Below are positions 1-64,000 of a stretch of 64,000 nucleotides of DNA, one piece after another. The notes under the pieces are model-generated. The model was not told where the DNA came from. It did no database searches and saw nothing but the letters and a program-made list of their open reading frames with translations. The first letter of the stretch is position 1; the number at the start of each line of letters is the position of its first letter. Source of the DNA: Stigmatella aurantiaca DW4/3-1 (GTDB taxonomy: Bacteria > Myxococcota > Myxococcia > Myxococcales > Myxococcaceae); the NCBI RefSeq assembly GCF_000165485.1, contig NC_014623.1, positions 2,747,501-2,811,500 of the forward strand, in the 5' to 3' direction. The position numbers were made by a program, and so were the translations under genes.

Positions 1-1
1 G

Positions 2-3481
<3,480 letters not shown>

Positions 3482-3492
3482 GGGCCGCGCCC

Positions 3493-3954
3493 ATGTCCCC
3501 CGAGCCCAAGCTGTTTTCGCTGCAGGAGCTTCCGAGCAAGCCCGAGGTGCTCATCGAGTCTCCGCGCTGGTCGATGGTGAAGCGGCGGGTGGACGGGAGC
3601 GTCGACTTCGTCTCGCCCCTGCCGTGCCCTTACAACTACGGCTGCATCCCCCACCTGCTCTCGGACGATGGAGACCCCTTGGATGCCGTGGTCCTGGGGC
3701 CGCGCCTGTCCCGGGGGCAGCGGCTGCTTGTCCGCACGGTGGGGGTGGTGGACTTCCTCGACGCGGGCCGGGGGGACCCCAAGGTCATCTGTTGCGACGG
3801 GCCCTTTGGCCCCCGGGACCGGGCAGGCCTGGAGCTGTTTTTCAGTACCTATGCCCACTTCAAGAGGGCCCTCCATCGCACGCGGGGTCAGCTGGCCGAC
3901 ACCCGCTTCCGAGGGTGGCTCCTGGAACCGGCCGGGGAGGCACGGGGCGAGTGA
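3493..3954 (+). CDS. Inorganic pyrophosphatase-like protein (family I), divergent
   Basis: The 153-residue product has the family I soluble pyrophosphatase core: NYGCIP followed by DDGDPLD (residues 58-64), and a D-x4-D-x-K motif at D90/D95/K97. Family I enzymes hydrolyse PPi to two phosphates with Mg2+. By-eye alignment to the E. coli enzyme keeps the aspartate metal ligands and the equivalents of Glu20 and Lys29. It replaces Glu31 with Arg, Tyr51 with Cys, and the Tyr141-Lys142 pair with Leu-His. It is also short (E. coli about 176). It may therefore be a paralogue with altered activity, not the housekeeping enzyme. It starts 11 bp after the coiled-coil gene. Confidence 0.8.
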   Translation: MSPEPKLFSLQELPSKPEVLIESPRWSMVKRRVDGSVDFVSPLPCPYNYGCIPHLLSDDGDPLDAVVLGPRLSRGQRLLVRTVGVVDFLDAGRGDPKVICCDGPFGPRDRAGLELFFSTYAHFKRALHRTRGQLADTRFRGWLLEPAGEARGE

Positions 3955-4040
3955 TGCTGAGTGGAAGGTTCACGGCCGGGGAACCCTTCGGATGTGAGGC
4001 CTGGGTTGCCCGTCCGCTCCAGGAGGGTTAAAAAATCCCC

Positions 4041-4562
4041 ATGGTTCGCGAGATTCTGATCTGGCCCCACCCCGTTCTGAAGCAGAAGGCCCGGCCTGTC
4101 GCCAAGGTGGACGATGCCGTCCGCGCCCTGGTGAAGGACATGTTCGAGACGATGTATGCCGCCGACGGCGTGGGCCTCGCGGCGCCGCAGGTGGGCATCC
4201 TTCAACGCATCATCGTTCTGGACACCACGCCCCGGCAGCCGGACTCCAAGCCCCTCGCGATGATCAACCCGGAGATCGTCGGAATGGAGGGCGCGACGAC
4301 CTACACGGAAGGCTGCCTGTCCATCCCCGGCGAGGCCGAGGATGTGGACCGCGCCGCCATCGTCACCGTGAAGTTCCTGGACGTGGACGGCCAGGAGCAG
4401 ACGCTCACCTGTGATGACCTGCTGGCCATCGCGGTGCAGCACGAGACGGACCACCTGGATGGCACCGTCTTCGTGGACCACGTCTCCTCGCTCAAGCGGG
4501 AAATCATCCGCAAGCGCATGAAGCGCCTCAAGACCGAGCGCGAGACGCGCCCGTCGGTCTAG
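4041..4562 (+). CDS. def: Peptide deformylase
   Basis: The 173-residue protein carries all three deformylase motifs: GVGLAAPQ (43-50), EGCLS (90-94, metal ligand Cys92) and HETDH (134-138, two His ligands and the catalytic Glu). The enzyme removes the N-formyl group from nascent proteins at the ribosome exit. An AGGAGGG lies about 13 bp before the ATG, a rather long spacing. The basic C-terminal tail (KREIIRKRMKRLK) suits ribosome association. Its 3' end overlaps the convergent endonuclease III gene by 35 bp. No methionyl-tRNA formyltransferase gene lies nearby. Confidence 0.97.
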   Translation: MVREILIWPHPVLKQKARPVAKVDDAVRALVKDMFETMYAADGVGLAAPQVGILQRIIVLDTTPRQPDSKPLAMINPEIVGMEGATTYTEGCLSIPGEAEDVDRAAIVTVKFLDVDGQEQTLTCDDLLAIAVQHETDHLDGTVFVDHVSSLKREIIRKRMKRLKTERETRPSV

Positions 4563-5220
4563 CCTTCGCCTGTTTCACCCCGAGCTTTGGGCACAGCCCG
4601 GCCACGACACAGCGCTCGCAGGCGGGTGAGCGCGCAAAGCACGTGCGTCGGCCATGCCAGACGAGCAGTTGGTGGCCCATCCTCCACCGCTCGGAGGGGA
4701 GCAAGGCCTGGAGATCGTCCTCCACCTTGTCCGGATGGTGGTGCCGGGTGAAGCCCAGCCGGTTCGCCAGCCGGTTCACATGGGTATCCACCGGAAACGC
4801 CGTGTCTCCTCCCAGGTGGATGCACACCACCCCCGCCGTCTTGCGGCCCACGCCCGGCAGTTGCTCCAGCGCCTCCCGGGAGCGCGGCACCTCCGAGCCG
4901 TGCTCGTGCACCAGCGCCTGGGCCGCCGCGACGATGTTCTTCGCCTTGGCCCGGTACAGGCCGCACGTCTGGATGTACGGCTCGACGTCCTGGGGCTGGG
5001 CCTCGGCATAGGCCCGCGCGTCGGGGAACCGCTGGAAGAGGGCGGGGGTCACGAGGTTCACCCGCTTGTCCGTGCATTGCGCGGACAGGATGACCGCCAC
5101 CAGCAGCTCCAGGGGGGTGCGGTGGTCCAACTCGATGCGTGCGTCCGGCATCTCCTTTTCCAGCAGGTCCAGCACCTTCACCGCGCGCTGCCGCCTCGCC
5201 TCTGTCGATTCGCGTCCCAC
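4528..5220 (-). CDS. nth: Endonuclease III (DNA glycosylase/AP lyase)
   Basis: Base-excision repair enzyme that removes oxidised pyrimidines and cleaves the abasic site. The helix-hairpin-helix LPGVGRKTA holds the catalytic Lys, followed by the catalytic Asp in VDTH. The C-terminal [4Fe-4S] ligands are spaced C-x6-C-x2-C-x5-C. I chose the GTG at 5220, which begins MGRESTEARRQRA. A longer GTG start at 5268 is in frame, but it adds a Gly-rich stretch unlike the family and leaves only 22 bp to the divergent aldolase gene. The stop lies inside the convergent def gene. Confidence 0.93.
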   Translation of the reverse strand: MGRESTEARRQRAVKVLDLLEKEMPDARIELDHRTPLELLVAVILSAQCTDKRVNLVTPALFQRFPDARAYAEAQPQDVEPYIQTCGLYRAKAKNIVAAAQALVHEHGSEVPRSREALEQLPGVGRKTAGVVCIHLGGDTAFPVDTHVNRLANRLGFTRHHHPDKVEDDLQALLPSERWRMGHQLLVWHGRRTCFARSPACERCVVAGLCPKLGVKQAKARPTGASRARS

Positions 5221-5290
5221 GGGGGCTTGTATGGCATAACCGCCCCCGTCCCAGAAGAGGGTTCCCACCCATCAGGTAGGTAGGAAAATC

Positions 5291-6316
5291 ATGAAACCCA
5301 TCGACTTTCGCTCTGACACTGTGACCCGGCCGACGGCCGGCATGCGTCGCGCCATGCTCGAGGCCGAAGTGGGGGATGACGTCTACGGAGAGGACCCCAC
5401 GGTCAACCGGCTCGAGGAGCGGGTGGCCGGGCAACTGGGGCTGGAGGCGGCCCTCTTCGTCCCCTCGGGGACCCAGTCGAATCAGATCGCCATGGGGTTG
5501 CACTGCCGGCCGGGAGACGAGGTCATCACCGAGGCCGGCAGCCACATCCTCCAGTACGAGGGGGGCGCGCTGTCGGCGCTCTGGGGCGTCCAGCCCCAGC
5601 CTCTGCCCGGCGAGCACGGCCTGCTGTCTCCCGAGCAGGTGTCGGCGGCGGTTCGCACGGAGAACATCCACGCGCCGCGCTCCCGGCTCCTGTCGCTGGA
5701 GAACACCCATAACCGGAGTGGCGGGACGGTGTGGCCGCTGGAGCGCTTTCGCGAGGTGGTGGCGGCGGGCCGCCGGGCGGGCCTGGCCGTGCACTTGGAT
5801 GGGGCGCGCCTGTTCAACGCGCAGGTGGCCACGGGCACCCCCGCCGCGGACTGGGCGAAGCTGACGGACACCACCTCCGTGTGCTTCTCCAAGGGGCTGG
5901 GAGCCCCGGTGGGCTCGGCCCTGGTGGGCTCGGCGGCGCTGATTCAGGAAGGCCGGCGGCTGCGCAAGCGGCTGGGCGGAGGGATGCGGCAGGCAGGCAT
6001 GCTCGCCGCCGCGGCCCTGTATGCGCTGGATCACCACGTGGAGCGCCTCGCGGAGGACCATGCGCACACGCGCCGTCTGGCCGTGGGGCTGGCGGAGTTG
6101 CCGGGCGTGAAGGTGGACCTGGCCCGGGTGGAGACCAACATCCTGCTGGTGGAGTTCGCCCGGCCCTCCCAGGAGATGGTCCCGCGGTTGGCGGCACGGG
6201 GGCTTCTCGTCAATGCCACGGGGCCCCATTCGGTGCGGCTGGTGTGCCACCTGGATGTGTCTGCATCCGACATCGACGAGGCGCTCTCCCGCTTCCGCCG
6301 GAGCGTGGAATCGTGA
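5291..6316 (+). CDS. ltaE: Low-specificity threonine aldolase (PLP-dependent)
   Basis: 341 residues, matching the aldolase family of fold-type I PLP enzymes that split threonine/allo-threonine to glycine and acetaldehyde. The N-terminal [10 protein letters not shown] and [10 protein letters not shown] segments are characteristic. [10 protein letters not shown] supplies the cofactor-binding Asp, and [10 protein letters not shown] carries the PLP Lys (K201). GGGMRQAG is the usual downstream motif. An AGGTAGGAAAA Shine-Dalgarno region precedes the ATG. It is divergent from nth and followed 32 bp later by the M23 peptidase gene. Stereospecificity cannot be read from the sequence. Confidence 0.93.
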
Positions 6317-6348
6317 GGCTGGGACGGCCGTGGTAGGCTGAAGGGGTC

Positions 6349-7317
6349 TTGTTCCGCCCCGCTGCCCTCGCCCTTGTCGCGCTCTCCGCCGCCTGCGCCA
6401 CGCCGCGTGCGGACAAGGTCAGTTTCGAGGAGGCGTTTGGCTCCGCTTCGACGTCTCCTCCGGCCGATGCCGCCCTGCCAGCCCCCGTGCGCCGGCCCAA
6501 GCGGATGCTCGCGGCACCCGGGGCGGAACTGCCATCCGCGCGGAAGTCCCTGGAACTGGAGGCCGCCTTGGCCTTCTTCGTGGACCAGGCCCGGGCGTAC
6601 CGCCGGCAGGTGGAGCGTGGCAGTCCGATGACATCCTCCCAGGTGCAGAACTGGGAGCAGATCAACGGCGCCCTCGATGCCTTCCTCGAGCGTCCCGCGG
6701 CCAAGACGTCCTCGTTGGATGTCGTCCGGGCCCGGGTGACGTTGGAGTCGGAGCTGGCAGAGGATGCGCGCACCTACGGGGACATTCCTCCGGAGCTCGC
6801 CGAGGCGGTGATGAGCCGGGTCTCGCTGCTCGCGGTGCGCATGACGGAGGTGCGTGGGCTGCTGGTGAAGTCGTCGCGTCAAGCGCCGAGGCTCTCCTGG
6901 CCCATCGAGCCGGTCTCCGTGACGAGTCACTTCGGCGAGCGGGTCCACCCCATCAAAGGGGAGGTCCGGGACCACCTGGGGGTGGATCTCGCGGCCCGGC
7001 GGGGGCAGGCCATCGCCGCGGCGGCGCCGGGGGTGGTGCTGCGCGCGGGCTGGAATGGCGCCCACGGCTATTCGGTGGAGGTGCAGCACGCCGAGCGCGT
7101 TCTCACCCGGTACAGCCACCTGTCCCGCGTCCTGGTGGAGACCGGCGAGATTCTGGAGCGCGGCGACGTCCTGGGGCTCGCGGGGGACACGGGGCTGGCC
7201 ACCGGGGTTCACCTGCACTTCGAGCTGTGGGAGGACGGCCAGCCGATCGACCCGCTCGATGGGATGGGCTCGCCCCAGGAGGCCCTGGCCGGAGATGGCA
7301 CCGTCTCACGGCGGTAG
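6349..7317 (+). CDS. M23 family metallopeptidase (LytM), probable lipoprotein or secreted
   Basis: 322 residues starting at a TTG, the only start that keeps the hydrophobic N-terminus (LALVALSAAC) after an in-frame stop at 6334. Cys16 could be a lipidation site, though the lipobox (SAAC) is weak. A helical middle section precedes the C-terminal LytM domain: HFGERVHP, HLGVD (zinc ligands His and Asp) and HLHFE (second HxH). All catalytic residues look intact, so it is probably an active peptidoglycan endopeptidase in the envelope, although family members can also act as amidase activators. It is convergent with the HU gene, with a hairpin between them. Confidence 0.88.
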   Translation: MFRPAALALVALSAACATPRADKVSFEEAFGSASTSPPADAALPAPVRRPKRMLAAPGAELPSARKSLELEAALAFFVDQARAYRRQVERGSPMTSSQVQNWEQINGALDAFLERPAAKTSSLDVVRARVTLESELAEDARTYGDIPPELAEAVMSRVSLLAVRMTEVRGLLVKSSRQAPRLSWPIEPVSVTSHFGERVHPIKGEVRDHLGVDLAARRGQAIAAAAPGVVLRAGWNGAHGYSVEVQHAERVLTRYSHLSRVLVETGEILERGDVLGLAGDTGLATGVHLHFELWEDGQPIDPLDGMGSPQEALAGDGTVSRR

Positions 7318-7345
7318 GAAGGTAGGGGACCCCTGGACGCACGAA

Positions 7346-7371
7346 GGGCGCCGTCCGGTGGGACGACGCCC
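7346..7371. terminator. GC-rich hairpin between convergent M23 and HU genes
   Basis: The arms 7346-7356 and 7361-7371 pair over 11 positions with one C-A mismatch around a GGTG loop. The location between converging stops fits a bidirectional terminator. There is no strong U-tract, so it may rely on Rho or simply protect 3' ends. Confidence 0.55.
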
Positions 7372-7430
7372 CTGAGCGGAACACCGGGCGCCTGGACTTC
7401 CCTGGCGGCGCCGATGAGACCCACTGCGTC

Positions 7431-7700
7431 CTACAAGGAGTTCTTCAGCTCCTTGGCCGGGCGGAAGCCGATGGTCTTCGAGGCCTTCAGCTTCATCATC
7501 TCGTTGGTCTGGGGGTTGCGAATCTTCCGCGCCTTGCGCGAGCGGACGGACCAGGTCCCGAAGCCGGGGTAGCTGAAGCGCGCATCCCGCTTCACCGCCT
7601 TGCCGATATTGCTGAAGACGATGTCGAGGATCTCCGCCGCCGACTTCTTCGTCAGCCGCGACTGCGCTGCCACTACCTCCACGAGCTCTGCCTTGGTCAT
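7431..7700 (-). CDS. HU-family DNA-binding protein
   Basis: 89 residues, the standard HU length. The N-terminal helical dimerisation half begins MTKAELVEVVA, followed by the FSYPGFGTWSVRSRKARK beta-arm entry and the RNPQTNE arm tip with the intercalating Pro. The product is a nucleoid-architectural dimer that bends DNA non-specifically. The gene is monocistronic, with a promoter-like TTGACA upstream. The sequence does not show which of several HU/IHF paralogues this is. Confidence 0.95.
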   Translation of the reverse strand: MTKAELVEVVAAQSRLTKKSAAEILDIVFSNIGKAVKRDARFSYPGFGTWSVRSRKARKIRNPQTNEMMKLKASKTIGFRPAKELKNSL

Positions 7701-7750
7701 TCGCCCCTCCGTCCGGGGTTGTCTGGCGTTGAATCGAAAACCCGTGGCGG

Positions 7751-7779
7751 TGGTAACAAATCGCTCTTTTCCCTGTCAA
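7751..7779 (-). promoter_or_regulatory. Candidate sigma-70-type promoter for the HU gene
   Basis: On the minus strand there is a perfect TTGACA (7774-7779), then 17 bp, then TTACCA (7751-7756). The -35 is consensus; the -10 is poor, so the exact start site is uncertain. It lies about 50 bp upstream of the HU start codon in the AT-richest part of the gap. Confidence 0.4.
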
Positions 7780-7795
7780 TGATGGAGCGTCTCCC

Positions 7796-7813
7796 AGACC
7801 GGAAAATCGGTCT
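7796..7813. promoter_or_regulatory. Inverted repeat upstream of the HU -35 element
   Basis: AGACCG and CGGTCT form perfect 6-bp arms around a 6-bp AT-rich spacer. CCC/GGG flanks extend the symmetry with one unpaired base. The repeat sits 17 bp upstream of the putative -35. It could be an operator for a dimeric regulator; the remainder of the 296-bp HU/lipoprotein gap shows no gene. Confidence 0.35.
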
Positions 7814-7996
7814 CGGGGAAATGTTGACGGATGAAACACACGGCATACAGAGAGAATGCGCGTGAAAGCCGTTCCACACGCTTACTCAGTCCGGTTTGGC
7901 AATTGAGAGGGATTGTGATCGATTGGAGAGGAATTCCTTTGTTGTTTCGATCACTTCCACGTCCGGTCTGATCGCGGAGGCCCTGTCAGGGATAAA

Positions 7997-9499
7997 GTGG
8001 CCAACCCCATGCGCTCGCGCCTCCTGCTCCTCGTGCTGTTTTGGCTGACCGCCTGTCGCGCACCCACCTCCGCCCCGCCCACTCAGGCCCGCCCGGCCCC
8101 GGTGCAGGGGGTGTGGGTGAATGGCGCACAAAGCGCGGGGGGAGATGGCTCCCGGGAGCGGCCGTTCCGGACGCTCGCCGAGGCGCTGGCCATTCGGCCC
8201 TTGCCTACCGTGTACGTTGCGTCCGGCGTGTACCCGGGGCCGGTCTCCCTGCCACCGGGGGCACACCTCGTGGGGGAGGGCCCGGGCACCGTCTTGAAGG
8301 GGGAGGGGCAGGCCCCGGTGGTCCGCGCCGAGGGGGGAGGGACGTTGGCACGGATGACGCTCCAAGGAGGCACCTGGGGTGTGGAGAGCGGGGGCGCGCT
8401 GCGCTTGGAGGACGTCGCTTTTCGCGGGCAGCAGGAGGGCGCGGTGGGGGTGAAGGCAGGAAGGCTCGTGGTGCAGGGGGCGCGGTTCGAGCCTGGCGGC
8501 CAGGAGGCGGTGGGCATTTCCGTGGAGGGAATGTCCGCGGTGGAGGTCCGAGGGAGCACCTTCTCCGGACCCTGGCGCCGGGGCGTGCACGTCCAGGGGG
8601 GCGGGGAGGTCCTCCTGGAGGGCGTCCGCTTCACCGGGGCGGAGACGGCGCTGGACCAGGAAGGGGGCCGGGGAAGGCTCCTCCGGGGGACGGTGGAGGG
8701 AGGCCGGGGGCCGGGCCTGCTGGTGCGGGGGGGATCGATCGCCATCGAGGCGGTGACGATCTCCGGCCACGAGTACGGGCTCGCCGCCCAGGGCGCCTCG
8801 CTCGAGGTGCGGGATTTCACCTCGGTGCGCGCGCAGCGGGCGGGAATGGGGCTGACCCGGACCACCGGGCGTCTCCAGGACATCCAGGTGCGCGAGAGCG
8901 GGAGCTTCGGGGCACTGCAACTGGTGGACTCGGACCTGGAGCTTCGGGGCTTCCGGATCGAGGACGTGGACGCCTATGGCGTGGTGGCCACCCGGGGGCG
9001 CCTGCGGGTTTCGAAGGGGCACATTGCCCGGGTGCGTTCTTCCGATGGTTTCACGGGCGAGGGGCTGCACCTGCGGGGCGTGAAGGCGCAGGTGGAGGGG
9101 CTGGAGGTGCGTGACGCGAAAGGGGCGGGGGTGCTGGCGGCACAGGGCACCGAGGTGGACGTGCGTGACGCGCGCCTCCGTGGGTGCAAGCAGGCCGGGC
9201 TCCTGGTGGAGAGCCTGTCGGAGATGCAGGCCACGGAGATCGAGATTCATGACACGGAGGGGCCTGCCCTGGCGGTTCTGCGGGACGGACGACTCTGGGT
9301 GGAGGCCCTCACCGCGAGTGGGCTGGCCGAAGGGCTCGTGTGGGCCGAGTGTGGTGGGTCCACACGGGTGCGGCTCGGGCTCGTGCGGTCAACGAATCTC
9401 CAGGGCCTCTCGGCCCCCTGTGTCGAGCGCGTTGCGTCTCCTCCTGTGCCGGACAAGGCGCGCGGAGGAGAGGGCGCGCCCCGCGTCCTCCCACCGTGA
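7997..9499 (+). CDS. Lipoprotein with right-handed parallel beta-helix
   Basis: 500 residues with a lipoprotein signal (LLLLVLFWLTAC, lipid Cys about residue 20) and a Pro/Ala linker. DGSRERPFRTLAEAL, typical of DUF1565/pectate-lyase-like proteins, is followed by VYPGPVSLPPG. About 15 beta-helix coils come next, each ending in a short V/L-x-V/L strand (LRLEDVAFRG, VEVRGSTFSG, LEVRDFTSVR, VEGLEVRDAKG). No catalytic residues are evident. The protein is probably anchored at the cell envelope and may bind polysaccharide or other surface components. The start is GTG at 7997 (AGGGA 4 bp away) or ATG at 8009. It converges with the hydrolase gene 17 bp later. Confidence 0.75.
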   Translation: MANPMRSRLLLLVLFWLTACRAPTSAPPTQARPAPVQGVWVNGAQSAGGDGSRERPFRTLAEALAIRPLPTVYVASGVYPGPVSLPPGAHLVGEGPGTVLKGEGQAPVVRAEGGGTLARMTLQGGTWGVESGGALRLEDVAFRGQQEGAVGVKAGRLVVQGARFEPGGQEAVGISVEGMSAVEVRGSTFSGPWRRGVHVQGGGEVLLEGVRFTGAETALDQEGGRGRLLRGTVEGGRGPGLLVRGGSIAIEAVTISGHEYGLAAQGASLEVRDFTSVRAQRAGMGLTRTTGRLQDIQVRESGSFGALQLVDSDLELRGFRIEDVDAYGVVATRGRLRVSKGHIARVRSSDGFTGEGLHLRGVKAQVEGLEVRDAKGAGVLAAQGTEVDVRDARLRGCKQAGLLVESLSEMQATEIEIHDTEGPALAVLRDGRLWVEALTASGLAEGLVWAECGGSTRVRLGLVRSTNLQGLSAPCVERVASPPVPDKARGGEGAPRVLPP

Positions 9500-9516
9500 G
9501 CACGGGCCGCCAGGCC

Positions 9517-10653
9517 TCAGGCGGGGAGGGTGGGAGGCTCGGCGGTTTGATCGACAGGGGAGGGCATGGGGGTGGCGTGGGCCTGCAGCCACGTGCCCAT
9601 GAGCGGGTACACCTCGATCGGGGCGCCCGTGCCGAAGATGAGATCGCCGTGCCCGTAGTCCATCTTGTCCCCTCGGTCGCGGCCGAACACATGGAGCGTG
9701 CGGTCGGAGCAGGTGAGCAACTCGTATTGCTTGCGGACGTTCTCCGGGGTGGCGAGCCGGTCGCTGCTGCCGCCCATCACCAGCATGGGCTGGGTGAGGT
9801 GGGACAGGCCCGCGCGCCAGTCCACGGTGCGGTCGTAGGAGCGGAAAGCGTCGTGTTCGATCCAGTCCCGGAACTGGAGCAGCACCTTGCGGCTCATCGA
9901 CGACATCATGTTGGCGTAGACCTGCCGCTGGAGGGTGGGCGGGATGTGCTGGGGGTTCACGAGCAGCTCCGACAGGGGCAGGGTGACGTAGCCCAGGAAG
10001 GGCGCCAGCGTGGCGCTCATCCACTCCTGCCTGAACCGTGCGGGCCAGGCCGCGCGAACCCCGATGCCGACCAGGGCGCGCAGCAGGGGACCCGACTTGA
10101 GGAAGACAGGCGCCCCGAGGGCCAGAATGCCCGCGAGCTTCGGCCCGTGAGGGCCCTGGGCCACGCCATAGCCCACCAGCGCGCCCAGCGAGTGGCCCAG
10201 CCAGAAGGCCCGCTTCGCGCCCGTTTCGGCCAGGGCGAACTCCAGCAGCGCCGGGCCATCCTGGTGGATGTGGTCATCCACGGTGAAGTCCGTGTACCGC
10301 CGTCCCAGGGCGGGGCGGCGGGAGTGGCCCGTGCCCCGCCACTCCACGCTGAAGCAGTCGAAGCCCGCTTCGGCCAGGTAGTGGGCAACGGAGTAGGGCG
10401 GGGCGAAGTCGAACGTGAATCGGTTGGCCGACAGTCCGTGGCACAAAAGGACGGGTTCCTCGAAGCGCCGCACGGGAGCGCGGCGGACATGGACGGCAAT
10501 CTCCCAGCCGTCCTGGCATCGAACGCGCCGCAATTGTGGTGGGACTGTACGGGGACGGTACAACCGTCGTACACCCAGCACCCAGAGGACGTTTCCCAGG
10601 ATGAGCAGGAGGACGATGAGTGTCCCCCAATGTGCCCAGACTTCCGGATGCAT
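9517..10653 (-). CDS. Alpha/beta-hydrolase, membrane-anchored
   Basis: 378 residues from an ATG preceded by GGAGGG five bases upstream; a TTG at 10674 is in frame but lacks this. An N-terminal transmembrane segment (TLIVLLLILGNVLWVLGV) is followed by the hydrolase fold. The oxyanion region is LLCHGLSANR, the nucleophile elbow GHSLG (Ser155), the acid probably Asp in GGSSDRLATPE, and the His in DYGHGDL. The length and the lipase-like layout suggest an esterase or lipase, but the substrate cannot be inferred. It is divergent from the phosphatidylserine synthase gene across 82 bp. Confidence 0.88.
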   Translation of the reverse strand: MHPEVWAHWGTLIVLLLILGNVLWVLGVRRLYRPRTVPPQLRRVRCQDGWEIAVHVRRAPVRRFEEPVLLCHGLSANRFTFDFAPPYSVAHYLAEAGFDCFSVEWRGTGHSRRPALGRRYTDFTVDDHIHQDGPALLEFALAETGAKRAFWLGHSLGALVGYGVAQGPHGPKLAGILALGAPVFLKSGPLLRALVGIGVRAAWPARFRQEWMSATLAPFLGYVTLPLSELLVNPQHIPPTLQRQVYANMMSSMSRKVLLQFRDWIEHDAFRSYDRTVDWRAGLSHLTQPMLVMGGSSDRLATPENVRKQYELLTCSDRTLHVFGRDRGDKMDYGHGDLIFGTGAPIEVYPLMGTWLQAHATPMPSPVDQTAEPPTLPA

Positions 10654-10735
10654 CCAGTCCCTCCGTCGGAGCAATAAAATCTTGCTATGGTCCGTTCATC
10701 CCGCCGTGAACGGGCATCAGAAAAGCGAGGACACG

Positions 10736-11587
10736 ATGAAGTTGCGGAAGCTGATGTTCGTTCTGCCGAACCTCTTCACCGTTACCTCCATCTTTTGTGG
10801 CTTCTACGCCATCACCTTGTGCGCGGGAGAAGCCACCCCCGTGCACCTCTATCAAGCCGCATTGGCGATCCTCTTCGCCATGTTCTTCGACGGGTGTGAT
10901 GGACGTGTCGCCCGGCTGACGAAGACGCAGAGCGACTTCGGCGTGCAGCTCGACAGCCTGGCGGACGTGGTGTCCTTCGGTGCCGCGCCTGCCCTGCTGG
11001 TGTACAAGTGGGCGCTGGCCCCCCTGGGCTTCCTGGGCCTGTTCATCTCCTTCACCTTCGCCGCCTGCGGGGCGCTGCGGCTGGCGCGCTTCAATGTGAT
11101 CGCCGCGCGCAATCCCCACGGCGGGGGAGGCAGCTTCTTCGTGGGCCTGCCCATCCCGCTGGCCGCGGGCGGGCTCGTGTCGCTGATCATCGCGCACCAT
11201 GTGGTCCGGGGGGGCGAGGTGAGCCCCTCGGTGCAGGGACCGGTGGCGGCGGCGGTGATGGCGCTGGCCTTGCTGATGGTCTCCACCGTGCGGTACCGCA
11301 CCTTCAAGGACCTGCGCCTCTCCAAGAAGTCCGCGCTCGTCCTGATGCTCGTGGGGGTGGCCGGCTCGGTCATCGCCACCCGGTCTCATCCTGCCTATGT
11401 GCTGGTGGCCTTCTCCTCCGTGTACCTGGTGCTGGGCTTGATCGAATCCGCCTTCCTGGTGCGCCGCCGGTTCGCCGCGCGCAAGGTGAGGGCGGGCGCC
11501 GCTGGGGCCGCCGCCGTCGTCCTCGAAGAGGAAGACGACGAGGACGAGGAGGACGCCAGCCCCGAGGACCGGCCGAACTTCCTGTAG
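10736..11587 (+). CDS. pssA: CDP-diacylglycerol-serine O-phosphatidyltransferase
   Basis: 283-residue integral membrane enzyme making phosphatidylserine, the precursor of phosphatidylethanolamine, from CDP-diacylglycerol and serine. The CDP-alcohol phosphotransferase signature D-G-x2-A-R-x8-G-x3-D-x3-D is complete in the DGRVAR ... GVQLDSLAD stretch. About eight hydrophobic segments follow the LPNLFTVTSIFCGFYA start typical of PssA. The ATG at 10736 has GAGG five bases upstream; the frame is open further upstream but without a start signal. An unusual acidic tail (EEEDDEDEEDASPEDR) ends the protein. Confidence 0.92.
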   Translation: MKLRKLMFVLPNLFTVTSIFCGFYAITLCAGEATPVHLYQAALAILFAMFFDGCDGRVARLTKTQSDFGVQLDSLADVVSFGAAPALLVYKWALAPLGFLGLFISFTFAACGALRLARFNVIAARNPHGGGGSFFVGLPIPLAAGGLVSLIIAHHVVRGGEVSPSVQGPVAAAVMALALLMVSTVRYRTFKDLRLSKKSALVLMLVGVAGSVIATRSHPAYVLVAFSSVYLVLGLIESAFLVRRRFAARKVRAGAAGAAAVVLEEEDDEDEEDASPEDRPNFL

Positions 11588-11644
11588 CCCTCCGCGCGAG
11601 AGGTGGATGCGGGGGCCGGGCCGGGCCGCTAGGATGCTCCGCCC

Positions 11645-12910
11645 ATGCGCGTCGAGCTGCTGTGTACCGGTGATGAACTCGTCACCGGGCTGATCACCGA
11701 CACCAACAGCCCTTGGTTCGAGGCCCGGCTTTTCGAGCTGGGGGTGAAGGTGGAACGGGTGCAACTCGTGGGAGACGTCCGCCCGGACATCACCCATGCC
11801 CTCCTGGAAGCCGCCCAGCGTGCGGATGTGGTGCTCGTCTCGGGAGGACTGGGGCCCACGGCGGACGACTTCACCCTGGAGTGCGCGGCCGCGGCCTTGG
11901 GTGTCCCGTTGGTGGAGGATGCCCGCGTGGTGGAGTGGCTCCAGGCGCGCTACCGGAACCGGAGCGTTCCCCTCACGCCCAGCGCCTTGCGCATGGCGCG
12001 CGTTCCCCAGGGGGCCGAGGTGGTTCGCAACCCCGCGGGCTCCGCCCCCATGGTCGTCCTCCGGTTGGGACGCTGCCGCCTCTTCTTCGTGCCAGGGGTG
12101 CCACGGGAGTACCGGGCGCTGGCGGAGGGGGAGGTGCTGCCGCGCATCCGGGCCCTCCTGGAGGCAGAGCCTGGGCGCGTGTACCGCGCCTTCCGGCTGC
12201 TGCGCACGGTGGGGATTCCCGAGTCCCAACTCGACGCGCGGGTGGCTCCCCTCTCTCCGCTGCACCCCCAGGTGGTGTTCGGCTTCCGGACCCATGCGCC
12301 GGAGAACCACGTCAAGCTGATGGCGTCTGCCTCCTCGCAGGCCGCGGCCGATGCGGCGCTCGCCGCGGCCGAGGCCGCTTGCCGCGAGCTGCTGGGCAAC
12401 TCCCTGTTTGGGGTGGACGATGAGGCGTACCCGCAGGCCCTCGCCCGGCTGCTGACAGAGGCGGGAGCGACCCTGGCCACGGCGGAGAGCTGCTCCGGCG
12501 GGCTCATCGCCCAGCAGCTCACCGAAGTCCCCGGGGCGAGCGCCTTCTTCATCGGAGGCGTGGTCTCCTATTCGGAGAAGATGAAGATGGCGTGGGCGGG
12601 AGTGCCCTCCGAGGTGTTGGCGCGCCACACCGCCGTGTCGCGGCAGACGGCGGAAGCCATGGCCGAAGGGATTCGCGCCTCGTGCGGAACCACGTATGGC
12701 CTCTCGGTGACCGGCTATGCAGGCCCCACGGGGGGCACGGCCGAGGATCCGGTGGGCACCGTCTACTGTGCGCTCGCCCAGGAAGGGCACCCCACGCGGT
12801 GCGAGCGCTTTTCCCTCTCGGGAGACCGAGAGCGGGTGCGCCTCTTCGCGGCCTCCTCTGCCTTGGAGCTGCTGCGCCAGGCCCTGCTGACGGGAGGGGC
12901 CGCCTCATGA
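11645..12910 (+). CDS. cinA: CinA-family nicotinamide-nucleotide amidohydrolase
   Basis: 421 residues with the two-domain layout of full-length CinA. The N-terminal molybdopterin-binding-like domain (COG1058) shows GDELVTGLITDTN and VSGGLGPTADD. The C-terminal PncC amidohydrolase domain shows AESCSGG, with Ser in place of the common Thr, plus VSYSEKMK and GYAGPTGG. It recycles pyridine nucleotides by deamidating NMN and, in some bacteria, is linked to competence or damage. The stop codon overlaps the next start as ATGA, implying translational coupling. Confidence 0.94.
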   Translation: MRVELLCTGDELVTGLITDTNSPWFEARLFELGVKVERVQLVGDVRPDITHALLEAAQRADVVLVSGGLGPTADDFTLECAAAALGVPLVEDARVVEWLQARYRNRSVPLTPSALRMARVPQGAEVVRNPAGSAPMVVLRLGRCRLFFVPGVPREYRALAEGEVLPRIRALLEAEPGRVYRAFRLLRTVGIPESQLDARVAPLSPLHPQVVFGFRTHAPENHVKLMASASSQAAADAALAAAEAACRELLGNSLFGVDDEAYPQALARLLTEAGATLATAESCSGGLIAQQLTEVPGASAFFIGGVVSYSEKMKMAWAGVPSEVLARHTAVSRQTAEAMAEGIRASCGTTYGLSVTGYAGPTGGTAEDPVGTVYCALAQEGHPTRCERFSLSGDRERVRLFAASSALELLRQALLTGGAAS

Positions 12911-14328
12911 GCCGCAAGTCCAAGCGCTCCCGCCCGCCGGAACCGACAGCGGTTCCCCCTCCGGTGGAGCCCTCGGAGCCATCCGCCCTACCGCCCGCCC
13001 CACCGCCTCCGGAACGGGCTGCGGCCGTGGGGGTGAGGCTGTGGCTCTCGGCCTACAAGGTCGAGGTCGTTCTCTTCCTGGTGGGCTTCGCGGTGCTGGC
13101 GAGCTTCAGCTCGCAGCGCTTCCTGCGCCAGAGCGCGGCACCGCACTTCGTCTATCAGGCCCAGTCGTGGCTGGAGGGCAGGTTGGATGTGGATCCGCAG
13201 GTGCTGCCCAATCTGGAGGATTGGGCGTGCGTGCGCGAGGTCAAGGGCAAGAAGGTCCGGTGCGAAGGGCGGTTGTTGCCGGGCGATCGCTGGTACGTGA
13301 GCTTCCCGTCGTTTCCAGCGGTGGTGATGCTCCCGTTCGTGGCGTTGCACGGCTATCAGTTCAACGACACCTCGTTCGGCGTCATCACCGGTGCGCTGGC
13401 CCTGGTGAGCTTCTATGCCTTGCTGCGCTCGCTGTCGCGGCGGGGAGAATCCCTGCGGGGCCAGAACGAGAACATCGCGCTCACGCTCATCCTCGCTTTC
13501 GGCACGCTGTTCTTCTCCTGCGCGATCCGGGGCGAGGTGTGGTTCAGCGCGGAGGTGATGGGGGTGGCGCTCACCTGCCTCTACGTGCGCAACGCGGTGG
13601 GGGCAAGCCGCCCCGTGCTCGCGGGCCTCTTCTTCTCCATGGCGACGCTCACCCGCACGCCACTGCTCTTCGCGGGCCTCTTCTTCGTGCTGGAGGCCTT
13701 GTGCCCTGGCCCCCACCGGCGTGAGCAGCTCCAGGCCCTCGCCAGCAACTGGAAGCCCGCGGTCCGGAAGCTGGGCCTCTTCACGCTGGGCGCCGCGCCG
13801 CTGGCCAGCCTCGCGGCCGCTTACAACGTCTATCGCTTCGGCCGTCTGGGGGAGTTCGGCCACGCGTTTCTCTACAACAACCGCGTGAACGTGGACATCG
13901 ACCGGTATGGGCTGTTCAACCTCACCTACCTGGCGCGGAACCTGGAGGCCGCCTTCCTCAAGCTGCCCCAGGTGTCATGGAACCCGTTGCGGCTGGGATA
14001 TGACCCGCATGGCCTGACGCTGCTGCTGACGCTGCCGCTGCTCATCTTCCTGGTCATCCCGAAGACACGCCCGCGGCTGCACCTGAACCTGTGGCTCACG
14101 GTGGCGGTGTGCGCGCTGCCCGGGCTCTTCTACCAGAACACCGGCTACATGCAGTTCGGGTTCCGGTTCAGCTTGGACTACACGCCCTACCTGCTGCTGC
14201 TGTTCGCCGTGGGAGGGTGGTCGCTTCGCCACCGGGCCGTGCTGGCCGCGGTGGCCCTCGGCGTCCTGGTGAATTTCTGGGGGGCCGTGGCTTTCCGGGG
14301 CTACACGGAGCTTGTTCGGAACTGGTAG
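12907..14328 (+). CDS. Polytopic membrane protein, GT-C glycosyltransferase-like
   Basis: 473 residues. A Pro-rich cytoplasmic N-terminus (about 40 residues) precedes roughly ten hydrophobic segments. The first extracytoplasmic loop (about residues 80-140: FVYQAQSWLEGRLDVD, then WYVSFPSFPAVVMLP) resembles loops of dolichyl-phosphate-mannose-type (GT-C) transferases, but no clear catalytic DD/DE motif was found, so the enzyme assignment is tentative. The start ATG overlaps the cinA stop (ATGA). The protein may act in envelope polysaccharide or glycan assembly; this is inference. Confidence 0.7.
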   Translation: MSRKSKRSRPPEPTAVPPPVEPSEPSALPPAPPPPERAAAVGVRLWLSAYKVEVVLFLVGFAVLASFSSQRFLRQSAAPHFVYQAQSWLEGRLDVDPQVLPNLEDWACVREVKGKKVRCEGRLLPGDRWYVSFPSFPAVVMLPFVALHGYQFNDTSFGVITGALALVSFYALLRSLSRRGESLRGQNENIALTLILAFGTLFFSCAIRGEVWFSAEVMGVALTCLYVRNAVGASRPVLAGLFFSMATLTRTPLLFAGLFFVLEALCPGPHRREQLQALASNWKPAVRKLGLFTLGAAPLASLAAAYNVYRFGRLGEFGHAFLYNNRVNVDIDRYGLFNLTYLARNLEAAFLKLPQVSWNPLRLGYDPHGLTLLLTLPLLIFLVIPKTRPRLHLNLWLTVAVCALPGLFYQNTGYMQFGFRFSLDYTPYLLLLFAVGGWSLRHRAVLAAVALGVLVNFWGAVAFRGYTELVRNW

Positions 14329-14383
14329 CCGGTGGCCGGTGGGCTTGCGTTCGCCCTCGCCACCGCGCACATAAAGGAGTGTC

Positions 14384-14887
14384 ATGCAACCACCCACCGG
14401 CCAGCCCCCTCCCGGCCAGCGCTGGCACACGCGCGAGGACAGCGGTATCCGCCTCGATGCGGCCTTGCGCTGGTGGCACGACGATCGTCCCGTGGAGCAC
14501 CCGAAGATCATCGAGCTCTTCAACAGCTCGCTCGTGCTCGATGAAGAGGGGCGCTACCAGCTGCGCATCGGCAAGGACTGGTGCTACGTCCAGGTCGAGG
14601 AGGCCGCCTACGAGGTGCGCACGGTGGACGTGACGCAAGACGAGCGTGTGTCCGTCCGCTTGAGCGATCGCACCGCCGAGGCCTTGGACCCCGCCACACT
14701 GACGCTGGGGGAAGACGGTGTCTTCCGGTGCCGGGTCAAGGGCGCGAGGGCCCAGGCCCGGTTCTCCCGCGATGCTCAGTACCAGCTGGGCGAACTGCTG
14801 GAGGAAGGGGAGGATGGCCGCCTCTTCCTCCGGGCGGGCCGACGCCAGATGGCGTTGCCCCTGTCGCTGGGCGCCCCTTCCGCCTAG
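14384..14887 (+). CDS. DUF1285-type protein
   Basis: 167 residues. The layout fits DUF1285 as I recall it: [33 protein letters not shown] followed by a [12 protein letters not shown] block. An AAGGAG precedes the ATG by about 7 bp. The protein is soluble, has no signal peptide, and its function is unknown in the family. Its TAG stop and that of convergent recA share the palindrome CTAG, so the coding regions overlap by four bases. Confidence 0.7.
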
Positions 14888-15915
14888 GCCACCGCCTCGG
14901 CGGGTCCGGGCAGCGCGGCCAGGGGGGGGGCCGTCCCCGCCAGCTCGGTGGCCAGGGCCTCCAGGGCCTGGGGATGTTCGCGCAGCCAGTCGGTGGCCCG
15001 CTCGCGGCCCTGGCCAATCCGCTCCCCACGCAGGCTGAAGTGGCTGCCGGACTTCTCGATGAAGCCCAGTTGGACCCCCAGGTCCAGCACCTCCCCCGCG
15101 CGGTGGATGCCCACGCCGTACAACAGATCGAACTCCGCCTCCTGGAAGGGGGGCGCCAGCTTGTTCTTCACCACCTTCACGCGCGCGCGCGTGCCGATGA
15201 TGCTCTCGCCCTCCTTGAGGTTGCCCGTGCGGCGGATCTCCAGCCGCACCGATGAGTAGAACTTCAGCGCGTTGCCGCCCGTGGTCGTCTCCGGGTTGCC
15301 GAACATCACGCCGATCTTCATGCGGATCTGGTTGATGAAGATGATGCACGTGCCTGAGCGGCTCACCGCGCCGGTGAGCTTGCGCAGGGCTTGGCTCATC
15401 AGCCGGGCCTGCACGCCCATGTGCGCATCCCCCATCTCGCCTTCGATCTCCGCGCGAGGCACCAGGGCCGCCACCGAGTCCACCACGATGAGGTCCACCG
15501 CCCCGGAGCGCACGAGCTGCTCGGTGATTTCCAGCGCCTGCTCGCCGGTGTCGGGCTGAGAGATGAGCAGCTCCTCCACGCGCACCCCCAGCTTGCGTGC
15601 GTAGTTGACGTCCAGCGCGTGCTCGGCGTCGATGAACGCCGCCACCCCGCCCGAGGCCTGCACCTGCGCGATGGCGTGCAAGCTGAGGCTCGTCTTCCCA
15701 GAGGACTCGTTGCCGAAGAGCTCCACCACCCGTCCACGAGGGTAGCCGCCCACCCCCAGGGCCCGGTCCAGGCTCACCGAGCCCGATGCGATGACCGCCA
15801 CCTTCTGCTCCTGCGCCTCGCCGCCCAGCGCCATCACCGCCCCCTTGCCGAACTGCTTCTCGATTGCCGCCACCGCTGCCGCCACTGCCTTCAGCTTCTC
15901 CGCCACCTTGTTCAT
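14884..15915 (-). CDS. recA: RecA recombinase
   Basis: 343 residues from the ATG at 15915, which gives the normal RecA N-terminus ([10 protein letters not shown]). Walker A is GNESSGKT (68-75), where most RecAs have GPESSGKT. Walker B is [14 protein letters not shown], and [22 protein letters not shown] is the L2/MAW region. It catalyses homologous strand exchange and LexA self-cleavage. Myxococcus carries two RecA paralogues; this appears to be one of them, possibly the copy near oar, but that is recollection, not proof. It follows plsC on the same strand after 188 bp; I found no obvious LexA box there. Confidence 0.96.
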
Positions 15916-16103
15916 GGTCGCTCCAACGCCGCCCTTCACGGGGATTGGTTGCTGCGCCCGGGGCGGCTCAGGCCCGCGGACGCATCGCGCCTGCCCAAAA
16001 GCAATGGCCGTGCCGCACGGCGGCCGCTCGGAAGCGCGCAGCCGAGGCGTCCAGAAACGGGCCATCCGTCCGGCGCCGTGGATGGCGTCGGCTGCGAGAG
16101 GGC

Positions 16104-16907
16104 TTACGGAGCGGTGGAAGGAGGCAGCGGTGAGCGGCCCTCGTGGCCTTGCTGGGCAATGGCCTCGTCCACGGCGCCCGGACCGCCCAGCTCTCGGTGG
16201 AGCTGGATGATGGCGTCGCGCGTCCGGCGCAACAGCGCCTCGCGGTCGGCCCCCGTGAGCCCCTGGGTCTCGATGGGCATGCCCACCTTCACGCGGATGT
16301 CGTGCCGGCGCAGGCGGATGCCTCCGGTGGGCAGGGCGCGGCCAGAGCCTTCGATGGCCACCGGAACGATGGGCACCTGGGCCTCGATGGCGAGCACGAA
16401 GGGCCCCTTCTTGAAGGGGAGGATGAGCCCATCCAGGGAGCGGGTTCCCTCGGGAAACGCCAGAATGCTCTTGCCCGCGCGGATGCGCTCACCCGCCTGC
16501 TTCAAGCTCTGCACCGCCTTCCGGCGATGGGTGCGGTTGACGAAGATCATCCCCGTCATCGTCATGTACCAGCCGAGGAAGGGCACATACTGGAGGACGT
16601 GCTTGGCGATGAACCGGATGTTCACCGGCAGCGCGGCGAACGCGCAGGGGATGTCCATCGCGGACTGGTGATTCATCAGGAAGATGTGGGGTCGGCTCCA
16701 GTCGATGTCTGGCAGCGGATCCACGTGCAGGTGGGCGCCGGCGATGCGCCAATGCATGGGGGCCCAGATGCGCCGCGCCATCACCAATGGCAGGTTGCCA
16801 TTGAGCGTCAGCACCATCAGGACGCCTGAAAGGCTGATCCAGAACACGCCCCAAACCACCAGAAAAGCGAGCTGAAGCACGTTGAGCAGAGGGTAGAACC
16901 ACGTCAT
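16104..16907 (-). CDS. plsC: 1-acyl-sn-glycerol-3-phosphate acyltransferase (PlsC type)
   Basis: 267 residues from the ATG at 16907; the longer open frame upstream encodes implausible sequence. An N-terminal transmembrane segment ([17 protein letters not shown]) anchors it. The acyltransferase motif I is NHQSAMD (HX4D), motif III is FPEGTRS, and motif IV lies around [10 protein letters not shown]. It acylates lysophosphatidic acid to phosphatidic acid in phospholipid synthesis. PlsY, the enzyme of the preceding step, is at 32460. The gene is divergent from ndh. Confidence 0.92.
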
Positions 16908-17056
16908 GTCCGGCAAGACCTCTTGGGCGTCGCAGCGCCCCTGGGGTTCATCTTTTTGTCGCGTTGAAGTCAATTGGAGAGGACTGAACGCGATCATGGA
17001 CCGAAGGCTACAAGACAAGATTGACTTCGCGCAGGGAGGAACGGACTGCTCTGCCT

Positions 17057-18418
17057 GTGACTTCTCCATCTGACACGCGGCACCATGTGGTCATCCTGGG
17101 CGGAGGCTTTGGGGGGCTCTATGCGGCGTTGAGGTTGAAGCGCGCCCCGGTCCGGGTGACACTCGTGGACCGCCACAATCACCACCTGTTCCAGCCGCTG
17201 CTCTACCAGGTCGCGACGGCGACGCTCAGCCCGAGCGATATCGCCTCTCCCCTGAGGGGTCTGCTGGGCCGGCACCATATCTCCGTCCTGCTCGCGGAGG
17301 CCACCCGCGTGGACATCCAGGCCAAGCGGGTGATCCTCGCGGATGGCGAGCTGGCGTACGACTCGCTGATCGTCGCCACGGGGGCCACCCACTCCTACTT
17401 CGGCAACGATGCGTGGGCGAAGCATGCGCCGGGGCTCAAGAGCATCGAGGACGCGGTGGAAATCCGCCGACAGGTCCTGCTGGCCTTCGAGATGGCGGAG
17501 CGCGAGCCGGATCCGGAGCTGCGCCGGCAGTTGCTGACCTTCGTCATCGTCGGGGGAGGGCCCACGGGGGTGGAACTGGCCGGAGCGCTCGCGGAGATCA
17601 GCCGCCATGCCCTGGTGCGGGACTTCCAGAACATCGATCCCTCTCAAGCCCGCATCATTCTCGTGGAGGGAACCCACCACCTGCTGCCCACCTATCCTCA
17701 GGCCCTGGCAGAACGGGCGAGGCAGTCGTTGGAGCGCCTGGGGGTCGAGGTGCGAGCAGGGGTCCGGGTGACCCAGATCGATGAGACGGGCGTCTTCGTG
17801 GGAGACGAGCACATCCCGGCCCGGACGAAGCTCTGGGCGGCGGGGGTGGCGGCGTCTCCCCTGGCACGGTCGCTGGGCGTGGCGCTGGATCGCGCGGGCC
17901 GGGTCTCGGTCTCGCCGGAGCTGACCTTGCCAGGACGTCAGGACGTCTTCGTCATTGGAGACCTCGCGTTCATCAAGAAGGGGGAACACCCCATTCCCGG
18001 TGTGGCACCGGCGGCGATGCAGCAGGGCAAGCACGCGGCGAACAACATTCTGCGCCAGCTCCAGGGGCAACCCATGCAGCCCTTCCGCTTCAATGACCGG
18101 GGGACGTTCTCCGTCATTGGCCGTGGTTCGGCGGTGGGGCTCGCCCTGGCACGCTTCCCGATGTCGGGCTACATCGCGTGGCTTGCCTGGCTCTTCATCC
18201 ACGTGCTCTTCCTCATCGGGTTTCGGAGCAAGGCGGCGGTGCTGTTGAACTGGGCCTACTCGTACGTGGCCTTCCGGCGCTCGGCGCGCATCATCACGGG
18301 GGCCGTTCCGCTGCTTCCCCGGCCCCCCTCCCGTCCTGGGGGGTCTGCGGGAGGCCCGCGCGTGGAGGGCGAGCAGGCACCGCGCGCGGAGGCGGCGTCT
18401 CCCCCAGGGGCCTCCTGA
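17057..18418 (+). CDS. ndh: Type II NADH:quinone oxidoreductase (NDH-2)
   Basis: About 453 residues. The FAD Rossmann motif is VVILGGGFGGLYAA near the N-terminus, the NADH site is VIVGGGPTGVELAG, and VFVIGDLAFI is the second FAD contact. IPGVAPAAMQQG is typical of NDH-2. A C-terminal amphipathic/hydrophobic segment (YIAWLAWLFIHVLFLIGF) docks it to the membrane; a Pro-rich tail of about 45 residues follows. It passes electrons from NADH to quinone without proton pumping. The start is uncertain: GTG at 17057 is chosen, although the GGGAGGA at 17034 is 16 bp away. A TTG at 17021 lies before it. Confidence 0.9.
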   Translation: MTSPSDTRHHVVILGGGFGGLYAALRLKRAPVRVTLVDRHNHHLFQPLLYQVATATLSPSDIASPLRGLLGRHHISVLLAEATRVDIQAKRVILADGELAYDSLIVATGATHSYFGNDAWAKHAPGLKSIEDAVEIRRQVLLAFEMAEREPDPELRRQLLTFVIVGGGPTGVELAGALAEISRHALVRDFQNIDPSQARIILVEGTHHLLPTYPQALAERARQSLERLGVEVRAGVRVTQIDETGVFVGDEHIPARTKLWAAGVAASPLARSLGVALDRAGRVSVSPELTLPGRQDVFVIGDLAFIKKGEHPIPGVAPAAMQQGKHAANNILRQLQGQPMQPFRFNDRGTFSVIGRGSAVGLALARFPMSGYIAWLAWLFIHVLFLIGFRSKAAVLLNWAYSYVAFRRSARIITGAVPLLPRPPSRPGGSAGGPRVEGEQAPRAEAASPPGAS

Positions 18419-18428
18419 CGCTCGGGCC

Positions 18429-20030
18429 TCAGGGCTTGCCGCGAGATGAGAGCGCATCCGGGCGCCCGGGCAGGGCCCCGTGCGTGTTGGCGTGGAGCCA
18501 TCCCCGGCGATCGAGGATGCGGCAGTCGATGGCCAGTTGGATGTCCACGTCTTCGATGCGGGCATGCCCCTCCAAGTCGGCCCGCGTGAGGGCGAGCTTG
18601 AGGATGCGGTCGTGGGCCCGGGCGGACAGGCCATGGTGGCGCACGGCCAACTCCAGCATGCGCTCGGCGCGGGCGCTCAGGACGCAATGGCCGCGCAGCA
18701 GCCGGGGCGGCATCTGGGCATTGCAGTGGATGCCCGGCTCATCCCGGAAGCGGGCGCGTTGCCGGTCCCGGGCGGCTTCCACCCGCTCCCGGTAATAAGC
18801 GCTCGGAGGCTCATCGGCGCTGGCGCGGGCGATCTGGTGGTACTCCACGGGGCGTGTCTGGAGGGTGATGTCGATGCGGTCCAACAGGGGCCCACTCACC
18901 CGGGAGTGGTAGTCGAAGACACGGTGCTCCGGGCAGGTGCACGTGCGGCCGGGCACGTTGAAATAGCCGCAAGGGCAGGGGTTCATCGCCGCCACCAGCA
19001 TCACCCGGCAGGGGTAGGTGACGTTCTGGCTGGCGCGCGCCAGGTGGATGAACCCCTCCTCCATGGGTTGGCGCAGCACCTCCAGCACGTTCTTGCGGAA
19101 CTCCGGCAGCTCGTCGAGGAACAGCACCCCATGATGTCCCAGGGACAGCTCGCCGGGCCGCGCCGCGGGGCCGCCTCCCACCAGCCCGGCATCGGAGATG
19201 GTGTGATGCGGGGCCCGGAAGGGCCGCTCGCGCATCAAGGCCTGGTCCTCGCCCAGCAGTCCGAGGACCGAGTAGATCTTCGTCACCTCCAGCGCCTCGG
19301 TGAAGGTCATCGTGGGCAGGATGCTGGGCAACCTCCGGGCGAGCATGGTCTTGCCCGAGCCCGGAGGGCCGCACATCAAGACGTTGTGACCGCCGGCGGC
19401 GGCCAGCTCGAGTGCCAGCTTCAAGTCGGGTTGTCCGCGCACATCCGCCATGTCGAGGGGAGGCGGTCCCCGCGGCGCTTCCCGGGAGGCCGCCTGGCGC
19501 GAGTAGGGGGTGAGCGGGTGGACCCCCGTGAGGTGCTCGACGGCCTCGCGCAGGTGACGGACCGGAAGCACCTGGATGCCCTCCATCAGCGCGGCCTCGG
19601 CCGCGTTGGCGGTGGGCACCATGACCCCCTCGAAGCCGCCGTTTCGCGCGGCCACCGCCAGCGGCAGAACGCCCTTGATGGGCTTCACCCACCCATCCAG
19701 CGACAGTTCCCCGCCAAAGAGGTAGCGCCCCAAGGGCGCTTCCTCCATGAGCCGTGCCGCGGCCAGCACCCCCAGGGCGATCGGGAGCTCGAAGGCCGCG
19801 CCTTCCTTGCGGATGTCGGCGGGGGCCAGGTTCACGGTGATGCGTTTCTGGGGAAGCTCGAATCCCGTGTTCTTCAGGGCTGAGACGACGCGCACCTTCG
19901 ACTCGCGCACGGCCCCGTCCGGCAGGCCCACGACGTTGAAGTAGGGAAGGCCCAGCGCCATGTCCACCTCACACTCCACCACCACCGCGTCGATGCCCAT
20001 CAACGCGCCGGACCTCACCCTTGCCAGCAT
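18429..20030 (-). CDS. comM: YifB/ComM-family Mg-chelatase-like AAA+ ATPase
   Basis: 533 residues from an ATG with GGAGGT five bases upstream. An N-terminal Lon-protease-like S5 fold region (FNVVGLPDGAVRESKVRV) is followed by the AAA+ core: GPPGSGKT (221-228), GVLFLDELPEF (Walker B) and NPCPCGYF with a Cys-rich insertion. The C-terminal ChlI-like domain follows. In Vibrio, ComM is a branch-migration helicase used in natural transformation; the same role here is inference. The gene is convergent with ndh. Confidence 0.93.
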   Translation of the reverse strand: MLARVRSGALMGIDAVVVECEVDMALGLPYFNVVGLPDGAVRESKVRVVSALKNTGFELPQKRITVNLAPADIRKEGAAFELPIALGVLAAARLMEEAPLGRYLFGGELSLDGWVKPIKGVLPLAVAARNGGFEGVMVPTANAAEAALMEGIQVLPVRHLREAVEHLTGVHPLTPYSRQAASREAPRGPPPLDMADVRGQPDLKLALELAAAGGHNVLMCGPPGSGKTMLARRLPSILPTMTFTEALEVTKIYSVLGLLGEDQALMRERPFRAPHHTISDAGLVGGGPAARPGELSLGHHGVLFLDELPEFRKNVLEVLRQPMEEGFIHLARASQNVTYPCRVMLVAAMNPCPCGYFNVPGRTCTCPEHRVFDYHSRVSGPLLDRIDITLQTRPVEYHQIARASADEPPSAYYRERVEAARDRQRARFRDEPGIHCNAQMPPRLLRGHCVLSARAERMLELAVRHHGLSARAHDRILKLALTRADLEGHARIEDVDIQLAIDCRILDRRGWLHANTHGALPGRPDALSSRGKP

Positions 20031-20190
20031 CACCACCTCCGGGTTGCTGACGAGGGCAGACAGCAACCCGCGTACCAATCATCGCCAATCGGGAAAACCC
20101 GCGTGGGGCGTCCGCGAAAGGAGAGGGGCCGTCCACCGATGGGATGGGGTGGAGGCAAAGCGCAGAGGGGTTGGGTAGGCTCCGCCTCGC

Positions 20191-20841
20191 ATGGACGACA
20201 CCTCGCCGCAAGACACCGCATCGAGCCGCTTCCGTATCCGCCGCGCCGATCGGCTTCGGGCGCAGCGGGTCAAGCGCTCCTATACCGTCTTCCGTTTCTG
20301 GCTCTACGGAATGGTGGGCATCTCCTCGGAGATCTTCTTCTACAACTTCGTTCGCATTGCCCGGGACATCCCCCTGCTCGAGGCGCTGGTGCGCTTCCGC
20401 TGGCAGGTCGATGAGCGGCTTCCGCTCAATGACATCTGGGACACGCCGGCGATCGCCGCCTACGGCCAGTGCTCCCTGTGGATGTTCGCCGTCTACGGCA
20501 TCGCGTCGCTCTGCTTCATCGAGCCGCTCTTCCGGCGTCTGGTGCGCCAGCACCTGTTGGTGCGGGCCGCCGCCTACGGCACCGTCATTCTGCTCTTCGA
20601 GGGCGTGAGTGGCGCGCTCCTGCAGGAGCTGACGGGCTACCGCATCTGGTACTACGCGGACGCGGGGGCGATCCTCTGGGGGATGACGTCCCTCTACATC
20701 CTGCCCATCTGGATGGTGACGGGCCTGCTGACGGAGCGCATCTACAGGGAGTTGATGGACCCGGCCCTCTTGGAGGCCTTCGAGTCGCCGCTGCCCACCA
20801 CCACGGAGGAGACCGAGGCCTCCTTCCAGCTGATCCGGTAG
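20191..20841 (+). CDS. Conserved membrane protein of unknown function
   Basis: 216 residues. A basic N-terminal cytoplasmic region (RRADRLRAQRVKR) precedes four or five hydrophobic segments (VFRFWLYGMVGI, LWMFAVYGIASLCFI, AYGTVILLFEGVSG, LWGMTSLYILPIWMV). Acidic and aromatic residues at membrane edges (LFEGVSGALLQELTGYRIWYY) recall the CmpB-like 'ABC transporter type IV' family, but I am not certain. Its last 100 bases overlap the convergent DUF2378 gene. Confidence 0.6.
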   Translation: MDDTSPQDTASSRFRIRRADRLRAQRVKRSYTVFRFWLYGMVGISSEIFFYNFVRIARDIPLLEALVRFRWQVDERLPLNDIWDTPAIAAYGQCSLWMFAVYGIASLCFIEPLFRRLVRQHLLVRAAAYGTVILLFEGVSGALLQELTGYRIWYYADAGAILWGMTSLYILPIWMVTGLLTERIYRELMDPALLEAFESPLPTTTEETEASFQLIR

Positions 20842-21365
20842 GTGCAGCCGTGGCCGTCGTGGCCGGTGGGCTCGACGCGGATGTTCTGCGCCCCGGCCAC
20901 GCGAAGCCCGGCATGGATGATGCCGGCGGTGAACGAGGGCAGGGAGCCCACCTCGTTCATCCACAGCTCGAACTGGGCGGGGCCCAGCTCGGTGAGGCGG
21001 GATTCGGTGTAGTTGTTGCCCGCGCGAAAGCTCTGCGTCGCGCGGGCCAGGGCTCGCCGAGGGCCCAGCACGCGCAGCAGGGACAGCACGGCCCGCCCCA
21101 GCATCGTCTCCCGGAAGCCCTCGATGTAGAGCTCTCCGAGCTTGAAGGCGCCTTCTTCCAAGGGCATGCCCGCATACAGCTCGTCCGCGGCGATGCGCAG
21201 AAACGTCATCCAGGACTGGAAGGAATAGGCGGGCTTGAGCTTCTGATCGACGTCCAGGCCCGCCTGGCGCAAACGGGCCTTACAGTCGGGCTTCAAGCGT
21301 CCGGCGAGCGCCCGGAGAAAGAGCGCTTCGATGGTCTGCTCGAAGATCAGGAGCTCGTCGGCCAT
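20742..21365 (-). CDS. DUF2378 (TIGR02265) family protein, myxobacterial paralogous family
   Basis: 207 residues from the ATG at 21365. The pattern fits DUF2378: FEQTIEALFLRAL near the start, a helical middle (KLGELYIEGFRETMLGRAVL, LLRVLGPRRALARATQSFRAGNNYTE) and a C-terminal heme-NO-like/beta section ending CTYRISW. The family is expanded in Myxococcus and of unknown function. The usual end near YRISW is followed by about 27 low-complexity residues encoded antisense to the neighbouring membrane protein gene. It lies 49 bp downstream of exbD and may be read through with the Tol/Ton operon. Confidence 0.8.
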   Translation of the reverse strand: MADELLIFEQTIEALFLRALAGRLKPDCKARLRQAGLDVDQKLKPAYSFQSWMTFLRIAADELYAGMPLEEGAFKLGELYIEGFRETMLGRAVLSLLRVLGPRRALARATQSFRAGNNYTESRLTELGPAQFELWMNEVGSLPSFTAGIIHAGLRVAGAQNIRVEPTGHDGHGCTYRISWKEASVSSVVVGSGDSKASKRAGSINSL

Positions 21366-21414
21366 GTGGAGGCCACTGTAGCCGACGAGCCCCGGAATGG
21401 GAACCGGACCTGTA

Positions 21415-21930
21415 CTAAGGGGCTGGAGGAGGTGCAGGGGCATCCGGGGAAACCGGGGCTGCATCCCCCTCGGCTCCTGGGACGACGGCCCCTTGGGGCA
21501 GGTCCTCGGTGGCCATGCCCAGCACGAACGCCCCAGCGGCCTTGGCCCCATCCAACGCGGTGACGAGGGAGCCGTAGTTCGTCTTGTCGGTCGCCATGAA
21601 GAAGACGATTCGCTCTTCCTTCGGCTTGGCGGCCAGCATGCGCTTGAGCCGGGTGACGTAGTCATCCTGGCTGGCCATCTGCTCGGCGTTGATCTTGATC
21701 TTGCCGGCCTCGTCGAGCTGCACCACGAGTTGGTCCGGGTTCTCCGGAGGCGGCGTGTTCTCCACCTCCGTCTCTGGCACCCGCACCTCGATGTCCTTCT
21801 CGAGCAGGGGCGTCACCACCATGAAGATGATGAGGAGCACGAGCACCACGTCCACCAGCGGGGTGACGTTGATGTCCGAGTTGGGCGCGCTCTGGGGCTT
21901 GACCCACTGCCGTTGTTTGTGTCCGGCCAT
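21415..21930 (-). CDS. exbD: ExbD/TolR-family biopolymer transport protein (distal copy)
   Basis: 171 residues. A short cytoplasmic N-terminus leads to the signature INVTPLVDVVLVLLIIFMVV, whose membrane Asp couples proton flow to TonB. A periplasmic TolR/ExbD domain follows. The Pro/Ala-rich C-terminal extension (about 25 residues) is absent from the upstream paralogue. It begins only 2 bp after that gene. Two ExbD subunits in tandem suggest either a heteromeric motor or alternative partners. Confidence 0.92.
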   Translation of the reverse strand: MAGHKQRQWVKPQSAPNSDINVTPLVDVVLVLLIIFMVVTPLLEKDIEVRVPETEVENTPPPENPDQLVVQLDEAGKIKINAEQMASQDDYVTRLKRMLAAKPKEERIVFFMATDKTNYGSLVTALDGAKAAGAFVLGMATEDLPQGAVVPGAEGDAAPVSPDAPAPPPAP

Positions 21931-21932
21931 GG

Positions 21933-22346
21933 CTATTCTTTCAGCTCCTCGACGCCGAGCGCGATGCTCTTGGCCTGTGCCTTGCGCGCGATGTCCATCA
22001 CCCGGCGCACGTCACCGACCTCCAACGTATTGTCCCCCTTGAGGAGGATCTTCCGGCCGGGCGTCTTTCCGAGCTCCTCGCGCAGCTTGGTCTCCAGCCC
22101 CGCCGCGTCGAACTCGTCGTTCTCCAGGAACGTCTTCTTGTCCGGCGTGACGGACAGAATCAGTGGATCTGAGTCCGTCTTGTCCTTCTCGGTGTTCTGC
22201 GCCTTGGGCAGCGTCACGGACTTGCCGCGCTGGAGCATGGGCGTGATCACCATGAAGATGATGAGGAGCACGAGCACCACGTCCACCAGGGGCGTGACGT
22301 TGATCTCGTTCTTGATCCCCTTGTTGGGGCCTACTGCCATTCCCAT
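21933..22346 (-). CDS. exbD: ExbD/TolR-family biopolymer transport protein (proximal copy)
   Basis: 137 residues, with the same INVTPLVDVVLVLLIIFMVI transmembrane signature and a compact periplasmic domain (TPGRKILLKGDNTLEVGDVRRVMDIARKA). The reading frame opens 81 bp after exbB; two hairpins occupy the gap. The Shine-Dalgarno (AGG about 8 bp upstream) is next to one of them. It probably assembles with ExbB and TonB to energise the facing Oar-like receptor. Confidence 0.93.
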   Translation of the reverse strand: MGMAVGPNKGIKNEINVTPLVDVVLVLLIIFMVITPMLQRGKSVTLPKAQNTEKDKTDSDPLILSVTPDKKTFLENDEFDAAGLETKLREELGKTPGRKILLKGDNTLEVGDVRRVMDIARKAQAKSIALGVEELKE

Positions 22347-22358
22347 GAGTGCACCTGG

Positions 22359-22376
22359 AGCTCCCGGCGGGGAGCT
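22359..22376 (-). promoter_or_regulatory. Hairpin just upstream of the proximal exbD ribosome-binding site
   Basis: The arms AGCTCCC and GGGAGCT pair perfectly over 7 bp with a 4-base loop. On the mRNA, the 3' arm carries GGGAG, so folding could affect ribosome access. The hairpin may tune the ExbB:ExbD ratio. Confidence 0.4.
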
Positions 22377-22387
22377 TGGAGGAAGGG

Positions 22388-22410
22388 GGCCCGCCCAGCG
22401 GCGGCGGGCC
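22388..22410 (-). other. Second hairpin in the exbB-exbD gap
   Basis: GGCCCGCC and GGCGGGCC are perfect 8-bp arms around a 7-base loop, 17 bp downstream of the exbB stop. No U-tract follows on the transcript, so attenuation, processing or 3'-end protection are more likely than strong termination. Confidence 0.45.
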
Positions 22411-22427
22411 TGCCATCACGGCCGTGG

Positions 22428-23114
22428 TTAGGCCGACGGGGAGTGGGAGGCGGCGCCGCCGGTCAGCTGCCGGGCCACCACGTCGAGGAACTCGTTGGAC
22501 GACTCGGAGATGTCCACCGAGCGCGCATCCACCCAGCCCTGCAGGAAGTTGTAGGCCATCACCGCGGGGATGGCCACCAGCAGGCCGAACGCGGTGGTGA
22601 TGAGCGCCTCGGCGATACCGGCCGAGATGGTGCCCAGACCGCCCGAGCCCGCCTCCGCCATGAGCTGGAAGGCGTTCACGATGCCCATCGTGGTGCCGAG
22701 CAGACCGACGAACGGCGCCGTCGAGCCCACGGTGGCCAGCACGCCCAGGCCGCGCTTGAGGCTCTGCACCTCACGCTGCGCCTGGCGCTCTAGGGCGCGC
22801 GCCACGGACTCCACGGCCACGTCCTTGTTGCTGGGGCTGATCTTGTACGCCGTCAGGCCCGAGTTGATGACGCGGCCCAGGTGGCCGACGTCCTTGCCCA
22901 GGTTGGTGTTGGCCGCCGCGGTGAGGTCCCCCTTGGCCAGGATGGCCCCCATCTTCGCGGCGAAGGTCCTGGAGTCAGAGCGCGTCTTGCGGAAGACGAA
23001 GATCCGCTCTGCCATGACGACCAGGGATGCAATCGACATGAATGCCAGGGTGAAGATGATGAAGCGGGCGAAGAGGCCCGTGTGCGCCCAGATATCCGCC
23101 AGTGTGAATTGCAT
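22428..23114 (-). CDS. exbB: ExbB/TolQ/MotA-family proton channel protein
   Basis: 228 residues from the ATG at 23114. Three transmembrane segments are present: an N-terminal one (FARFIIFTLAFMSIASLVVM), then STAPFVGLLGTTMGIVNAF and the LITTAFGLLVAIPAVMAYNF pair that forms the channel. A long cytoplasmic helical loop lies between the first and second. ExbB pentamers surround an ExbD dimer and convert proton-motive force into TonB movement. The order is tonB-exbB-exbD-exbD. Confidence 0.94.
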   Translation of the reverse strand: MQFTLADIWAHTGLFARFIIFTLAFMSIASLVVMAERIFVFRKTRSDSRTFAAKMGAILAKGDLTAAANTNLGKDVGHLGRVINSGLTAYKISPSNKDVAVESVARALERQAQREVQSLKRGLGVLATVGSTAPFVGLLGTTMGIVNAFQLMAEAGSGGLGTISAGIAEALITTAFGLLVAIPAVMAYNFLQGWVDARSVDISESSNEFLDVVARQLTGGAASHSPSA

Positions 23115-23187
23115 GGTTGTAGGAGCGCTCCTCCTCGAGCGCGGGGGAAAGGACAATGACGACAAAGGACAACGCCGCTCTGAGGTG

Positions 23188-23940
23188 CTAGCGCGGCATC
23201 GAGAGCTTGATGTTGAAGGTGTAGTCGACCTGGACGGGGCGGCCCTGGAAGGTCACCGGCTTGTAGCGCTGGGCATACAGCGCGTCCAGAACCGACTGCT
23301 CCATGTGGGGCAGCGGCTTGATGATGCGGCACTTCTCGACCTTGCCCTCGGTGGTGATGACGCACTTGACGATCATCAGACCCTGCACGCGGGCTTCCAG
23401 CGCCTCACGCGTGTATTGGGGCTGAGGACCCGACAGCTTCTCGGGCCGCGTCATGCCCGCCCCGAAGGGCAGCACGTCCGTTCCGGTCCCGCCCACCTGT
23501 CCACCCAGGACACCGCCCAGCACGCCTCCAACGACACCGCCCACCACACCGCCGGCCACGCCCCCCTCGACGCCCCCTTCCACGGCCTCCTCGGTCGGCT
23601 CCTCGGGCGCGGGCGGCTCTTCCACGGGCTCCTGCTCGGGCGGCTTCTCCTGGGGAATCTCCTTGGGCTGAACGATGACGTCGGGCTTCTTGACGGGCTT
23701 CTTGGGGGTCGTCTTCGGCTTGGACGCCGCGGGGGGAGGGGGCGGCGGCGGGGGAGGAGGCGGAGGGGCCATGGCGGCCTTGAAGGTGACTTCCACCTCC
23801 TTCTCCTCGAGCGGGGGCGGCCGTGTGGAGAGATAGATCGCCACAGCGAAGAGGACCACGTGCAGCACCACGGAGACTACAGCTCCGGTGCCGAACCGGC
23901 CTCTGGGGCCGGCTCCGCGGTCAAGGACAGAGTCGAACAT
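23188..23940 (-). CDS. tonB: TonB family energy transducer
   Basis: 250 residues. A single N-terminal transmembrane helix (VVSVVLHVVLFAVAIYLS, with the His typical of TonB anchors) is followed by a run of about 13 Pro, a Lys/Pro then Glu/Pro periplasmic spacer, and a Gly-Val repeat (VEGG, VGGV units) of about 30 residues. The C-terminal TonB domain shows YTREALEARVQGLMIVKC and RYKPVTFQGRPVQVDYTF. It transmits energy from ExbB/ExbD to outer-membrane receptors, most likely the adjacent divergent one. The Gly-Val segment between spacer and C-domain is unusual. Confidence 0.94.
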   Translation of the reverse strand: MFDSVLDRGAGPRGRFGTGAVVSVVLHVVLFAVAIYLSTRPPPLEEKEVEVTFKAAMAPPPPPPPPPPPPAASKPKTTPKKPVKKPDVIVQPKEIPQEKPPEQEPVEEPPAPEEPTEEAVEGGVEGGVAGGVVGGVVGGVLGGVLGGQVGGTGTDVLPFGAGMTRPEKLSGPQPQYTREALEARVQGLMIVKCVITTEGKVEKCRIIKPLPHMEQSVLDALYAQRYKPVTFQGRPVQVDYTFNIKLSMPR

Positions 23941-24012
23941 TCGCGATCACTCCTCAGTTACCGGCGCGACCCCAGGAGAGCCCCGGCCGCTTCGCCTGAT
24001 CAAAGGCGTGCT

Positions 24013-24040
24013 ACCATACAGAAATGCAGTCCGGGTTCAA
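24013..24040 (-). promoter_or_regulatory. Candidate sigma-70-type promoter for tonB-exbB-exbD-exbD
   Basis: On the minus strand TTGAAC (24035-24040) and TATGGT (24013-24018) are separated by 16 bp. The -10 lies about 72 bp upstream of the tonB start codon. It is divergent from the receptor promoter, with about 70 bp between the two -35 elements, room for a shared regulator. Confidence 0.5.
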
Positions 24041-24110
24041 GCAAGGGACGTCCAGGAGTTGACGGCCGCTGCCGTGCCAACCCCCACGGTCTCGAGGAAG
24101 CAACCATTTG

Positions 24111-24138
24111 TTGACAACTTGCCGGCCTCAAGTATTTT
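24111..24138 (+). promoter_or_regulatory. Candidate sigma-70-type promoter for the Oar-like receptor
   Basis: Consensus TTGACA (24111-24116), a 16-bp spacer and TATTTT (24133-24138). It is followed by an AT-rich start region about 40 bp before the ATG. This is the best promoter match in the window, consistent with an abundant outer-membrane protein. Confidence 0.6.
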
Positions 24139-24185
24139 CGACGACCATTTTTGGTTGCATTCGCCCACCTTGGAGGGGTTCCGGC

Positions 24186-27100
24186 ATGAGATTAACCCGT
24201 GTGCTCCGGGAAACCGGAGTTGTGCTGCTTGCTGCCCTGATGTTTGGGTCAGCGGCCATGGCGCAGTCGTCGAGCAGCGTCATCATCGGTACCGTCGTTA
24301 ACGCTGATCCGTCTGCGAACAAGGCCCCCCTGGCAGATGTCGCGGTGACCGCGACGTCGCCCAACCTCCAGGGTGAGCAGACCGTGGTTACTGACGCTCA
24401 AGGCCAGTACCGTATTCCCCAGCTGCCTCCGGGCGTGTACACCCTGCGCTTCGACAGCCAGGGGTTCAAGCCCTTTGCCCGCTCGGACATCCAGCTGCGC
24501 CTCAACCGCACGATCCGCGTGAACGTGGAGCTGCTGCCCGATTCCTTCACCGAGGTCATCGAGCTGACGGGCGCCCCGCCGACGATCGACATCGGCAGCA
24601 CCACCCAGGGCGTGAACGTGGATCAGGAGTTCGTCCGGCGCATCGCGGTGAACCGCCCGGGCGGCAAGGGCGGCGCGGCCCGCTCGTTCGACAGCCTCGC
24701 GGAGCTGGCTCCCGGCGCGCAGAACGACCAGTTCGGCGTGTCCGTGAACGGCGCGTCCTCTCCCGAGAACGGCTTCACGGTGGACGGTTTGTCCACCAAC
24801 GACCCGGCCTTCGGCATCAACGGCAGCGCGCTGAGCGTCGAGTTCGTGCAGGACGTGAACATCATCACCGGTGGTTACCTGCCGGAGTTCGGCCGCGCCA
24901 CGGGCGGCGTCATCAACGCGGTGACCCGCTCGGGCTCCAACGAGTTCCACGGCTCCGTGTTCGGCAACTGGACCCCGGGCGCCCTGGAGGGCAACCGGAC
25001 GATCGCGCTCAACGCGGGCTCGGTCATCACCGGCAACAACGAGCTGAAGAACCTGGGTGACTTCGGCGCCACCCTGGGCGGCCCGATCATCAAGGACCGG
25101 CTGTGGTTCTTCGCCGGTGTCATCCCGTCCTTCACGCGCTACACCCACACCCGTGGCATCAACTACTTCCAGTACGACGCCGAGGGCAACCCGATCCTGG
25201 ACGAGAACGGCGATCAGGAGGTGCTGCCCATCGAGGGGGCCGAGCGGAAGTACTTCGCGGACTCCCGCAGCATTCAGTACATGGGCAAGCTGACGTACCT
25301 CATCAACCAGGATCACAACGTGGCGCTGTCGGTCAACGGAACGCCCGCGAGCACGGGTGGCCGGGGCAAGCTGACCATCAGCCCCCAGAGTGGTGGTCTG
25401 CCGGGAGCCCAGGCGGTCCGTCCGAGCGACATCGGCCAGCGCGAGATCACCTCGGGCGCGACGTCCGTGGGGTTGAAGTACTCGGGCTCTTTCAATGAGA
25501 AGAAGCTGCTCTTGGACGTGAACGCGGGCTGGTTCCACCAGGTGGCTTCCACCCTGCCGGTCGATGGCAGCGAGGTGGGTGACATCTACGGCGACGGCCT
25601 GGCGGGTTATTCGGCCGTGGACTACCAGAAGACCCGCTCGCTGGCGTACTTCGAGAACCTGGGGGCGACTGCGGCAGTGTGCGATGCTGCGGACTCCACG
25701 GATCCCATCCTCTGCCCGGTGAACACTTACCGGGTGGGCGGGCCGAGCCTCCTGACCGACGGTTCGCTGAACCGCTACCAGGCCAACGCGAAGGCGACCT
25801 ACCTGCTCAACGCGCTGGGCAGCCATGTGTTCAAGGCGGGTGTGGACGTCGAGCTGCTCGGCTACAGCCAGAAGAAGTCCTACAGCGGTGGCGTGTACTT
25901 CAATGAGACGAACCTGGGTGGCCGCGTCGATCCGCGCACGAATGGGACGATCGCGAATGGAACGTATGGCTGGATCGACGCCCGCCGCTACGGCATCCAG
26001 ACCCGGCCCGACTCCGCCGAGGTGCTGCCGTTCCTCCAGTCCGACACCAAGAGCAACACGGTCGGTGGCTTCCTGCAGGACAGCTGGACCCTGGCCAACC
26101 GCGTGACGCTGAACCTGGGCCTCCGTTACGACGTGCAGCAGATCTACGGCGCGGATGGAGACCTGGCGATGGTGCTGGGCAATCAGTGGTCGCCCCGCTT
26201 GGGCGCGATCGTGGACCCCCTGGCCAACGGCCGCATGAAGTTCTTCTTCAACTTCGCCCGCTACTACGAGCAGGTTCCGCTCAACCTGGCGGATCGCCAG
26301 TTCCCGCCGGAGCGTCAGTACACCGCCTACCGCGTCGCCCCCACGGAGCCGGGCGGCACGGACGGGTGTGATCCCAGCACGCTCGAGGGCCAGCGCAGCG
26401 GTTGCGCCAACACGGCCTACCTGGCGCCCAGCGCGGAGACGGGCCGTAACCCGAGCCGCCTCTACGGCGGTGGCAAGACGGAGCCGACGCCCGTGGATCC
26501 GGATCTCAAGGCGCAGTCGTCCGATGAGTACGTGGTCGGCGGCGAGTACGAGGTCGTGGCGAATACCCGCTTTGGTGCCAACTACACCCACCGCAACCTC
26601 GGGACCGTCATGGAGGACATGAGCCGTGACAACGGCGCCACGTACTTCATTGGTAACCCGGGCGAGGGCTTCGCCACGGAGTTCCCCAAGGCGCAGCGTG
26701 ACTACGATGCCGTCACGCTCTACCTGAACCGGAACTTCGCGGGTGGATGGCTGGCCCAGGCGAGCTACACCTGGTCGCGGCTGTACGGCAACTACCCGGG
26801 TCTGTTCCGTCCGGAGACGGGCCAGCTCGACCCGAACATCACGGCGGACTTCGACCTGATCGACCTGTTGGACAACCGCACCGGTCTGCTGCCCTTCGAC
26901 CGGACGCACTCCGTGAAGCTGTTCGGTGCCAAGGAGATCAACTTCACCAACATCTTCTCGGCCAACATCGGTCTGTCCTACCGTGGCAACTCGGGTACGC
27001 CCATCAACTACCTGGGCGCTCACCCCGTCTACCTCGACGATGAGGCGTTCGTCCTCCCGCGCGGTGCCGGTGGCCGGACCCCGTGGGTCAACATCATCGA

Positions 27101-27419
27101 CACGAACGTCGGGGTGAACTACCGGATCAACAAGGACAACGTGGTGTCGCTCACCATGGACGTGTTCAACCTCTTCAACTTCCAGACGGCGACCGCCGTG
27201 GACGAGACGTACACGCGCCAGAGCGTCTACCCGCTCAAGGACGGCACTCCCGCGGACCTGCCGGGCAAGGTGCAGATCAACACGGGTGACAGCGCCTACG
27301 ATGCCGAGAACCCCGAGTACCTCACCGACTCTGCCGACGACGTGAATCCCAACTTCCGGAATGCGCGGACGTATCAGGCGCCTCGTCAGTTCCGCTTCGG
27401 TATCCGGTACACCTTCTAA
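24186..27419 (+). CDS. Oar-like TonB-dependent outer-membrane receptor
   Basis: 1077 residues from the ATG at 24186 (GGAGG upstream). The signal peptide ends AMAQ. A carboxypeptidase-regulatory-like beta-sandwich covers about 31-118 and a TonB-box-like TEVIELTG sits at about 123-130. The plug domain follows (about 140-260: VNGASSPENGFTVDGLSTND, GGYLPEFGRATGGVINAVT). A beta-barrel runs to a terminal Phe (RFGIRYTF), the usual outer-membrane insertion signal. In M. xanthus, Oar is such a receptor, needed for development and PopC protease export; orthology here is likely but unproven. It is paired with the divergent tonB operon and followed by a lipoprotein gene in an overlapping TAATG context. 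Confidence 0.9.
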   Translation: MRLTRVLRETGVVLLAALMFGSAAMAQSSSSVIIGTVVNADPSANKAPLADVAVTATSPNLQGEQTVVTDAQGQYRIPQLPPGVYTLRFDSQGFKPFARSDIQLRLNRTIRVNVELLPDSFTEVIELTGAPPTIDIGSTTQGVNVDQEFVRRIAVNRPGGKGGAARSFDSLAELAPGAQNDQFGVSVNGASSPENGFTVDGLSTNDPAFGINGSALSVEFVQDVNIITGGYLPEFGRATGGVINAVTRSGSNEFHGSVFGNWTPGALEGNRTIALNAGSVITGNNELKNLGDFGATLGGPIIKDRLWFFAGVIPSFTRYTHTRGINYFQYDAEGNPILDENGDQEVLPIEGAERKYFADSRSIQYMGKLTYLINQDHNVALSVNGTPASTGGRGKLTISPQSGGLPGAQAVRPSDIGQREITSGATSVGLKYSGSFNEKKLLLDVNAGWFHQVASTLPVDGSEVGDIYGDGLAGYSAVDYQKTRSLAYFENLGATAAVCDAADSTDPILCPVNTYRVGGPSLLTDGSLNRYQANAKATYLLNALGSHVFKAGVDVELLGYSQKKSYSGGVYFNETNLGGRVDPRTNGTIANGTYGWIDARRYGIQTRPDSAEVLPFLQSDTKSNTVGGFLQDSWTLANRVTLNLGLRYDVQQIYGADGDLAMVLGNQWSPRLGAIVDPLANGRMKFFFNFARYYEQVPLNLADRQFPPERQYTAYRVAPTEPGGTDGCDPSTLEGQRSGCANTAYLAPSAETGRNPSRLYGGGKTEPTPVDPDLKAQSSDEYVVGGEYEVVANTRFGANYTHRNLGTVMEDMSRDNGATYFIGNPGEGFATEFPKAQRDYDAVTLYLNRNFAGGWLAQASYTWSRLYGNYPGLFRPETGQLDPNITADFDLIDLLDNRTGLLPFDRTHSVKLFGAKEINFTNIFSANIGLSYRGNSGTPINYLGAHPVYLDDEAFVLPRGAGGRTPWVNIIDTNVGVNYRINKDNVVSLTMDVFNLFNFQTATAVDETYTRQSVYPLKDGTPADLPGKVQINTGDSAYDAENPEYLTDSADDVNPNFRNARTYQAPRQFRFGIRYTF

Positions 27420-27433
27420 TGCTCAGGTCCGAG

Positions 27434-28159
27434 ATGGGAACCCAGAAAGTCATGATCAAGAACATCGTTTCCACGGTCACTGCGCTGGCCAGCATGAGCC
27501 TGCTGCTGAGCGGTTGCGACCAGCCGAGCGCCGGATGCATCGTTCAGGATTCGTCGAGCTGGTACGCGAAGTATGATCGGAAGCCGGGTCAGAACATCCC
27601 CGCAGCGTGCGATCCCTTGATTCCCAAGGGAGAGCCCGTCGGTGTCTTCAAGTATGTGGACCCCGATGTGGCGGACTCGGCCGTGTTGAGCCTCCGGCCC
27701 AATGCGCTGGCTTCCCGCGCGACGCGGGATCCGACCGTCAACGTTCCTGCCCAGGGGGTCTATCCGCAGACGGCCATTGCCAACCTGGACTCGGAGGCGA
27801 CGTCGGACGACCTGTGCGGGACGTCTAACTGGAGCGATGCGTCCGTGGATGCCGCGGCGACGCAAACGGCGGCCGCCACGCAGATCTCCTACAAGTACAG
27901 CAACGTGAGGGTGGTGGCTCGGGCAGACGCGCCGGGCACCCAGATGGGCGGGGACATCACCTACACCCGGACCCAGGATGGGCTCACCTGCACGGTGGAG
28001 CTGGAGATGAAGGCCATGTGGCCGGCGATCCCGTGCGATCCCGAGGACGCGAACTCGTGCAGCCCGGAGCACAACATCAGCCCGGTCTACGCCGCGGTGT
28101 GCGACCCGGACCTGGAGTTCTGCGTGCCCGCCAAGGCGTTTCCTTCCTACGCCGAATAG
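27434..28159 (+). CDS. Cys-containing lipoprotein downstream of the Oar-like receptor
   Basis: About 241 residues. The signal sequence (MIKNIVSTVTALASMSLLLSGC) ends in a good lipobox LLSGC. The mature part has several cysteines and Asp-rich motifs (CDPEDANSCSPEHN, CDPDLEFCVPA) that suggest disulfides or metal binding. I recognise no family. The start is uncertain: ATG at 27434 has AGGT five bases upstream, while ATG 27452 and one overlapping the receptor stop (27419) are in frame. Tight spacing implies it is co-transcribed with the receptor and may be a surface partner of it. Confidence 0.7.
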   Translation: MGTQKVMIKNIVSTVTALASMSLLLSGCDQPSAGCIVQDSSSWYAKYDRKPGQNIPAACDPLIPKGEPVGVFKYVDPDVADSAVLSLRPNALASRATRDPTVNVPAQGVYPQTAIANLDSEATSDDLCGTSNWSDASVDAAATQTAAATQISYKYSNVRVVARADAPGTQMGGDITYTRTQDGLTCTVELEMKAMWPAIPCDPEDANSCSPEHNISPVYAAVCDPDLEFCVPAKAFPSYAE

Positions 28160-28180
28160 GTCCATCGGCTGATGTTTAAT

Positions 28181-28228
28181 CGCAGCCCCGGCTGCCCTCC
28201 CACCTGGGAGTGGCCGTCCGGGGCTGCG
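28181..28228. terminator. Long hairpin after the receptor-lipoprotein operon
   Basis: CGCAGCCCCGG (28181-28191) and CCGGGGCTGCG (28218-28228) are perfect 11-bp arms. They enclose a smaller CTCCCA/TGGGAG stem. GTGTTTG follows, a weak U-rich stretch. This is probably an intrinsic or Rho-assisted terminator. Confidence 0.6.
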
Positions 28229-28262
28229 GTGTTTGAAGAGGACAGGTTTTCATCGGAGGCGC

Positions 28263-29864
28263 ATGGAGGGCAGGTACTCACTCGTTGAAGCGGTGCGCGC
28301 ACGGTTGGCGGAGGAGCAAGGGACGCTCTTCAAGGAGGCGCCTTACCGGGTGGCCCTGTGCTATCCGAGCCCCTACCACGTGGGGATGAGCTCCCTCGGC
28401 TACCAGACGATCTACCGGGAGCTTCACGCGCATCCGGACGTCTCCGCGGAGCGGGTGTTTCTGCCGGAAGACGTGGAGGCATACCGCCGGACGCGGACCC
28501 CGCTCTTCACCTACGAGTCCGCGGCGCACGTCTCGGGCCTGCCCATGCTGGCCTTCTCGGTGGCGTACGAGCTGGAGCTCACCGGGTTGTTCACCCTGTT
28601 GGAGCTGGCCGGGCTGCCCCTTCTCCGGGAAGAGCGGACGGCAAAGCATCCGCTGATCATCGCGGGGGGGCCGCTCACGTTCTCCAATCCGGATCCTCTG
28701 GAACCCTTCGTGGATGTGCTCCTCCAAGGGGAGGCGGAGGAACTCGTCCATGTCTTGATGGACGCGGCCCTCTCGATGGATCGCGAGGCCCTGCTGGAGG
28801 ACCTGGCCCGGCGGCCTGGTTTCCTGGTGCCCGGGCGGGGCGGCAAGCGCTACTTCGTCGCCAAGGCGACGGATGCCCGGCTTCCGGCCCGGTCGCAGAT
28901 CATCACCCCCCAGACCGAGCTGCGCTCGATGTTCCTCATCGAGCCCGAGCGGGGCTGCTCCCGGGGCTGTCACTACTGTGTGATGCGGCGGACCACCAAC
29001 GGCGGGATGCGGACCGTGCCGCCCGAGCGGGTGCTGTCGCTCATTCCAGAGCATGCGCGGCGCGTGGGGCTGGTGGGTGCGGCCGTGACCGACCACCCGC
29101 GCATCGTCGAGCTGTTGCGGACCCTCGTGGACGCGGGGCGCGAGGTGGGCGTGTCCTCCCTGCGCGCGGACCGGCTCACCCAGGAACTGGTGGACACGCT
29201 GCGCCGGGGAGGCGCTTCCAACCTCACCGTGGCCGCGGATGGCTCCTCCCAGCGGATGCGCGACCTGGTGGATCGCAAGCACTCGGAGGAGCAGATCCTC
29301 CGCGCGGCGAACTTTGCCCGGACCGCCGGCCTCAAGCAGCTCAAGGTCTACAATGTCGTCGGCCTTCCCCTGGAGGAGGACGCGGACGTGGACGAGCTCA
29401 TCCGCTTCACGGCCGAGCTGTCGCGCATCATTCCCGTGGCGCTGGGCGTGGCCCCCTTCGTGGCCAAGCGGAACACCCCGATGGATGGCGCGCCCTTCGC
29501 GGGCATTCGCGAAGTGGATGCGAAGCTGGACCGGTTGAGGCGGGGGCTTCGCGGGCGGGCGGAGGTGCGCCCCACCTCGGCCCGGTGGGCCTGGGTGGAG
29601 TACATGCTCGCCCAATGTGGACCCGAGGCGGGGTTGGCCGCCATGGATGCCTGGAAGGCGGGGGCGGGGTTCGCCGCCTTCAAGCGTGCCTTCGAGGCCC
29701 GCGGGTGTGTGCCGTATCTGGCCCGCCGGGTGGAGGATGGCCGGAGAAACCCCACCGTGTGGCCCACCGTGCCTCACGTGGCCCCACTCGCGGCCGATGC
29801 TCTGCTAGAAGGCCCGCTGGCGTCGGCGGACGGCGCGATGAGGAGACGCAGCGTTGAGCACTGA
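28263..29864 (+). CDS. Radical SAM protein with B12-binding-like N-terminal domain (TIGR03960-like)
   Basis: 533 residues from an ATG with GGAGG four bases upstream; a TTG at 28233 is in frame but lacks this. The N-terminal domain (PYHVGMSSLGYQTIYREL, IIAGGPLTFSNPDPL, VLLQGEAEELV) resembles cobalamin-binding-type folds of YgiQ/TIGR03960 proteins. The radical-SAM cluster motif CSRGCHYC (C232, C236, C239) binds the [4Fe-4S] cluster that cleaves S-adenosylmethionine. RADRLTQELVDTL and GLPLEEDADVDEL fit the TIM-barrel half. The substrate is unknown. The next gene begins inside its 3' end. Confidence 0.85.
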   Translation: MEGRYSLVEAVRARLAEEQGTLFKEAPYRVALCYPSPYHVGMSSLGYQTIYRELHAHPDVSAERVFLPEDVEAYRRTRTPLFTYESAAHVSGLPMLAFSVAYELELTGLFTLLELAGLPLLREERTAKHPLIIAGGPLTFSNPDPLEPFVDVLLQGEAEELVHVLMDAALSMDREALLEDLARRPGFLVPGRGGKRYFVAKATDARLPARSQIITPQTELRSMFLIEPERGCSRGCHYCVMRRTTNGGMRTVPPERVLSLIPEHARRVGLVGAAVTDHPRIVELLRTLVDAGREVGVSSLRADRLTQELVDTLRRGGASNLTVAADGSSQRMRDLVDRKHSEEQILRAANFARTAGLKQLKVYNVVGLPLEEDADVDELIRFTAELSRIIPVALGVAPFVAKRNTPMDGAPFAGIREVDAKLDRLRRGLRGRAEVRPTSARWAWVEYMLAQCGPEAGLAAMDAWKAGAGFAAFKRAFEARGCVPYLARRVEDGRRNPTVWPTVPHVAPLAADALLEGPLASADGAMRRRSVEH

Positions 29865-30765
29865 GCGCGTGGACAAGGCATGGCAGACCAAGGGCCTGCA
29901 GGGGTATTCGACGGAGGCCATCCTCGGCACCCTTGGGCACTATGGGGCGCCCATCACCGAGGCTGACTTCCGGACGCTTTCCGAGACGGTCTGGCCCGCG
30001 GACATCGCCCAGCAGTGGGGAGCCAAGTGGAAGGGCACCGGCCCTTTCAAGATCTTCCCCTTCGGCGCGGCCGAGGAGCTGTGGCGCCGGTGGGTGCCCG
30101 ATCGCCTCGCGCCGAGGGATCTGTCGGAGAGCCTGGTCGAGGTGATGAAGTCGGCGGTGGCGCTGCTGGGCGGCACCCAGGATGCGCCCCTGGGGGCCGC
30201 GTTCGAGCGCATGAACGCCGTGCGCCAGAAGGTTCCCCTGGACGAGAAGGGCCAGCCCAAGCTCCCGTTCATCGAGCGTGCGCTCGGGGTCTTCAACGAG
30301 AAGATCGCCGAGACGTTCGACTCGCTGGCCGAGTCGCTCACGAAGGCGGGGCATGCGCAGCACGGCGAGGCCTTCGCGGATCTGGAGGAGTTCCTCCTGC
30401 CCGAGCGCAAGGGCATTGCCAGCGCCATCGTTCGCGCCACCAAGGGCGAGCGTGAGCCGGCCATCGCCGACCTGGAGCGGATCATCCAGGACCCCGCCCG
30501 GACCCCGCTGTCCCGGTTGCTCTCCGTGGATGGGTTGATCCACCTGGGCGCCTATCCGCAGGCGGCGAGCCACGCCCGGCCCGTCATGCTTCAGGCCGAG
30601 AAGGATGGAGACATCCACTTGGCGATCGATCTCTGCTCGCGGCTGGAGCACATCTACAAGGCCACGGGAGACCGGGCCGCGCAGATCGAGGTGGCCCGGG
30701 ACCTGGAGCGCCTCAGCGCGCTGCATGACCAGGTGCACCCGGGGCACGGGCACCGGCACGGCTGA
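29854..30765 (+). CDS. Helical protein of unknown function coupled to the radical SAM gene
   Basis: 303 residues from a TTG that overlaps the radical SAM stop by 11 bp, with GGAG eight bases upstream, so translation is coupled. There is no signal peptide or membrane segment. The protein is mostly helical; the C-terminal half has TPR-like pairs (AASHARPVMLQAEKDGDIHLAIDLCSRLEHIYKATGD, written here in part as a repeat region at about 230-280). It ends in a His-rich tail (HPGHGHRHG) that could bind metal. I do not recognise the family; genomic coupling suggests it assists the radical SAM enzyme. Confidence 0.65.
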   Translation: MSTERVDKAWQTKGLQGYSTEAILGTLGHYGAPITEADFRTLSETVWPADIAQQWGAKWKGTGPFKIFPFGAAEELWRRWVPDRLAPRDLSESLVEVMKSAVALLGGTQDAPLGAAFERMNAVRQKVPLDEKGQPKLPFIERALGVFNEKIAETFDSLAESLTKAGHAQHGEAFADLEEFLLPERKGIASAIVRATKGEREPAIADLERIIQDPARTPLSRLLSVDGLIHLGAYPQAASHARPVMLQAEKDGDIHLAIDLCSRLEHIYKATGDRAAQIEVARDLERLSALHDQVHPGHGHRHG

Positions 30766-30771
30766 CGCGCG

Positions 30772-31368
30772 TTACTTGGCGTCTGTTCCGGTCGGAGCGA
30801 GGGCCTCGGTCTCGGGGCCCTCCTGGCTGCCGGCAACCCGCGTGGGCGCGGCTTCCTTGGCCGCGCCCCGCTTCAAGGACACGCACAGGACGCCCGGCAC
30901 GGCCTCGGCCACCTCGTGGCATGGCACCACCGCGCCCACCGTCGTGTAGCGGATGGCTCCCGTCTTCGTGGTCGTGTGCTTGAGCGCGTAGTCCTTGGCG
31001 CGCGGCAGAAACCACTCCCGGACGTTCTTCAGCGGCAGGGCGTGGAGCTGGGCCTGGGAGAGGAAGACGTAAACGAGCAGGTCCGCGGTGCTGTAGAGAA
31101 AGCAGCCGGGGGTGTCCTTCTCCACATTGGAGACCAGCTCGAACCAGTAGCGTCGGCGCGCCTGGCGGTCGCCCTTCACTTCGATGCCGCGCACCTCGCC
31201 CGAGGGCAGCTCCCAGAGCAGGTCGACGCCCCGGTGCTGGAAGCGAGGATCCTCCTGCACGTCATGAACGCGGGAGCTGGGCTCGGTGTCCAGCATCCAA
31301 TTCCGGGCGTGCTGCACGGCCCGGTCGGCCGCGCCCTGCACGCCCCTCATGCTGAAGCTGCGCACCAT
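30772..31368 (-). CDS. Putative PD-(D/E)XK nuclease-like protein
   Basis: 198 residues. The core GVDLLWELPSGEVRGIEVKGD gives the PD-(D/E)XK pattern: Asp49, then Glu63-Val-Lys65. This is followed by an aromatic/acidic helix start (YWFELVSN, Glu77) and a hydrophobic strand STADLLVYVFLS. That order (D, ExK, E) matches restriction-endonuclease-fold proteins. The C-terminal 40 residues are low complexity. The gene starts 3 bp after the DUF4920 gene, so the two are co-transcribed. There is no methylase or toxin-antitoxin partner, so the substrate is unknown. This is a fold inference from motifs only. Confidence 0.5.
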   Translation of the reverse strand: MVRSFSMRGVQGAADRAVQHARNWMLDTEPSSRVHDVQEDPRFQHRGVDLLWELPSGEVRGIEVKGDRQARRRYWFELVSNVEKDTPGCFLYSTADLLVYVFLSQAQLHALPLKNVREWFLPRAKDYALKHTTTKTGAIRYTTVGAVVPCHEVAEAVPGVLCVSLKRGAAKEAAPTRVAGSQEGPETEALAPTGTDAK

Positions 31369-31371
31369 CGC

Positions 31372-31935
31372 CTAGCGGCGCAGCTCGACGCCGGTGGCCA
31401 CGAGCTGGACTTCGCGCGGCTTGCCATCGCCGCCCCGGGGGACGACGGCGCCTTCCTCTTCATAGTGCTTGGCGCGGGCCTCGCTCAGCTCCGCCACCTT
31501 CACCACGCCCTCCACGCGGGCCGCGGAGCCCGCGGAATCCACGGGCACGAAGAAGCCGTAGTCCTTGAAGGTCACCCGGACCCCCGGGCTCTTGGCATCC
31601 GGCGACGAGGCCAGCTCCATCCAGCAGCCCTTGCGCTCGCAGGCCTTGCGCACCTTGCCCTCGAGGAGGACCGTCTTGCCGTCGTGCTCCTGGGGCTTGG
31701 CCAGCACGTCCGCCAGCTTCACGGCCGGAGCGCCCTTGAGGGGCTCTCCCCGCGTCAAGGTCCAGTCGCCTTTCGGCGCGGCCGCTTGCGGTGGGGTGGG
31801 GTGGTGGCACTCCGCCTCGTCCGCCTTGGCCGGAGCCTTCTGGGACGTCGCGGTGGAGGCGGGCGCACCGGCGAGCGCCACGCAGGGAACGGCGGCCAGC
31901 ATCAGCAAGGCGGAACGGAGCGTCTTCATGCCCAT
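31372..31935 (-). CDS. DUF4920 domain secreted protein
   Basis: 187 residues from the ATG at 31935 (an ATG two codons later is possible). The signal peptide ALLMLAAVPCVALAG-A is followed by a Lys/Ala linker with CHHPTPP. The DUF4920 core follows: VLAKPQEHDGKTVLLEGKV, CERKGCWMELA with two cysteines, and GVRVTFKDYGFFVPVD. The family is periplasmic, OB-fold-like and of unknown role. The conserved Cys pair could bind metal or form a disulfide. It is the first gene of a two-gene minus-strand unit. Confidence 0.78.
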   Translation of the reverse strand: MGMKTLRSALLMLAAVPCVALAGAPASTATSQKAPAKADEAECHHPTPPQAAAPKGDWTLTRGEPLKGAPAVKLADVLAKPQEHDGKTVLLEGKVRKACERKGCWMELASSPDAKSPGVRVTFKDYGFFVPVDSAGSAARVEGVVKVAELSEARAKHYEEEGAVVPRGGDGKPREVQLVATGVELRR

Positions 31936-32020
31936 GCGAATAGCCCAAAAGTCTTTGTCCGGGCAAGACAGGGGCCCCCCGGAGTCCACTCCGGCACAGC
32001 TTCCAGGTTAGAGTCCGCCC

Positions 32021-32452
32021 GTGAAGGTTTTTTTCCCTCCTCCGAATCGCCGGTTGGGTCCCGTGGATGTCCTGGGCCTGGTGGGGCTGACCGGGCTCCT
32101 CATTGGCCGCTACGTCCCCGTGGCGAAGCTCATTCCCTTCTGGGGCTGCATCCTGCGTGAGACGACAGGCTGGCCCTGCCTCGGTTGTGGGCTGACCCGG
32201 GTGGCCGATCGCGTGGCCCACTTCAACTTCATCGGGGCCTGGGAGGCCAATCCCATGGGGACGGTGGCCGCGCTCCTGTTCGCGCTGGCCGCGGTGGTGA
32301 TGCTGTTGCACATGGCGTTCAAGATGCCGGTGCCCGAAGTGCAGCTCTCCCCCCGGGAATGGACCTGGGTGCGGGTGGCTTTCCCCATCCTCCTCTTCAT
32401 CAACTATGCCTATGTGGTGGTGAAGACGAAGTTTCCTCACCTGTTGACCTGA
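32021..32452 (+). CDS. DUF2752 membrane protein
   Basis: 143 residues starting at GTG. It has three transmembrane segments and the family motif CPxCGxTR in the form WPCLGCGLTRVADRVAHFNF. The second helix runs LLFALAAVVMLLHMAF and the third FPILLFINYAYVVV. DUF2752 proteins are small membrane proteins of unknown function, often near phospholipid or cell-division genes. plsY starts 7 bp later, suggesting shared transcription. Confidence 0.82.
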   Translation: MKVFFPPPNRRLGPVDVLGLVGLTGLLIGRYVPVAKLIPFWGCILRETTGWPCLGCGLTRVADRVAHFNFIGAWEANPMGTVAALLFALAAVVMLLHMAFKMPVPEVQLSPREWTWVRVAFPILLFINYAYVVVKTKFPHLLT

Positions 32453-32459
32453 GCCCCAC

Positions 32460-33038
32460 GTGCTCGTCGCCCTCCTGCTGCTGGGGTACCTCGCGGGCTC
32501 CATTCCCTTCGGGGTGCTGGTGACGCGCTGGGCGCGGGGGGTGGATGTCCGCGATCAGGGCAGCGGCAACATTGGCGCCACCAACGTGGCGCGGGTGGCC
32601 GGCAAGAAGGCAGGGGTGCTGGTGCTGGTGCTGGATGCGCTCAAGGGGGCGCTGCCAGTGTTGCTGGCCTTGCAGTGGCTGCCAGGGGAGCCCCGGGCGC
32701 ATGTGGCCGTCGGTCTGGCGGCGTTCCTCGGACACTGCTTCCCCGTGTGGTTGAAGCTGCGGGGCGGCAAGGGGGTGGCCACCGCGCTGGGGGTGTTGCT
32801 CGTCCTGGTGCCCTGGGCGGCGCTCGCGGGGGCCGCCGTGTATGCCGTCGTGGTGAAGGTGGCGCGGATGAGTTCGCTGGGCTCGCTCTCGGCGGGGGTG
32901 GCCGCCGTCGTCACCGCGGCCTTCACCGCCGCCTTCCGGGAGTACGCGCTCCTGTCAGGGCTCCTCTTCGTCTTCATGCTCTGGACGCACCGGGAGAACA
33001 TCTCGCGCCTGATTCGCCGGACCGAGCGCCGGTTCTGA
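32460..33038 (+). CDS. plsY: Glycerol-3-phosphate acyltransferase PlsY
   Basis: 192 residues starting at GTG. It has five hydrophobic segments and the PlsY motifs SGNIGATNVAR, GHCFPVWLKLRGGKGVAT and the C-terminal THRENISRL. The enzyme uses acyl-phosphate to acylate glycerol-3-phosphate in the first step of phospholipid synthesis. PlsC is encoded at 16104. The last 84 bases overlap the convergent RlmL-like gene. Confidence 0.95.
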   Translation: MLVALLLLGYLAGSIPFGVLVTRWARGVDVRDQGSGNIGATNVARVAGKKAGVLVLVLDALKGALPVLLALQWLPGEPRAHVAVGLAAFLGHCFPVWLKLRGGKGVATALGVLLVLVPWAALAGAAVYAVVVKVARMSSLGSLSAGVAAVVTAAFTAAFREYALLSGLLFVFMLWTHRENISRLIRRTERRF

Positions 33039-34208
33039 GCGGTTCTCCGCCCCGGGGCCCCCTCGGAAGCCAAAGCGGTAGCCCAGCAACTCGCACTCGA
33101 TGGGGCCGTTCCACACCTCCCGGCGGCTGGAGGGGCGGGCGTGGAAGGCACTCTCGAAAGCGGGATTGCCCGAGAGGATGTGGGCACGCCAGCCGTCCAG
33201 CTCCTGGAAGCTCTCGCCGAGCTTGAAATAGAAGGACTTCATGCCCTTCTGCCCGCCCGTGCCGATGCGCTCCCCGTAGGGCGGGTTGGTGATGAGCAGA
33301 CCCCCCGGTTTGGGCAGGGGGAGGGGCTTCGTGGCATCGCCCTCGGCGACTTGGATCTCCTCGGACAGCCGCGCCGCCTTGATGTTGCGGCGCGCCGCCT
33401 CCAGGGCTTCGGGGTCCTTGTCGAAGCCCTGGATGGGGACGAGCACCTTGCGCTCGTTGCGGCGGGCATCCGCGCGCAGATCCTCCAGCAGTTCCTTGGC
33501 GCGAGCCCCCTGGTGGGGCCAGCGCTCCACCGCGAAAGACCGGCCGATGCCGGGCGCGCGGTGCCTCGCGATGAATCCCGCCTCGATGAGCAGCGTGCCG
33601 GAGCCGCACATGGGATCCACCAGCGCCTCTTCGCCGGTGTAGTTCGCCGCGCGCAGCAGGGCGGCGGCCAGGGTCTCCTTGAGCGGGGCGGGCGTGGGCC
33701 GCACGCGGTAGCCGCGGCGGTTCAGGGGCTCGCCGCACAGGTCCAGCGAGAGCGAGAGCTTCTCCCGGGCCAGGTGGGCCACCACGCGCACGTCCGGTTC
33801 GCGGGTGTCCACGTCCGGCCGGGCTCCCAGGACCCGGCGCAGCCGGTCCACGAGGGCATCCTTGACCTTGAGCGCCACGAAGCCCGAGTGGCTGTGCTCG
33901 CTGTCGCGCAGCGTCGCCTCTACCGCGAAGGTGTGGTCTGGCGTGAGGTGCTCTTCCCAGGGCACGCTCGCCGCGGCGTCGTAGAGGCCTTCGGCTCCCC
34001 GCGCTTCGAACTCCCCGAGCGGGTAGAGGACGCGCATGGCGATGCGAGACCAGAGGCAGACCTGGAGGGCCTCATATAAGGTAGCAAGGAAGCGCACGCC
34101 TCCCCGGTCCTGGCGGATGCGGCGCGCCCCCAGCTCGCGAAGCTCCTCGGCGAGGAGATCCTCGGTGCCGCGGGCAGTGGTGGCGAAAAGGGCGAGGCGT
34201 TCGGCCAT
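32955..34208 (-). CDS. rlmL: THUMP-domain 23S rRNA methyltransferase (RlmL/YpsC-like)
   Basis: 417 residues. The N-terminal THUMP region (LFATTARGTEDLLAEEL, about 1-165) is followed by the UPF0020 Rossmann methyltransferase: DPMCGSGTLLIEA (198-210, SAM binding) and the catalytic NPPYGER (308-314). In E. coli, RlmL is fused to RlmK and makes m2G2445; this protein is only the RlmL half, like YpsC. The C-terminal 50 residues after the core are low complexity. The last 84 bases lie antisense to plsY. Confidence 0.86.
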   Translation of the reverse strand: MAERLALFATTARGTEDLLAEELRELGARRIRQDRGGVRFLATLYEALQVCLWSRIAMRVLYPLGEFEARGAEGLYDAAASVPWEEHLTPDHTFAVEATLRDSEHSHSGFVALKVKDALVDRLRRVLGARPDVDTREPDVRVVAHLAREKLSLSLDLCGEPLNRRGYRVRPTPAPLKETLAAALLRAANYTGEEALVDPMCGSGTLLIEAGFIARHRAPGIGRSFAVERWPHQGARAKELLEDLRADARRNERKVLVPIQGFDKDPEALEAARRNIKAARLSEEIQVAEGDATKPLPLPKPGGLLITNPPYGERIGTGGQKGMKSFYFKLGESFQELDGWRAHILSGNPAFESAFHARPSSRREVWNGPIECELLGYRFGFRGGPGAENRSEPALGPANQARDVLPVRPEHEDEEEP

Positions 34209-34231
34209 GATGCTTCGCCCTTAACGGACCT

Positions 34232-34260
34232 GAGGCCTCTTGGGAACGGAGAAGAGGCTC
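34232..34260 (-). terminator. Hairpin upstream of the RlmL-like gene
   Basis: GCCTCTT (34235-34241) and AAGAGGC (34252-34258) pair with a 10-base loop. Flanking GA/TC pairs extend the stem if one G is bulged. It lies after the monooxygenase stop and could end ftsK-operon transcription. Confidence 0.4.
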
Positions 34261-34280
34261 GGAAGGGGCTCAGAAGGGGT

Positions 34281-34565
34281 TCATTGGGCCACGACTTCGT
34301 ACATCGCGAAGGTGGCGTCCGCCTGGACTCCCCCGGCGGCCTTGGCTGCCTGGAAGTCCTCCGACTGGAGGTAGGCCTTCAAGGCCTCCTTGTCCCTCCA
34401 CCGGGTGATCAGCAGGAACTCCGGCTGGCGCTCGAAGGAGCGCAGCACTTCCAGGCCCAGGAAGCCCTCGTGCCGGTCCACGAGCCGTGAGCGCCCCTGG
34501 AGCCGGGCAACCAGGGGCTCCAGCTGGTCCTCGGGGGGACGGAAGCGGGAGATGGCGACGATCAT
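34281..34565 (-). CDS. Antibiotic biosynthesis monooxygenase (ABM)-fold protein
   Basis: 94 residues from the ATG at 34565. The ABM-type ferredoxin-like fold is suggested by MIVAISRFRPPEDQLEPLVARL, HEGFLGLEVLRS, FLLITRWRDKEALKAYLQSEDF and a final beta-strand (TFAMYEVVAQ). Such proteins act as small monooxygenases, heme-degrading enzymes or ligand-binding dimers. The gene begins 10 bp after the ftsK stop with no separate Shine-Dalgarno at normal spacing, so it may be translated by coupling. A second ABM-like protein is at 59980. Confidence 0.78.
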   Translation of the reverse strand: MIVAISRFRPPEDQLEPLVARLQGRSRLVDRHEGFLGLEVLRSFERQPEFLLITRWRDKEALKAYLQSEDFQAAKAAGGVQADATFAMYEVVAQ

Positions 34566-34575
34566 CTCCCGGAGA

Positions 34576-37500
34576 TTACATCGCCCCCGCGCCGGGCATC
34601 TCGCCCACGCCGCGAATGAGCACCTCGCGGGGCTTGGCCCCATCCGCCGGGCCGACGACGCCCTCGCGCTCCATGCGTTCGATCATGCGCGCGGCGCGGT
34701 TGTAGCCGATGCGCATCTTGCGCTGGAGCATGGAGATGGAGACGGCGCGCATCTCGCTCACCGTGGCGAGCGCCTGGTCGTACAGCTCGTCGGACAGCTC
34801 GTCCTCCTCGCCACCGCCCTCGGAGTCCTCGTCGCGCGGCTTGAGGATGGACTCGTCGAAGACGGGCTTGCCCTGGGCCTTGAGGTGGTCCACCGCGCGC
34901 TTGATTTCCGTCTCGGACACGAAGGCGCCGTGCACCCGCTGCAGGTGGGCGCTGGTGGGCGGCATGATGAGCATGTCGCCCATGCCGAGCAGGGCTTCGG
35001 AGCCCACCGTTCCCAAGATGGTCATCGAGTCCGGCTTGGAGCGCAGCATGAAGCTGATGCGCGTGGGGAAGTTGGCCTTGATGACGCCCGTCACGACGTC
35101 CGTCGAGGGGCGCTGGGTGGCGACCATCAGGTGGATGCCGGAGGCGCGGGCCATCTGCGCCAGGCGCGCCACGTACGTCTCCACCTCGCGGCTGGCGACC
35201 ATCATGAGGTCCGCCAACTCGTCGATGATGACCACGAGGTAGGGCAGCTTCTTGAGCTCCTTCTTCTCCGGAGGGGCGGAGGCCTCGAAAGCACTCTCCT
35301 CGGCCGCCAGAGCGTCCGCCTCGGCGGCTTCCTCCGGAGCCTCCAGCGCTTCCGGCTCGGACTGGACGGCCTCGCGCATGTCCTCCAGGTCGTCCTTGGG
35401 CGCGGCGACCCCGGGGCCGTCGCTGGAGGCCGTGGCCGAGCCGTCCACGACGAGCACCTTCTTGGCCTTGGCGGGCTTCTTCTCCTCGGCGGCCTTCTCG
35501 GGCGTCTGGACGACGGTGGCGGAGCTCTCCACGAGCTTGTTGTACCCGGCGATGTTGCGCACGCCCGCCTCGGACAGGAGCTGGTAGCGGCGCTCCATCT
35601 CCTCCACGGCCCAGCGCAGCGCGAGCGCCGCCTTCTTCGGATCGGTGACCACCGGCAGCAGCAGGTGGGGGATGCCCTCGTAGACCGACAGCTCGAGCAT
35701 CTTCGGGTCCACCATGATGAAGCGGACCTCCTCCGGTGTGGACTTGAGGAGGATGCTCATGATCATCGAGTTGACCGCCACGGACTTGCCCGAGCCGGTG
35801 GTGCCCGCGATGAGCAGGTGGGGGGCCTTGGCCAGGTCGAGCACGTACGGCATGCCCTCGATGTCCTTGCCCATGCACATGGTGAGCTTGCTCTGGCTCT
35901 TCTGGAAGGCGTCCTGCTCGGCGATCTCCTTGAGGTAGACGGTCTCGCGGTCCTTGTTGGGGACCTCGATGCCCACCACGCCCTTGCCGGGGATGGGGGC
36001 GACGATGCGCACCCGCATGGCCTCCATGGCCATGGCGAGGTCATCGGAGAGCGAGGCGATCTTGCTCACCTTGATGCCGGGCCCCGGCAGGAACTCGTAC
36101 ATGGTGACGACGGGCCCGGGGCGGATCTCCACCACCTCGCCCTGGATGCCGAAGTCCGCCAGCTTGGCGCGCAGCTTCTCGGCGGTGACGAGGAAGGCGT
36201 CCTTGTCGAGCGCCGAGCGCTCCTTCGCGTCGCTTTCGAGGACGGTCAAGGGGGGCAGCGAGAAGCTCTTGCGGCCTCCGACGAACTCGAACTCCTCCAT
36301 GTCGCGCTTCTTCGGCACGGTGGGCTTGGGCGGCGCCTTGGGCTCCACGATGAGCGGCATGCGCGCCAGGGCCGAGGCCGGGGCGGGAACGATGGCCGAG
36401 GGCCCCGCGGCAGCGGGCGTGGCCTGTGGAGGCACATTGGCCGCCGCCACTGCGGGGGGGGCGGGCTCCTCCTCTTCGGCCACGGCGGCCGGGGGGAGGG
36501 GGAAGACGGCGCTGGGCGCCGCCGGGGCGGTGACGATGTTGGGCGACTTGCGCTCGCGCTTGCGCGGCTCCGGGGCCGCCGCGTCCGGGGAGGGCACGTG
36601 GGGGGTGGGCGACAGGAAGGACGCCCAGGCGGGATCCGCACCCGGGGCAGGCCGCTTCTCGACCTGGGCCACGGGGGCGGCGGGCTCGGCGGGCTTCTCC
36701 TTTGCCAGGGGCTTGGCCTCGCGGGAGACCTCCTTGGCCTCCTTCGCGGCCTTCTTGGCGGCTTGCAGTTGCTCCTTCTCGGCTTCCCGCGCCAGGCGCA
36801 CGGCCTCCTCGGCCATGGCCTCGGCCTCGGCGGCCTCGGCTTCCGCGGCCTCGCGCTCGGCCTCCAGGAGCTCCTCTTCGTCCGCCTCGAGCTGGGCCAG
36901 GAAGGCGGCCTCCTCCTCCTTCTCCTTGGCGGCCCGCTCCTGGCGCTGCTGGTAGGCGACCTTCTGGGCTTCCCAGAAGGTGTGGGCAGCCTCGGAGGCA
37001 CGGCGGCCGAGCACACAGGCGCCCGCCCACAGCAGGGAGCACAGCTTCAGGAAGGTGTACTGCGTGCCGACGATGAGCCCCGCGACCGCGACGGCGGTGA
37101 CGAGGATGACGGTGCCGACGGTGGAGAAGAGGTTCTGGAGGGTGCCACCGAGCGCCACACCGATTGCGCCCCCGGGCGGGTGGGCCCACCCCGGCTCCCC
37201 GGCGAAGAAGATGTGCGCGAGCACCGAAGCGCTCAGGGTCAGCAGGGTCAACGCGGCGATTTGCGGCAACCGGCGGCGTTCACGATCTCCCACGAACAGG
37301 ATCATGGCCGCGTAGCCCCCGCAGAGCGGGATGAGGTAGGCACACACGCCCACCACACCGCGCAGGGACTCGGCGATGAGGTGGCCCATGGGGCCCACCA
37401 TGTTCCGGAAGCCAGGCCCCACGCGATCCTTCGCGTTGAAGGTGGCGACCGACAATAAAGAGATGATCGATGCCGAGAGCAGGAAGACGCCCACGATGGC

Positions 37501-37614
37501 GCGCCGGCTGGCGCCCCCCGTCTGCATCTTCTTGGCCGCCAGCGCCTTGCGACGCGTGGCGATCTCCTGCCTCGACAGGACCGTCTTCTCCGCCCTGGCC
37601 TTCCTGGCCGTCAT
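34576..37614 (-). CDS. ftsK: DNA translocase FtsK
   Basis: 1012 residues from the ATG at 37614 (GGGAAGG upstream). Four transmembrane segments occupy about 38-190, followed by a highly charged, Ala/Glu-rich linker and a Pro/Ala-rich section to about 430. The motor alpha-beta region has GTTGSGKS (604-611, Walker A), VVIIDELADLMM (Walker B, about 794-805) and ATQRPSTDVVTGVIKANFPTRI. The C-terminal winged helix (SISMLQRKMRIGYNRAARMIERMER) reads KOPS-type sites. A roughly 95-residue acidic, Ala/Glu-rich insert (about 693-788) separates two conserved motor blocks. FtsK pumps DNA and aligns dif sites at the septum. Confidence 0.95.
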   Translation of the reverse strand: MTARKARAEKTVLSRQEIATRRKALAAKKMQTGGASRRAIVGVFLLSASIISLLSVATFNAKDRVGPGFRNMVGPMGHLIAESLRGVVGVCAYLIPLCGGYAAMILFVGDRERRRLPQIAALTLLTLSASVLAHIFFAGEPGWAHPPGGAIGVALGGTLQNLFSTVGTVILVTAVAVAGLIVGTQYTFLKLCSLLWAGACVLGRRASEAAHTFWEAQKVAYQQRQERAAKEKEEEAAFLAQLEADEEELLEAEREAAEAEAAEAEAMAEEAVRLAREAEKEQLQAAKKAAKEAKEVSREAKPLAKEKPAEPAAPVAQVEKRPAPGADPAWASFLSPTPHVPSPDAAAPEPRKRERKSPNIVTAPAAPSAVFPLPPAAVAEEEEPAPPAVAAANVPPQATPAAAGPSAIVPAPASALARMPLIVEPKAPPKPTVPKKRDMEEFEFVGGRKSFSLPPLTVLESDAKERSALDKDAFLVTAEKLRAKLADFGIQGEVVEIRPGPVVTMYEFLPGPGIKVSKIASLSDDLAMAMEAMRVRIVAPIPGKGVVGIEVPNKDRETVYLKEIAEQDAFQKSQSKLTMCMGKDIEGMPYVLDLAKAPHLLIAGTTGSGKSVAVNSMIMSILLKSTPEEVRFIMVDPKMLELSVYEGIPHLLLPVVTDPKKAALALRWAVEEMERRYQLLSEAGVRNIAGYNKLVESSATVVQTPEKAAEEKKPAKAKKVLVVDGSATASSDGPGVAAPKDDLEDMREAVQSEPEALEAPEEAAEADALAAEESAFEASAPPEKKELKKLPYLVVIIDELADLMMVASREVETYVARLAQMARASGIHLMVATQRPSTDVVTGVIKANFPTRISFMLRSKPDSMTILGTVGSEALLGMGDMLIMPPTSAHLQRVHGAFVSETEIKRAVDHLKAQGKPVFDESILKPRDEDSEGGGEEDELSDELYDQALATVSEMRAVSISMLQRKMRIGYNRAARMIERMEREGVVGPADGAKPREVLIRGVGEMPGAGAM

Positions 37615-37664
37615 GGACCTTCCCTCGTGAGACCCGTAGCAGGCTGTAGCGACTGCCTGCGGTG

Positions 37665-37692
37665 AGTGTAGGGAGGGACGCTGATCGGTCAA
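37665..37692 (-). promoter_or_regulatory. Candidate sigma-70-type promoter for ftsK
   Basis: On the minus strand TTGACC (37687-37692), a 16-bp spacer and TACACT (37665-37670). It lies about 50 bp upstream of the ftsK start codon. The 182-bp divergent gap to the MJ0042/TPR gene holds no gene. Confidence 0.5.
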
Positions 37693-37796
37693 CTTTCCAT
37701 CCTGTTGAGCGATGGGCGTTCGGGACTCCAAATTGAGGTCTTGGGAGCCTGGAGCAAGTATGTTGCCTGAACCGACGAAGGCGGCAGGCGGGGTGC

Positions 37797-39167
37797 ATGG
37801 ACGTCCGATGTGAGCGCTGTAAGTCTCAATACCAGCTTGAGGACTCCCGCATCTCCGAGGCCGGCCTCACCGTTCAGTGCACCACGTGCCAATACGTCTT
37901 CGTGGTGAAGAAGAAAGCGCTGCTCGTCACACTTCCCGTGAAGCCTGGCCAGGAGTCGTCCTCGCCGGCGGTGCTCCTGGGGAGCACCTCGCCCGCCTCC
38001 GCGGCGCCTCCGGAGGAGCCTCCTGAGCCGAACCTGCCTCCGCCGAGCGGGGCAGGCGAGCGGGGACGGGAGTGGCGGGTGCGTCAGGCCAGCGGAAATG
38101 TCTTCTCGCTCAAGGATCTCACCACGCTCCAGAAGTGGATCATCGAGCGCAAGGTGGTGCGGGACGATGAGATCTCCCTGACGGGGGAGAGCTGGAAGCG
38201 GCTGGGGGACATCGCCGAACTGGCGACGTTCTTCCAGGTCCTGGACGAGGCCCAGCGGGCGTCCCTGCTTCAGGCCCAGGTGGAGCTTGGCAAGGCCCTG
38301 GGAACTCCTGCCTCTGGTGGGAGCGCTCGGGCGGGTCCAGTGAGCGCCGGGGGCCTGGGCACCTCGCCTCGGGCGCCCGTGGCCATGCGGCGGGGAAGCC
38401 CGTTGCCCCTGCTGTTGGTGTTCCTGCTGGTGGCCGTGGGGGCGTTCTTCTACTTCCAGGTGTTCATCCCCCAGCGCGAGGACGCCGCACGCCGGGAAGA
38501 AGCCCAGAGGGTCGAGGCGCTGAAGGAAGAGGAGGCGCGGCAGGCACGGCTCCTCGCCGAAAAAGCCGCCGCGGAAGCGGCCCCCCCCTCAGTCGAGGAT
38601 GCCGGGGGTGAAAATGACCCTGCTGCCGATGGGGGCGTGCCCGCCGCGGGAGGGCCGCTGGACACCAGCGACGCGGGGGATGCGGGGGCTCCAGAGGATG
38701 CGGGAGACCCGTCCGACGCTGGCGTTCTGCCCGATGCGGGGGGAACGGCGGACGCGGGGGGGGACCTGGATGGGGGCGTCCCGGCGGTGAAGCGGCCCGA
38801 GCCGGTGCGCGACTACAACTACTATATGGCGCAGGGCAGGCGCCTGCGGGAGCGGGAGCGCTTCGCGGCGGCCGTGGATGCCTACGGGCAGGCGGCGGAG
38901 CTCGCGCCAGACCGGGCGGAGCCCTATGCGGGCCGGGGGCTGGCGCTGATGGACCTGGGCAACCCCCAGCAGGCGGCGGCGGAGTTCCAACAGGCCCTCC
39001 AGCTCAACCCGCGATACGGGGAGGCCATTATTGGACTTGCGGAAACCTATCGCTCCCAGGGAAAGAAGGCGGAAGCGGTTCGCTATTACCAGAGGTACCT
39101 CGAGATTCTGCCGGAGGGTCCCGAGGCAGAGGTGGCGCGCAGCGCCATCGATCGTTTGATGGAGTGA
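37797..39167 (+). CDS. MJ0042 zinc-finger / GYF-like / TM / TPR protein
   Basis: 456 residues. An N-terminal MJ0042 zinc ribbon (C5-x2-C8, C28-x2-C31) is followed by a Pro-rich linker. A GYF_2-like domain covers about 92-145 (WRVRQASGNVFSLKDLTTLQKWI). A single transmembrane helix (LPLLLVFLLVAVGAFFYF, about 203-220) leads to an Ala/Glu helix, then an Asp/Ala/Gly-rich segment (DAGD-type repeats) and two or three TPRs. The layout recalls the N-terminus of the gliding protein GltJ, but this is not evidence of orthology. The next gene begins 11 bp later. Confidence 0.7.
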   Translation: MDVRCERCKSQYQLEDSRISEAGLTVQCTTCQYVFVVKKKALLVTLPVKPGQESSSPAVLLGSTSPASAAPPEEPPEPNLPPPSGAGERGREWRVRQASGNVFSLKDLTTLQKWIIERKVVRDDEISLTGESWKRLGDIAELATFFQVLDEAQRASLLQAQVELGKALGTPASGGSARAGPVSAGGLGTSPRAPVAMRRGSPLPLLLVFLLVAVGAFFYFQVFIPQREDAARREEAQRVEALKEEEARQARLLAEKAAAEAAPPSVEDAGGENDPAADGGVPAAGGPLDTSDAGDAGAPEDAGDPSDAGVLPDAGGTADAGGDLDGGVPAVKRPEPVRDYNYYMAQGRRLRERERFAAAVDAYGQAAELAPDRAEPYAGRGLALMDLGNPQQAAAEFQQALQLNPRYGEAIIGLAETYRSQGKKAEAVRYYQRYLEILPEGPEAEVARSAIDRLME

Positions 39168-39178
39168 GGGAGAACCAC

Positions 39179-39505
39179 ATGGCCGATTTCGACAAACCGT
39201 CTTCCACCGAAGAGGAATACTTCGCCCGCGAGGATATCGAGAAGAAGCGCAAGCTCGCCCTCCAGCAAGCTGACCAACTGGCCGCGAAGCAGCGGGAGGA
39301 CCTCAGGCAGCTCCACTTCATGAAGTGCCCCAAGTGCGGCATGGATCTGCACACGCTGAAGAAGGGGCACGTGGAGCTGGACACCTGCTTCAACTGCAAG
39401 GGGGTCTGGCTGGACGCGGGCGAGCTGGAGCAGGTGCTTGCCCAGGGCTCGGAGAACAATGGCAAGGTGATGGGCGCCATCCTCAACCTGTTCAAGCGCA
39501 GCTAG
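39179..39505 (+). CDS. Zinc-ribbon protein (TFIIB-type zinc-finger)
   Basis: 108 residues from the ATG at 39179 with GAGGGAG 6 bp upstream. A helical, charged N-terminus (DIEKKRKLALQQADQLAAKQ) precedes a single zinc ribbon: CPKCGMDLHTL ... CFNCKGVWLDAGELEQV. The Cx2C/Cx2C pair with the GVWLDAGEL end is typical of 'transcription factor zinc-finger' proteins of unknown function. It precedes gatC by 12 bp, so it is probably in the same transcript as gatCAB. Confidence 0.8.
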   Translation: MADFDKPSSTEEEYFAREDIEKKRKLALQQADQLAAKQREDLRQLHFMKCPKCGMDLHTLKKGHVELDTCFNCKGVWLDAGELEQVLAQGSENNGKVMGAILNLFKRS

Positions 39506-39517
39506 GAGTCCACCCCG

Positions 39518-39805
39518 ATGAAGCTCACGCTCGAGCAGGTCCGTCATGTGGCCTCGCTGGCCCGGTTGTCGCTGTCGCCCGACGAGGAGCGGCGCTATGC
39601 CACGCAGCTCTCAGCGGTCCTCGACGCGGTGGCCCAGCTCCAGGAGCTCGACGTGAGCGGCGTGGAGCCCACCTCGCACGCCACGCTCGCGGCCTCGCTG
39701 CTGCGCGAGGACGTGACGCTTCCCTCGTTGCCCGCCGAGAAGGGGCTCGCCAATGCCCCTTCGAAGGTGGGAACCCGTTTTGCCGTACCGAAGATCATCG
39801 AGTGA
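39518..39805 (+). CDS. gatC: Asp/Glu-tRNA amidotransferase subunit C
   Basis: 95 residues. [38 protein letters not shown] is the GatC helical pair that wraps GatA, followed by the extended tail with [11 protein letters not shown] and the terminal VPKIIE. The subunit stabilises the GatA-GatB complex. gatA starts 4 bp after its stop; together with gatB it forms a gatCAB operon. Confidence 0.95.
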
Positions 39806-39809
39806 GGCC

Positions 39810-41270
39810 ATGGTCCTGACCGAACTGTCGATGTTGGAGCTGGCGGCGAAGCTCTCCTCGGGAGAAATCACCTCCCTGGAGGCCACGCGTGCATGCCTGG
39901 CGCGCATCGCCCAGGTGGACGGGCAGGTGAAGGCCTTCCTGCGCCTGGACGAGAAGGGGGCGCTGGCCGCGGCCGAGGCCAGCGATGCGCGCCGCAAGGC
40001 AGGCAACCCCGCGAGCCCGCTGGACGGAGTTCCCATCGGGCTCAAGGACATCTTCCTCACCGAGGGAAGGGAGACGACCTGCGCCTCGCGCATTCTCCAG
40101 GGCTTCATTCCTCCCTATGACGCCACCGTGGTGCGTCTGCTGCGGGAGGCGGGCCTGCCCATCGTGGGCAAGCTGAACATGGACGAGTTCGCGATGGGCT
40201 CGTCCACCGAGGGCAGCGCCTTCGGTCCGACGCACAACCCGTGGGACCTGGAGCGGACGCCGGGAGGCTCCTCGGGAGGCTCGGCGGCCGCGGTGGCGGC
40301 GTGTGAAGTCTTCGGGGCACTGGGGACGGACACGGGCGGCTCCATCCGGCAGCCCGCGGCCCTCACCAACACGGTGGGACTCAAGCCCACGTACGGGCGG
40401 GTGTCGCGCTACGGCGTCATCGCCTATGCGTCGTCGCTGGACCAGGTGGGGCCGATGACGCGCACGGTGGCGGACACCGCGGCGCTCTTGCAGATCCTCG
40501 CCCGGCATGACCCGCTCGATTCGACCTCGGCGAAGGTCGAGGCGCCGGACTACCGGGAGGACTTGGAAGGCGGCGTGCGGGGCCTCCGGCTGGGGGTGCC
40601 CCGCGAGTACTTCACCGACGGCATGGACCCCGAGGTGGAGCAGGCGGTGCGCGAGGCGCTGAAGGCCTATGAGCACATGGGGGCGACGTTGGTGGACGTG
40701 TCGCTGCCCCACACGAAGTACGCCCTGGCCACGTACTACCTCCTGGCCACCGCGGAGGCCTCCAGCAACCTCGCCCGCTACGACGGCATCCGCTTCGGCC
40801 TGCGCGCGAAGGATGCGAAGGGGCTGAAGGAGCTCTATGGCTTGACGCGGGAGCGGGGCTTCGGTCCAGAGGTCAAGCGCCGCATCATGCTGGGCACCTA
40901 CGCGCTGTCGGCGGGCTACTACGATGCCTACTACCTGCGTGCCCAGAAGGTCCGCACGCTGATCCGCCAGGACTTCGCGAGCGCCTTCGAGCAGGTGGAT
41001 GCCTTGGTGTCGCCCACCTCGCCGGTGCCCGCCTTCAAGTTGGGCGAGAAGGTGGCGGATCCGCTGTCGATGTACCTCATGGACATCTTCACACTGCCGT
41101 GCAACCTGGCGGGCCTGCCAGGCCTGTCGCTGCCGTGTGGCTTCACGAAGTCGAACCTGCCCATCGGGTTGCAGATTCTGGGCAAGCCCTTCGACGAGGC
41201 CCGTCTGCTGCGCATCGCCCGCGCCTTCGAGCGCGAGCACGGCTTTACCCGCCGTTTTCCGACGCTCTAA
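39810..41270 (+). CDS. gatA: Asp/Glu-tRNA amidotransferase subunit A
   Basis: 486 residues from the ATG at 39810 (GAGG upstream); an extra 19-codon upstream extension is not supported. Amidase-signature catalytic triad Lys79 (PIGLKD), cis-Ser154 (PGGSSGGS) and Ser178 (GGSIRQPA) is intact. It hydrolyses glutamine and delivers ammonia to GatB for transamidation of Glu-tRNA(Gln) and/or Asp-tRNA(Asn). This implies the genome lacks GlnRS, AsnRS or both, or uses the pathway in addition. Confidence 0.97.
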
Positions 41271-41281
41271 AGGTCCCCCCC

Positions 41282-42727
41282 ATGCCCTTGAACGATTTCC
41301 AGCCCGTCATCGGCCTCGAGGTCCATGCCCAGCTGTTGACGAAGTCGAAGCTCTTCTGCGGCTGCTCCACGGAGTTCGGCGCGGAGCCCAACCAGAACAC
41401 CTGCCCGGTGTGCCTTGCGATGCCCGGGGTGCTCCCGGTGTTCAACCAGCGCGTGGCGGAGTTCGCCATCCGCACGGGGCTGGCGCTCGGCTGCACCATC
41501 AAGAAGACGAGCGTGTGGAGCCGGAAGAACTACTTCTATCCGGATCTTCCCAAGGGCTATCAGATCACCCAGTACGATCAGCCCATCTGCGAGTGGGGCG
41601 CGCTCACCATCGACACGCCCGAAGGCGAGAAGACGGTTCGCATCCGCCGCATCCACATGGAGGAGGACGCGGGCAAGAACGTGCACGATGCCGCCGTGGG
41701 CGAGAGCCTGGTGGACCTGAACCGGGCGGGCGTTCCCTTGCTGGAGATCGTCAGCGAGCCGGACCTGCGCAGCGCGGACGAGGCGGTGGAGTACCTCAAG
41801 GCCCTGCGGGACGTGCTCGTCTACCTGGGGGTCAACGACGGCAACATGGAGGAGGGCTCCTTCCGCTGCGACGTCAACGTGTCGGTGATGCGCAAGGGAG
41901 AGACGCAGTACGGCCAGCGCTGCGAGCTGAAGAACATCAACTCCTTCCGGTTCATCAAGCAGGCCGCCGAGTACGAGATCTCCCGGCACGTGGAGGTGCT
42001 CGAATCGGGCGGGAAGATCGATCAGGAGACGCGGCTCTGGGACACGCAGCGGGGCGAGACGCGCTCGATGCGCTCCAAGGAAGACGCGCACGACTACCGC
42101 TACTTCCCGGAGCCGGACCTGCCGCCCCTGCACCTGGCGGACGCGCTCATTGACGAGGTGGCACAGGGGTTGCCGGAGCTGCCGCGCACGAAGTTCAAGC
42201 GCTTCATGAGCCAGTACGGCATCCCGGCCTACGACGCCAAGCTGCTGTGCGCCGAGCGCCCGCTGGCGGAGTTCTTCGAGGCGTGCACCCAGCACTACAA
42301 GGACTACAAGAAGCTCTCCAACTGGTTCCAGGGCGAGCTGGCGCGCCTGCTGAACGAGAGCGGGGGCACCGTGTCCATCTCCACGCTCAAGTTCACGCCC
42401 GCGCAATTCGGCGAGCTGCTGAGCGCGGTGGAGAAGGGGACGCTCTCGAACAACGCGGCCAAGGACGTGTTCGCGGAGATGTTCCGGGAGGGCAAGTCGC
42501 CGGAGGCCATCATCGCCGAGAAGGGGCTGGCGCAGGTCAGCGACGCGGGGGCGGTGGAGGCGGTGGTGGACGACGTGCTGGCGAAGAACGCGGGCGAGGC
42601 CGAGAAGTACCGCGCGGGCAAGAAGCAGATCTTCGGCTTCTTCGTGGGCCAGGTGATGAAGGCGATGAAGGGCAAGGGCAACCCCGCCCTCGTCAACGAG
42701 CTTCTCAAGAAGAAGCTCGGCGACTGA
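41282..42727 (+). CDS. gatB: Asp/Glu-tRNA amidotransferase subunit B
   Basis: 481 residues from the ATG at 41282. [16 protein letters not shown], the zinc-site CxC and later CPVC cysteines, [17 protein letters not shown] and the [12 protein letters not shown] segment define the kinase-like cradle that activates the tRNA-bound acid. A C-terminal YqeY-like helical tail ([21 protein letters not shown]) contacts the tRNA elbow. It completes the gatCAB operon, 11 bp after gatA, and converges with the oxygenase gene. Confidence 0.97.
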
Positions 42728-42737
42728 GGCCCTCGGC

Positions 42738-43703
42738 CTACTTGATGAGGCCGATCTCGCGCAGGCGCTGCTGGAGGAAGGCATCCGCCGTGATGGGCGG
42801 CGGCGGCACCGGGTGCTCGGCCGTGGTGGTGTGGGGCAGGGGCTGAAGCACACACTGCGGATAGGGGTGGACGAAAAAGGGCATGGAGTAGCGGGTGGTG
42901 TCCTGCTCTCCGCTCTTCGGGTTCACCACGCGGTGGGTGGTGGCGGGGATGACGTTGTTGGTGACCCGGCTGAGCATGTCGCCCGAGTCCACGACGATCT
43001 GCCCGCGCAGCGTGTCCACGGGCAGCCACTCCCCATCGCGCGTGAGCAGCTCCAGTCCGGACGCGGTCCCCTCGCACAGCAGGGTGATGAGGTTGATGTC
43101 CTCATGCTCGGCGGCGCGGACGCCTCCCGGGATGAAGCGCTCCCGGAGGGGCGGGTAGTGGATGAGCCGGAGGATGGAGTTTCCATCCTGCGCCATCGCG
43201 CTGAAGGTGTTCCGCTCCACGCCGAAGTACTCCGCCAGCGCCTGGAGCATCACCGCGGCGGCCCCATCGAGCGCTTGGAAGAGCATCCGCGTGTTTTCTT
43301 GGAAAGAGGGAACTTCCGCCGGCCAGACGTTGGGACCGTACTGAGGGGAGAAGTGGGGGTGGGTGGGAGACAGCTCCCGGCCGACGTGCCAGAACTCCTT
43401 GAGGTCGCCCACGGTGCGGTTCTTCGCGTGTTCTTGGCCGTAGCCGGTGTAGCCCCGCTGGCCCGCGCCGCCCGGGACGGCGTAGCATTGCTTCACCGCC
43501 TCGGGGAGCTGGAAGAACCGCTCCACGTCCGCGTAGGTGCGGCGGATGAGGCCATCTTCGATTCCATGTCCTTCCACCGAGACGAAACCGAACTCCTTGA
43601 GCGCATCCCCGAAGACCTGAACGAAGCGGGCGCGCTCCTGGGGAGTCCCAGAGCGGTAGTGGGCGAGGTGTACGAGCGGGACGCGGCGGGCCGAGGTGGA
43701 CAT
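42738..43703 (-). CDS. Isopenicillin-N-synthase-like 2-oxoglutarate/Fe(II) oxygenase
   Basis: 321 residues from the ATG at 43703; no clear Shine-Dalgarno precedes it, so the start may differ. An N-terminal DIOX_N-type domain (FGDALKEFGFVSVEGHGI) leads to the double-stranded beta-helix. The iron ligands are His and Asp in AAEHEDINLITLL and the distal His in THRVVNP. The RxS motif (RYSMPFF) binds 2-oxoglutarate. Substrate unknown; no biosynthetic gene cluster surrounds it. Confidence 0.85.
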   Translation of the reverse strand: MSTSARRVPLVHLAHYRSGTPQERARFVQVFGDALKEFGFVSVEGHGIEDGLIRRTYADVERFFQLPEAVKQCYAVPGGAGQRGYTGYGQEHAKNRTVGDLKEFWHVGRELSPTHPHFSPQYGPNVWPAEVPSFQENTRMLFQALDGAAAVMLQALAEYFGVERNTFSAMAQDGNSILRLIHYPPLRERFIPGGVRAAEHEDINLITLLCEGTASGLELLTRDGEWLPVDTLRGQIVVDSGDMLSRVTNNVIPATTHRVVNPKSGEQDTTRYSMPFFVHPYPQCVLQPLPHTTTAEHPVPPPPITADAFLQQRLREIGLIK

Positions 43704-43929
43704 GGGGCGCGACTCTACCCAGGCCCCTGGAATCGTTGAATCAATCCAGCGTTCGGGCGTCCGCGCTTTTTGTCTACTGCCCAGGCGGGCAATCGAGTCC
43801 CTCTTTTGAGACACTCACTCGAAACCGGGATGGCATGAAAGACCCGGAGTGCTTTAAACCGAAGGTGGGGGCCGGAGTGAGCGCATCGCGGATGACTCCC
43901 TGCCAGAACATGTTGAGAATGGGCTCCGT

Positions 43930-45816
<1,887 letters not shown>

Positions 45817-45826
45817 CCCCCAGAAA

Positions 45827-45858
45827 AGAGCCCAGCCCTCATTGGAGGACTGGGCTCT
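45827..45858. terminator. Intrinsic terminator between convergent kinase and lipoprotein genes
   Basis: AGAGCCCAG and CTGGGCTCT pair perfectly. An inner CCTC/GAGG extends the stem to 13 pairs with one mismatch and a short loop. On the minus strand a TTTT run follows, a good Rho-independent terminator for the lipoprotein gene; the plus-strand gene may share the hairpin. Confidence 0.7.
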
Positions 45859-45885
45859 GGATGCCCGTGAAGCAATCGGAAGAGA

Positions 45886-46293
45886 TTAGCGGGCGCGGCT
45901 GAAGTTTGCGGGGACCTTCAGCGAACTGGCGGAGATTGACGCCGCACATGCCCGGCTCACCTTCGTCGCTAGCGGAGCGAAACAAGCGTCAAATGCGGTT
46001 TCGAAAGGCACGGGGTCGTTTGCGGAGCACTTGGGAAGGTCGTTGAGGCACTTCGCGACATCCTTGAGAGCATCCTTGTCGCTGTCAGAGCACTCTTCAA
46101 GGGCATCCTTGCACTGGTCCCGTTCATCGTCCGTGGACTTCTCGAAGTAAGAATCGTCGATCACGTTGCGACAAGCCGCAGCCTGCTCAACAACGGAATC
46201 ATTGGCATCAGCCAGATCGTCGCACGTGCTGTCGCCACCACATCCCACCATCGCCAGGGACACCGCCGCCACACATGCCAGCCACTTCTTCAT
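45886..46293 (-). CDS. Small Cys-rich lipoprotein
   Basis: 135 residues with GGGAG five bases before the ATG. The signal sequence ends in lipobox AMVGC (lipid Cys18). The mature part has eight further cysteines (24, 41, 61, 68, 82, 89, 104, 116), enough for four disulfides, and is acidic. I know no family name; such small extracellular or periplasmic Cys-rich lipoproteins are common in myxobacteria. It stands alone between the kinase and rplU. Confidence 0.75.
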   Translation of the reverse strand: MKKWLACVAAVSLAMVGCGGDSTCDDLADANDSVVEQAAACRNVIDDSYFEKSTDDERDQCKDALEECSDSDKDALKDVAKCLNDLPKCSANDPVPFETAFDACFAPLATKVSRACAASISASSLKVPANFSRAR

Positions 46294-46437
46294 GGGAAAC
46301 TCCCTTTGAGGACAATGAAGTACAGCGAAGTAAAGCGGGCGGCATCCTAACGACGGCCTCCCACGGTGCCAGGAGAGCCTGCAACTAGGCGGAAGTTCAG
46401 CCGACTTTCGTACTTTCCGGGTGTCCCGACATCTGCC

Positions 46438-46466
46438 TTGACTCCCCGGGGTATCTCTCGTAGATC
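46438..46466 (+). promoter_or_regulatory. Candidate promoter for the rplU-rpmA-obg operon
   Basis: TTGACT (46438-46443), a 17-bp spacer and TAGATC (46461-46466). It is about 90 bp upstream of the rplU start. The 264-bp gap otherwise contains no gene; a ribosomal leader element is possible but was not recognised. Confidence 0.45.
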
Positions 46467-46557
46467 GGCCATCCTTTGCGTATCCGGGCGATCAGCCGTC
46501 CGAAATGCGCGGCGACTCCCACGGGTTGACCCAACCCGACCGATAGAGGGTTTGACG

Positions 46558-46866
46558 ATGTACGCAGTGATTCGCACGGGCGGTAAGCAGTACCGCGTTG
46601 CCGAGGGTGACGTGCTCCGCATCGAGAAGGTCGCGGGCGACGTCGGTGCCGAGGTGACGTTCAACGATATCCTCCTGCTGGGCGGCACGGACTCCCCGAA
46701 GGTGGGTCGGCCGACGGTCAGCGGCGCCAAGGTGGTGGGCAAGATCCTCGCGCAGGACAAGCACCGCCGCGTCCTCCACTTCCGCAAGGAGAAGGAAGGC
46801 TGGACGCGCCGCCGGGGCCACCGCCAGCCGTACACCGAGGTCAAGGTCACCTCCATCGCGGGCTAG
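46558..46866 (+). CDS. rplU: 50S ribosomal protein L21
   Basis: 102 residues, the standard size. [18 protein letters not shown] is the classic L21 start and [19 protein letters not shown] the conserved C-terminal loop that binds 23S rRNA. A longer upstream open frame is spurious. The GAGGG before the ATG is a good ribosome-binding site. First gene of rplU-rpmA-obg. Confidence 0.98.
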
Positions 46867-46925
46867 TTCCGGCTCATCCACTTTTCGGCCGCCCTGGGCG
46901 GCCCGTTTCATGTAGGACAGGTGTC

Positions 46926-47192
46926 ATGGCTCATAAAAAGGGACAAGGTTCTTCTCGCAACGGTCGCGATTCGAATTCACAGCGTCGCGGCGTCAAGGTG
47001 TACGGCGGCGAGGCAGTGTCCGCGGGCAGCATCCTCGTGCGGCAGCTCGGCACGGTCATCCACGCGGGCACCAACGTGAAGCTGGGCCGTGACTACACCC
47101 TCTACTCCACGGTGGACGGGGTGGTGAAGTACGAGCGGCTGGGGCGTGACCGCAAGAAGGTGTCGGTCTACCCGGCTGAGGCGAGCGCCTAG
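46926..47192 (+). CDS. rpmA: 50S ribosomal protein L27
   Basis: 88 residues. [17 protein letters not shown] is the flexible N-terminal arm that reaches toward the peptidyl-transferase centre and has no cleavable Firmicute-type extension. [17 protein letters not shown] follows. It is located 59 bp downstream of rplU, a nearly universal gene pair. Confidence 0.98.
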
Positions 47193-47203
47193 GCGTCGCC
47201 CAG

Positions 47204-47227
47204 GGGCCTGGTCCTTCGGACAGGCCC
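47204..47227 (+). other. Hairpin with UUCG tetraloop between rpmA and obg
   Basis: GGGCCTG pairs with CAGGCCC, and TCC with GGA around a cUUCGg tetraloop, with one bulged G. No U-tract follows. A structure this stable in the rpmA-obg gap could set relative obg expression or stop exonucleases. Confidence 0.5.
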
Positions 47228-47342
47228 GGTTGCATCCGAGCGGGTCGTTCCCGGTCCAGGTGCCTGAAGGCGGCTGGACGCGAGAGCGGCCCGTTTTGCA
47301 TTTTTCGACTCATGCTTCCCCGGCTGGGGTGAGGCCAGAGCC

Positions 47343-48683
47343 ATGAAATTCGTCGACGAAGTCCGCATCTTCGTGAAGGCCGGTGACGGTGGGAACGGTG
47401 CCGTCTCCTTCCGGCGGGAGAAGTTCATCGAGCGGGGAGGGCCCAACGGAGGCGATGGGGGTAACGGCGGCTCGGTGGTGTTCGTGGCGGACCCGCAGCT
47501 CACCACGCTCCTGGACTTCCGCTACCAGCAGCACCACCGGGCCAAGAGCGGTGAGAACGGGATGGGCAGCGACTGCAACGGCCGGGGCGCGGAGGACATG
47601 ATCCTCCGGGTGCCGGTGGGCACGCTCATCCGCTCCACGGACTCGGGCGATCTGCTGGTGGACTTGAGCGAGCCGGGCCAGCGCTTCGTGGCCGCGCAGG
47701 GCGGGCGGGGCGGCCTGGGCAACATGAACTTCGCCACCTCGACGCGGCAGACACCGCGCTTCGCCCAGGATGGGACGAAGGGGGAGGAAGTCACCCTCAC
47801 GCTTGAGCTGAAGCTCTTGGCGGACGTGGGGCTGCTGGGCTTCCCCAACGCGGGCAAGAGCACCTTCATCTCCCGGGTGAGCCGGGCACGGCCCAAGGTG
47901 GCGGACTACCCCTTCACCACGCTGGTGCCGAACCTCGGCATGGTCCAGTACAAGGACAACCTCTCGTTCGTGATGGCCGACATTCCCGGCATCATCGAGG
48001 GGGCCAGCGAGGGCGTGGGGTTGGGCCACCAGTTCTTGCGGCACGTGGAGCGATGCAAGGTGCTCATCCACCTCATCGACATGGGCGCGGAGGGAGAGGG
48101 GCGCGAGCCGCTGCACGACTTCGACATCCTCAACCGCGAGTTGGAGAAGTACAGCGCCGAGCTTGCGAGGAAGCCGCAGGTGGTGGCCGCCAACAAGGTG
48201 GATCTCACGCATGCACGCGAGCGCTTGGAGGCACTGACCCAAGCCCTGCGTGAGCGCGGGATCGCGGTGTTTCCGGTCTCCACCGCGACCGGAGAGGGGA
48301 TGCAGGCGCTGCTGGATGCCACCGCGGAGGTGCTCTTCACGGGCAAGACGGACAAGCTCCAGGTGGAGCCTCCCGCGAAGCCCGCTCCTCGCGGGGAGCG
48401 CTCGAAGGCCCCTGCCCGGAAGGCGCCCGTGAAGAAGGCCGCCACCCGGAAGGCCGCGGCGAAGAAGGCCCCTGTCCGGAAGGTCGCGGCCAAGAAAGTC
48501 TCCACCCGGAAGGCCGCGGCGAAGAAGGCGCCCGCCCGCAAGGGGCCTGCCCGCAAGGCCGCGGCGAAGAAATCTCCCGCGAAGAAGGCCCCGGCCAGAA
48601 AAGCGCCCGCGAAGAAGGCTGCGTCTGGCCGGAGTTCGAAGGCCCCCGCGAAGCCGGTGCGCGCCAAGGGGCGGAGGTCCTAG
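47343..48683 (+). CDS. obg: Obg/CgtA GTPase with Lys/Ala-rich C-terminal tail
   Basis: 446 residues. The Gly-rich Obg fold (VKAGDGGNGAVSFRREKF ... GGRGGLGN) is followed by the G domain: GFPNAGKST (166-174), DIPG (213-216), NKVD (284-287). The GTPase assists 50S maturation and links ribosome assembly to growth. In place of an OCT domain there is a roughly 95-residue tail (350-446) of KAAAKK/APARK repeats like histone H1. Its start lies 150 bp after rpmA. Confidence 0.95.
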   Translation: MKFVDEVRIFVKAGDGGNGAVSFRREKFIERGGPNGGDGGNGGSVVFVADPQLTTLLDFRYQQHHRAKSGENGMGSDCNGRGAEDMILRVPVGTLIRSTDSGDLLVDLSEPGQRFVAAQGGRGGLGNMNFATSTRQTPRFAQDGTKGEEVTLTLELKLLADVGLLGFPNAGKSTFISRVSRARPKVADYPFTTLVPNLGMVQYKDNLSFVMADIPGIIEGASEGVGLGHQFLRHVERCKVLIHLIDMGAEGEGREPLHDFDILNRELEKYSAELARKPQVVAANKVDLTHARERLEALTQALRERGIAVFPVSTATGEGMQALLDATAEVLFTGKTDKLQVEPPAKPAPRGERSKAPARKAPVKKAATRKAAAKKAPVRKVAAKKVSTRKAAAKKAPARKGPARKAAAKKSPAKKAPARKAPAKKAASGRSSKAPAKPVRAKGRRS

Positions 48684-48686
48684 ACG

Positions 48687-49367
48687 ATGAGCGGTGGGGG
48701 TCCCCGCTACGCGCCGTTCGAGGGCAAACCGGTGGAGCCAGAGTCGCTCCTGCTCGACGTGCGCAAGGAGAAGATCGATCGCGTGGTGGAGCAGCGGACG
48801 CGAACGTTCACCGTCGTGCTGGACCGGTTGGAGGACAGTTTCAACATGGCCGCGGTGCTGCGGACCTGCGAGGCCATGGGCGTGCAGGAGGTGCACGTCG
48901 TCATCAACCCCGAGGCGCCCTTCCTGCCCAACTCACGGGTGGCGCAGGGGTGCGACAAGTGGCTGGACGTGAAGCTCTACAAGACGTTCGCCGAGTGCCG
49001 CGAGCACCTCCAGGAGCGGGGGTTCGCGCTGTACGCCTCGGCCATCCGGGAGGGGGCCACGAGCCTCTACTCGATGCGCTTCGACTCCAAGGTGGCGATT
49101 GTCTTCGGCAACGAGCGCTTCGGGGTGAGCGAGGACGTGCTGGCCGGGGTGGATGGCACCTTCTGGATTCCCATGCGGGGGTTCAGCCAGAGCATCAACA
49201 TCTCGGCCGCCGCATCTGCGTGTGTGAGCCGGGTGATGGCCTGGCGCGAGGAGCACCTCGGCAAAGTGGGCGACCTCACCGAGGAAGAAGCCCAGGCGCT
49301 CCGCGAGCGCTTCTATGTGCTGGCCCTTAAACAGAGGAAGCGGATTTTCAAGGGAAAGCAGCCGTGA
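48687..49367 (+). CDS. trmH: TrmH/SpoU-family tRNA/rRNA 2'-O-methyltransferase
   Basis: 226 residues of SPOUT type. The three motifs are RLEDSFNMAAVLRTCEAMG, VAIVFGNERFGVSED and IPMRGFSQSINISAAAS, the last forming the knot that binds SAM. TrmH methylates G18 ribose in tRNA; an rRNA target is also possible. It begins 3 bp after obg, so it is co-transcribed and possibly coupled. The C-terminal helix is basic (LKQRKRIFKGKQ). Confidence 0.9.
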   Translation: MSGGGPRYAPFEGKPVEPESLLLDVRKEKIDRVVEQRTRTFTVVLDRLEDSFNMAAVLRTCEAMGVQEVHVVINPEAPFLPNSRVAQGCDKWLDVKLYKTFAECREHLQERGFALYASAIREGATSLYSMRFDSKVAIVFGNERFGVSEDVLAGVDGTFWIPMRGFSQSINISAAASACVSRVMAWREEHLGKVGDLTEEEAQALRERFYVLALKQRKRIFKGKQP

Positions 49368-49430
49368 ATGAGGCAGTCCCTGGTCCCGTCATGAACGGAT
49401 AGACGCTCTCTTCTTGGAGACTTCACTGCC

Positions 49431-50150
49431 ATGCTGATCGAGACCTTGCTCGTGTCCTTGCTGTCCGCACAAGCAGCCCCTCCAGCGCCTGCCGCTCCCA
49501 AGCCGGCTCCGGCCGCCGAAGTGGCCAAGCCCCCGGCTGCGGCCAAAGGCAGCGTCGCCCCCGAGGTGAAGACGCTGGTCGAGCGGATGCAGTCCTTCTA
49601 CGAGAAGACCGAGGACTTCCAGTCGGGCTTCAAGCAGGACTACAAGTACAAGACGTTCCGCCGCACGCAGACCTCCACGGGCACGGTGACCTACAAGAAG
49701 CCCGGGTTGATGCGCTGGGAGTACGAGAAGCCTTCCCCCCGCACCTTCGTGCTCGCAGGCAGCAAGGTGTACGCGTACGACCCGGGGGCGCAGAGCCTCA
49801 CCGTGGGCAACGTGGACACCAACACGCTCTCCGCATCGGTGACGTTCCTCTTCGGGCAGGGCCGCCTGGCCGATGAGTTCAACATCACGAAGGGCACGTG
49901 CGCCGACTGCAAGGGCACGCTGCTGGTGCTGAATCCGGCCCAGGCGGATCCGCGCTTCAAGCAAGTTCGCCTGGAGGTGGATTCCAAGACGGCACAGGTG
50001 CTCAAGAGCACCGTGATCGATCCGGACGGCAGCGAGAACACCATCGCCTTCCTGGATCTGAAGACGAACGTGGGGATCTCGAAGGACAGCTTCAAGCTGG
50101 ATCCTCCCGAAGGCACCCGCATCGACGACTTCACCAAGCAGGGAAAGTAG
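49431..50150 (+). CDS. lolA: Outer-membrane lipoprotein carrier LolA
   Basis: 239 residues. A short signal sequence (MLIETLLVSLLSAQAA) and Ala/Pro-rich linker precede the LolA beta-barrel: MQSFYEKTEDFQSGFKQDYKYK, GTVTYKKPGLMRWEYEKPSPRTFVLAGSKVYAYDP (in part) and the CADCKG pair. LolA carries lipoproteins from LolCDE across the periplasm. A downstream lipoprotein gene starts 6 bp later, so the two are co-transcribed. Confidence 0.9.
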   Translation: MLIETLLVSLLSAQAAPPAPAAPKPAPAAEVAKPPAAAKGSVAPEVKTLVERMQSFYEKTEDFQSGFKQDYKYKTFRRTQTSTGTVTYKKPGLMRWEYEKPSPRTFVLAGSKVYAYDPGAQSLTVGNVDTNTLSASVTFLFGQGRLADEFNITKGTCADCKGTLLVLNPAQADPRFKQVRLEVDSKTAQVLKSTVIDPDGSENTIAFLDLKTNVGISKDSFKLDPPEGTRIDDFTKQGK

Positions 50151-50156
50151 CCCGGC

Positions 50157-51572
50157 GTGCGTGGCGTGCTCCTCGTGGTGCTGTGGGGGCTCACCGGCTG
50201 CGTCCGGGGGGCCGCCGTTCCCGCGCCCGAGAAGCCCCATTTCACGGGCCGCACCTTTCCGCTGCTGTCCAGCCCCGCGTTGCGCCTGTCCGTGCCGGGC
50301 CGGTTGGGGGAGCGCCCCATCGCCGTCCTGCTCGATGTGGCCCGGCCGCTCTCCCTGGTGGCCACCTCCTGCTTCGGGGCGAATCCCCCCCGTCCCGAGG
50401 GGAAGGTCCGCGCACCCGAGCCCAGTGGCATGCGGGAGTGGGCCGTGGTTCCGCTGCCCGGCTTGCAAGTGGGCGATGTGCCCTTGCCAGGATTCTCGGC
50501 GGGGCTCACGGGGGAAAAGTTCTGCGCCGTCACGCTGGGGGCCGATGTGCTGGCCCCTTATGCGCTCACGGTGGACGCCCTGCGCCGGGAGGTCTCGTTT
50601 GCTCCCTCCCGTTCGCGCGAGGCCTACGCCGCCGAGCTCACGGCCCTTCAGGGAGATCCCGCCTGGGAAGGGCATCTGCTGGAGTTGAGCCGCGAGCCCA
50701 TCGGGGATTGGCCGCTGCTGGCCGCCCGGGTGGCGCAGGGCGAGGCCCGTCTCACGGGTCCCCTGGTGCTCTCCACGCGAGATCCGTTTTCGCGCCTGGC
50801 CCTGGGGGCCGTGGAAGCGCAGGGGTTGCGTCCGCTGGAGACGGCCGCCGGGCTGCCCCCGCGCGCCCTCCTGGTGGATTCCGTGGAAGTGGCCGTGGGC
50901 CTGGGGGTCCGTCCCCTGGTTGTCGAGACGGGGGAGTGGGCTTCGGCAAGTTCCCTGGGGCGTTTGGGCCCGGATGTCTGGGGCCACTTTCTCGCCACCG
51001 TGGATGTGCAGGGTGGGGTGCTCCTGCTGCGACGGCCGCGCGTGCTCGCGTCGGGGAGCCGTCAGCTCTGTGCCCAGACTGGCCACCCGGGCTTCGATGA
51101 GGCTTTTTGCTACGCGCTCCACACCCGGCGAGATCCCGACGGGGTGCTGGCCCTCTCGGTGGCGGCGTACCGGGATCTGCCAGAGGGGGGACGTCTCCAC
51201 CTCGAACCCCTGGGCGAGGATGGCGCGCCCCTTCAGACGGGCTGCCGCGTCGGCATCACCTTCGCGCAGACGAGCCGTGGGGCGACGACGCAGCATCGCC
51301 TGCCCTGGTCTTCGCTGGCCCAGTCCATGCCCGAGTGCCACGCGGAGCTCGCCTCTGGACACGGGTATGCGCTGGCCCTCTTCGAGGAGGGCAGCCTGCC
51401 TGAGTGCGCGTTGACCTGTGCATTCGTCTACGAGACGCGCACCCGGCGGACCCTGTGCGAATGTCCGCCCACGCCCCTGGGCGAGGGCGTGAGTGCCGCG
51501 GTCCGCAGGCCCAAGCCCTCGCGGCTCCCGCCTCCCGAGGAGCGGCGCTTGGAGCCCGAGGATCCGAAGTAA
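50157..51572 (+). CDS. Lipoprotein with two degenerate retropepsin-like domains
   Basis: 471 residues starting at GTG. Lipobox LTGC is at residues 12-15. Two similar halves each look like a pepsin-type beta-barrel: LLDVARPLSLVA (58-69) with VTLGADVLAPYALTVD, and LVLSTRDPFSRLAL (203-216) with RLGPDVWGHFLATVDV. In retropepsins the first motif would be DTGAS; here it is DVARP and STRDP, so the catalytic Asp is absent or mispositioned. The C-terminal third is Cys-rich. Function unknown; perhaps a scaffold or binding protein. The assignment rests on pattern only. Confidence 0.5.
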   Translation: MRGVLLVVLWGLTGCVRGAAVPAPEKPHFTGRTFPLLSSPALRLSVPGRLGERPIAVLLDVARPLSLVATSCFGANPPRPEGKVRAPEPSGMREWAVVPLPGLQVGDVPLPGFSAGLTGEKFCAVTLGADVLAPYALTVDALRREVSFAPSRSREAYAAELTALQGDPAWEGHLLELSREPIGDWPLLAARVAQGEARLTGPLVLSTRDPFSRLALGAVEAQGLRPLETAAGLPPRALLVDSVEVAVGLGVRPLVVETGEWASASSLGRLGPDVWGHFLATVDVQGGVLLLRRPRVLASGSRQLCAQTGHPGFDEAFCYALHTRRDPDGVLALSVAAYRDLPEGGRLHLEPLGEDGAPLQTGCRVGITFAQTSRGATTQHRLPWSSLAQSMPECHAELASGHGYALALFEEGSLPECALTCAFVYETRTRRTLCECPPTPLGEGVSAAVRRPKPSRLPPPEERRLEPEDPK

Positions 51573-51581
51573 CGGGGCGCT

Positions 51582-52307
51582 TCAGGCGACGGCTGGGCGG
51601 CTGCCGACCAGGATGAACTCGCTCAACAGCATGGGGTGATCCGTCAGTCCGGGAAACCGCTCCAGGGTTTGCTTCAGCACCTGAACGCCCGGCCCCCGGT
51701 AGAGGATGAAGTCGATGAAGTCCCCCGGGGCGCCGCTGTTGAGGAGCCCTTCGGCCATCACCCGCTGGAGCTCCGCCGTGTCCTGGTGGGTGTTGAAGTC
51801 TCCGCCACACAGGATGACGGTGCTGGCGGGAACATGGCTCATCCGGGCGGCGGTGGCGGCGGCGGCCGTCTTCCGGTTGACGAGCTGGCGGTTGTCCCAG
51901 TGGTGGGACGACACGTGAAAGCGTGTGCCGTGGTGCTCGAACGCGGCGAGGCAGAAGTACACGTCCCGGCGATTGAGCAGTTGCCGGATGGGGGTCAGGG
52001 AGGGCTTTCGCGGCAGATCCGGGGCTTCGAAGTCCTTGAGCTCGAACCGGGAGAGGATGGCCACATCTCCCGACCGGACCCCGTAGGGAAGTCCCGACAC
52101 CTGCCGGAAGAGTTCGAACTGGCCCGCGGTGCCGTCCATCTCCTGGAGCAGCACCACGTCCAGGTTCCGCTCGCGCAGCGCGGTGGCGAGCCCTTGGTTG
52201 CGCTGCGTCTTGTCAGGACCGGGATTCCAGACGTTCAGCGAAGCAACCCGGAGCGTGTACGTCAGGCGTCCGGGAATGGCACTGCTGTCCGGAATCGGTG
52301 GGCTCAC
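51582..52307 (-). CDS. Endonuclease/exonuclease/phosphatase (EEP) family hydrolase
   Basis: 241 residues with a GTG start. The EEP metal and catalytic motifs are in order: SLNVWN, LLQEMD (Glu ligand), SHHWDN (His), GGDFNTH (Asp-Asn) and LTDHPML (final Asp-His). No signal peptide, so cytoplasmic. It may act on phosphodiesters of nucleic acid or lipid; nothing specifies the substrate. It follows rimO on the minus strand. Confidence 0.83.
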   Translation of the reverse strand: MSPPIPDSSAIPGRLTYTLRVASLNVWNPGPDKTQRNQGLATALRERNLDVVLLQEMDGTAGQFELFRQVSGLPYGVRSGDVAILSRFELKDFEAPDLPRKPSLTPIRQLLNRRDVYFCLAAFEHHGTRFHVSSHHWDNRQLVNRKTAAAATAARMSHVPASTVILCGGDFNTHQDTAELQRVMAEGLLNSGAPGDFIDFILYRGPGVQVLKQTLERFPGLTDHPMLLSEFILVGSRPAVA

Positions 52308-52340
52308 AGGGAAGGCCTCCCGGGAAGGTTCGCTTCGAAC

Positions 52341-53750
52341 CTATCGCGGAGAGGCCCACGTGGCCATGGGGGTCGGCACGGCGTCGCGTGCCTTCAGTGT
52401 GCGCTGCTTCGGGTCTGGCCGCTCCACCACCCGGCCCACCAGGTCGTAGTCGTGCGCCTCCGTCACCTCCAGGGTGACGAACTCGCCCGGATAGGCCAGG
52501 CCGTCGTTGATGTAGACCTGACCGTCGATCTCGGGCGCCTGACCCTCGTGGCGGCCCACCAGCAGGTGCTCGGTCTCCGGGCTCGTCCCTTCCACCAGCA
52601 CCTCGATGCGCTTGCCCACGAGCTTCTTGTTCTGCTCGCGGTTGATGCGCTTCTGGATGGCCATGATCTCGCGCCAGCGCCGCTCGATGGTCTTCTGGGG
52701 AATCTTGTTGGGCATGTCGTATGCCGCGGTCCCCTCCTCATCCGAGTACTGGAAGACCCCCAGGCGCTCGAAGCGCTGCGTCTTCACGAACTCCTTCAGC
52801 AGCTCGAAGTCCTCCTCCGTCTCGCCCGGCAGGCCCACGATGAGCGAGGTGCGCATCACCAGGCCTGGAACACGGGCGCGCAGCTTGGCCAGCAGGTCCG
52901 TGAGGAACTGCGAGTTGCGGCCGCGCTTCATGGACGTGAGCAGCTTGTCGCTGGCGTGCTGCAGCGGCATGTCCAGGTACTTGGCGATCTTCTTCTCCGT
53001 CGCCATCACCTCGATGAGCTCATCCGGGAAGATGCGCGGGTAGGCGTAGTGCAGGCGGATCCACCGCACGTCCACCTTGACCAGCTCCTTGAGCAGATCG
53101 TGCAGCTTGGGCTTGCCGGGCAGGTCATGGCCGTAGGCCGTGAGGTCCTGCGCCACCAGGTTCAGCTCCTGCACGCCCTGGTCCGCCAGGCGCGTGGCCT
53201 CCGCGATGATGTCCGCGATGGGGCGCGAGCGCTGGCCGCCGCGCAGCGTGGGGATGATGCAGAAGGCGCAGGCGTTGTCGCACCCTTCGGACACCTTGAG
53301 GTAGGCGGTGTACGAGGGCATCGAGTTTTCGCGCGGCGTCTCCGCGTTGTGGATGTAGTCCGGATCCGGGATGACCTGCCGCGGGGAGGCTTCGGCCGCG
53401 AGCAGGTCGCCAATCTGGGCGTAGGCGCTGGTGCCCAGGAAGTGGTCCACCTCGGGCATCTCCTGGGCCAACTCGCCGCCGTGGCGCTGGGACAGGCAAC
53501 CCGTCACCACCAGCGTGCTGCAAGCCCCGGACTTCTTGTACTCGGCCATCTCCAGGATGGAGTCCACGGACTCCTGCTTGGCCGGCCCGATGAAGGCACA
53601 GGTGTTGACGACGATGACCTGGGCTTCCGCGGGCTCCTGCACGAGCCGGTAGCCACGCTGCTTGAGGGTGCCCAGCATCACCTCGGAGTCCACCCGGTTC
53701 TTCGGGCAGCCGAGGGTCATCATGTAAAGGCTCTTGGTTTCTGGCTGCAC
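52341..53750 (-). CDS. rimO: Ribosomal protein S12 methylthiotransferase RimO
   Basis: 469 residues from a GTG at 53750, five bases after the upstream gene's stop. The UPF0004 domain begins [18 protein letters not shown], with further cluster cysteines in NTCAFI and TGCLSQR. The radical-SAM motif is [24 protein letters not shown] and the C-terminal TRAM domain ([17 protein letters not shown]) complete it. It adds a methylthio group to an Asp of S12. It lies in a translation-linked minus-strand cluster with yajQ and RNase J. Confidence 0.95.
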
Positions 53751-53755
53751 TGCGT

Positions 53756-54859
53756 CTACCGCTTTCCGAGTTCGGTTCGCTCGAAGTGGTCTGCACTCCA
53801 AACGAAGTTGATGGTCGCGCCGTTCGAGTAACCGATGGTCAAGGCCCCTTCTTCATCGAGGCTCACGGAGAGGGCCCTGCCCAGCGCGCAGGTAGCAGCC
53901 GGCCACTCGAGCACACGCTGTGCTGTCTTGCCCCTTCCGACGACGAGGTAGAGTCCCAGCCTCAACTCCTGGTCGCCGTCACATTTTCCCTCGGTGGCAT
54001 AAGGGTTCTTGCCGGAGACCACGGTCAGGATCGCTCGCCCGCCCGGCAGGGTGAGGGACTCCGGCACATTCACGCCCACCTGGGGAGGGTCCACCGAGTC
54101 CTGGGCCACCAGCGCCCGCAGCGACGGGGTGTTCAGGGGCTCGTCCGCTTCGACCCAGGCTGGGTGGTGGAGCACGCTCCAGCCCAGCCAGCCGCCTTTC
54201 ACCGCCTCCAGCGCCAGGATGTCCGGGGGCGGTTTGAGCTTGAGCCCCTTGCGGAACTCGTCCGGCAGCTTCAGCGCCTCGCCCAGCATGCCCCCATCCT
54301 TGCAGTTGGAGAGCACCGCGGGGGTCTGGCCCACGGAGTCCTGGTCCTCGTAGGTGAGGCAGAGATCGAAGAGGAGCGGGTCGATGGCGGGAAAGCGCGG
54401 GAAGGCCTGGACGGGCAGCGCGATCTCCAGGCTCAGCTTGTTGCCCTGCCGCTGGAGCCCCGCCTCCACCTGCTCCTGGGCGAAGGCGGTGGTGCCCACC
54501 TCGGGCCCCGTGGCGCGCTTGCCGTCGAAGGCGAACCGGAAGGTATTGCCCGTGGCGGTGGGGCCGGCGCCTGGAAAGAAGAGGGTGAGGGTGAGCAGGT
54601 CTCCGGCCGTGACCTGATCGTCGGTGACCTCCACGCCCACGTAGAGCGTCTCCTTGCGCCAGGCCACCCGGGCGGTGAAGGCCGCCGAGGCATCCACGGC
54701 CGCCGGAGGCCGCAGCGTCAGGGGCGAGGAGAAGTCCTTGAGGATGCCATCCAGCTTGGGGGCCTTGGCCAGCGCGGGCACCGCCTTGCTGGGGCGCTCC
54801 TGCGCGACGGAGGCCAGGGGGACGAGCAGCAGGCACAGCGAGAAGAAGGCGGCGCGCAT
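53756..54859 (-). CDS. Secreted protein with CBM9-like N-terminal domain
   Basis: 367 residues with a signal peptide ([14 protein letters not shown]). The first 200 residues fit the carbohydrate-binding module 9 / 'sugar-binding' pattern: [42 protein letters not shown], and TFRFAFDG. The C-terminal half is beta-rich with an unknown role. There is no catalytic motif. It sits between yajQ and rimO; co-transcription does not clarify why. Confidence 0.65.
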
Positions 54860-54861
54860 CG

Positions 54862-55359
54862 CTAGTCCCGGAAGTTGGTGAACTGCATGTCCAGCTTCAG
54901 CCGGTCCTGTTCTTTGCGGAACAAAGCAATGGCGGCCTGCAGGTCATCCTTGTTCTTGCCGGTGACGCGGAGCTGGTCCGCCTGAATGGACCCCTGGACC
55001 TTCAGCTTGGACTCCTTGAGGAGCTTGGTGAGCTCCTTGGCCTTCTCCACGGGGATGCCCTGCTGGAGCTTGATGTTCTGCTTGACGTTGTGCAGGCCCG
55101 TTTTCTCGATATCGAGGAACTCCAGGGCGCGCAGGGAGATGTTTCGCTTGGCCAGCTTGGCCAGGAGGACTTCCTTGGCGGCCTGGACCCGCTCCTCGCT
55201 GTGGGCCTTCACGGTGAGGACGGTCTGGTCCGGGGCGATGACCACGTCCGCCTGGGTCCCCTGGAAGTCGTAGCGGGTGCTGAGCTCCTTCTTGGTCTGG
55301 TTGACCGCGTTGTCGAGCTCGGCCAGGTCGATCTTGGAGACGACGTCGAAGGAAGGCAT
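54862..55359 (-). CDS. yajQ: YajQ-family nucleotide/c-di-GMP-binding protein
   Basis: 165 residues, the normal length, from the ATG at 55359. MPSFDVVSKIDLAELDNAVNQ is the conserved start, followed by STRYDF and the two ferredoxin-like repeats, ending LDMQFTNFRD. In Xanthomonas, the homologue binds c-di-GMP and acts in transcription; in other species it binds RNA or ribosomes. It starts 17 bp after the RNase J stop. Linked to a PilZ kinase elsewhere in the window only by inference. Confidence 0.93.
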   Translation of the reverse strand: MPSFDVVSKIDLAELDNAVNQTKKELSTRYDFQGTQADVVIAPDQTVLTVKAHSEERVQAAKEVLLAKLAKRNISLRALEFLDIEKTGLHNVKQNIKLQQGIPVEKAKELTKLLKESKLKVQGSIQADQLRVTGKNKDDLQAAIALFRKEQDRLKLDMQFTNFRD

Positions 55360-55376
55360 GGACGCCAGGGCCCTTA

Positions 55377-57017
55377 TCACACCTTGACGACCATGGGCAC
55401 CACCAGGGGGCGCTTGGGGGTGAACAGCTTGAAGGCGCGGCGGACCGAGCGGGTCAGTTCCTCTCTCACCAGGGCGTCGTCCCCGCGCAGCTGTGGGGAG
55501 AGCTGGAGAAACAGGGTGCGGGCCTCCTCGGCCACCCGGGGCAGCATCGCCTGTTCATCGAGGGAAAGCCCCTGGCCGGAGAGCTGGGGGCCCGCCATCA
55601 ACGCCAGGGAGGCGCGGTCGATGACGGCCACGGCCACCACCATGCCGGTCTCGGCCAGCCGGGTGCGTTCCTGGAGCGCCTCGGGCGTCACCACCCCCCC
55701 GCTGTAGAGGTCTTTGTGGATGCGGCCCGTGGGCACCTGGCCGGCGAAGCGGCCCCGGCCTTCCTCGAAGGAGATGAGGTCCCCATCCCGGGCCAGCAGG
55801 AGCTGCTCGGGGGTAAGCCCTGACTCGCGCGCCGTGGCCAGGTGGCGGTGGAGGTGGCGCATCTCCCCGTGGACGGGGATGAAGTGCTGGGGACGGACAA
55901 GGTCCAGGACGCGGCGCTGCTGTGGCTGGCTGGCGTGCCCGGAGACGTGGATGTCGGGCTCCACCTGGGCATAGACGAGGCGTGCCCCCGTCCACTGGAG
56001 CTGATCCAGGAGCGCTCCCACGGAGCGCTCGTTGCCGGGGATGGGCCGGGCGCTCAGGACGACCATGTCCCCGGGGCCCAGCCTCACGGGCCCCTTGCCG
56101 GCGGCGAGCTGCGCGAGCCCCGCGCGGGCCTCGCCCTGCGCACCCGTGGAGAGCAAGACAACCCGGCCCGGGGCCAGGCTGGGGACGGCCTCCAGGGGGA
56201 TGAAGAGGGACTCGGGCACGTCGAGGTAGCCGAGCTGCCGCGCCATCTCCACGTTGCGCGTCATGCTGCGGCCCTGGAGGGCCACCCGGCGCCCCAGCTG
56301 CTCGGCCAGCTTCAGCACGGTGCGGACGCGGTGCAGGTTGGAGGCGAAGAGCGCCACGACGATGCGGCCCTGGGCCTCGCGAAAGAGCCGCTCGAAGGCG
56401 TGCTCCACGACACGCTCGCTGCCCGTCTCCTGGGTGACCTCCGAGTTGGTGGAGTCCGACAGGAGGCACAGCACGCCCCGCTCTCCCTCCTCCCCCCAGC
56501 GCTCGAGGTCCGTGCGCAGGCCATCGATGGGGTCGGGGTCCAGCTTGAAATCGCCGGTGTGGATGACGGTCCCCTCGGGGGTCCGGACGATGTAGCCCAC
56601 CGCGTCAGGCACGGTGTGGGTGACGCGGCTGGCCTCCACCGTGAAGACCGAGCCGACGGGGAAGGGGGTCCGGGGCTCGATTTCCCGCAGGTCGGCGATG
56701 ACGCCCAGCTCATCCAGCCGGTTGCGGGCCATGGCGAGGGTGTATCGCGTGCCGTAGACGGGCACGGGCAGGTCATCCAAGAGGTAGGGCAGCGCGCCCA
56801 TGTGGTCCTCGTGCCCGTGCGTGAGGACGATGCCCCGGAACTGCGAGGCGTGCTGCTTCAGGTGGCTGAAGTCCGGAATGACGATGTCGATGCCGGGAGC
56901 CTCCACGGTGGGGAACATCAAGCCCGCATCGATGAGCAGCATCTCTCCGCGGCACGCGAGCACCATCGCATTGAGGCCAATCTCACCCAACCCGCCCAAC
57001 GGAATCACATGAAGCAT
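55377..57017 (-). CDS. rnj: Ribonuclease J family metallo-beta-lactamase RNase
   Basis: 546 residues from the ATG at 57017 (AGGA upstream; an ATG at 57029 is also in frame). The beta-lactamase motif HGHEDHMG binds two zinc ions; DSTNSE, GHASQ and HGEMRHL are typical beta-CASP/RNase J motifs. The N-terminal PLGGLGEIGLNAM is conserved. RNase J degrades and processes mRNA and rRNA from 5' ends. It is 84 bp downstream of the Clp-release factor fusion, on the same strand. Confidence 0.94.
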   Translation of the reverse strand: MLHVIPLGGLGEIGLNAMVLACRGEMLLIDAGLMFPTVEAPGIDIVIPDFSHLKQHASQFRGIVLTHGHEDHMGALPYLLDDLPVPVYGTRYTLAMARNRLDELGVIADLREIEPRTPFPVGSVFTVEASRVTHTVPDAVGYIVRTPEGTVIHTGDFKLDPDPIDGLRTDLERWGEEGERGVLCLLSDSTNSEVTQETGSERVVEHAFERLFREAQGRIVVALFASNLHRVRTVLKLAEQLGRRVALQGRSMTRNVEMARQLGYLDVPESLFIPLEAVPSLAPGRVVLLSTGAQGEARAGLAQLAAGKGPVRLGPGDMVVLSARPIPGNERSVGALLDQLQWTGARLVYAQVEPDIHVSGHASQPQQRRVLDLVRPQHFIPVHGEMRHLHRHLATARESGLTPEQLLLARDGDLISFEEGRGRFAGQVPTGRIHKDLYSGGVVTPEALQERTRLAETGMVVAVAVIDRASLALMAGPQLSGQGLSLDEQAMLPRVAEEARTLFLQLSPQLRGDDALVREELTRSVRRAFKLFTPKRPLVVPMVVKV

Positions 57018-57101
57018 TGTCCTACTCATTATGAATGGTGGCGTGGCGCCGCCCGAGCTTTTTAAGCGGACGCCCACTCCCTTGCTTGCTCTTCCCACGG
57101 G

Positions 57102-59921
57102 TCAAGGGGAGGGCAGGGATTCCGGAGGCGGGCGAGAAATCCAGGCCGCGATGAACAGGTCCATGTCGCCGCGCAGCACGTCTTTGACGCGGGGCGTTCC
57201 CGCGCCGGTGCGGGGATCTTCCACGCGCGCACCGCGGCCCAGGTAATACCGGCGGGCCTCGTCCGTGCTGGTCGCCTGGCCCGAGACGACGCGCGTGGCG
57301 ATGCCCTTCAACTCGTCCAGCTCGCCCGAGCCCATCAAGGTCAAGACCCGGCCGGTGGCGGAGTCCTTCACGGTGACTTCGGTCCGGACGCGCTCCAGGA
57401 AGGCGCCTTCGTGCTGCTTGACCGGGCGGCCCTCGACCGAGAGTTCCAGGTCCTCCGGTGCGTCGAGCGCCCCGCCGCGATGCACACGGACGTAGGCGCG
57501 CTGGCGCTTCTCCTCTTCGATTCGCCGGTGCAGCCCGGCTTCTCCCGCGAGGAACCCGTAAGCCCCCGGCCCCGCGATGCGCACCACCACCCGGGCGGGA
57601 CTCTCCGCCTCGGCCACGAGCATGGCCTCGTAGCCCCGCTTCTGGGCCCACCCGAGGTACATGGTGGCGAGCTCCTGGATCCAGGCGTCCTGGGCTTCCA
57701 CCGAGTCGCTGACACAGATGTCCACCAGCGCCTCGACGTCGTTGGCGGTGGCCCCCGAGGCGTGCAGGGCCTCGGACATCTGCACCTCGCGGGCCACTTC
57801 CTCCACCTGTTTCGCCGCGGAGGTCAGCTGCACCTCGTTCTTGGCCTCGCGCACCAGCCGCCGGGCGAAGGTGACCGCCTGCTCCATCCGCTCCAACTCG
57901 TTGATCTGCGCCTCGACCGTGCGGAAGGCGCGCAGGGTCGCCGCCGCGCGCGCCGGGTCATCCCAGAGGTTGGGCGCCTGGGTCTCGGACAGGAGCTGGT
58001 TGCGCCTCTCCTCGAGCAAGGGCCGCTCGGCGGACACGGACAGCGCCCGGGCCCGCCCCACCAGCCGGTCCATCTCATGGAGCAGGGACTTGCGGTCGAG
58101 CCGACGTTTGACGGACGCCGCCTTCGGGGTGGGCAGGGAGAGCTGCGCGGTGGCTTCGCGGGGCGGGGGCAGGGGCTCGGCCACGGCCATGACCTTGCCG
58201 CCGGGACGGGCCTCCACCCGCACGGGGGTGCCGGGCCGCAGGGGCCGGCGGGCGATCTCCACGGCGAGCGCGGCGGTGAGCGTCTTCTCGATCTCCCGTT
58301 GGAGGAAGCGCGCGCCGAACTGGGGCGAGTAGCCGCGCTCCACGAGCAGGTCCACCACCTCCGGGGTCACCTCCACGTCCAGGGCCCGTGCCCGGATGCC
58401 CTCGCGCTCCAGCACGCGGCCCACCTCGCGCTGAGCGATCTTGCGGATCTCCACCTTCGTCAGCGGCCGGAAGTGACAGATGGCGTCGAAGCGGTTGAGG
58501 AACTCGGGACGGAAGGCCTCGGCGATGCGGCGGTCCACCTCGGTGACGAGCTCATGCTCGCGCCGGTTGCCGGCGAAGCCCAGCGCGGGCTCCCGGTACA
58601 CCTCCGCGCCCACGTTGGACGTGGCCACGATGAGTGTGTTGTTGCAGGAGATCGTCTCTCCCGCCCCGTTGACGAACGTGCCCTCATCGAAGAGCTGGAG
58701 AAAGCGGTCGTGCACGCTGCGCGCCGCCTTCTCGAACTCATCGAGCAGCAGCACGGTGAACACCTTGCCGTCGAGCAGGGCGGTCAGCTCGCCCCGCCGG
58801 GTCTCCATGGCCGGGGCCCAGGAGGCGCCGAAGGGGACATTCTCGTCCCCATCGTTGGGGAAGTCCGCCATGTTGAGGCGCACCAGCCGGTCCGCGGAGC
58901 CGAACAGGTACTCCGCCAGGAGCTTGGCGAGCTGGGTCTTGCCCACGCCCGTGGGGCCGGCGAAGAGGAACACGCCCAGCGGGCGGCGGGGATCGTTCAG
59001 ACCCGCCTTGAGCAGCGCCACGGAGCGCAGCACGGCTCCTACCGCGTCCGTCTGTCCGAGCAGCCGCTCCCCGAAGAAGCGCTCCGTCTCATCGAGGTCC
59101 AGCGGCATCGCGTCGTCCACCACGAAGCGGGGAAGGCGCGTGGCGGAGCAGAACCGGGTGAGGACGTCTTCGGGCCCCACCCGGTCGTGGGCCGCGCTGC
59201 TCGCCTCGGCGGCGGTCTCCTTGAGCAGCTCAATGGCCTTGCGCGGCATCCGTTGGGCCAGCAGGAACTTGGCGGACAGGCGCAAGGCCAGATCGCACGC
59301 GGCCGGGTCAATGGGCAGGCGCAGCTCGCGCTCCAACTCCTCGGCGACCCGGCCGAGGATCCACCGCGAGCGCTCCAGGGGGGGCTCCAGCAGGGGAATG
59401 AGGTGGAGCCGCTCGGCGAGCGCCTCGTCCGCGCGCAGCAACTCCTGCACGCGTTTGGGCTCGGTCTCGAAGATGAAGCGCAAGCCTCCCATGCGCAAGG
59501 CACGGATGGCCACGGGCGCCAGGGGCCCGCCGAGGACCAGGGGAAGATCCCGGATGTAGACGATGGGGCAGGGGTGCCGGCTCAGGTGGTCGAGCAGCTC
59601 CTCGAAGCGCTCGGCGGCCTGACGGTCGGTGCTGCGGGCCAGGATGTTGGCGGTGGAGATCTCCACCAGGCGCGCTTGGGTGAGCTCCGCGTCCACGCGC
59701 CCCTCGGCGATGCGTCGGGCCACCTCCTGGATGAGCGCGCTCTTGCCGACCCCCGGCTCTCCGGCCAGCAAGGGGTGCTTGCCCCCGCGGGTGAGCAGCC
59801 CGAGCACCTCCGCCACCACCGCGTCCGCGCCGTGAGCGGGGGGGAGCTTTCCTTCGCGTGCGATCGCCGTGAGATCGCGATCGATGAGCCTCTCGTTGTC
59901 CTCGCTCTTCCTCGTCGCCAT
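57102..59921 (-). CDS. Double AAA+ Clp-like ATPase fused to a release-factor-2-like domain lacking GGQ and SPF
   Basis: 939 residues in one frame. AAA-1: Walker A GEPGVGKS (54-61); Walker B is degenerate (IVYIRDLP). AAA-2 (about 285-580) is ClpB/ClpA-like and complete: GPTGVGKT (322-329), VLLLDEFEKA (Asp394, Glu395), sensor-1 TSN (434-436), arginine finger in FLNR (R477), sensor-2 GAR (536-538). No Clp N-domain or long middle domain is seen. From about 601 it becomes a class-I release factor: PCRF-like LWDDPARAAATLRAF, EAQDAWIQELATMYLGWAQKRGY, GPGAYGFLAGEAGLHRR and a C-terminus EDPRTGAGTPRVKDVLRGDMD matching RF2. The GGQ and SPF motifs are absent. I know no described protein with this layout. 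Confidence 0.85.
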   Translation of the reverse strand: MATRKSEDNERLIDRDLTAIAREGKLPPAHGADAVVAEVLGLLTRGGKHPLLAGEPGVGKSALIQEVARRIAEGRVDAELTQARLVEISTANILARSTDRQAAERFEELLDHLSRHPCPIVYIRDLPLVLGGPLAPVAIRALRMGGLRFIFETEPKRVQELLRADEALAERLHLIPLLEPPLERSRWILGRVAEELERELRLPIDPAACDLALRLSAKFLLAQRMPRKAIELLKETAAEASSAAHDRVGPEDVLTRFCSATRLPRFVVDDAMPLDLDETERFFGERLLGQTDAVGAVLRSVALLKAGLNDPRRPLGVFLFAGPTGVGKTQLAKLLAEYLFGSADRLVRLNMADFPNDGDENVPFGASWAPAMETRRGELTALLDGKVFTVLLLDEFEKAARSVHDRFLQLFDEGTFVNGAGETISCNNTLIVATSNVGAEVYREPALGFAGNRREHELVTEVDRRIAEAFRPEFLNRFDAICHFRPLTKVEIRKIAQREVGRVLEREGIRARALDVEVTPEVVDLLVERGYSPQFGARFLQREIEKTLTAALAVEIARRPLRPGTPVRVEARPGGKVMAVAEPLPPPREATAQLSLPTPKAASVKRRLDRKSLLHEMDRLVGRARALSVSAERPLLEERRNQLLSETQAPNLWDDPARAAATLRAFRTVEAQINELERMEQAVTFARRLVREAKNEVQLTSAAKQVEEVAREVQMSEALHASGATANDVEALVDICVSDSVEAQDAWIQELATMYLGWAQKRGYEAMLVAEAESPARVVVRIAGPGAYGFLAGEAGLHRRIEEEKRQRAYVRVHRGGALDAPEDLELSVEGRPVKQHEGAFLERVRTEVTVKDSATGRVLTLMGSGELDELKGIATRVVSGQATSTDEARRYYLGRGARVEDPRTGAGTPRVKDVLRGDMDLFIAAWISRPPPESLPSP

Positions 59922-59979
59922 GATGAACCGCCCCTGAGAGGAGCGGCACTCTAACCTGTTTCAGCGCGCTGGCTGGGTT

Positions 59980-60276
59980 TCAAGCGACCGCGCGGCAGTA
60001 GGTGATTTCGAGGGGCGCCGCCAGGATGGTTTTCAGCTCCGAGAACGCCCGCTCCATGTGAGGCCGGGCCAGGTGCGTGTTGAGGACGGTTTCGCTCGTC
60101 CACTCCTCCATCAAGAAGAACAGGGTGGGATCTTGCTGGCTCTGCACGGGCTCGTAGCGGAGCAGGCCCTCTTCCTGGAGGGTCTTCTCCTTCAGGGAGC
60201 GCATCAGATGGCGCAGTGATTCCTCTCGCCCAGACTTCGTCTGCAGCCGGACGACGACACAAACCTTGTCAGTCAT
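59980..60276 (-). CDS. Putative quinol monooxygenase / ABM-fold protein
   Basis: 98 residues from the ATG at 60276 with a strong GGAGGGGG ribosome-binding site. MTDKVCVVVRLQTKSGREESLRHLM, HMERAFSELKTIL and LRYEPVQSQQDPTLFFLMEEW give the ABM/YgiN-like half-fold. Such dimers act on quinols or other aromatics. It lies 58 bp upstream of the Clp-release factor gene on the same strand; sharing a transcript is possible. Confidence 0.8.
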   Translation of the reverse strand: MTDKVCVVVRLQTKSGREESLRHLMRSLKEKTLQEEGLLRYEPVQSQQDPTLFFLMEEWTSETVLNTHLARPHMERAFSELKTILAAPLEITYCRAVA

Positions 60277-60448
60277 GGTTCCCCCTCCCGATGTGCCAAT
60301 GCCATCTATCGCACAGGCCAAGCGTCCGTGCCTGCGGCTGACGATTCCATCCGTCGTCAGCTGAACAATGCGATGTGACCCACGAAGTAGGGGGGTGGCG
60401 AGGTCACCCAGCAGGTATTCATTCTCCCGGAAAGAGCCAGGGAGGACC

Positions 60449-61132
60449 ATGGGTGAGAGTGCTGGAGCGTTGCATGGCTGGGAGGTGACACCCCAGGAGG
60501 CGGTGGTGCTGCAGGCCACGCTGCGTGAGCGGTTGGTGTTGAGGCCACCTCCCGGCTTGCGGGTGTCCCGGATCGCGGGGGCGGACATCTCCACCGAGAG
60601 CGGCAACGCGCTGGGCTACGGGGGCTTCGTGGTCCTCGATGCGGTCTCTCTGCGGCCCGTGGCGGAGGCAGGGGCCGCCGTCGAGTTGCGGTTCCCCTAT
60701 GTCCCAGGGCTGCTCTCGTTCCGGGAGTTGCCCGTGCTCATGGCGGCATGGGACCGGCTGGAGCAGAAGCCTGACGTGCTCATCTTCGATGGACAGGGCA
60801 TCGCGCACCCTCGCCGCTTCGGATTGGCCTGCCATGGGGGACTGCTCCTGGGGGTTCCTTCCATCGGGTGCGCAAAGTCCTTGCTGGTGGGCAAGGTGGG
60901 GCCTTTGGGCGAGGCGCGGGGAGAGACGTCGGAGATCCAGCACCGGGGCGAGGTGGTGGGCATGGCGGTCCGGACCCGCCGGGGCGTGAGCCCTGTCTAT
61001 GTCTCGCCGGGCCACTTGATGGACCTGACCACGGCGGTGGAGTGGGTGCTTCGCGTGAGCCCGCGCTACCGCGAGCCGGAAACGACCCGCCATGCCCACC
61101 GCTTCGTCAATGCGCTGCGCACCGCGGGGTGA
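60449..61132 (+). CDS. nfi: Endonuclease V
   Basis: 227 residues from the ATG at 60449 with GGAGG three bases upstream. Catalytic Asp in GADIS, Glu in YVPGLLSFRE, Asp in IFDGQGIAHPRRFGLACH, and Lys in GCAKSLLVG are all present. It cuts one base 3' to deoxyinosine in DNA; some homologues cut inosine in RNA. Divergent from the monooxygenase across 172 bp. Confidence 0.94.
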   Translation: MGESAGALHGWEVTPQEAVVLQATLRERLVLRPPPGLRVSRIAGADISTESGNALGYGGFVVLDAVSLRPVAEAGAAVELRFPYVPGLLSFRELPVLMAAWDRLEQKPDVLIFDGQGIAHPRRFGLACHGGLLLGVPSIGCAKSLLVGKVGPLGEARGETSEIQHRGEVVGMAVRTRRGVSPVYVSPGHLMDLTTAVEWVLRVSPRYREPETTRHAHRFVNALRTAG

Positions 61133-61146
61133 GGCGCCCGGCGGGT

Positions 61147-61854
61147 TCAGGAAAAGACCGAGACCTCCCCATGAATCGGGAAGCGCGCCACGTTCTTTCC
61201 CCCGCGATACGCCCGCCGCGCGGGAACCGAGACAAGCTCCCACGAGGGCAGCACCACCGCCGTCAGCGAACGGCCATACACGCACCCCGTGTCGATGCCC
61301 ACCGCATGCGGTGTGACGAGCGGTTGGTCGAAGACCGTGTGTCCGAAGATGATCCGCTCGGGCCCTGTCCAGTGATGCGTCCAGAAGCGGTGGGTGGAGG
61401 GCGCCTTGGAGGGCCAGTGGCTCTTGGACTCCGGTGGTCGGATGCACTGGGCGTGCAGCAGGTGGTACGGATCCTGGTCCTCGAGGCGCTTGCCGGGCAT
61501 CACCCCCGCGTGCACGACGGCGGCGTTGTATTCGGGCAGCCGGAGGTAGAACGGCAACCGGGCCATGTAGTCGAAGTGCTCGGGTTCCAAGGCGCGGCGT
61601 GTCTCCAGGTGATCGGGTGTCAGCCGATCGTCGGCGCGGTGGCGTTGCTGAAGGTGCTTCTCCTCGTGGTTGCCTTGAATGGCCTCGTGGCGCATGGCCA
61701 GTTCGACGCACTCGCGGGGTTTGGGGCCCCGGTCCACGAGGTCTCCCACGAAGAGAATCCGGTCTTGCGAGGTGGCGCCCACTTTCTCGAGCAGCTCGAG
61801 GGCCTCGTCGTAACAGCCGTGGAGGTCGCCAATGACGATGGTACGGCTCAACAT
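61147..61854 (-). CDS. Calcineurin-like metallophosphatase (PPP/ApaH-type)
   Basis: 235 residues from the ATG at 61854; a long upstream extension of the frame is not credible. Metal motifs are GDLHGCYDE, GDLVDRGP and GNHEEKH, then VVHAG and FGHTVFDQPLV. This is the PPP-family pattern of bacterial Ser/Thr phosphatases and diadenosine tetraphosphatases. The substrate is undetermined; it could oppose Hanks-type kinases. Converges with nfi. Confidence 0.9.
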   Translation of the reverse strand: MLSRTIVIGDLHGCYDEALELLEKVGATSQDRILFVGDLVDRGPKPRECVELAMRHEAIQGNHEEKHLQQRHRADDRLTPDHLETRRALEPEHFDYMARLPFYLRLPEYNAAVVHAGVMPGKRLEDQDPYHLLHAQCIRPPESKSHWPSKAPSTHRFWTHHWTGPERIIFGHTVFDQPLVTPHAVGIDTGCVYGRSLTAVVLPSWELVSVPARRAYRGGKNVARFPIHGEVSVFS

Positions 61855-62130
61855 GATGCGGCCAAGACGCTGGGCCCCCTGGGAGCTGACAAAGGGCGCT
61901 GCGCCCGGGGCTGGGACCAGGGGAGCAGGCAGGCGTGGGAGAAAGGGAGGCATTCGCCCCCGGCCTTTGTCAGGGAGAATTCCGAGGGGGCGTCGCATTC
62001 CTCCAGACGACGTCCTTTCGTTGTGAGGATGCCTGCGGATGCCATCGTGGTACCTTGCCACGCCGTGGATGAGGCCCCTACCGGAGCAGTGGGTAGGTTT
62101 TGACCCTCTCGGCGCAATCAGGTCCCTTCG

Positions 62131-62835
62131 GTGTACGACCAACGCACGGATGAAGAGTTGTTCGCGGAGGTGGCCCGGCGCCGCGCCGCGGGCCAGGCTT
62201 TCGGAGGCCCCCTGGGGGCACTCGTCGAGCGGTGGGGCCGTCCCGCTCGTTACGTTGTCGGTAAAATCCAGGCCAGTTATGGCCGGGGCGCTCCGGCGGA
62301 TGCGGACGAGCTCTTCCAGGACGCGGTGGGCAAGTTCATCGACCGCGGGCTGGATCAGTTCCGGGGCATCTCCGAGCAGATGCCCGGCAAGAGCGCCTCG
62401 CCCAAGACGTTCTTCCTGCGCATCGTCAAGCATGTCGCCATCGACTTCTACCGGCGTCAACGCGAGGACCTGGCCCCCGCGCCCAAGGATCCCGACGACG
62501 TTATGGAGGAGTCTCCCGCGCAGACCGTTCGCGCCGTGGAGAGTGCCCGGCGTACCGAGGAACGCGCGGAAGCCCAGCAGTTCTATTGGGCCGCGTTCGC
62601 TCGTCTCCAGAAGGAGCATCCCAAGGAGGCGGGCGCGTGGGAGCTGTACCACCACCAGGACGTGGAGGATCACGTGGAATGTGCTCGCCGCCTCGACATC
62701 ACCGTGGCCAATTCCTACAAGCGCGTCAGCCGTGCCCAGGCTTATTTGAAGTTGTACCTGCTCGAAGCACGGCAGACGGCCGAGGCCGAGGCCGCACCCA
62801 AACCCTCCATTGCCGGAAAGGTGTCCGATGAGTGA
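62131..62835 (+). CDS. RNA polymerase sigma factor (ECF-like)
   Basis: 234 residues starting at GTG. Sigma region 2 is visible: DADELFQDAVGKFIDRG, TFFLRIVKHVAIDFYRRQRED. Region 4 is a weaker helix-turn-helix (ECARRLDITVANSYKRVSRAQAYL). Longer than most ECF factors, with a Glu/Arg-rich linker. The downstream gene overlaps its end by 8 bp, as for a sigma/anti-sigma pair. Target promoters are unknown. Confidence 0.82.
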   Translation: MYDQRTDEELFAEVARRRAAGQAFGGPLGALVERWGRPARYVVGKIQASYGRGAPADADELFQDAVGKFIDRGLDQFRGISEQMPGKSASPKTFFLRIVKHVAIDFYRRQREDLAPAPKDPDDVMEESPAQTVRAVESARRTEERAEAQQFYWAAFARLQKEHPKEAGAWELYHHQDVEDHVECARRLDITVANSYKRVSRAQAYLKLYLLEARQTAEAEAAPKPSIAGKVSDE

Positions 62836-63997
62836 AGCACTCTCGCGTTATCAGGAGCGGCGCCATCAGCTTGTCGGCTCCTCTCAGTCCGTGGGCGGGA
62901 CGTTGGAGCGGGTGGGGGACGTTCTCCGCCGGAGCGTGAGGTTGGGGCTGGAGGGAGTAGAGCCCGCGCTGCGGGCGCTGAGCCGGCCACAGCTCGAGGC
63001 ATGGCTGAGCGGATTGAAGCCGGGGGAGCTGCGCTCCACCCTGCTGCGCGCCGCGGAAGAGGCCATCGAGGTGGCCTTGGGGGAGGGCGGGGAGGAGGCC
63101 GAGCTTTGGCGCACCTCCGCGATGGAAGGCTTGAATGCGCGAGATCGTGCGGCCTCCGCGGTCCGTGCGCTGAGAGAGTGGGAGGGACTTCATGGGGAAC
63201 TCCAGGGCGAGGCCGCTCAGCTCAAGGCGGGATTTCTCCAGGCCCTCGGGAACATCGACACGGCCTTGATTCCACGGGCCCGATGGTTCATTCCGCTGAA
63301 CGCGTACCGCCGGGAGGAGCGAGACCTTCTCGATCCCGGGGAGCGCGACCGCGCCTGGTGGTTCTCCGCACGGGTGCATTGCGATGATCTGGTGGTCACT
63401 TGGACGGCACCGGTGGCTTCGCTCTCTCCGCACCTGAAGAGTTGCGCGGAGTGCCGTGAAGACTTGGAGGAGGCCGCCGCCGTCGACAGCCCCCCTGCCC
63501 ACCATTTGAGCGCTGACGAGCTGTGGCGATTCGACATGGGGATGCTCTCCCCGGAGGAGCGGGCGCGGGTGGATGCCCATTCCTCGAAGTGCACGGAATG
63601 TGCTCAGGCCCTGTCGGCCCTCGAGGACGGGGATGAGGCCATCGACGAGGCACTTGGCCAGGAGGGGGGGACTGCCGCCGCGAGGACCTCCCGGGCTCCC
63701 AGTGCGCTCCGTCCTGGGGCGCGCCACCCCGAGCAGCGAGAGGTGCTCGAGGAGCGGCGTGAGTTTCGCGTCTTCCTCGTGCGAGAGCGTCAGCGGGTGA
63801 GGCTGCTGGTGTCACCGCTCGAGGGCCGCACGTTGACCGCCGCGGTGTTTCTCACCCCGGGCAAGCCGTCGCTCAAGCCCATCCCCGGGCCCGAGGGGCT
63901 CTCCTTCGAACTGGGGGATGACACGGGCGGCCGCCGCTCGGCGCACCTCTCGGTGCAGGCCGGGGCCGAGAAGCTGGAGCGCGACTTTTCGTTTTGA
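62828..63997 (+). CDS. Zinc-finger (zf-HC2-like) candidate anti-sigma factor, soluble
   Basis: 389 residues from the ATG at 62828, overlapping the sigma gene by 8 bp. Two zf-HC2-type motifs: C185 with H202-x3-C206-x2-C209, and H226 with H251-x3-C255-x2-C258. ZAS-type anti-sigma factors bind sigma through such zinc sites. The N-terminal 180 residues are helical. No transmembrane segment is visible, so it probably senses a cytoplasmic signal; the C-terminal 80 residues are beta-rich. It ends 3 bp before the window edge. Confidence 0.7.
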   Translation: MSEALSRYQERRHQLVGSSQSVGGTLERVGDVLRRSVRLGLEGVEPALRALSRPQLEAWLSGLKPGELRSTLLRAAEEAIEVALGEGGEEAELWRTSAMEGLNARDRAASAVRALREWEGLHGELQGEAAQLKAGFLQALGNIDTALIPRARWFIPLNAYRREERDLLDPGERDRAWWFSARVHCDDLVVTWTAPVASLSPHLKSCAECREDLEEAAAVDSPPAHHLSADELWRFDMGMLSPEERARVDAHSSKCTECAQALSALEDGDEAIDEALGQEGGTAAARTSRAPSALRPGARHPEQREVLEERREFRVFLVRERQRVRLLVSPLEGRTLTAAVFLTPGKPSLKPIPGPEGLSFELGDDTGGRRSAHLSVQAGAEKLERDFSF

Positions 63998-64000
63998 AGC

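Follow-up and report, generated by a model that had tools for sequence, protein, structure and literature searches.

A conserved myxobacterial fusion of an HSP100-type double AAA+ ATPase with a release factor 2-like module lacking the GGQ and SPF motifs

What is a release factor 2 (RF2) fold doing at the C-terminal end of a Clp-type ATPase when the motifs for peptide release and stop-codon reading have disappeared from it? The question is raised by a gene of Stigmatella aurantiaca DW4/3-1 located in a 64,000-nucleotide stretch of contig NC_014623.1, the whole of which is referred to here as the window. An earlier note on this DNA had read the gene as a single uninterrupted frame of 939 codons, and this reading was confirmed on the minus strand, with the ATG at 59921 and the stop codon at 57104-57102. 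The motifs quoted from it (EAQDAW, GAYGFLAGEAGLHR, EDPRTG and VLRGDMDLFI) are all found in the translation. We know of no class-I release factor or relative with a covalent link to a motor ATPase, nor of any HSP100 protein with a translation-factor module. The note's remark that no such system had been described agrees with our search of open-access titles and abstract openings, a scope outside which most subscription papers fall, where no description of an AAA+/RF2 fusion was found among the entries listed. The main parts of the gene are as follows.

57102..59921, minus strand: whole gene, HSP100-type double AAA+ ATPase plus RF2-like module (939 codons and stop)
59172..59885, minus strand: shortened D1 AAA+ module (residues 13-250) retaining Walker A, with Walker B replaced and no KYRG pore loop
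58212..59096, minus strand: D2 AAA+ module and D2-small domain (residues 276-570)
58095..58211, minus strand: linker (residues 571-609), TAQxxLP mostly conserved
57126..58094, minus strand: RF2-like module (residues 610-932) with helical domain 1, domain 2, an eroded domain 3 and the C-terminal part of domain 2

Two Clp/HSP100 AAA+ modules (approximately residues 13-570) are thus followed in the protein by a complete RF2-like module (residues 610-932), with a short linker between them. Pfam matches to the 939-residue translation were AAA_2 (residues 313-481, 1.1e-34), ClpB_D2-small (487-569, 2.5e-14) and PCRF (637-799, 8.5e-15). NCBIfam models for ClpA, over residues 15-570 as a single stretch (1.9e-84), and for prfB (2.2e-23) also matched, both with scores below the curated cut-offs of those models. 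A phmmer comparison with PDB sequences associated the first 600 residues with ClpC, ClpB and ClpA, and the C-terminal 339 residues with RF2 (1.2e-19). Similarly, the full-length structural model resembled Hsp104 (6n8z; Z 28.0, 6.9 Å, 552), ClpA (6w20; Z 27.8, 6.7 Å, 539) and ClpC (9gi1; Z 27.5, 7.0 Å, 562). With these HSP100/Clp proteins the fusion shares two AAA+ modules, a D2-small domain and the catalytic motifs of D2; it differs from them in having neither a Clp N-domain nor an M-domain between D1 and D2, and in the C-terminal RF2 module added to it. Four short features of the AAA+ part bear on its activity.

59544..59561, minus strand: degenerate D1 Walker B, VYIRDL (residues 121-126), DE in 0/57 rows
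58809..58832, minus strand: rebuilt D2 pore loop, FGASWAPA (residues 364-371), replacing GYVG
58728..58751, minus strand: D2 Walker B, LLLDEFEK (residues 391-398), 58/58 rows
58575..58583, minus strand: LGF tripeptide (residues 447-449) at the site of the ClpA/ClpC ClpP-docking loop

Across the family, Walker A of D1 is retained in 37/37 alignment rows; the acidic pair of its Walker B is present in none of 57 and KYR, the pore tyrosine motif, in none of 37, so that the intact D1 ATPase of HSP100/Clp unfoldases is not found here. The ATPase motifs of D2 are intact, with Walker A and Walker B in all 58 rows, the Arg finger in 59/59 and the sensor 2 GAR in 60 of 61. Its GYVG loop is absent from every one of 59 rows and is replaced by FGxxW[AGS], in which Trp368 is invariant (59/59). 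The pore-1 tyrosine loops are the key substrate contact of AAA+ unfoldases (PMC9663308). The description of the N-terminal part as a Clp-type AAA+ unfoldase therefore stands as regards an HSP100-type double AAA+ architecture, whereas the word unfoldase is not established, since both rings are without canonical pore-1 tyrosine loops and D1 has lost its Walker B. What is new is that the AAA+ ring (D1 Walker B, pore loops) has been rebuilt along with the RF module.

In the last AAA+ module, a hydrophobic-G-F tripeptide, [LIMV]GF, occupies the ClpP-loop site in 59/59 rows (its first residue being Met in 22) and is placed as in the ClpA-like (IGF) and ClpC-like (LGF) proteins of the same genome; it is absent from the ClpB-like protein, these three names having been assigned by eye. 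The genome contains two strong matches to ClpP genes, and a third that is weak and partial. PADLOC returned defence-system matches (DolB, 1.2e-25, and five others), all of them within the AAA+ parts; with nothing else in its favour, a defence-system identity was set aside.

The C-terminal half has the fold of RF2. An AlphaFold2 model of this part, built without RF2 sequences, gave RF2 as its top structural match, which bears out the reading of this half as an RF2 relative. A profile of the fusion RF modules aligned with a profile of 40 RF2s over 285 columns (probability 99.8, E 1.9e-28), and the module is nearer to RF2 than to RF1 (82.9 versus 28.0 bits). Both the PCRF domain and domain 2/4 of the class-I release factor fold are present, and domains 1, 2 and the small domain 3 are common to RF2 and the fusion. 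The same residue occurs in at least 90% of both fusion and RF2 rows at 29 positions, of which domain 1 has 6, the two parts of domain 2 together have 22 and domain 3 has 1. A further 38 positions are invariant in the fusions only; 20 fall within residues 609-718 and 8 within 903-930.

The best VIA-align match to the model was the crystal structure of free E. coli RF2 (1gqe; Z 23.8, 3.8 Å over 317 residues), and most ribosome-bound RF2 chains fitted at approximately 12 Å over 243-309 residues. From this one prediction, the module may be compact. A compact pose in the A site is without specific support, because two ribosome-bound chains termed pre-accommodated also fit no better than about 12 Å (5mdw, 12.1 Å over 309; 6ost, 11.6 Å over 307), and for RF2 of T. 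thermophilus in its free state (2ihr) the fit is 9.4 Å over 301 residues. PrfH, an RF paralogue found on damaged ribosomes, was a weaker structural match (9mor; Z 9.2, 3.0 Å, 106), no better than unrelated helical rows (9.5). PrfH has GGQ, is without domain 1 and, unlike the fusion, has no AAA+ part. Three sites mark what the module has lost or kept.

57504..57524, minus strand: SPF-loop deletion site, RIEEEKR (residues 800-806), loop deleted relative to RF2
57402..57410, minus strand: former GGQ site, now EGA (residues 838-840), second Gly retained
57204..57221, minus strand: EDPRTG (residues 901-906), counterpart of RF2 VKDxRTG, 63/63 rows

The reported absence of both GGQ and SPF holds in the window and across the family, with Gln at the GGQ position in 0/63 rows; the GAGG loop, the switch region and the helix preceding the switch are also missing relative to RF2. 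With GGQ, SPF, the GAGG loop and the switch region gone, peptide release and normal stop-codon reading are very unlikely functions. A genome search with PF00472 (RF-1, GGQ domain; E up to 0.001) matched RF1, RF2 and an ArfB-like gene, and the fusion gene was not among the matches. The separate RF1 and RF2 genes thus coexist with the fusion in a genome that also carries RF3, an NFACT (RqcH-type) gene and tmRNA, and these together with the ArfB-like gene leave no obvious gap for the fusion to fill.

The whole RF module is weakly acidic (median charge -3). Its C-terminal segment has a charge of 2 to 3 in 20 fusions versus -4 to 0 in 40 RF2s, and this positive gain is the sole charge difference that holds against both RF2 control sets. 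In domain 3, the median charge is 0 in the fusions versus +6 in 10 Myxococcota RF2s, and the fusions are not less positive than 30 other RF2s (+2, range -4 to 6). Domain 1 at first had a mean charge of +1.0 in the fusions versus -10.1 in RF2; a loss of acidity there was dropped as a feature, the difference from same-phylum RF2s being small with overlapping ranges (-6 to 2 versus -13 to -1).

The earlier note had asked whether homologues might occur as two separate genes and the join be a sequencing or assembly error. Among 195 Myxococcota genomes, the RF half was found in 87 and the AAA half in 82, all of them among those 87, and the fusion forms one ORF in 17 of 20 relatives, the other three being interrupted by contig ends. 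Since both halves co-occur across Myxococcota genomes, the assembly-join reading fails. The genomes with family members belong to a single family with one exception, and each contains one copy (G007 gives two RF matches, which represent two parts). Four of the genomes with the RF half only (G008, G009, G076 and G079) are cut at contig ends. The fifth, a metagenome-assembled genome (G101, locus L083), lacks the AAA part; it was not accepted as a stand-alone RF module, as its DNA retains, by eye, remnants of the N-terminus and linker in broken frames, which indicates a later deletion. Comparison with four relatives gave dN/dS values of 0.06-0.13 for the AAA part and 0.07-0.23 for the RF part, so that the family is under purifying selection; the value of the RF part was 1.6-1.9 times that of the ring in three of the four close comparisons, and the two were equal in the fourth.

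The origin of the RF module was approached from several sides. No separate-gene ancestor was found among the Myxococcota genomes examined. A scan of genome contigs gave 596 stretches, of which 529 were confirmed and the best 80 of these examined; 53 of the 80 were non-members, with GGQ and SP[FWY] in the matched frame in 53/53 and an AAA-half match in 0/53. Distant members outside Myxococcota may exist, given that the best 80 of 529 confirmed stretches were covered. In a tree of 31 rows (8 of 21 fusions, 10 Myxococcota RF2s, 12 of 30 other RF2s and RF1 of the same genome), the 8 fusions shared a single branch (length 2.48, 100/100), and no particular RF2 lineage was identified as the source; its deep branches are unreliable owing to long-branch and composition warnings and the placement of RF1 among Myxococcota RF2s. 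No mobile home was found on plasmids or phages: the C-terminal half matched 29 plasmid records, all below 60% identity (RF2 by annotation where named, among the 20 listed), the gene DNA matched 1244 plasmid records, none covering 80% of the gene, and 18 phage records matched, all below 60% identity.

Gene neighbourhood was of little help. RNase J lies directly downstream of the fusion gene in the window and in seven relatives (L039-L045; L042 and L059 come from one genome) and approximately 3 kb away in L046, L067, L069 and L082; it was not found near the fusion in the remaining loci within the flanks examined, some of them very short. In a clustering of neighbours at 31 loci, the most widespread cluster next to the fusion reached 11 loci at most and was largely a frame antisense to the fusion; the clustering is of limited power because choosing the longest ORF favours such false antisense frames. 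An operon of RNase J, YajQ and RimO was accordingly not retained as a functional clue, the RNase J adjacency being local with no family-wide cluster.

Eight clpA/B/C-like genes are present in Myxococcus xanthus, where mutation of clpC (MXAN_4832) affects development and sporulation (PMC11423568). MXAN_4832 and the Clp operon MXAN_4823-4825 increase under chloramphenicol (PMC6617876). At nine loci examined, including four of Myxococcus/Pyxidicoccus (L062, L065, L066 and L070; flanks of about 8 kb on the upstream and 10 kb on the downstream side), the sole Clp match was the fusion itself, which speaks weakly against MXAN_4832 being the fusion.

As a tentative reading, and the one we prefer, the fusion may be a one-motor HSP100-type machine for which a decoding-dead RF2 serves as docking module, probably on translation complexes. 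The second ring (D2) would be the only working motor of this lineage-specific, HSP100-derived ATPase, and a duplicated RF2, stripped of decoding and peptide release and probably kept compact, would be its built-in docking module, present six times per ring if the protein is a hexamer. The partner would most likely be a translation complex, either a ribosome whose A site is empty or abnormal or one of the factors that RF2 ordinarily encounters. ATP hydrolysis by D2 could then dislodge, remodel or take away a component on that complex's factor side, and what is removed might be passed to ClpP through the [LIMV]GF loop.

The ribosome docking proposed in the earlier note is a tentative element of this reading, and a simple A-site docking model is weakened by the loss of the GAGG loop, SPF loop and switch region, stop-reading loops being among the parts that help to seat RF2 in the A site. 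In RF2, the N-terminal side points towards the factor-entry/L11 side and not towards the exit tunnel. With the ring on that side of the RF module, extraction of a nascent chain, which the note had also entertained, is the least likely version. Several observations were counted against translation docking as such: a domain 3 less positive than that of Myxococcota RF2s, the lack of a gap among rescue and release genes, the higher dN/dS of the RF part in three of four comparisons, a pattern that a generic protein-binding domain could produce, and the lack of a conserved neighbour cluster.

A somewhat unlikely alternative is that the protein is a ClpP partner in which the RF2 fold binds clients or adaptors without any tie to the ribosome, D2 pulling and ClpP degrading. 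The family-wide tripeptide shared with the genome's own ClpA-like and ClpC-like proteins and not with the ClpB-like one (names by eye), the two strong ClpP genes, and the 38 fusion-only invariant positions, which suggest a new interface, are consistent with it. However, neither ring has a canonical pore-1 Tyr loop, and the tripeptide frequently starts with Met. The face expected to carry a C-terminal module is, moreover, the one that contacts ClpP in other Clp ATPases, and by this general topology the RF module may hinder ClpP docking.

A regulator binding RNA in the manner of plant PrfB3, with the motif-less RF2 holding particular RNAs or rRNA and the ring remodelling ribonucleoproteins, is distinctly unlikely. 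The comparison with PrfB3 made in the earlier note is correct, as this RF2 paralogue without SPF and GGQ has taken another role and binds an mRNA 3' UTR (PMC5897788); it is a chloroplast protein for which that source, in the part consulted, describes no ATPase part, and it is likened to the fusion by description. The positive charge gained in the C-terminal segment and RNase J downstream in the window genus and some relatives agree with RNA binding, whereas the acidity of the module as a whole and the missing RNase J adjacency at most loci examined do not.

No more probable is an ATP-driven switch or remodeller that does not thread its substrate, in which a change in hexamer shape would move the RF modules, for example in competition with RF2. 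The degenerate D1 Walker B, the replacement of GYVG throughout and the retained RF fold are what such a switch would lead one to expect; the invariance of Trp368 at the rebuilt D2 pore loop is not. Tryptophan can act as a pore aromatic, as in p97 D2, and threading may therefore persist in another form. Finally, an artefact or decaying gene, whether false join or fossil, is scarcely credible and, on the family-wide conservation of the sequence, is already refuted: the broken frames of the metagenome-assembled copy and a linker frame break in one genome (G120) are outweighed by the co-occurrence of the halves in 82/82 genomes, the single ORF in most relatives, the low dN/dS in close pairs and the invariant motifs.

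A bolder, and unlikely, form of the preferred docking reading takes its analogy from eukaryotic ribosome quality control, where Vms1, an RF-like protein, is partnered with the AAA+ machine Cdc48/p97. Vms1 differs from the fusion in having an aeRF-1 fold and peptidyl hydrolase activity, and in being a separate protein joined to Cdc48 through a VIM motif, so that the likeness is one of analogy only (PMC6514570); a term search of the main text of that paper found no word starting with Clp or myxo. The fusion would then be a one-chain bacterial counterpart, in which six codon-blind release factors find abnormal or empty-A-site ribosomes and a single ATPase ring with a new Trp-type pore loop strips a factor or ribosomal protein from the factor side and delivers it to ClpP.

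As the family is conserved, single-copy, under purifying selection and present in culturable genera, the steering of an AAA+ machine by a dead release factor is directly testable. With its naturally rebuilt D2 pore loop, this HSP100 ring is also useful for asking how far such a machine depends on the canonical grip. If the Vms1-Cdc48-like reading were true, the fusion would represent a novel type of AAA+ machine, coupled to translation and confined to multicellular myxobacteria.

The gene under study combines two Clp/HSP100-type AAA+ modules, D1 (residues 13-250) and D2 (residues 276-570), with a module related to release factor 2 (RF2; residues 610-932), and is followed by a block of genes in the same direction (Pfam assignments; YajQ and RimO types named by eye):

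57102-59921, minus strand: fusion gene, ATG at 59921, 939 residues encoded
52341-57098, minus strand: RNase J, YajQ-type (DUF520), a gene without Pfam match, RimO-type radical SAM

Pfam recognizes AAA_2, ClpB_D2-small and PCRF in the protein. The NCBIfam ClpA model spans both AAA+ modules in one stretch (residues 15-570) and prfB has its best stretch at residues 628-801; since all NCBIfam matches fall under the curated cut-offs, no NCBIfam model claims the protein. A search of PDB sequences led from the first 600 residues to ClpC, ClpB and ClpA, and from the last 339 to RF2 (1.2e-19). An 847-codon open frame antisense to nearly the whole gene (57411-59954, plus strand) is taken as chance, such frames being frequent in high-G+C coding DNA.

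An AlphaFold2 model of the C-terminal part, built from 21 family sequences without any RF2, reached a mean pLDDT of 80.9 and a pTM of 0.74. Its top Foldseek rows were RF2 chains (8p16, 9.0e-18; 1gqe, 1.5e-17), and VIA-align placed E. coli RF2 (1gqe) best, with Z 23.8 and 3.8 A over 317 of 339 residues, against Z 9.5 for a designed helix bundle, which leads the unrelated rows. In the full-length model (pLDDT 72.1, pTM 0.46), residues 4-586 align with Hsp104, ClpA and ClpC and residues 610-932 with 1gqe (Z 23.1, 4.1 A, 316 residues); given the low pTM, the model speaks for each part by itself and not for how ring and RF module are placed relative to each other. Both models recover an RF2 fold in the part that the earlier note had aligned with RF2 by eye. 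A likeness to the compact free form of RF2 is only suggestive, because free Thermus thermophilus RF2 lies at 9.4 A from the C-terminal model and the two chains termed pre-accommodated lie at about 12 A, like most ribosome-bound RF2 chains.

A profile comparison between the RF module and 40 RF2s (E 1.9e-28, 285 columns) confirmed the loss of both the GGQ and SPF motifs. The SPF loop is deleted, the GGQ site reads xGx with Gln in none of 63 aligned family sequences, conservation of the GAGG loop is gone, and about 22 residues are missing that cover the switch region and the helix ahead of the last part of domain 2. On these alignments, the module is very probably unable to act as a release factor. 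Twenty-nine positions carry the same residue in fusions and RF2s, and 38 invariant positions are peculiar to fusions, among them P903, P910, R911, D914, I924, A926, W927 and R930 towards the C-terminus. EDPRTG occurs in 63/63 rows. Conservation across the four parts of the module that were compared is lowest in domain 3 (mean majority 0.62) and highest in the C-terminal segment (0.85). This segment has a charge of 2 to 3 in fusions against -4 to 0 in all 40 RF2s, and domain 3 carries less positive charge than its counterpart in 10 Myxococcota RF2s, a difference not seen with the 30 others. The RF module has been maintained as a domain and is under new constraints.

The AAA half has changed as well, a point new relative to the earlier note. 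D1 keeps Walker A (37/37 rows), has lost Walker B (DE in 0/57) and lacks the KYRG pore loop (0/37). D2 retains Walker A (58/58), Walker B (58/58), the Arg finger (59/59) and sensor 2 (60/61); its pore loop reads FGxxW, with an invariant Trp (59/59), in place of the GYVG present in the three Clp paralogues looked at in the same genome (two further AAA matches were left out). PMC9663308 describes the pore-1 aromatic as a conserved key element of AAA+ unfoldases. Of the "Clp-type AAA+ unfoldase" proposed earlier, the two Clp-type modules stand, while "unfoldase" is unproven because the canonical pore-1 aromatic loops are replaced or absent and D1 Walker B is lost. Read cautiously, these sequences would describe a motor driven by D2 alone whose grip has changed.

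The fusion is real and conserved. A search of 195 Myxococcota genomes found the RF half (E <= 1e-17) in 87 and the AAA half (E <= 1e-80) in 82, all among the 87. Where just the RF half was found, in five genomes, contig ends account for four (G008, G009, G076, G079) and a deletion for one (G101); two draft assemblies (G007, G126) have the halves on separate contigs. The class search found the fusion in 86 of 96 genomes of the source organism's own family, not in the other 10, and in one genome of another family (G023). Scanning 84,980 species genomes yielded at least 27 fusion-family loci, every one titled as myxobacterial (Hyalangium, Corallococcus, Myxococcus, Pyxidicoccus, Archangium, Myxococcaceae or Myxococcales). 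A further 53 loci that were kept were rejected as members: among the matches listed, all had E >= 5e-19 and GGQ and SPF-type motifs, and none an AAA half. Against four relatives, dN/dS was 0.06-0.13 (AAA part) and 0.07-0.23 (RF part); values against a fifth, distant relative (0.34 and 0.56) are unreliable.

Small own-family genomes of 2.1-2.7 Mb (G134-G136) are without the fusion, as are some larger ones (G014, 6.9 Mb; G016, 6.8 Mb). The metagenome-assembled relative with the deletion (G101) carries only a broken remnant (L083:9719-10909), in which the start region, the linker and the RF module no longer share a reading frame and the AAA part is deleted, between XerC-like and HslV/HslU-like genes (named by eye). 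In the two-contig genome G120, a linker frame break (locus L144, about 1490-1505) splits the halves and may be a sequencing error, a pseudogene or frameshifting.

No neighbour was common to most of 31 loci in a comparison of limited power. Upstream in the window stands a gene with an ABM domain (Pfam). The RNase J-to-RimO-type block directly follows the fusion in seven relatives and lies about 3 kb further in four other loci; as a general clue the RNase J link was set aside, being limited to some relatives. The genome also carries RF1, RF2, an ArfB-like gene, RF3, an NFACT gene and tmRNA.

In RF2, the N-terminal side is found close to L11, where factors enter. The ring is joined to that side of the RF module, so extraction of a nascent chain, one of the earlier suggestions, is unlikely from the tunnel side. 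The leading, still tentative, model is that the dead RF2 module would bind a translation complex without codon reading and ATP hydrolysis by D2 would remodel a target on the factor side, perhaps together with ClpP; confidence was slightly lowered because pre-accommodated RF2 chains fit no better than open ones. Where a ClpP loop would lie, D2 has [LIMV]GF in 59/59 rows, like the ClpA-like (IGF) and ClpC-like (LGF) proteins of the same genome and unlike its ClpB-like protein (names by eye). Two strong full ClpP genes and a third, weak partial match were found there; Myxococcus xanthus likewise has two, with eight clpA/B/C-like genes counted, according to PMC11423568. A ClpP adaptor without any ribosome link is an unlikely alternative beside the docking model. 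An RNA regulator of the PrfB3 kind and a non-threading switch are both improbable.

No description of an AAA+/RF2 fusion was found in the open-access literature among the matches listed, in agreement with the earlier note. A term search of the main text of PMC6514570, the likeliest review to mention it, found no word that begins with Clp or myxo; the Vms1-Cdc48 link described there is an analogy only. The fusion is rated an HSP100-type ATPase rather than a release-factor member. Each of the two folds was already known. What appears to be new is their combination in one protein, together with its conservation and the loss of both ancestral activities.
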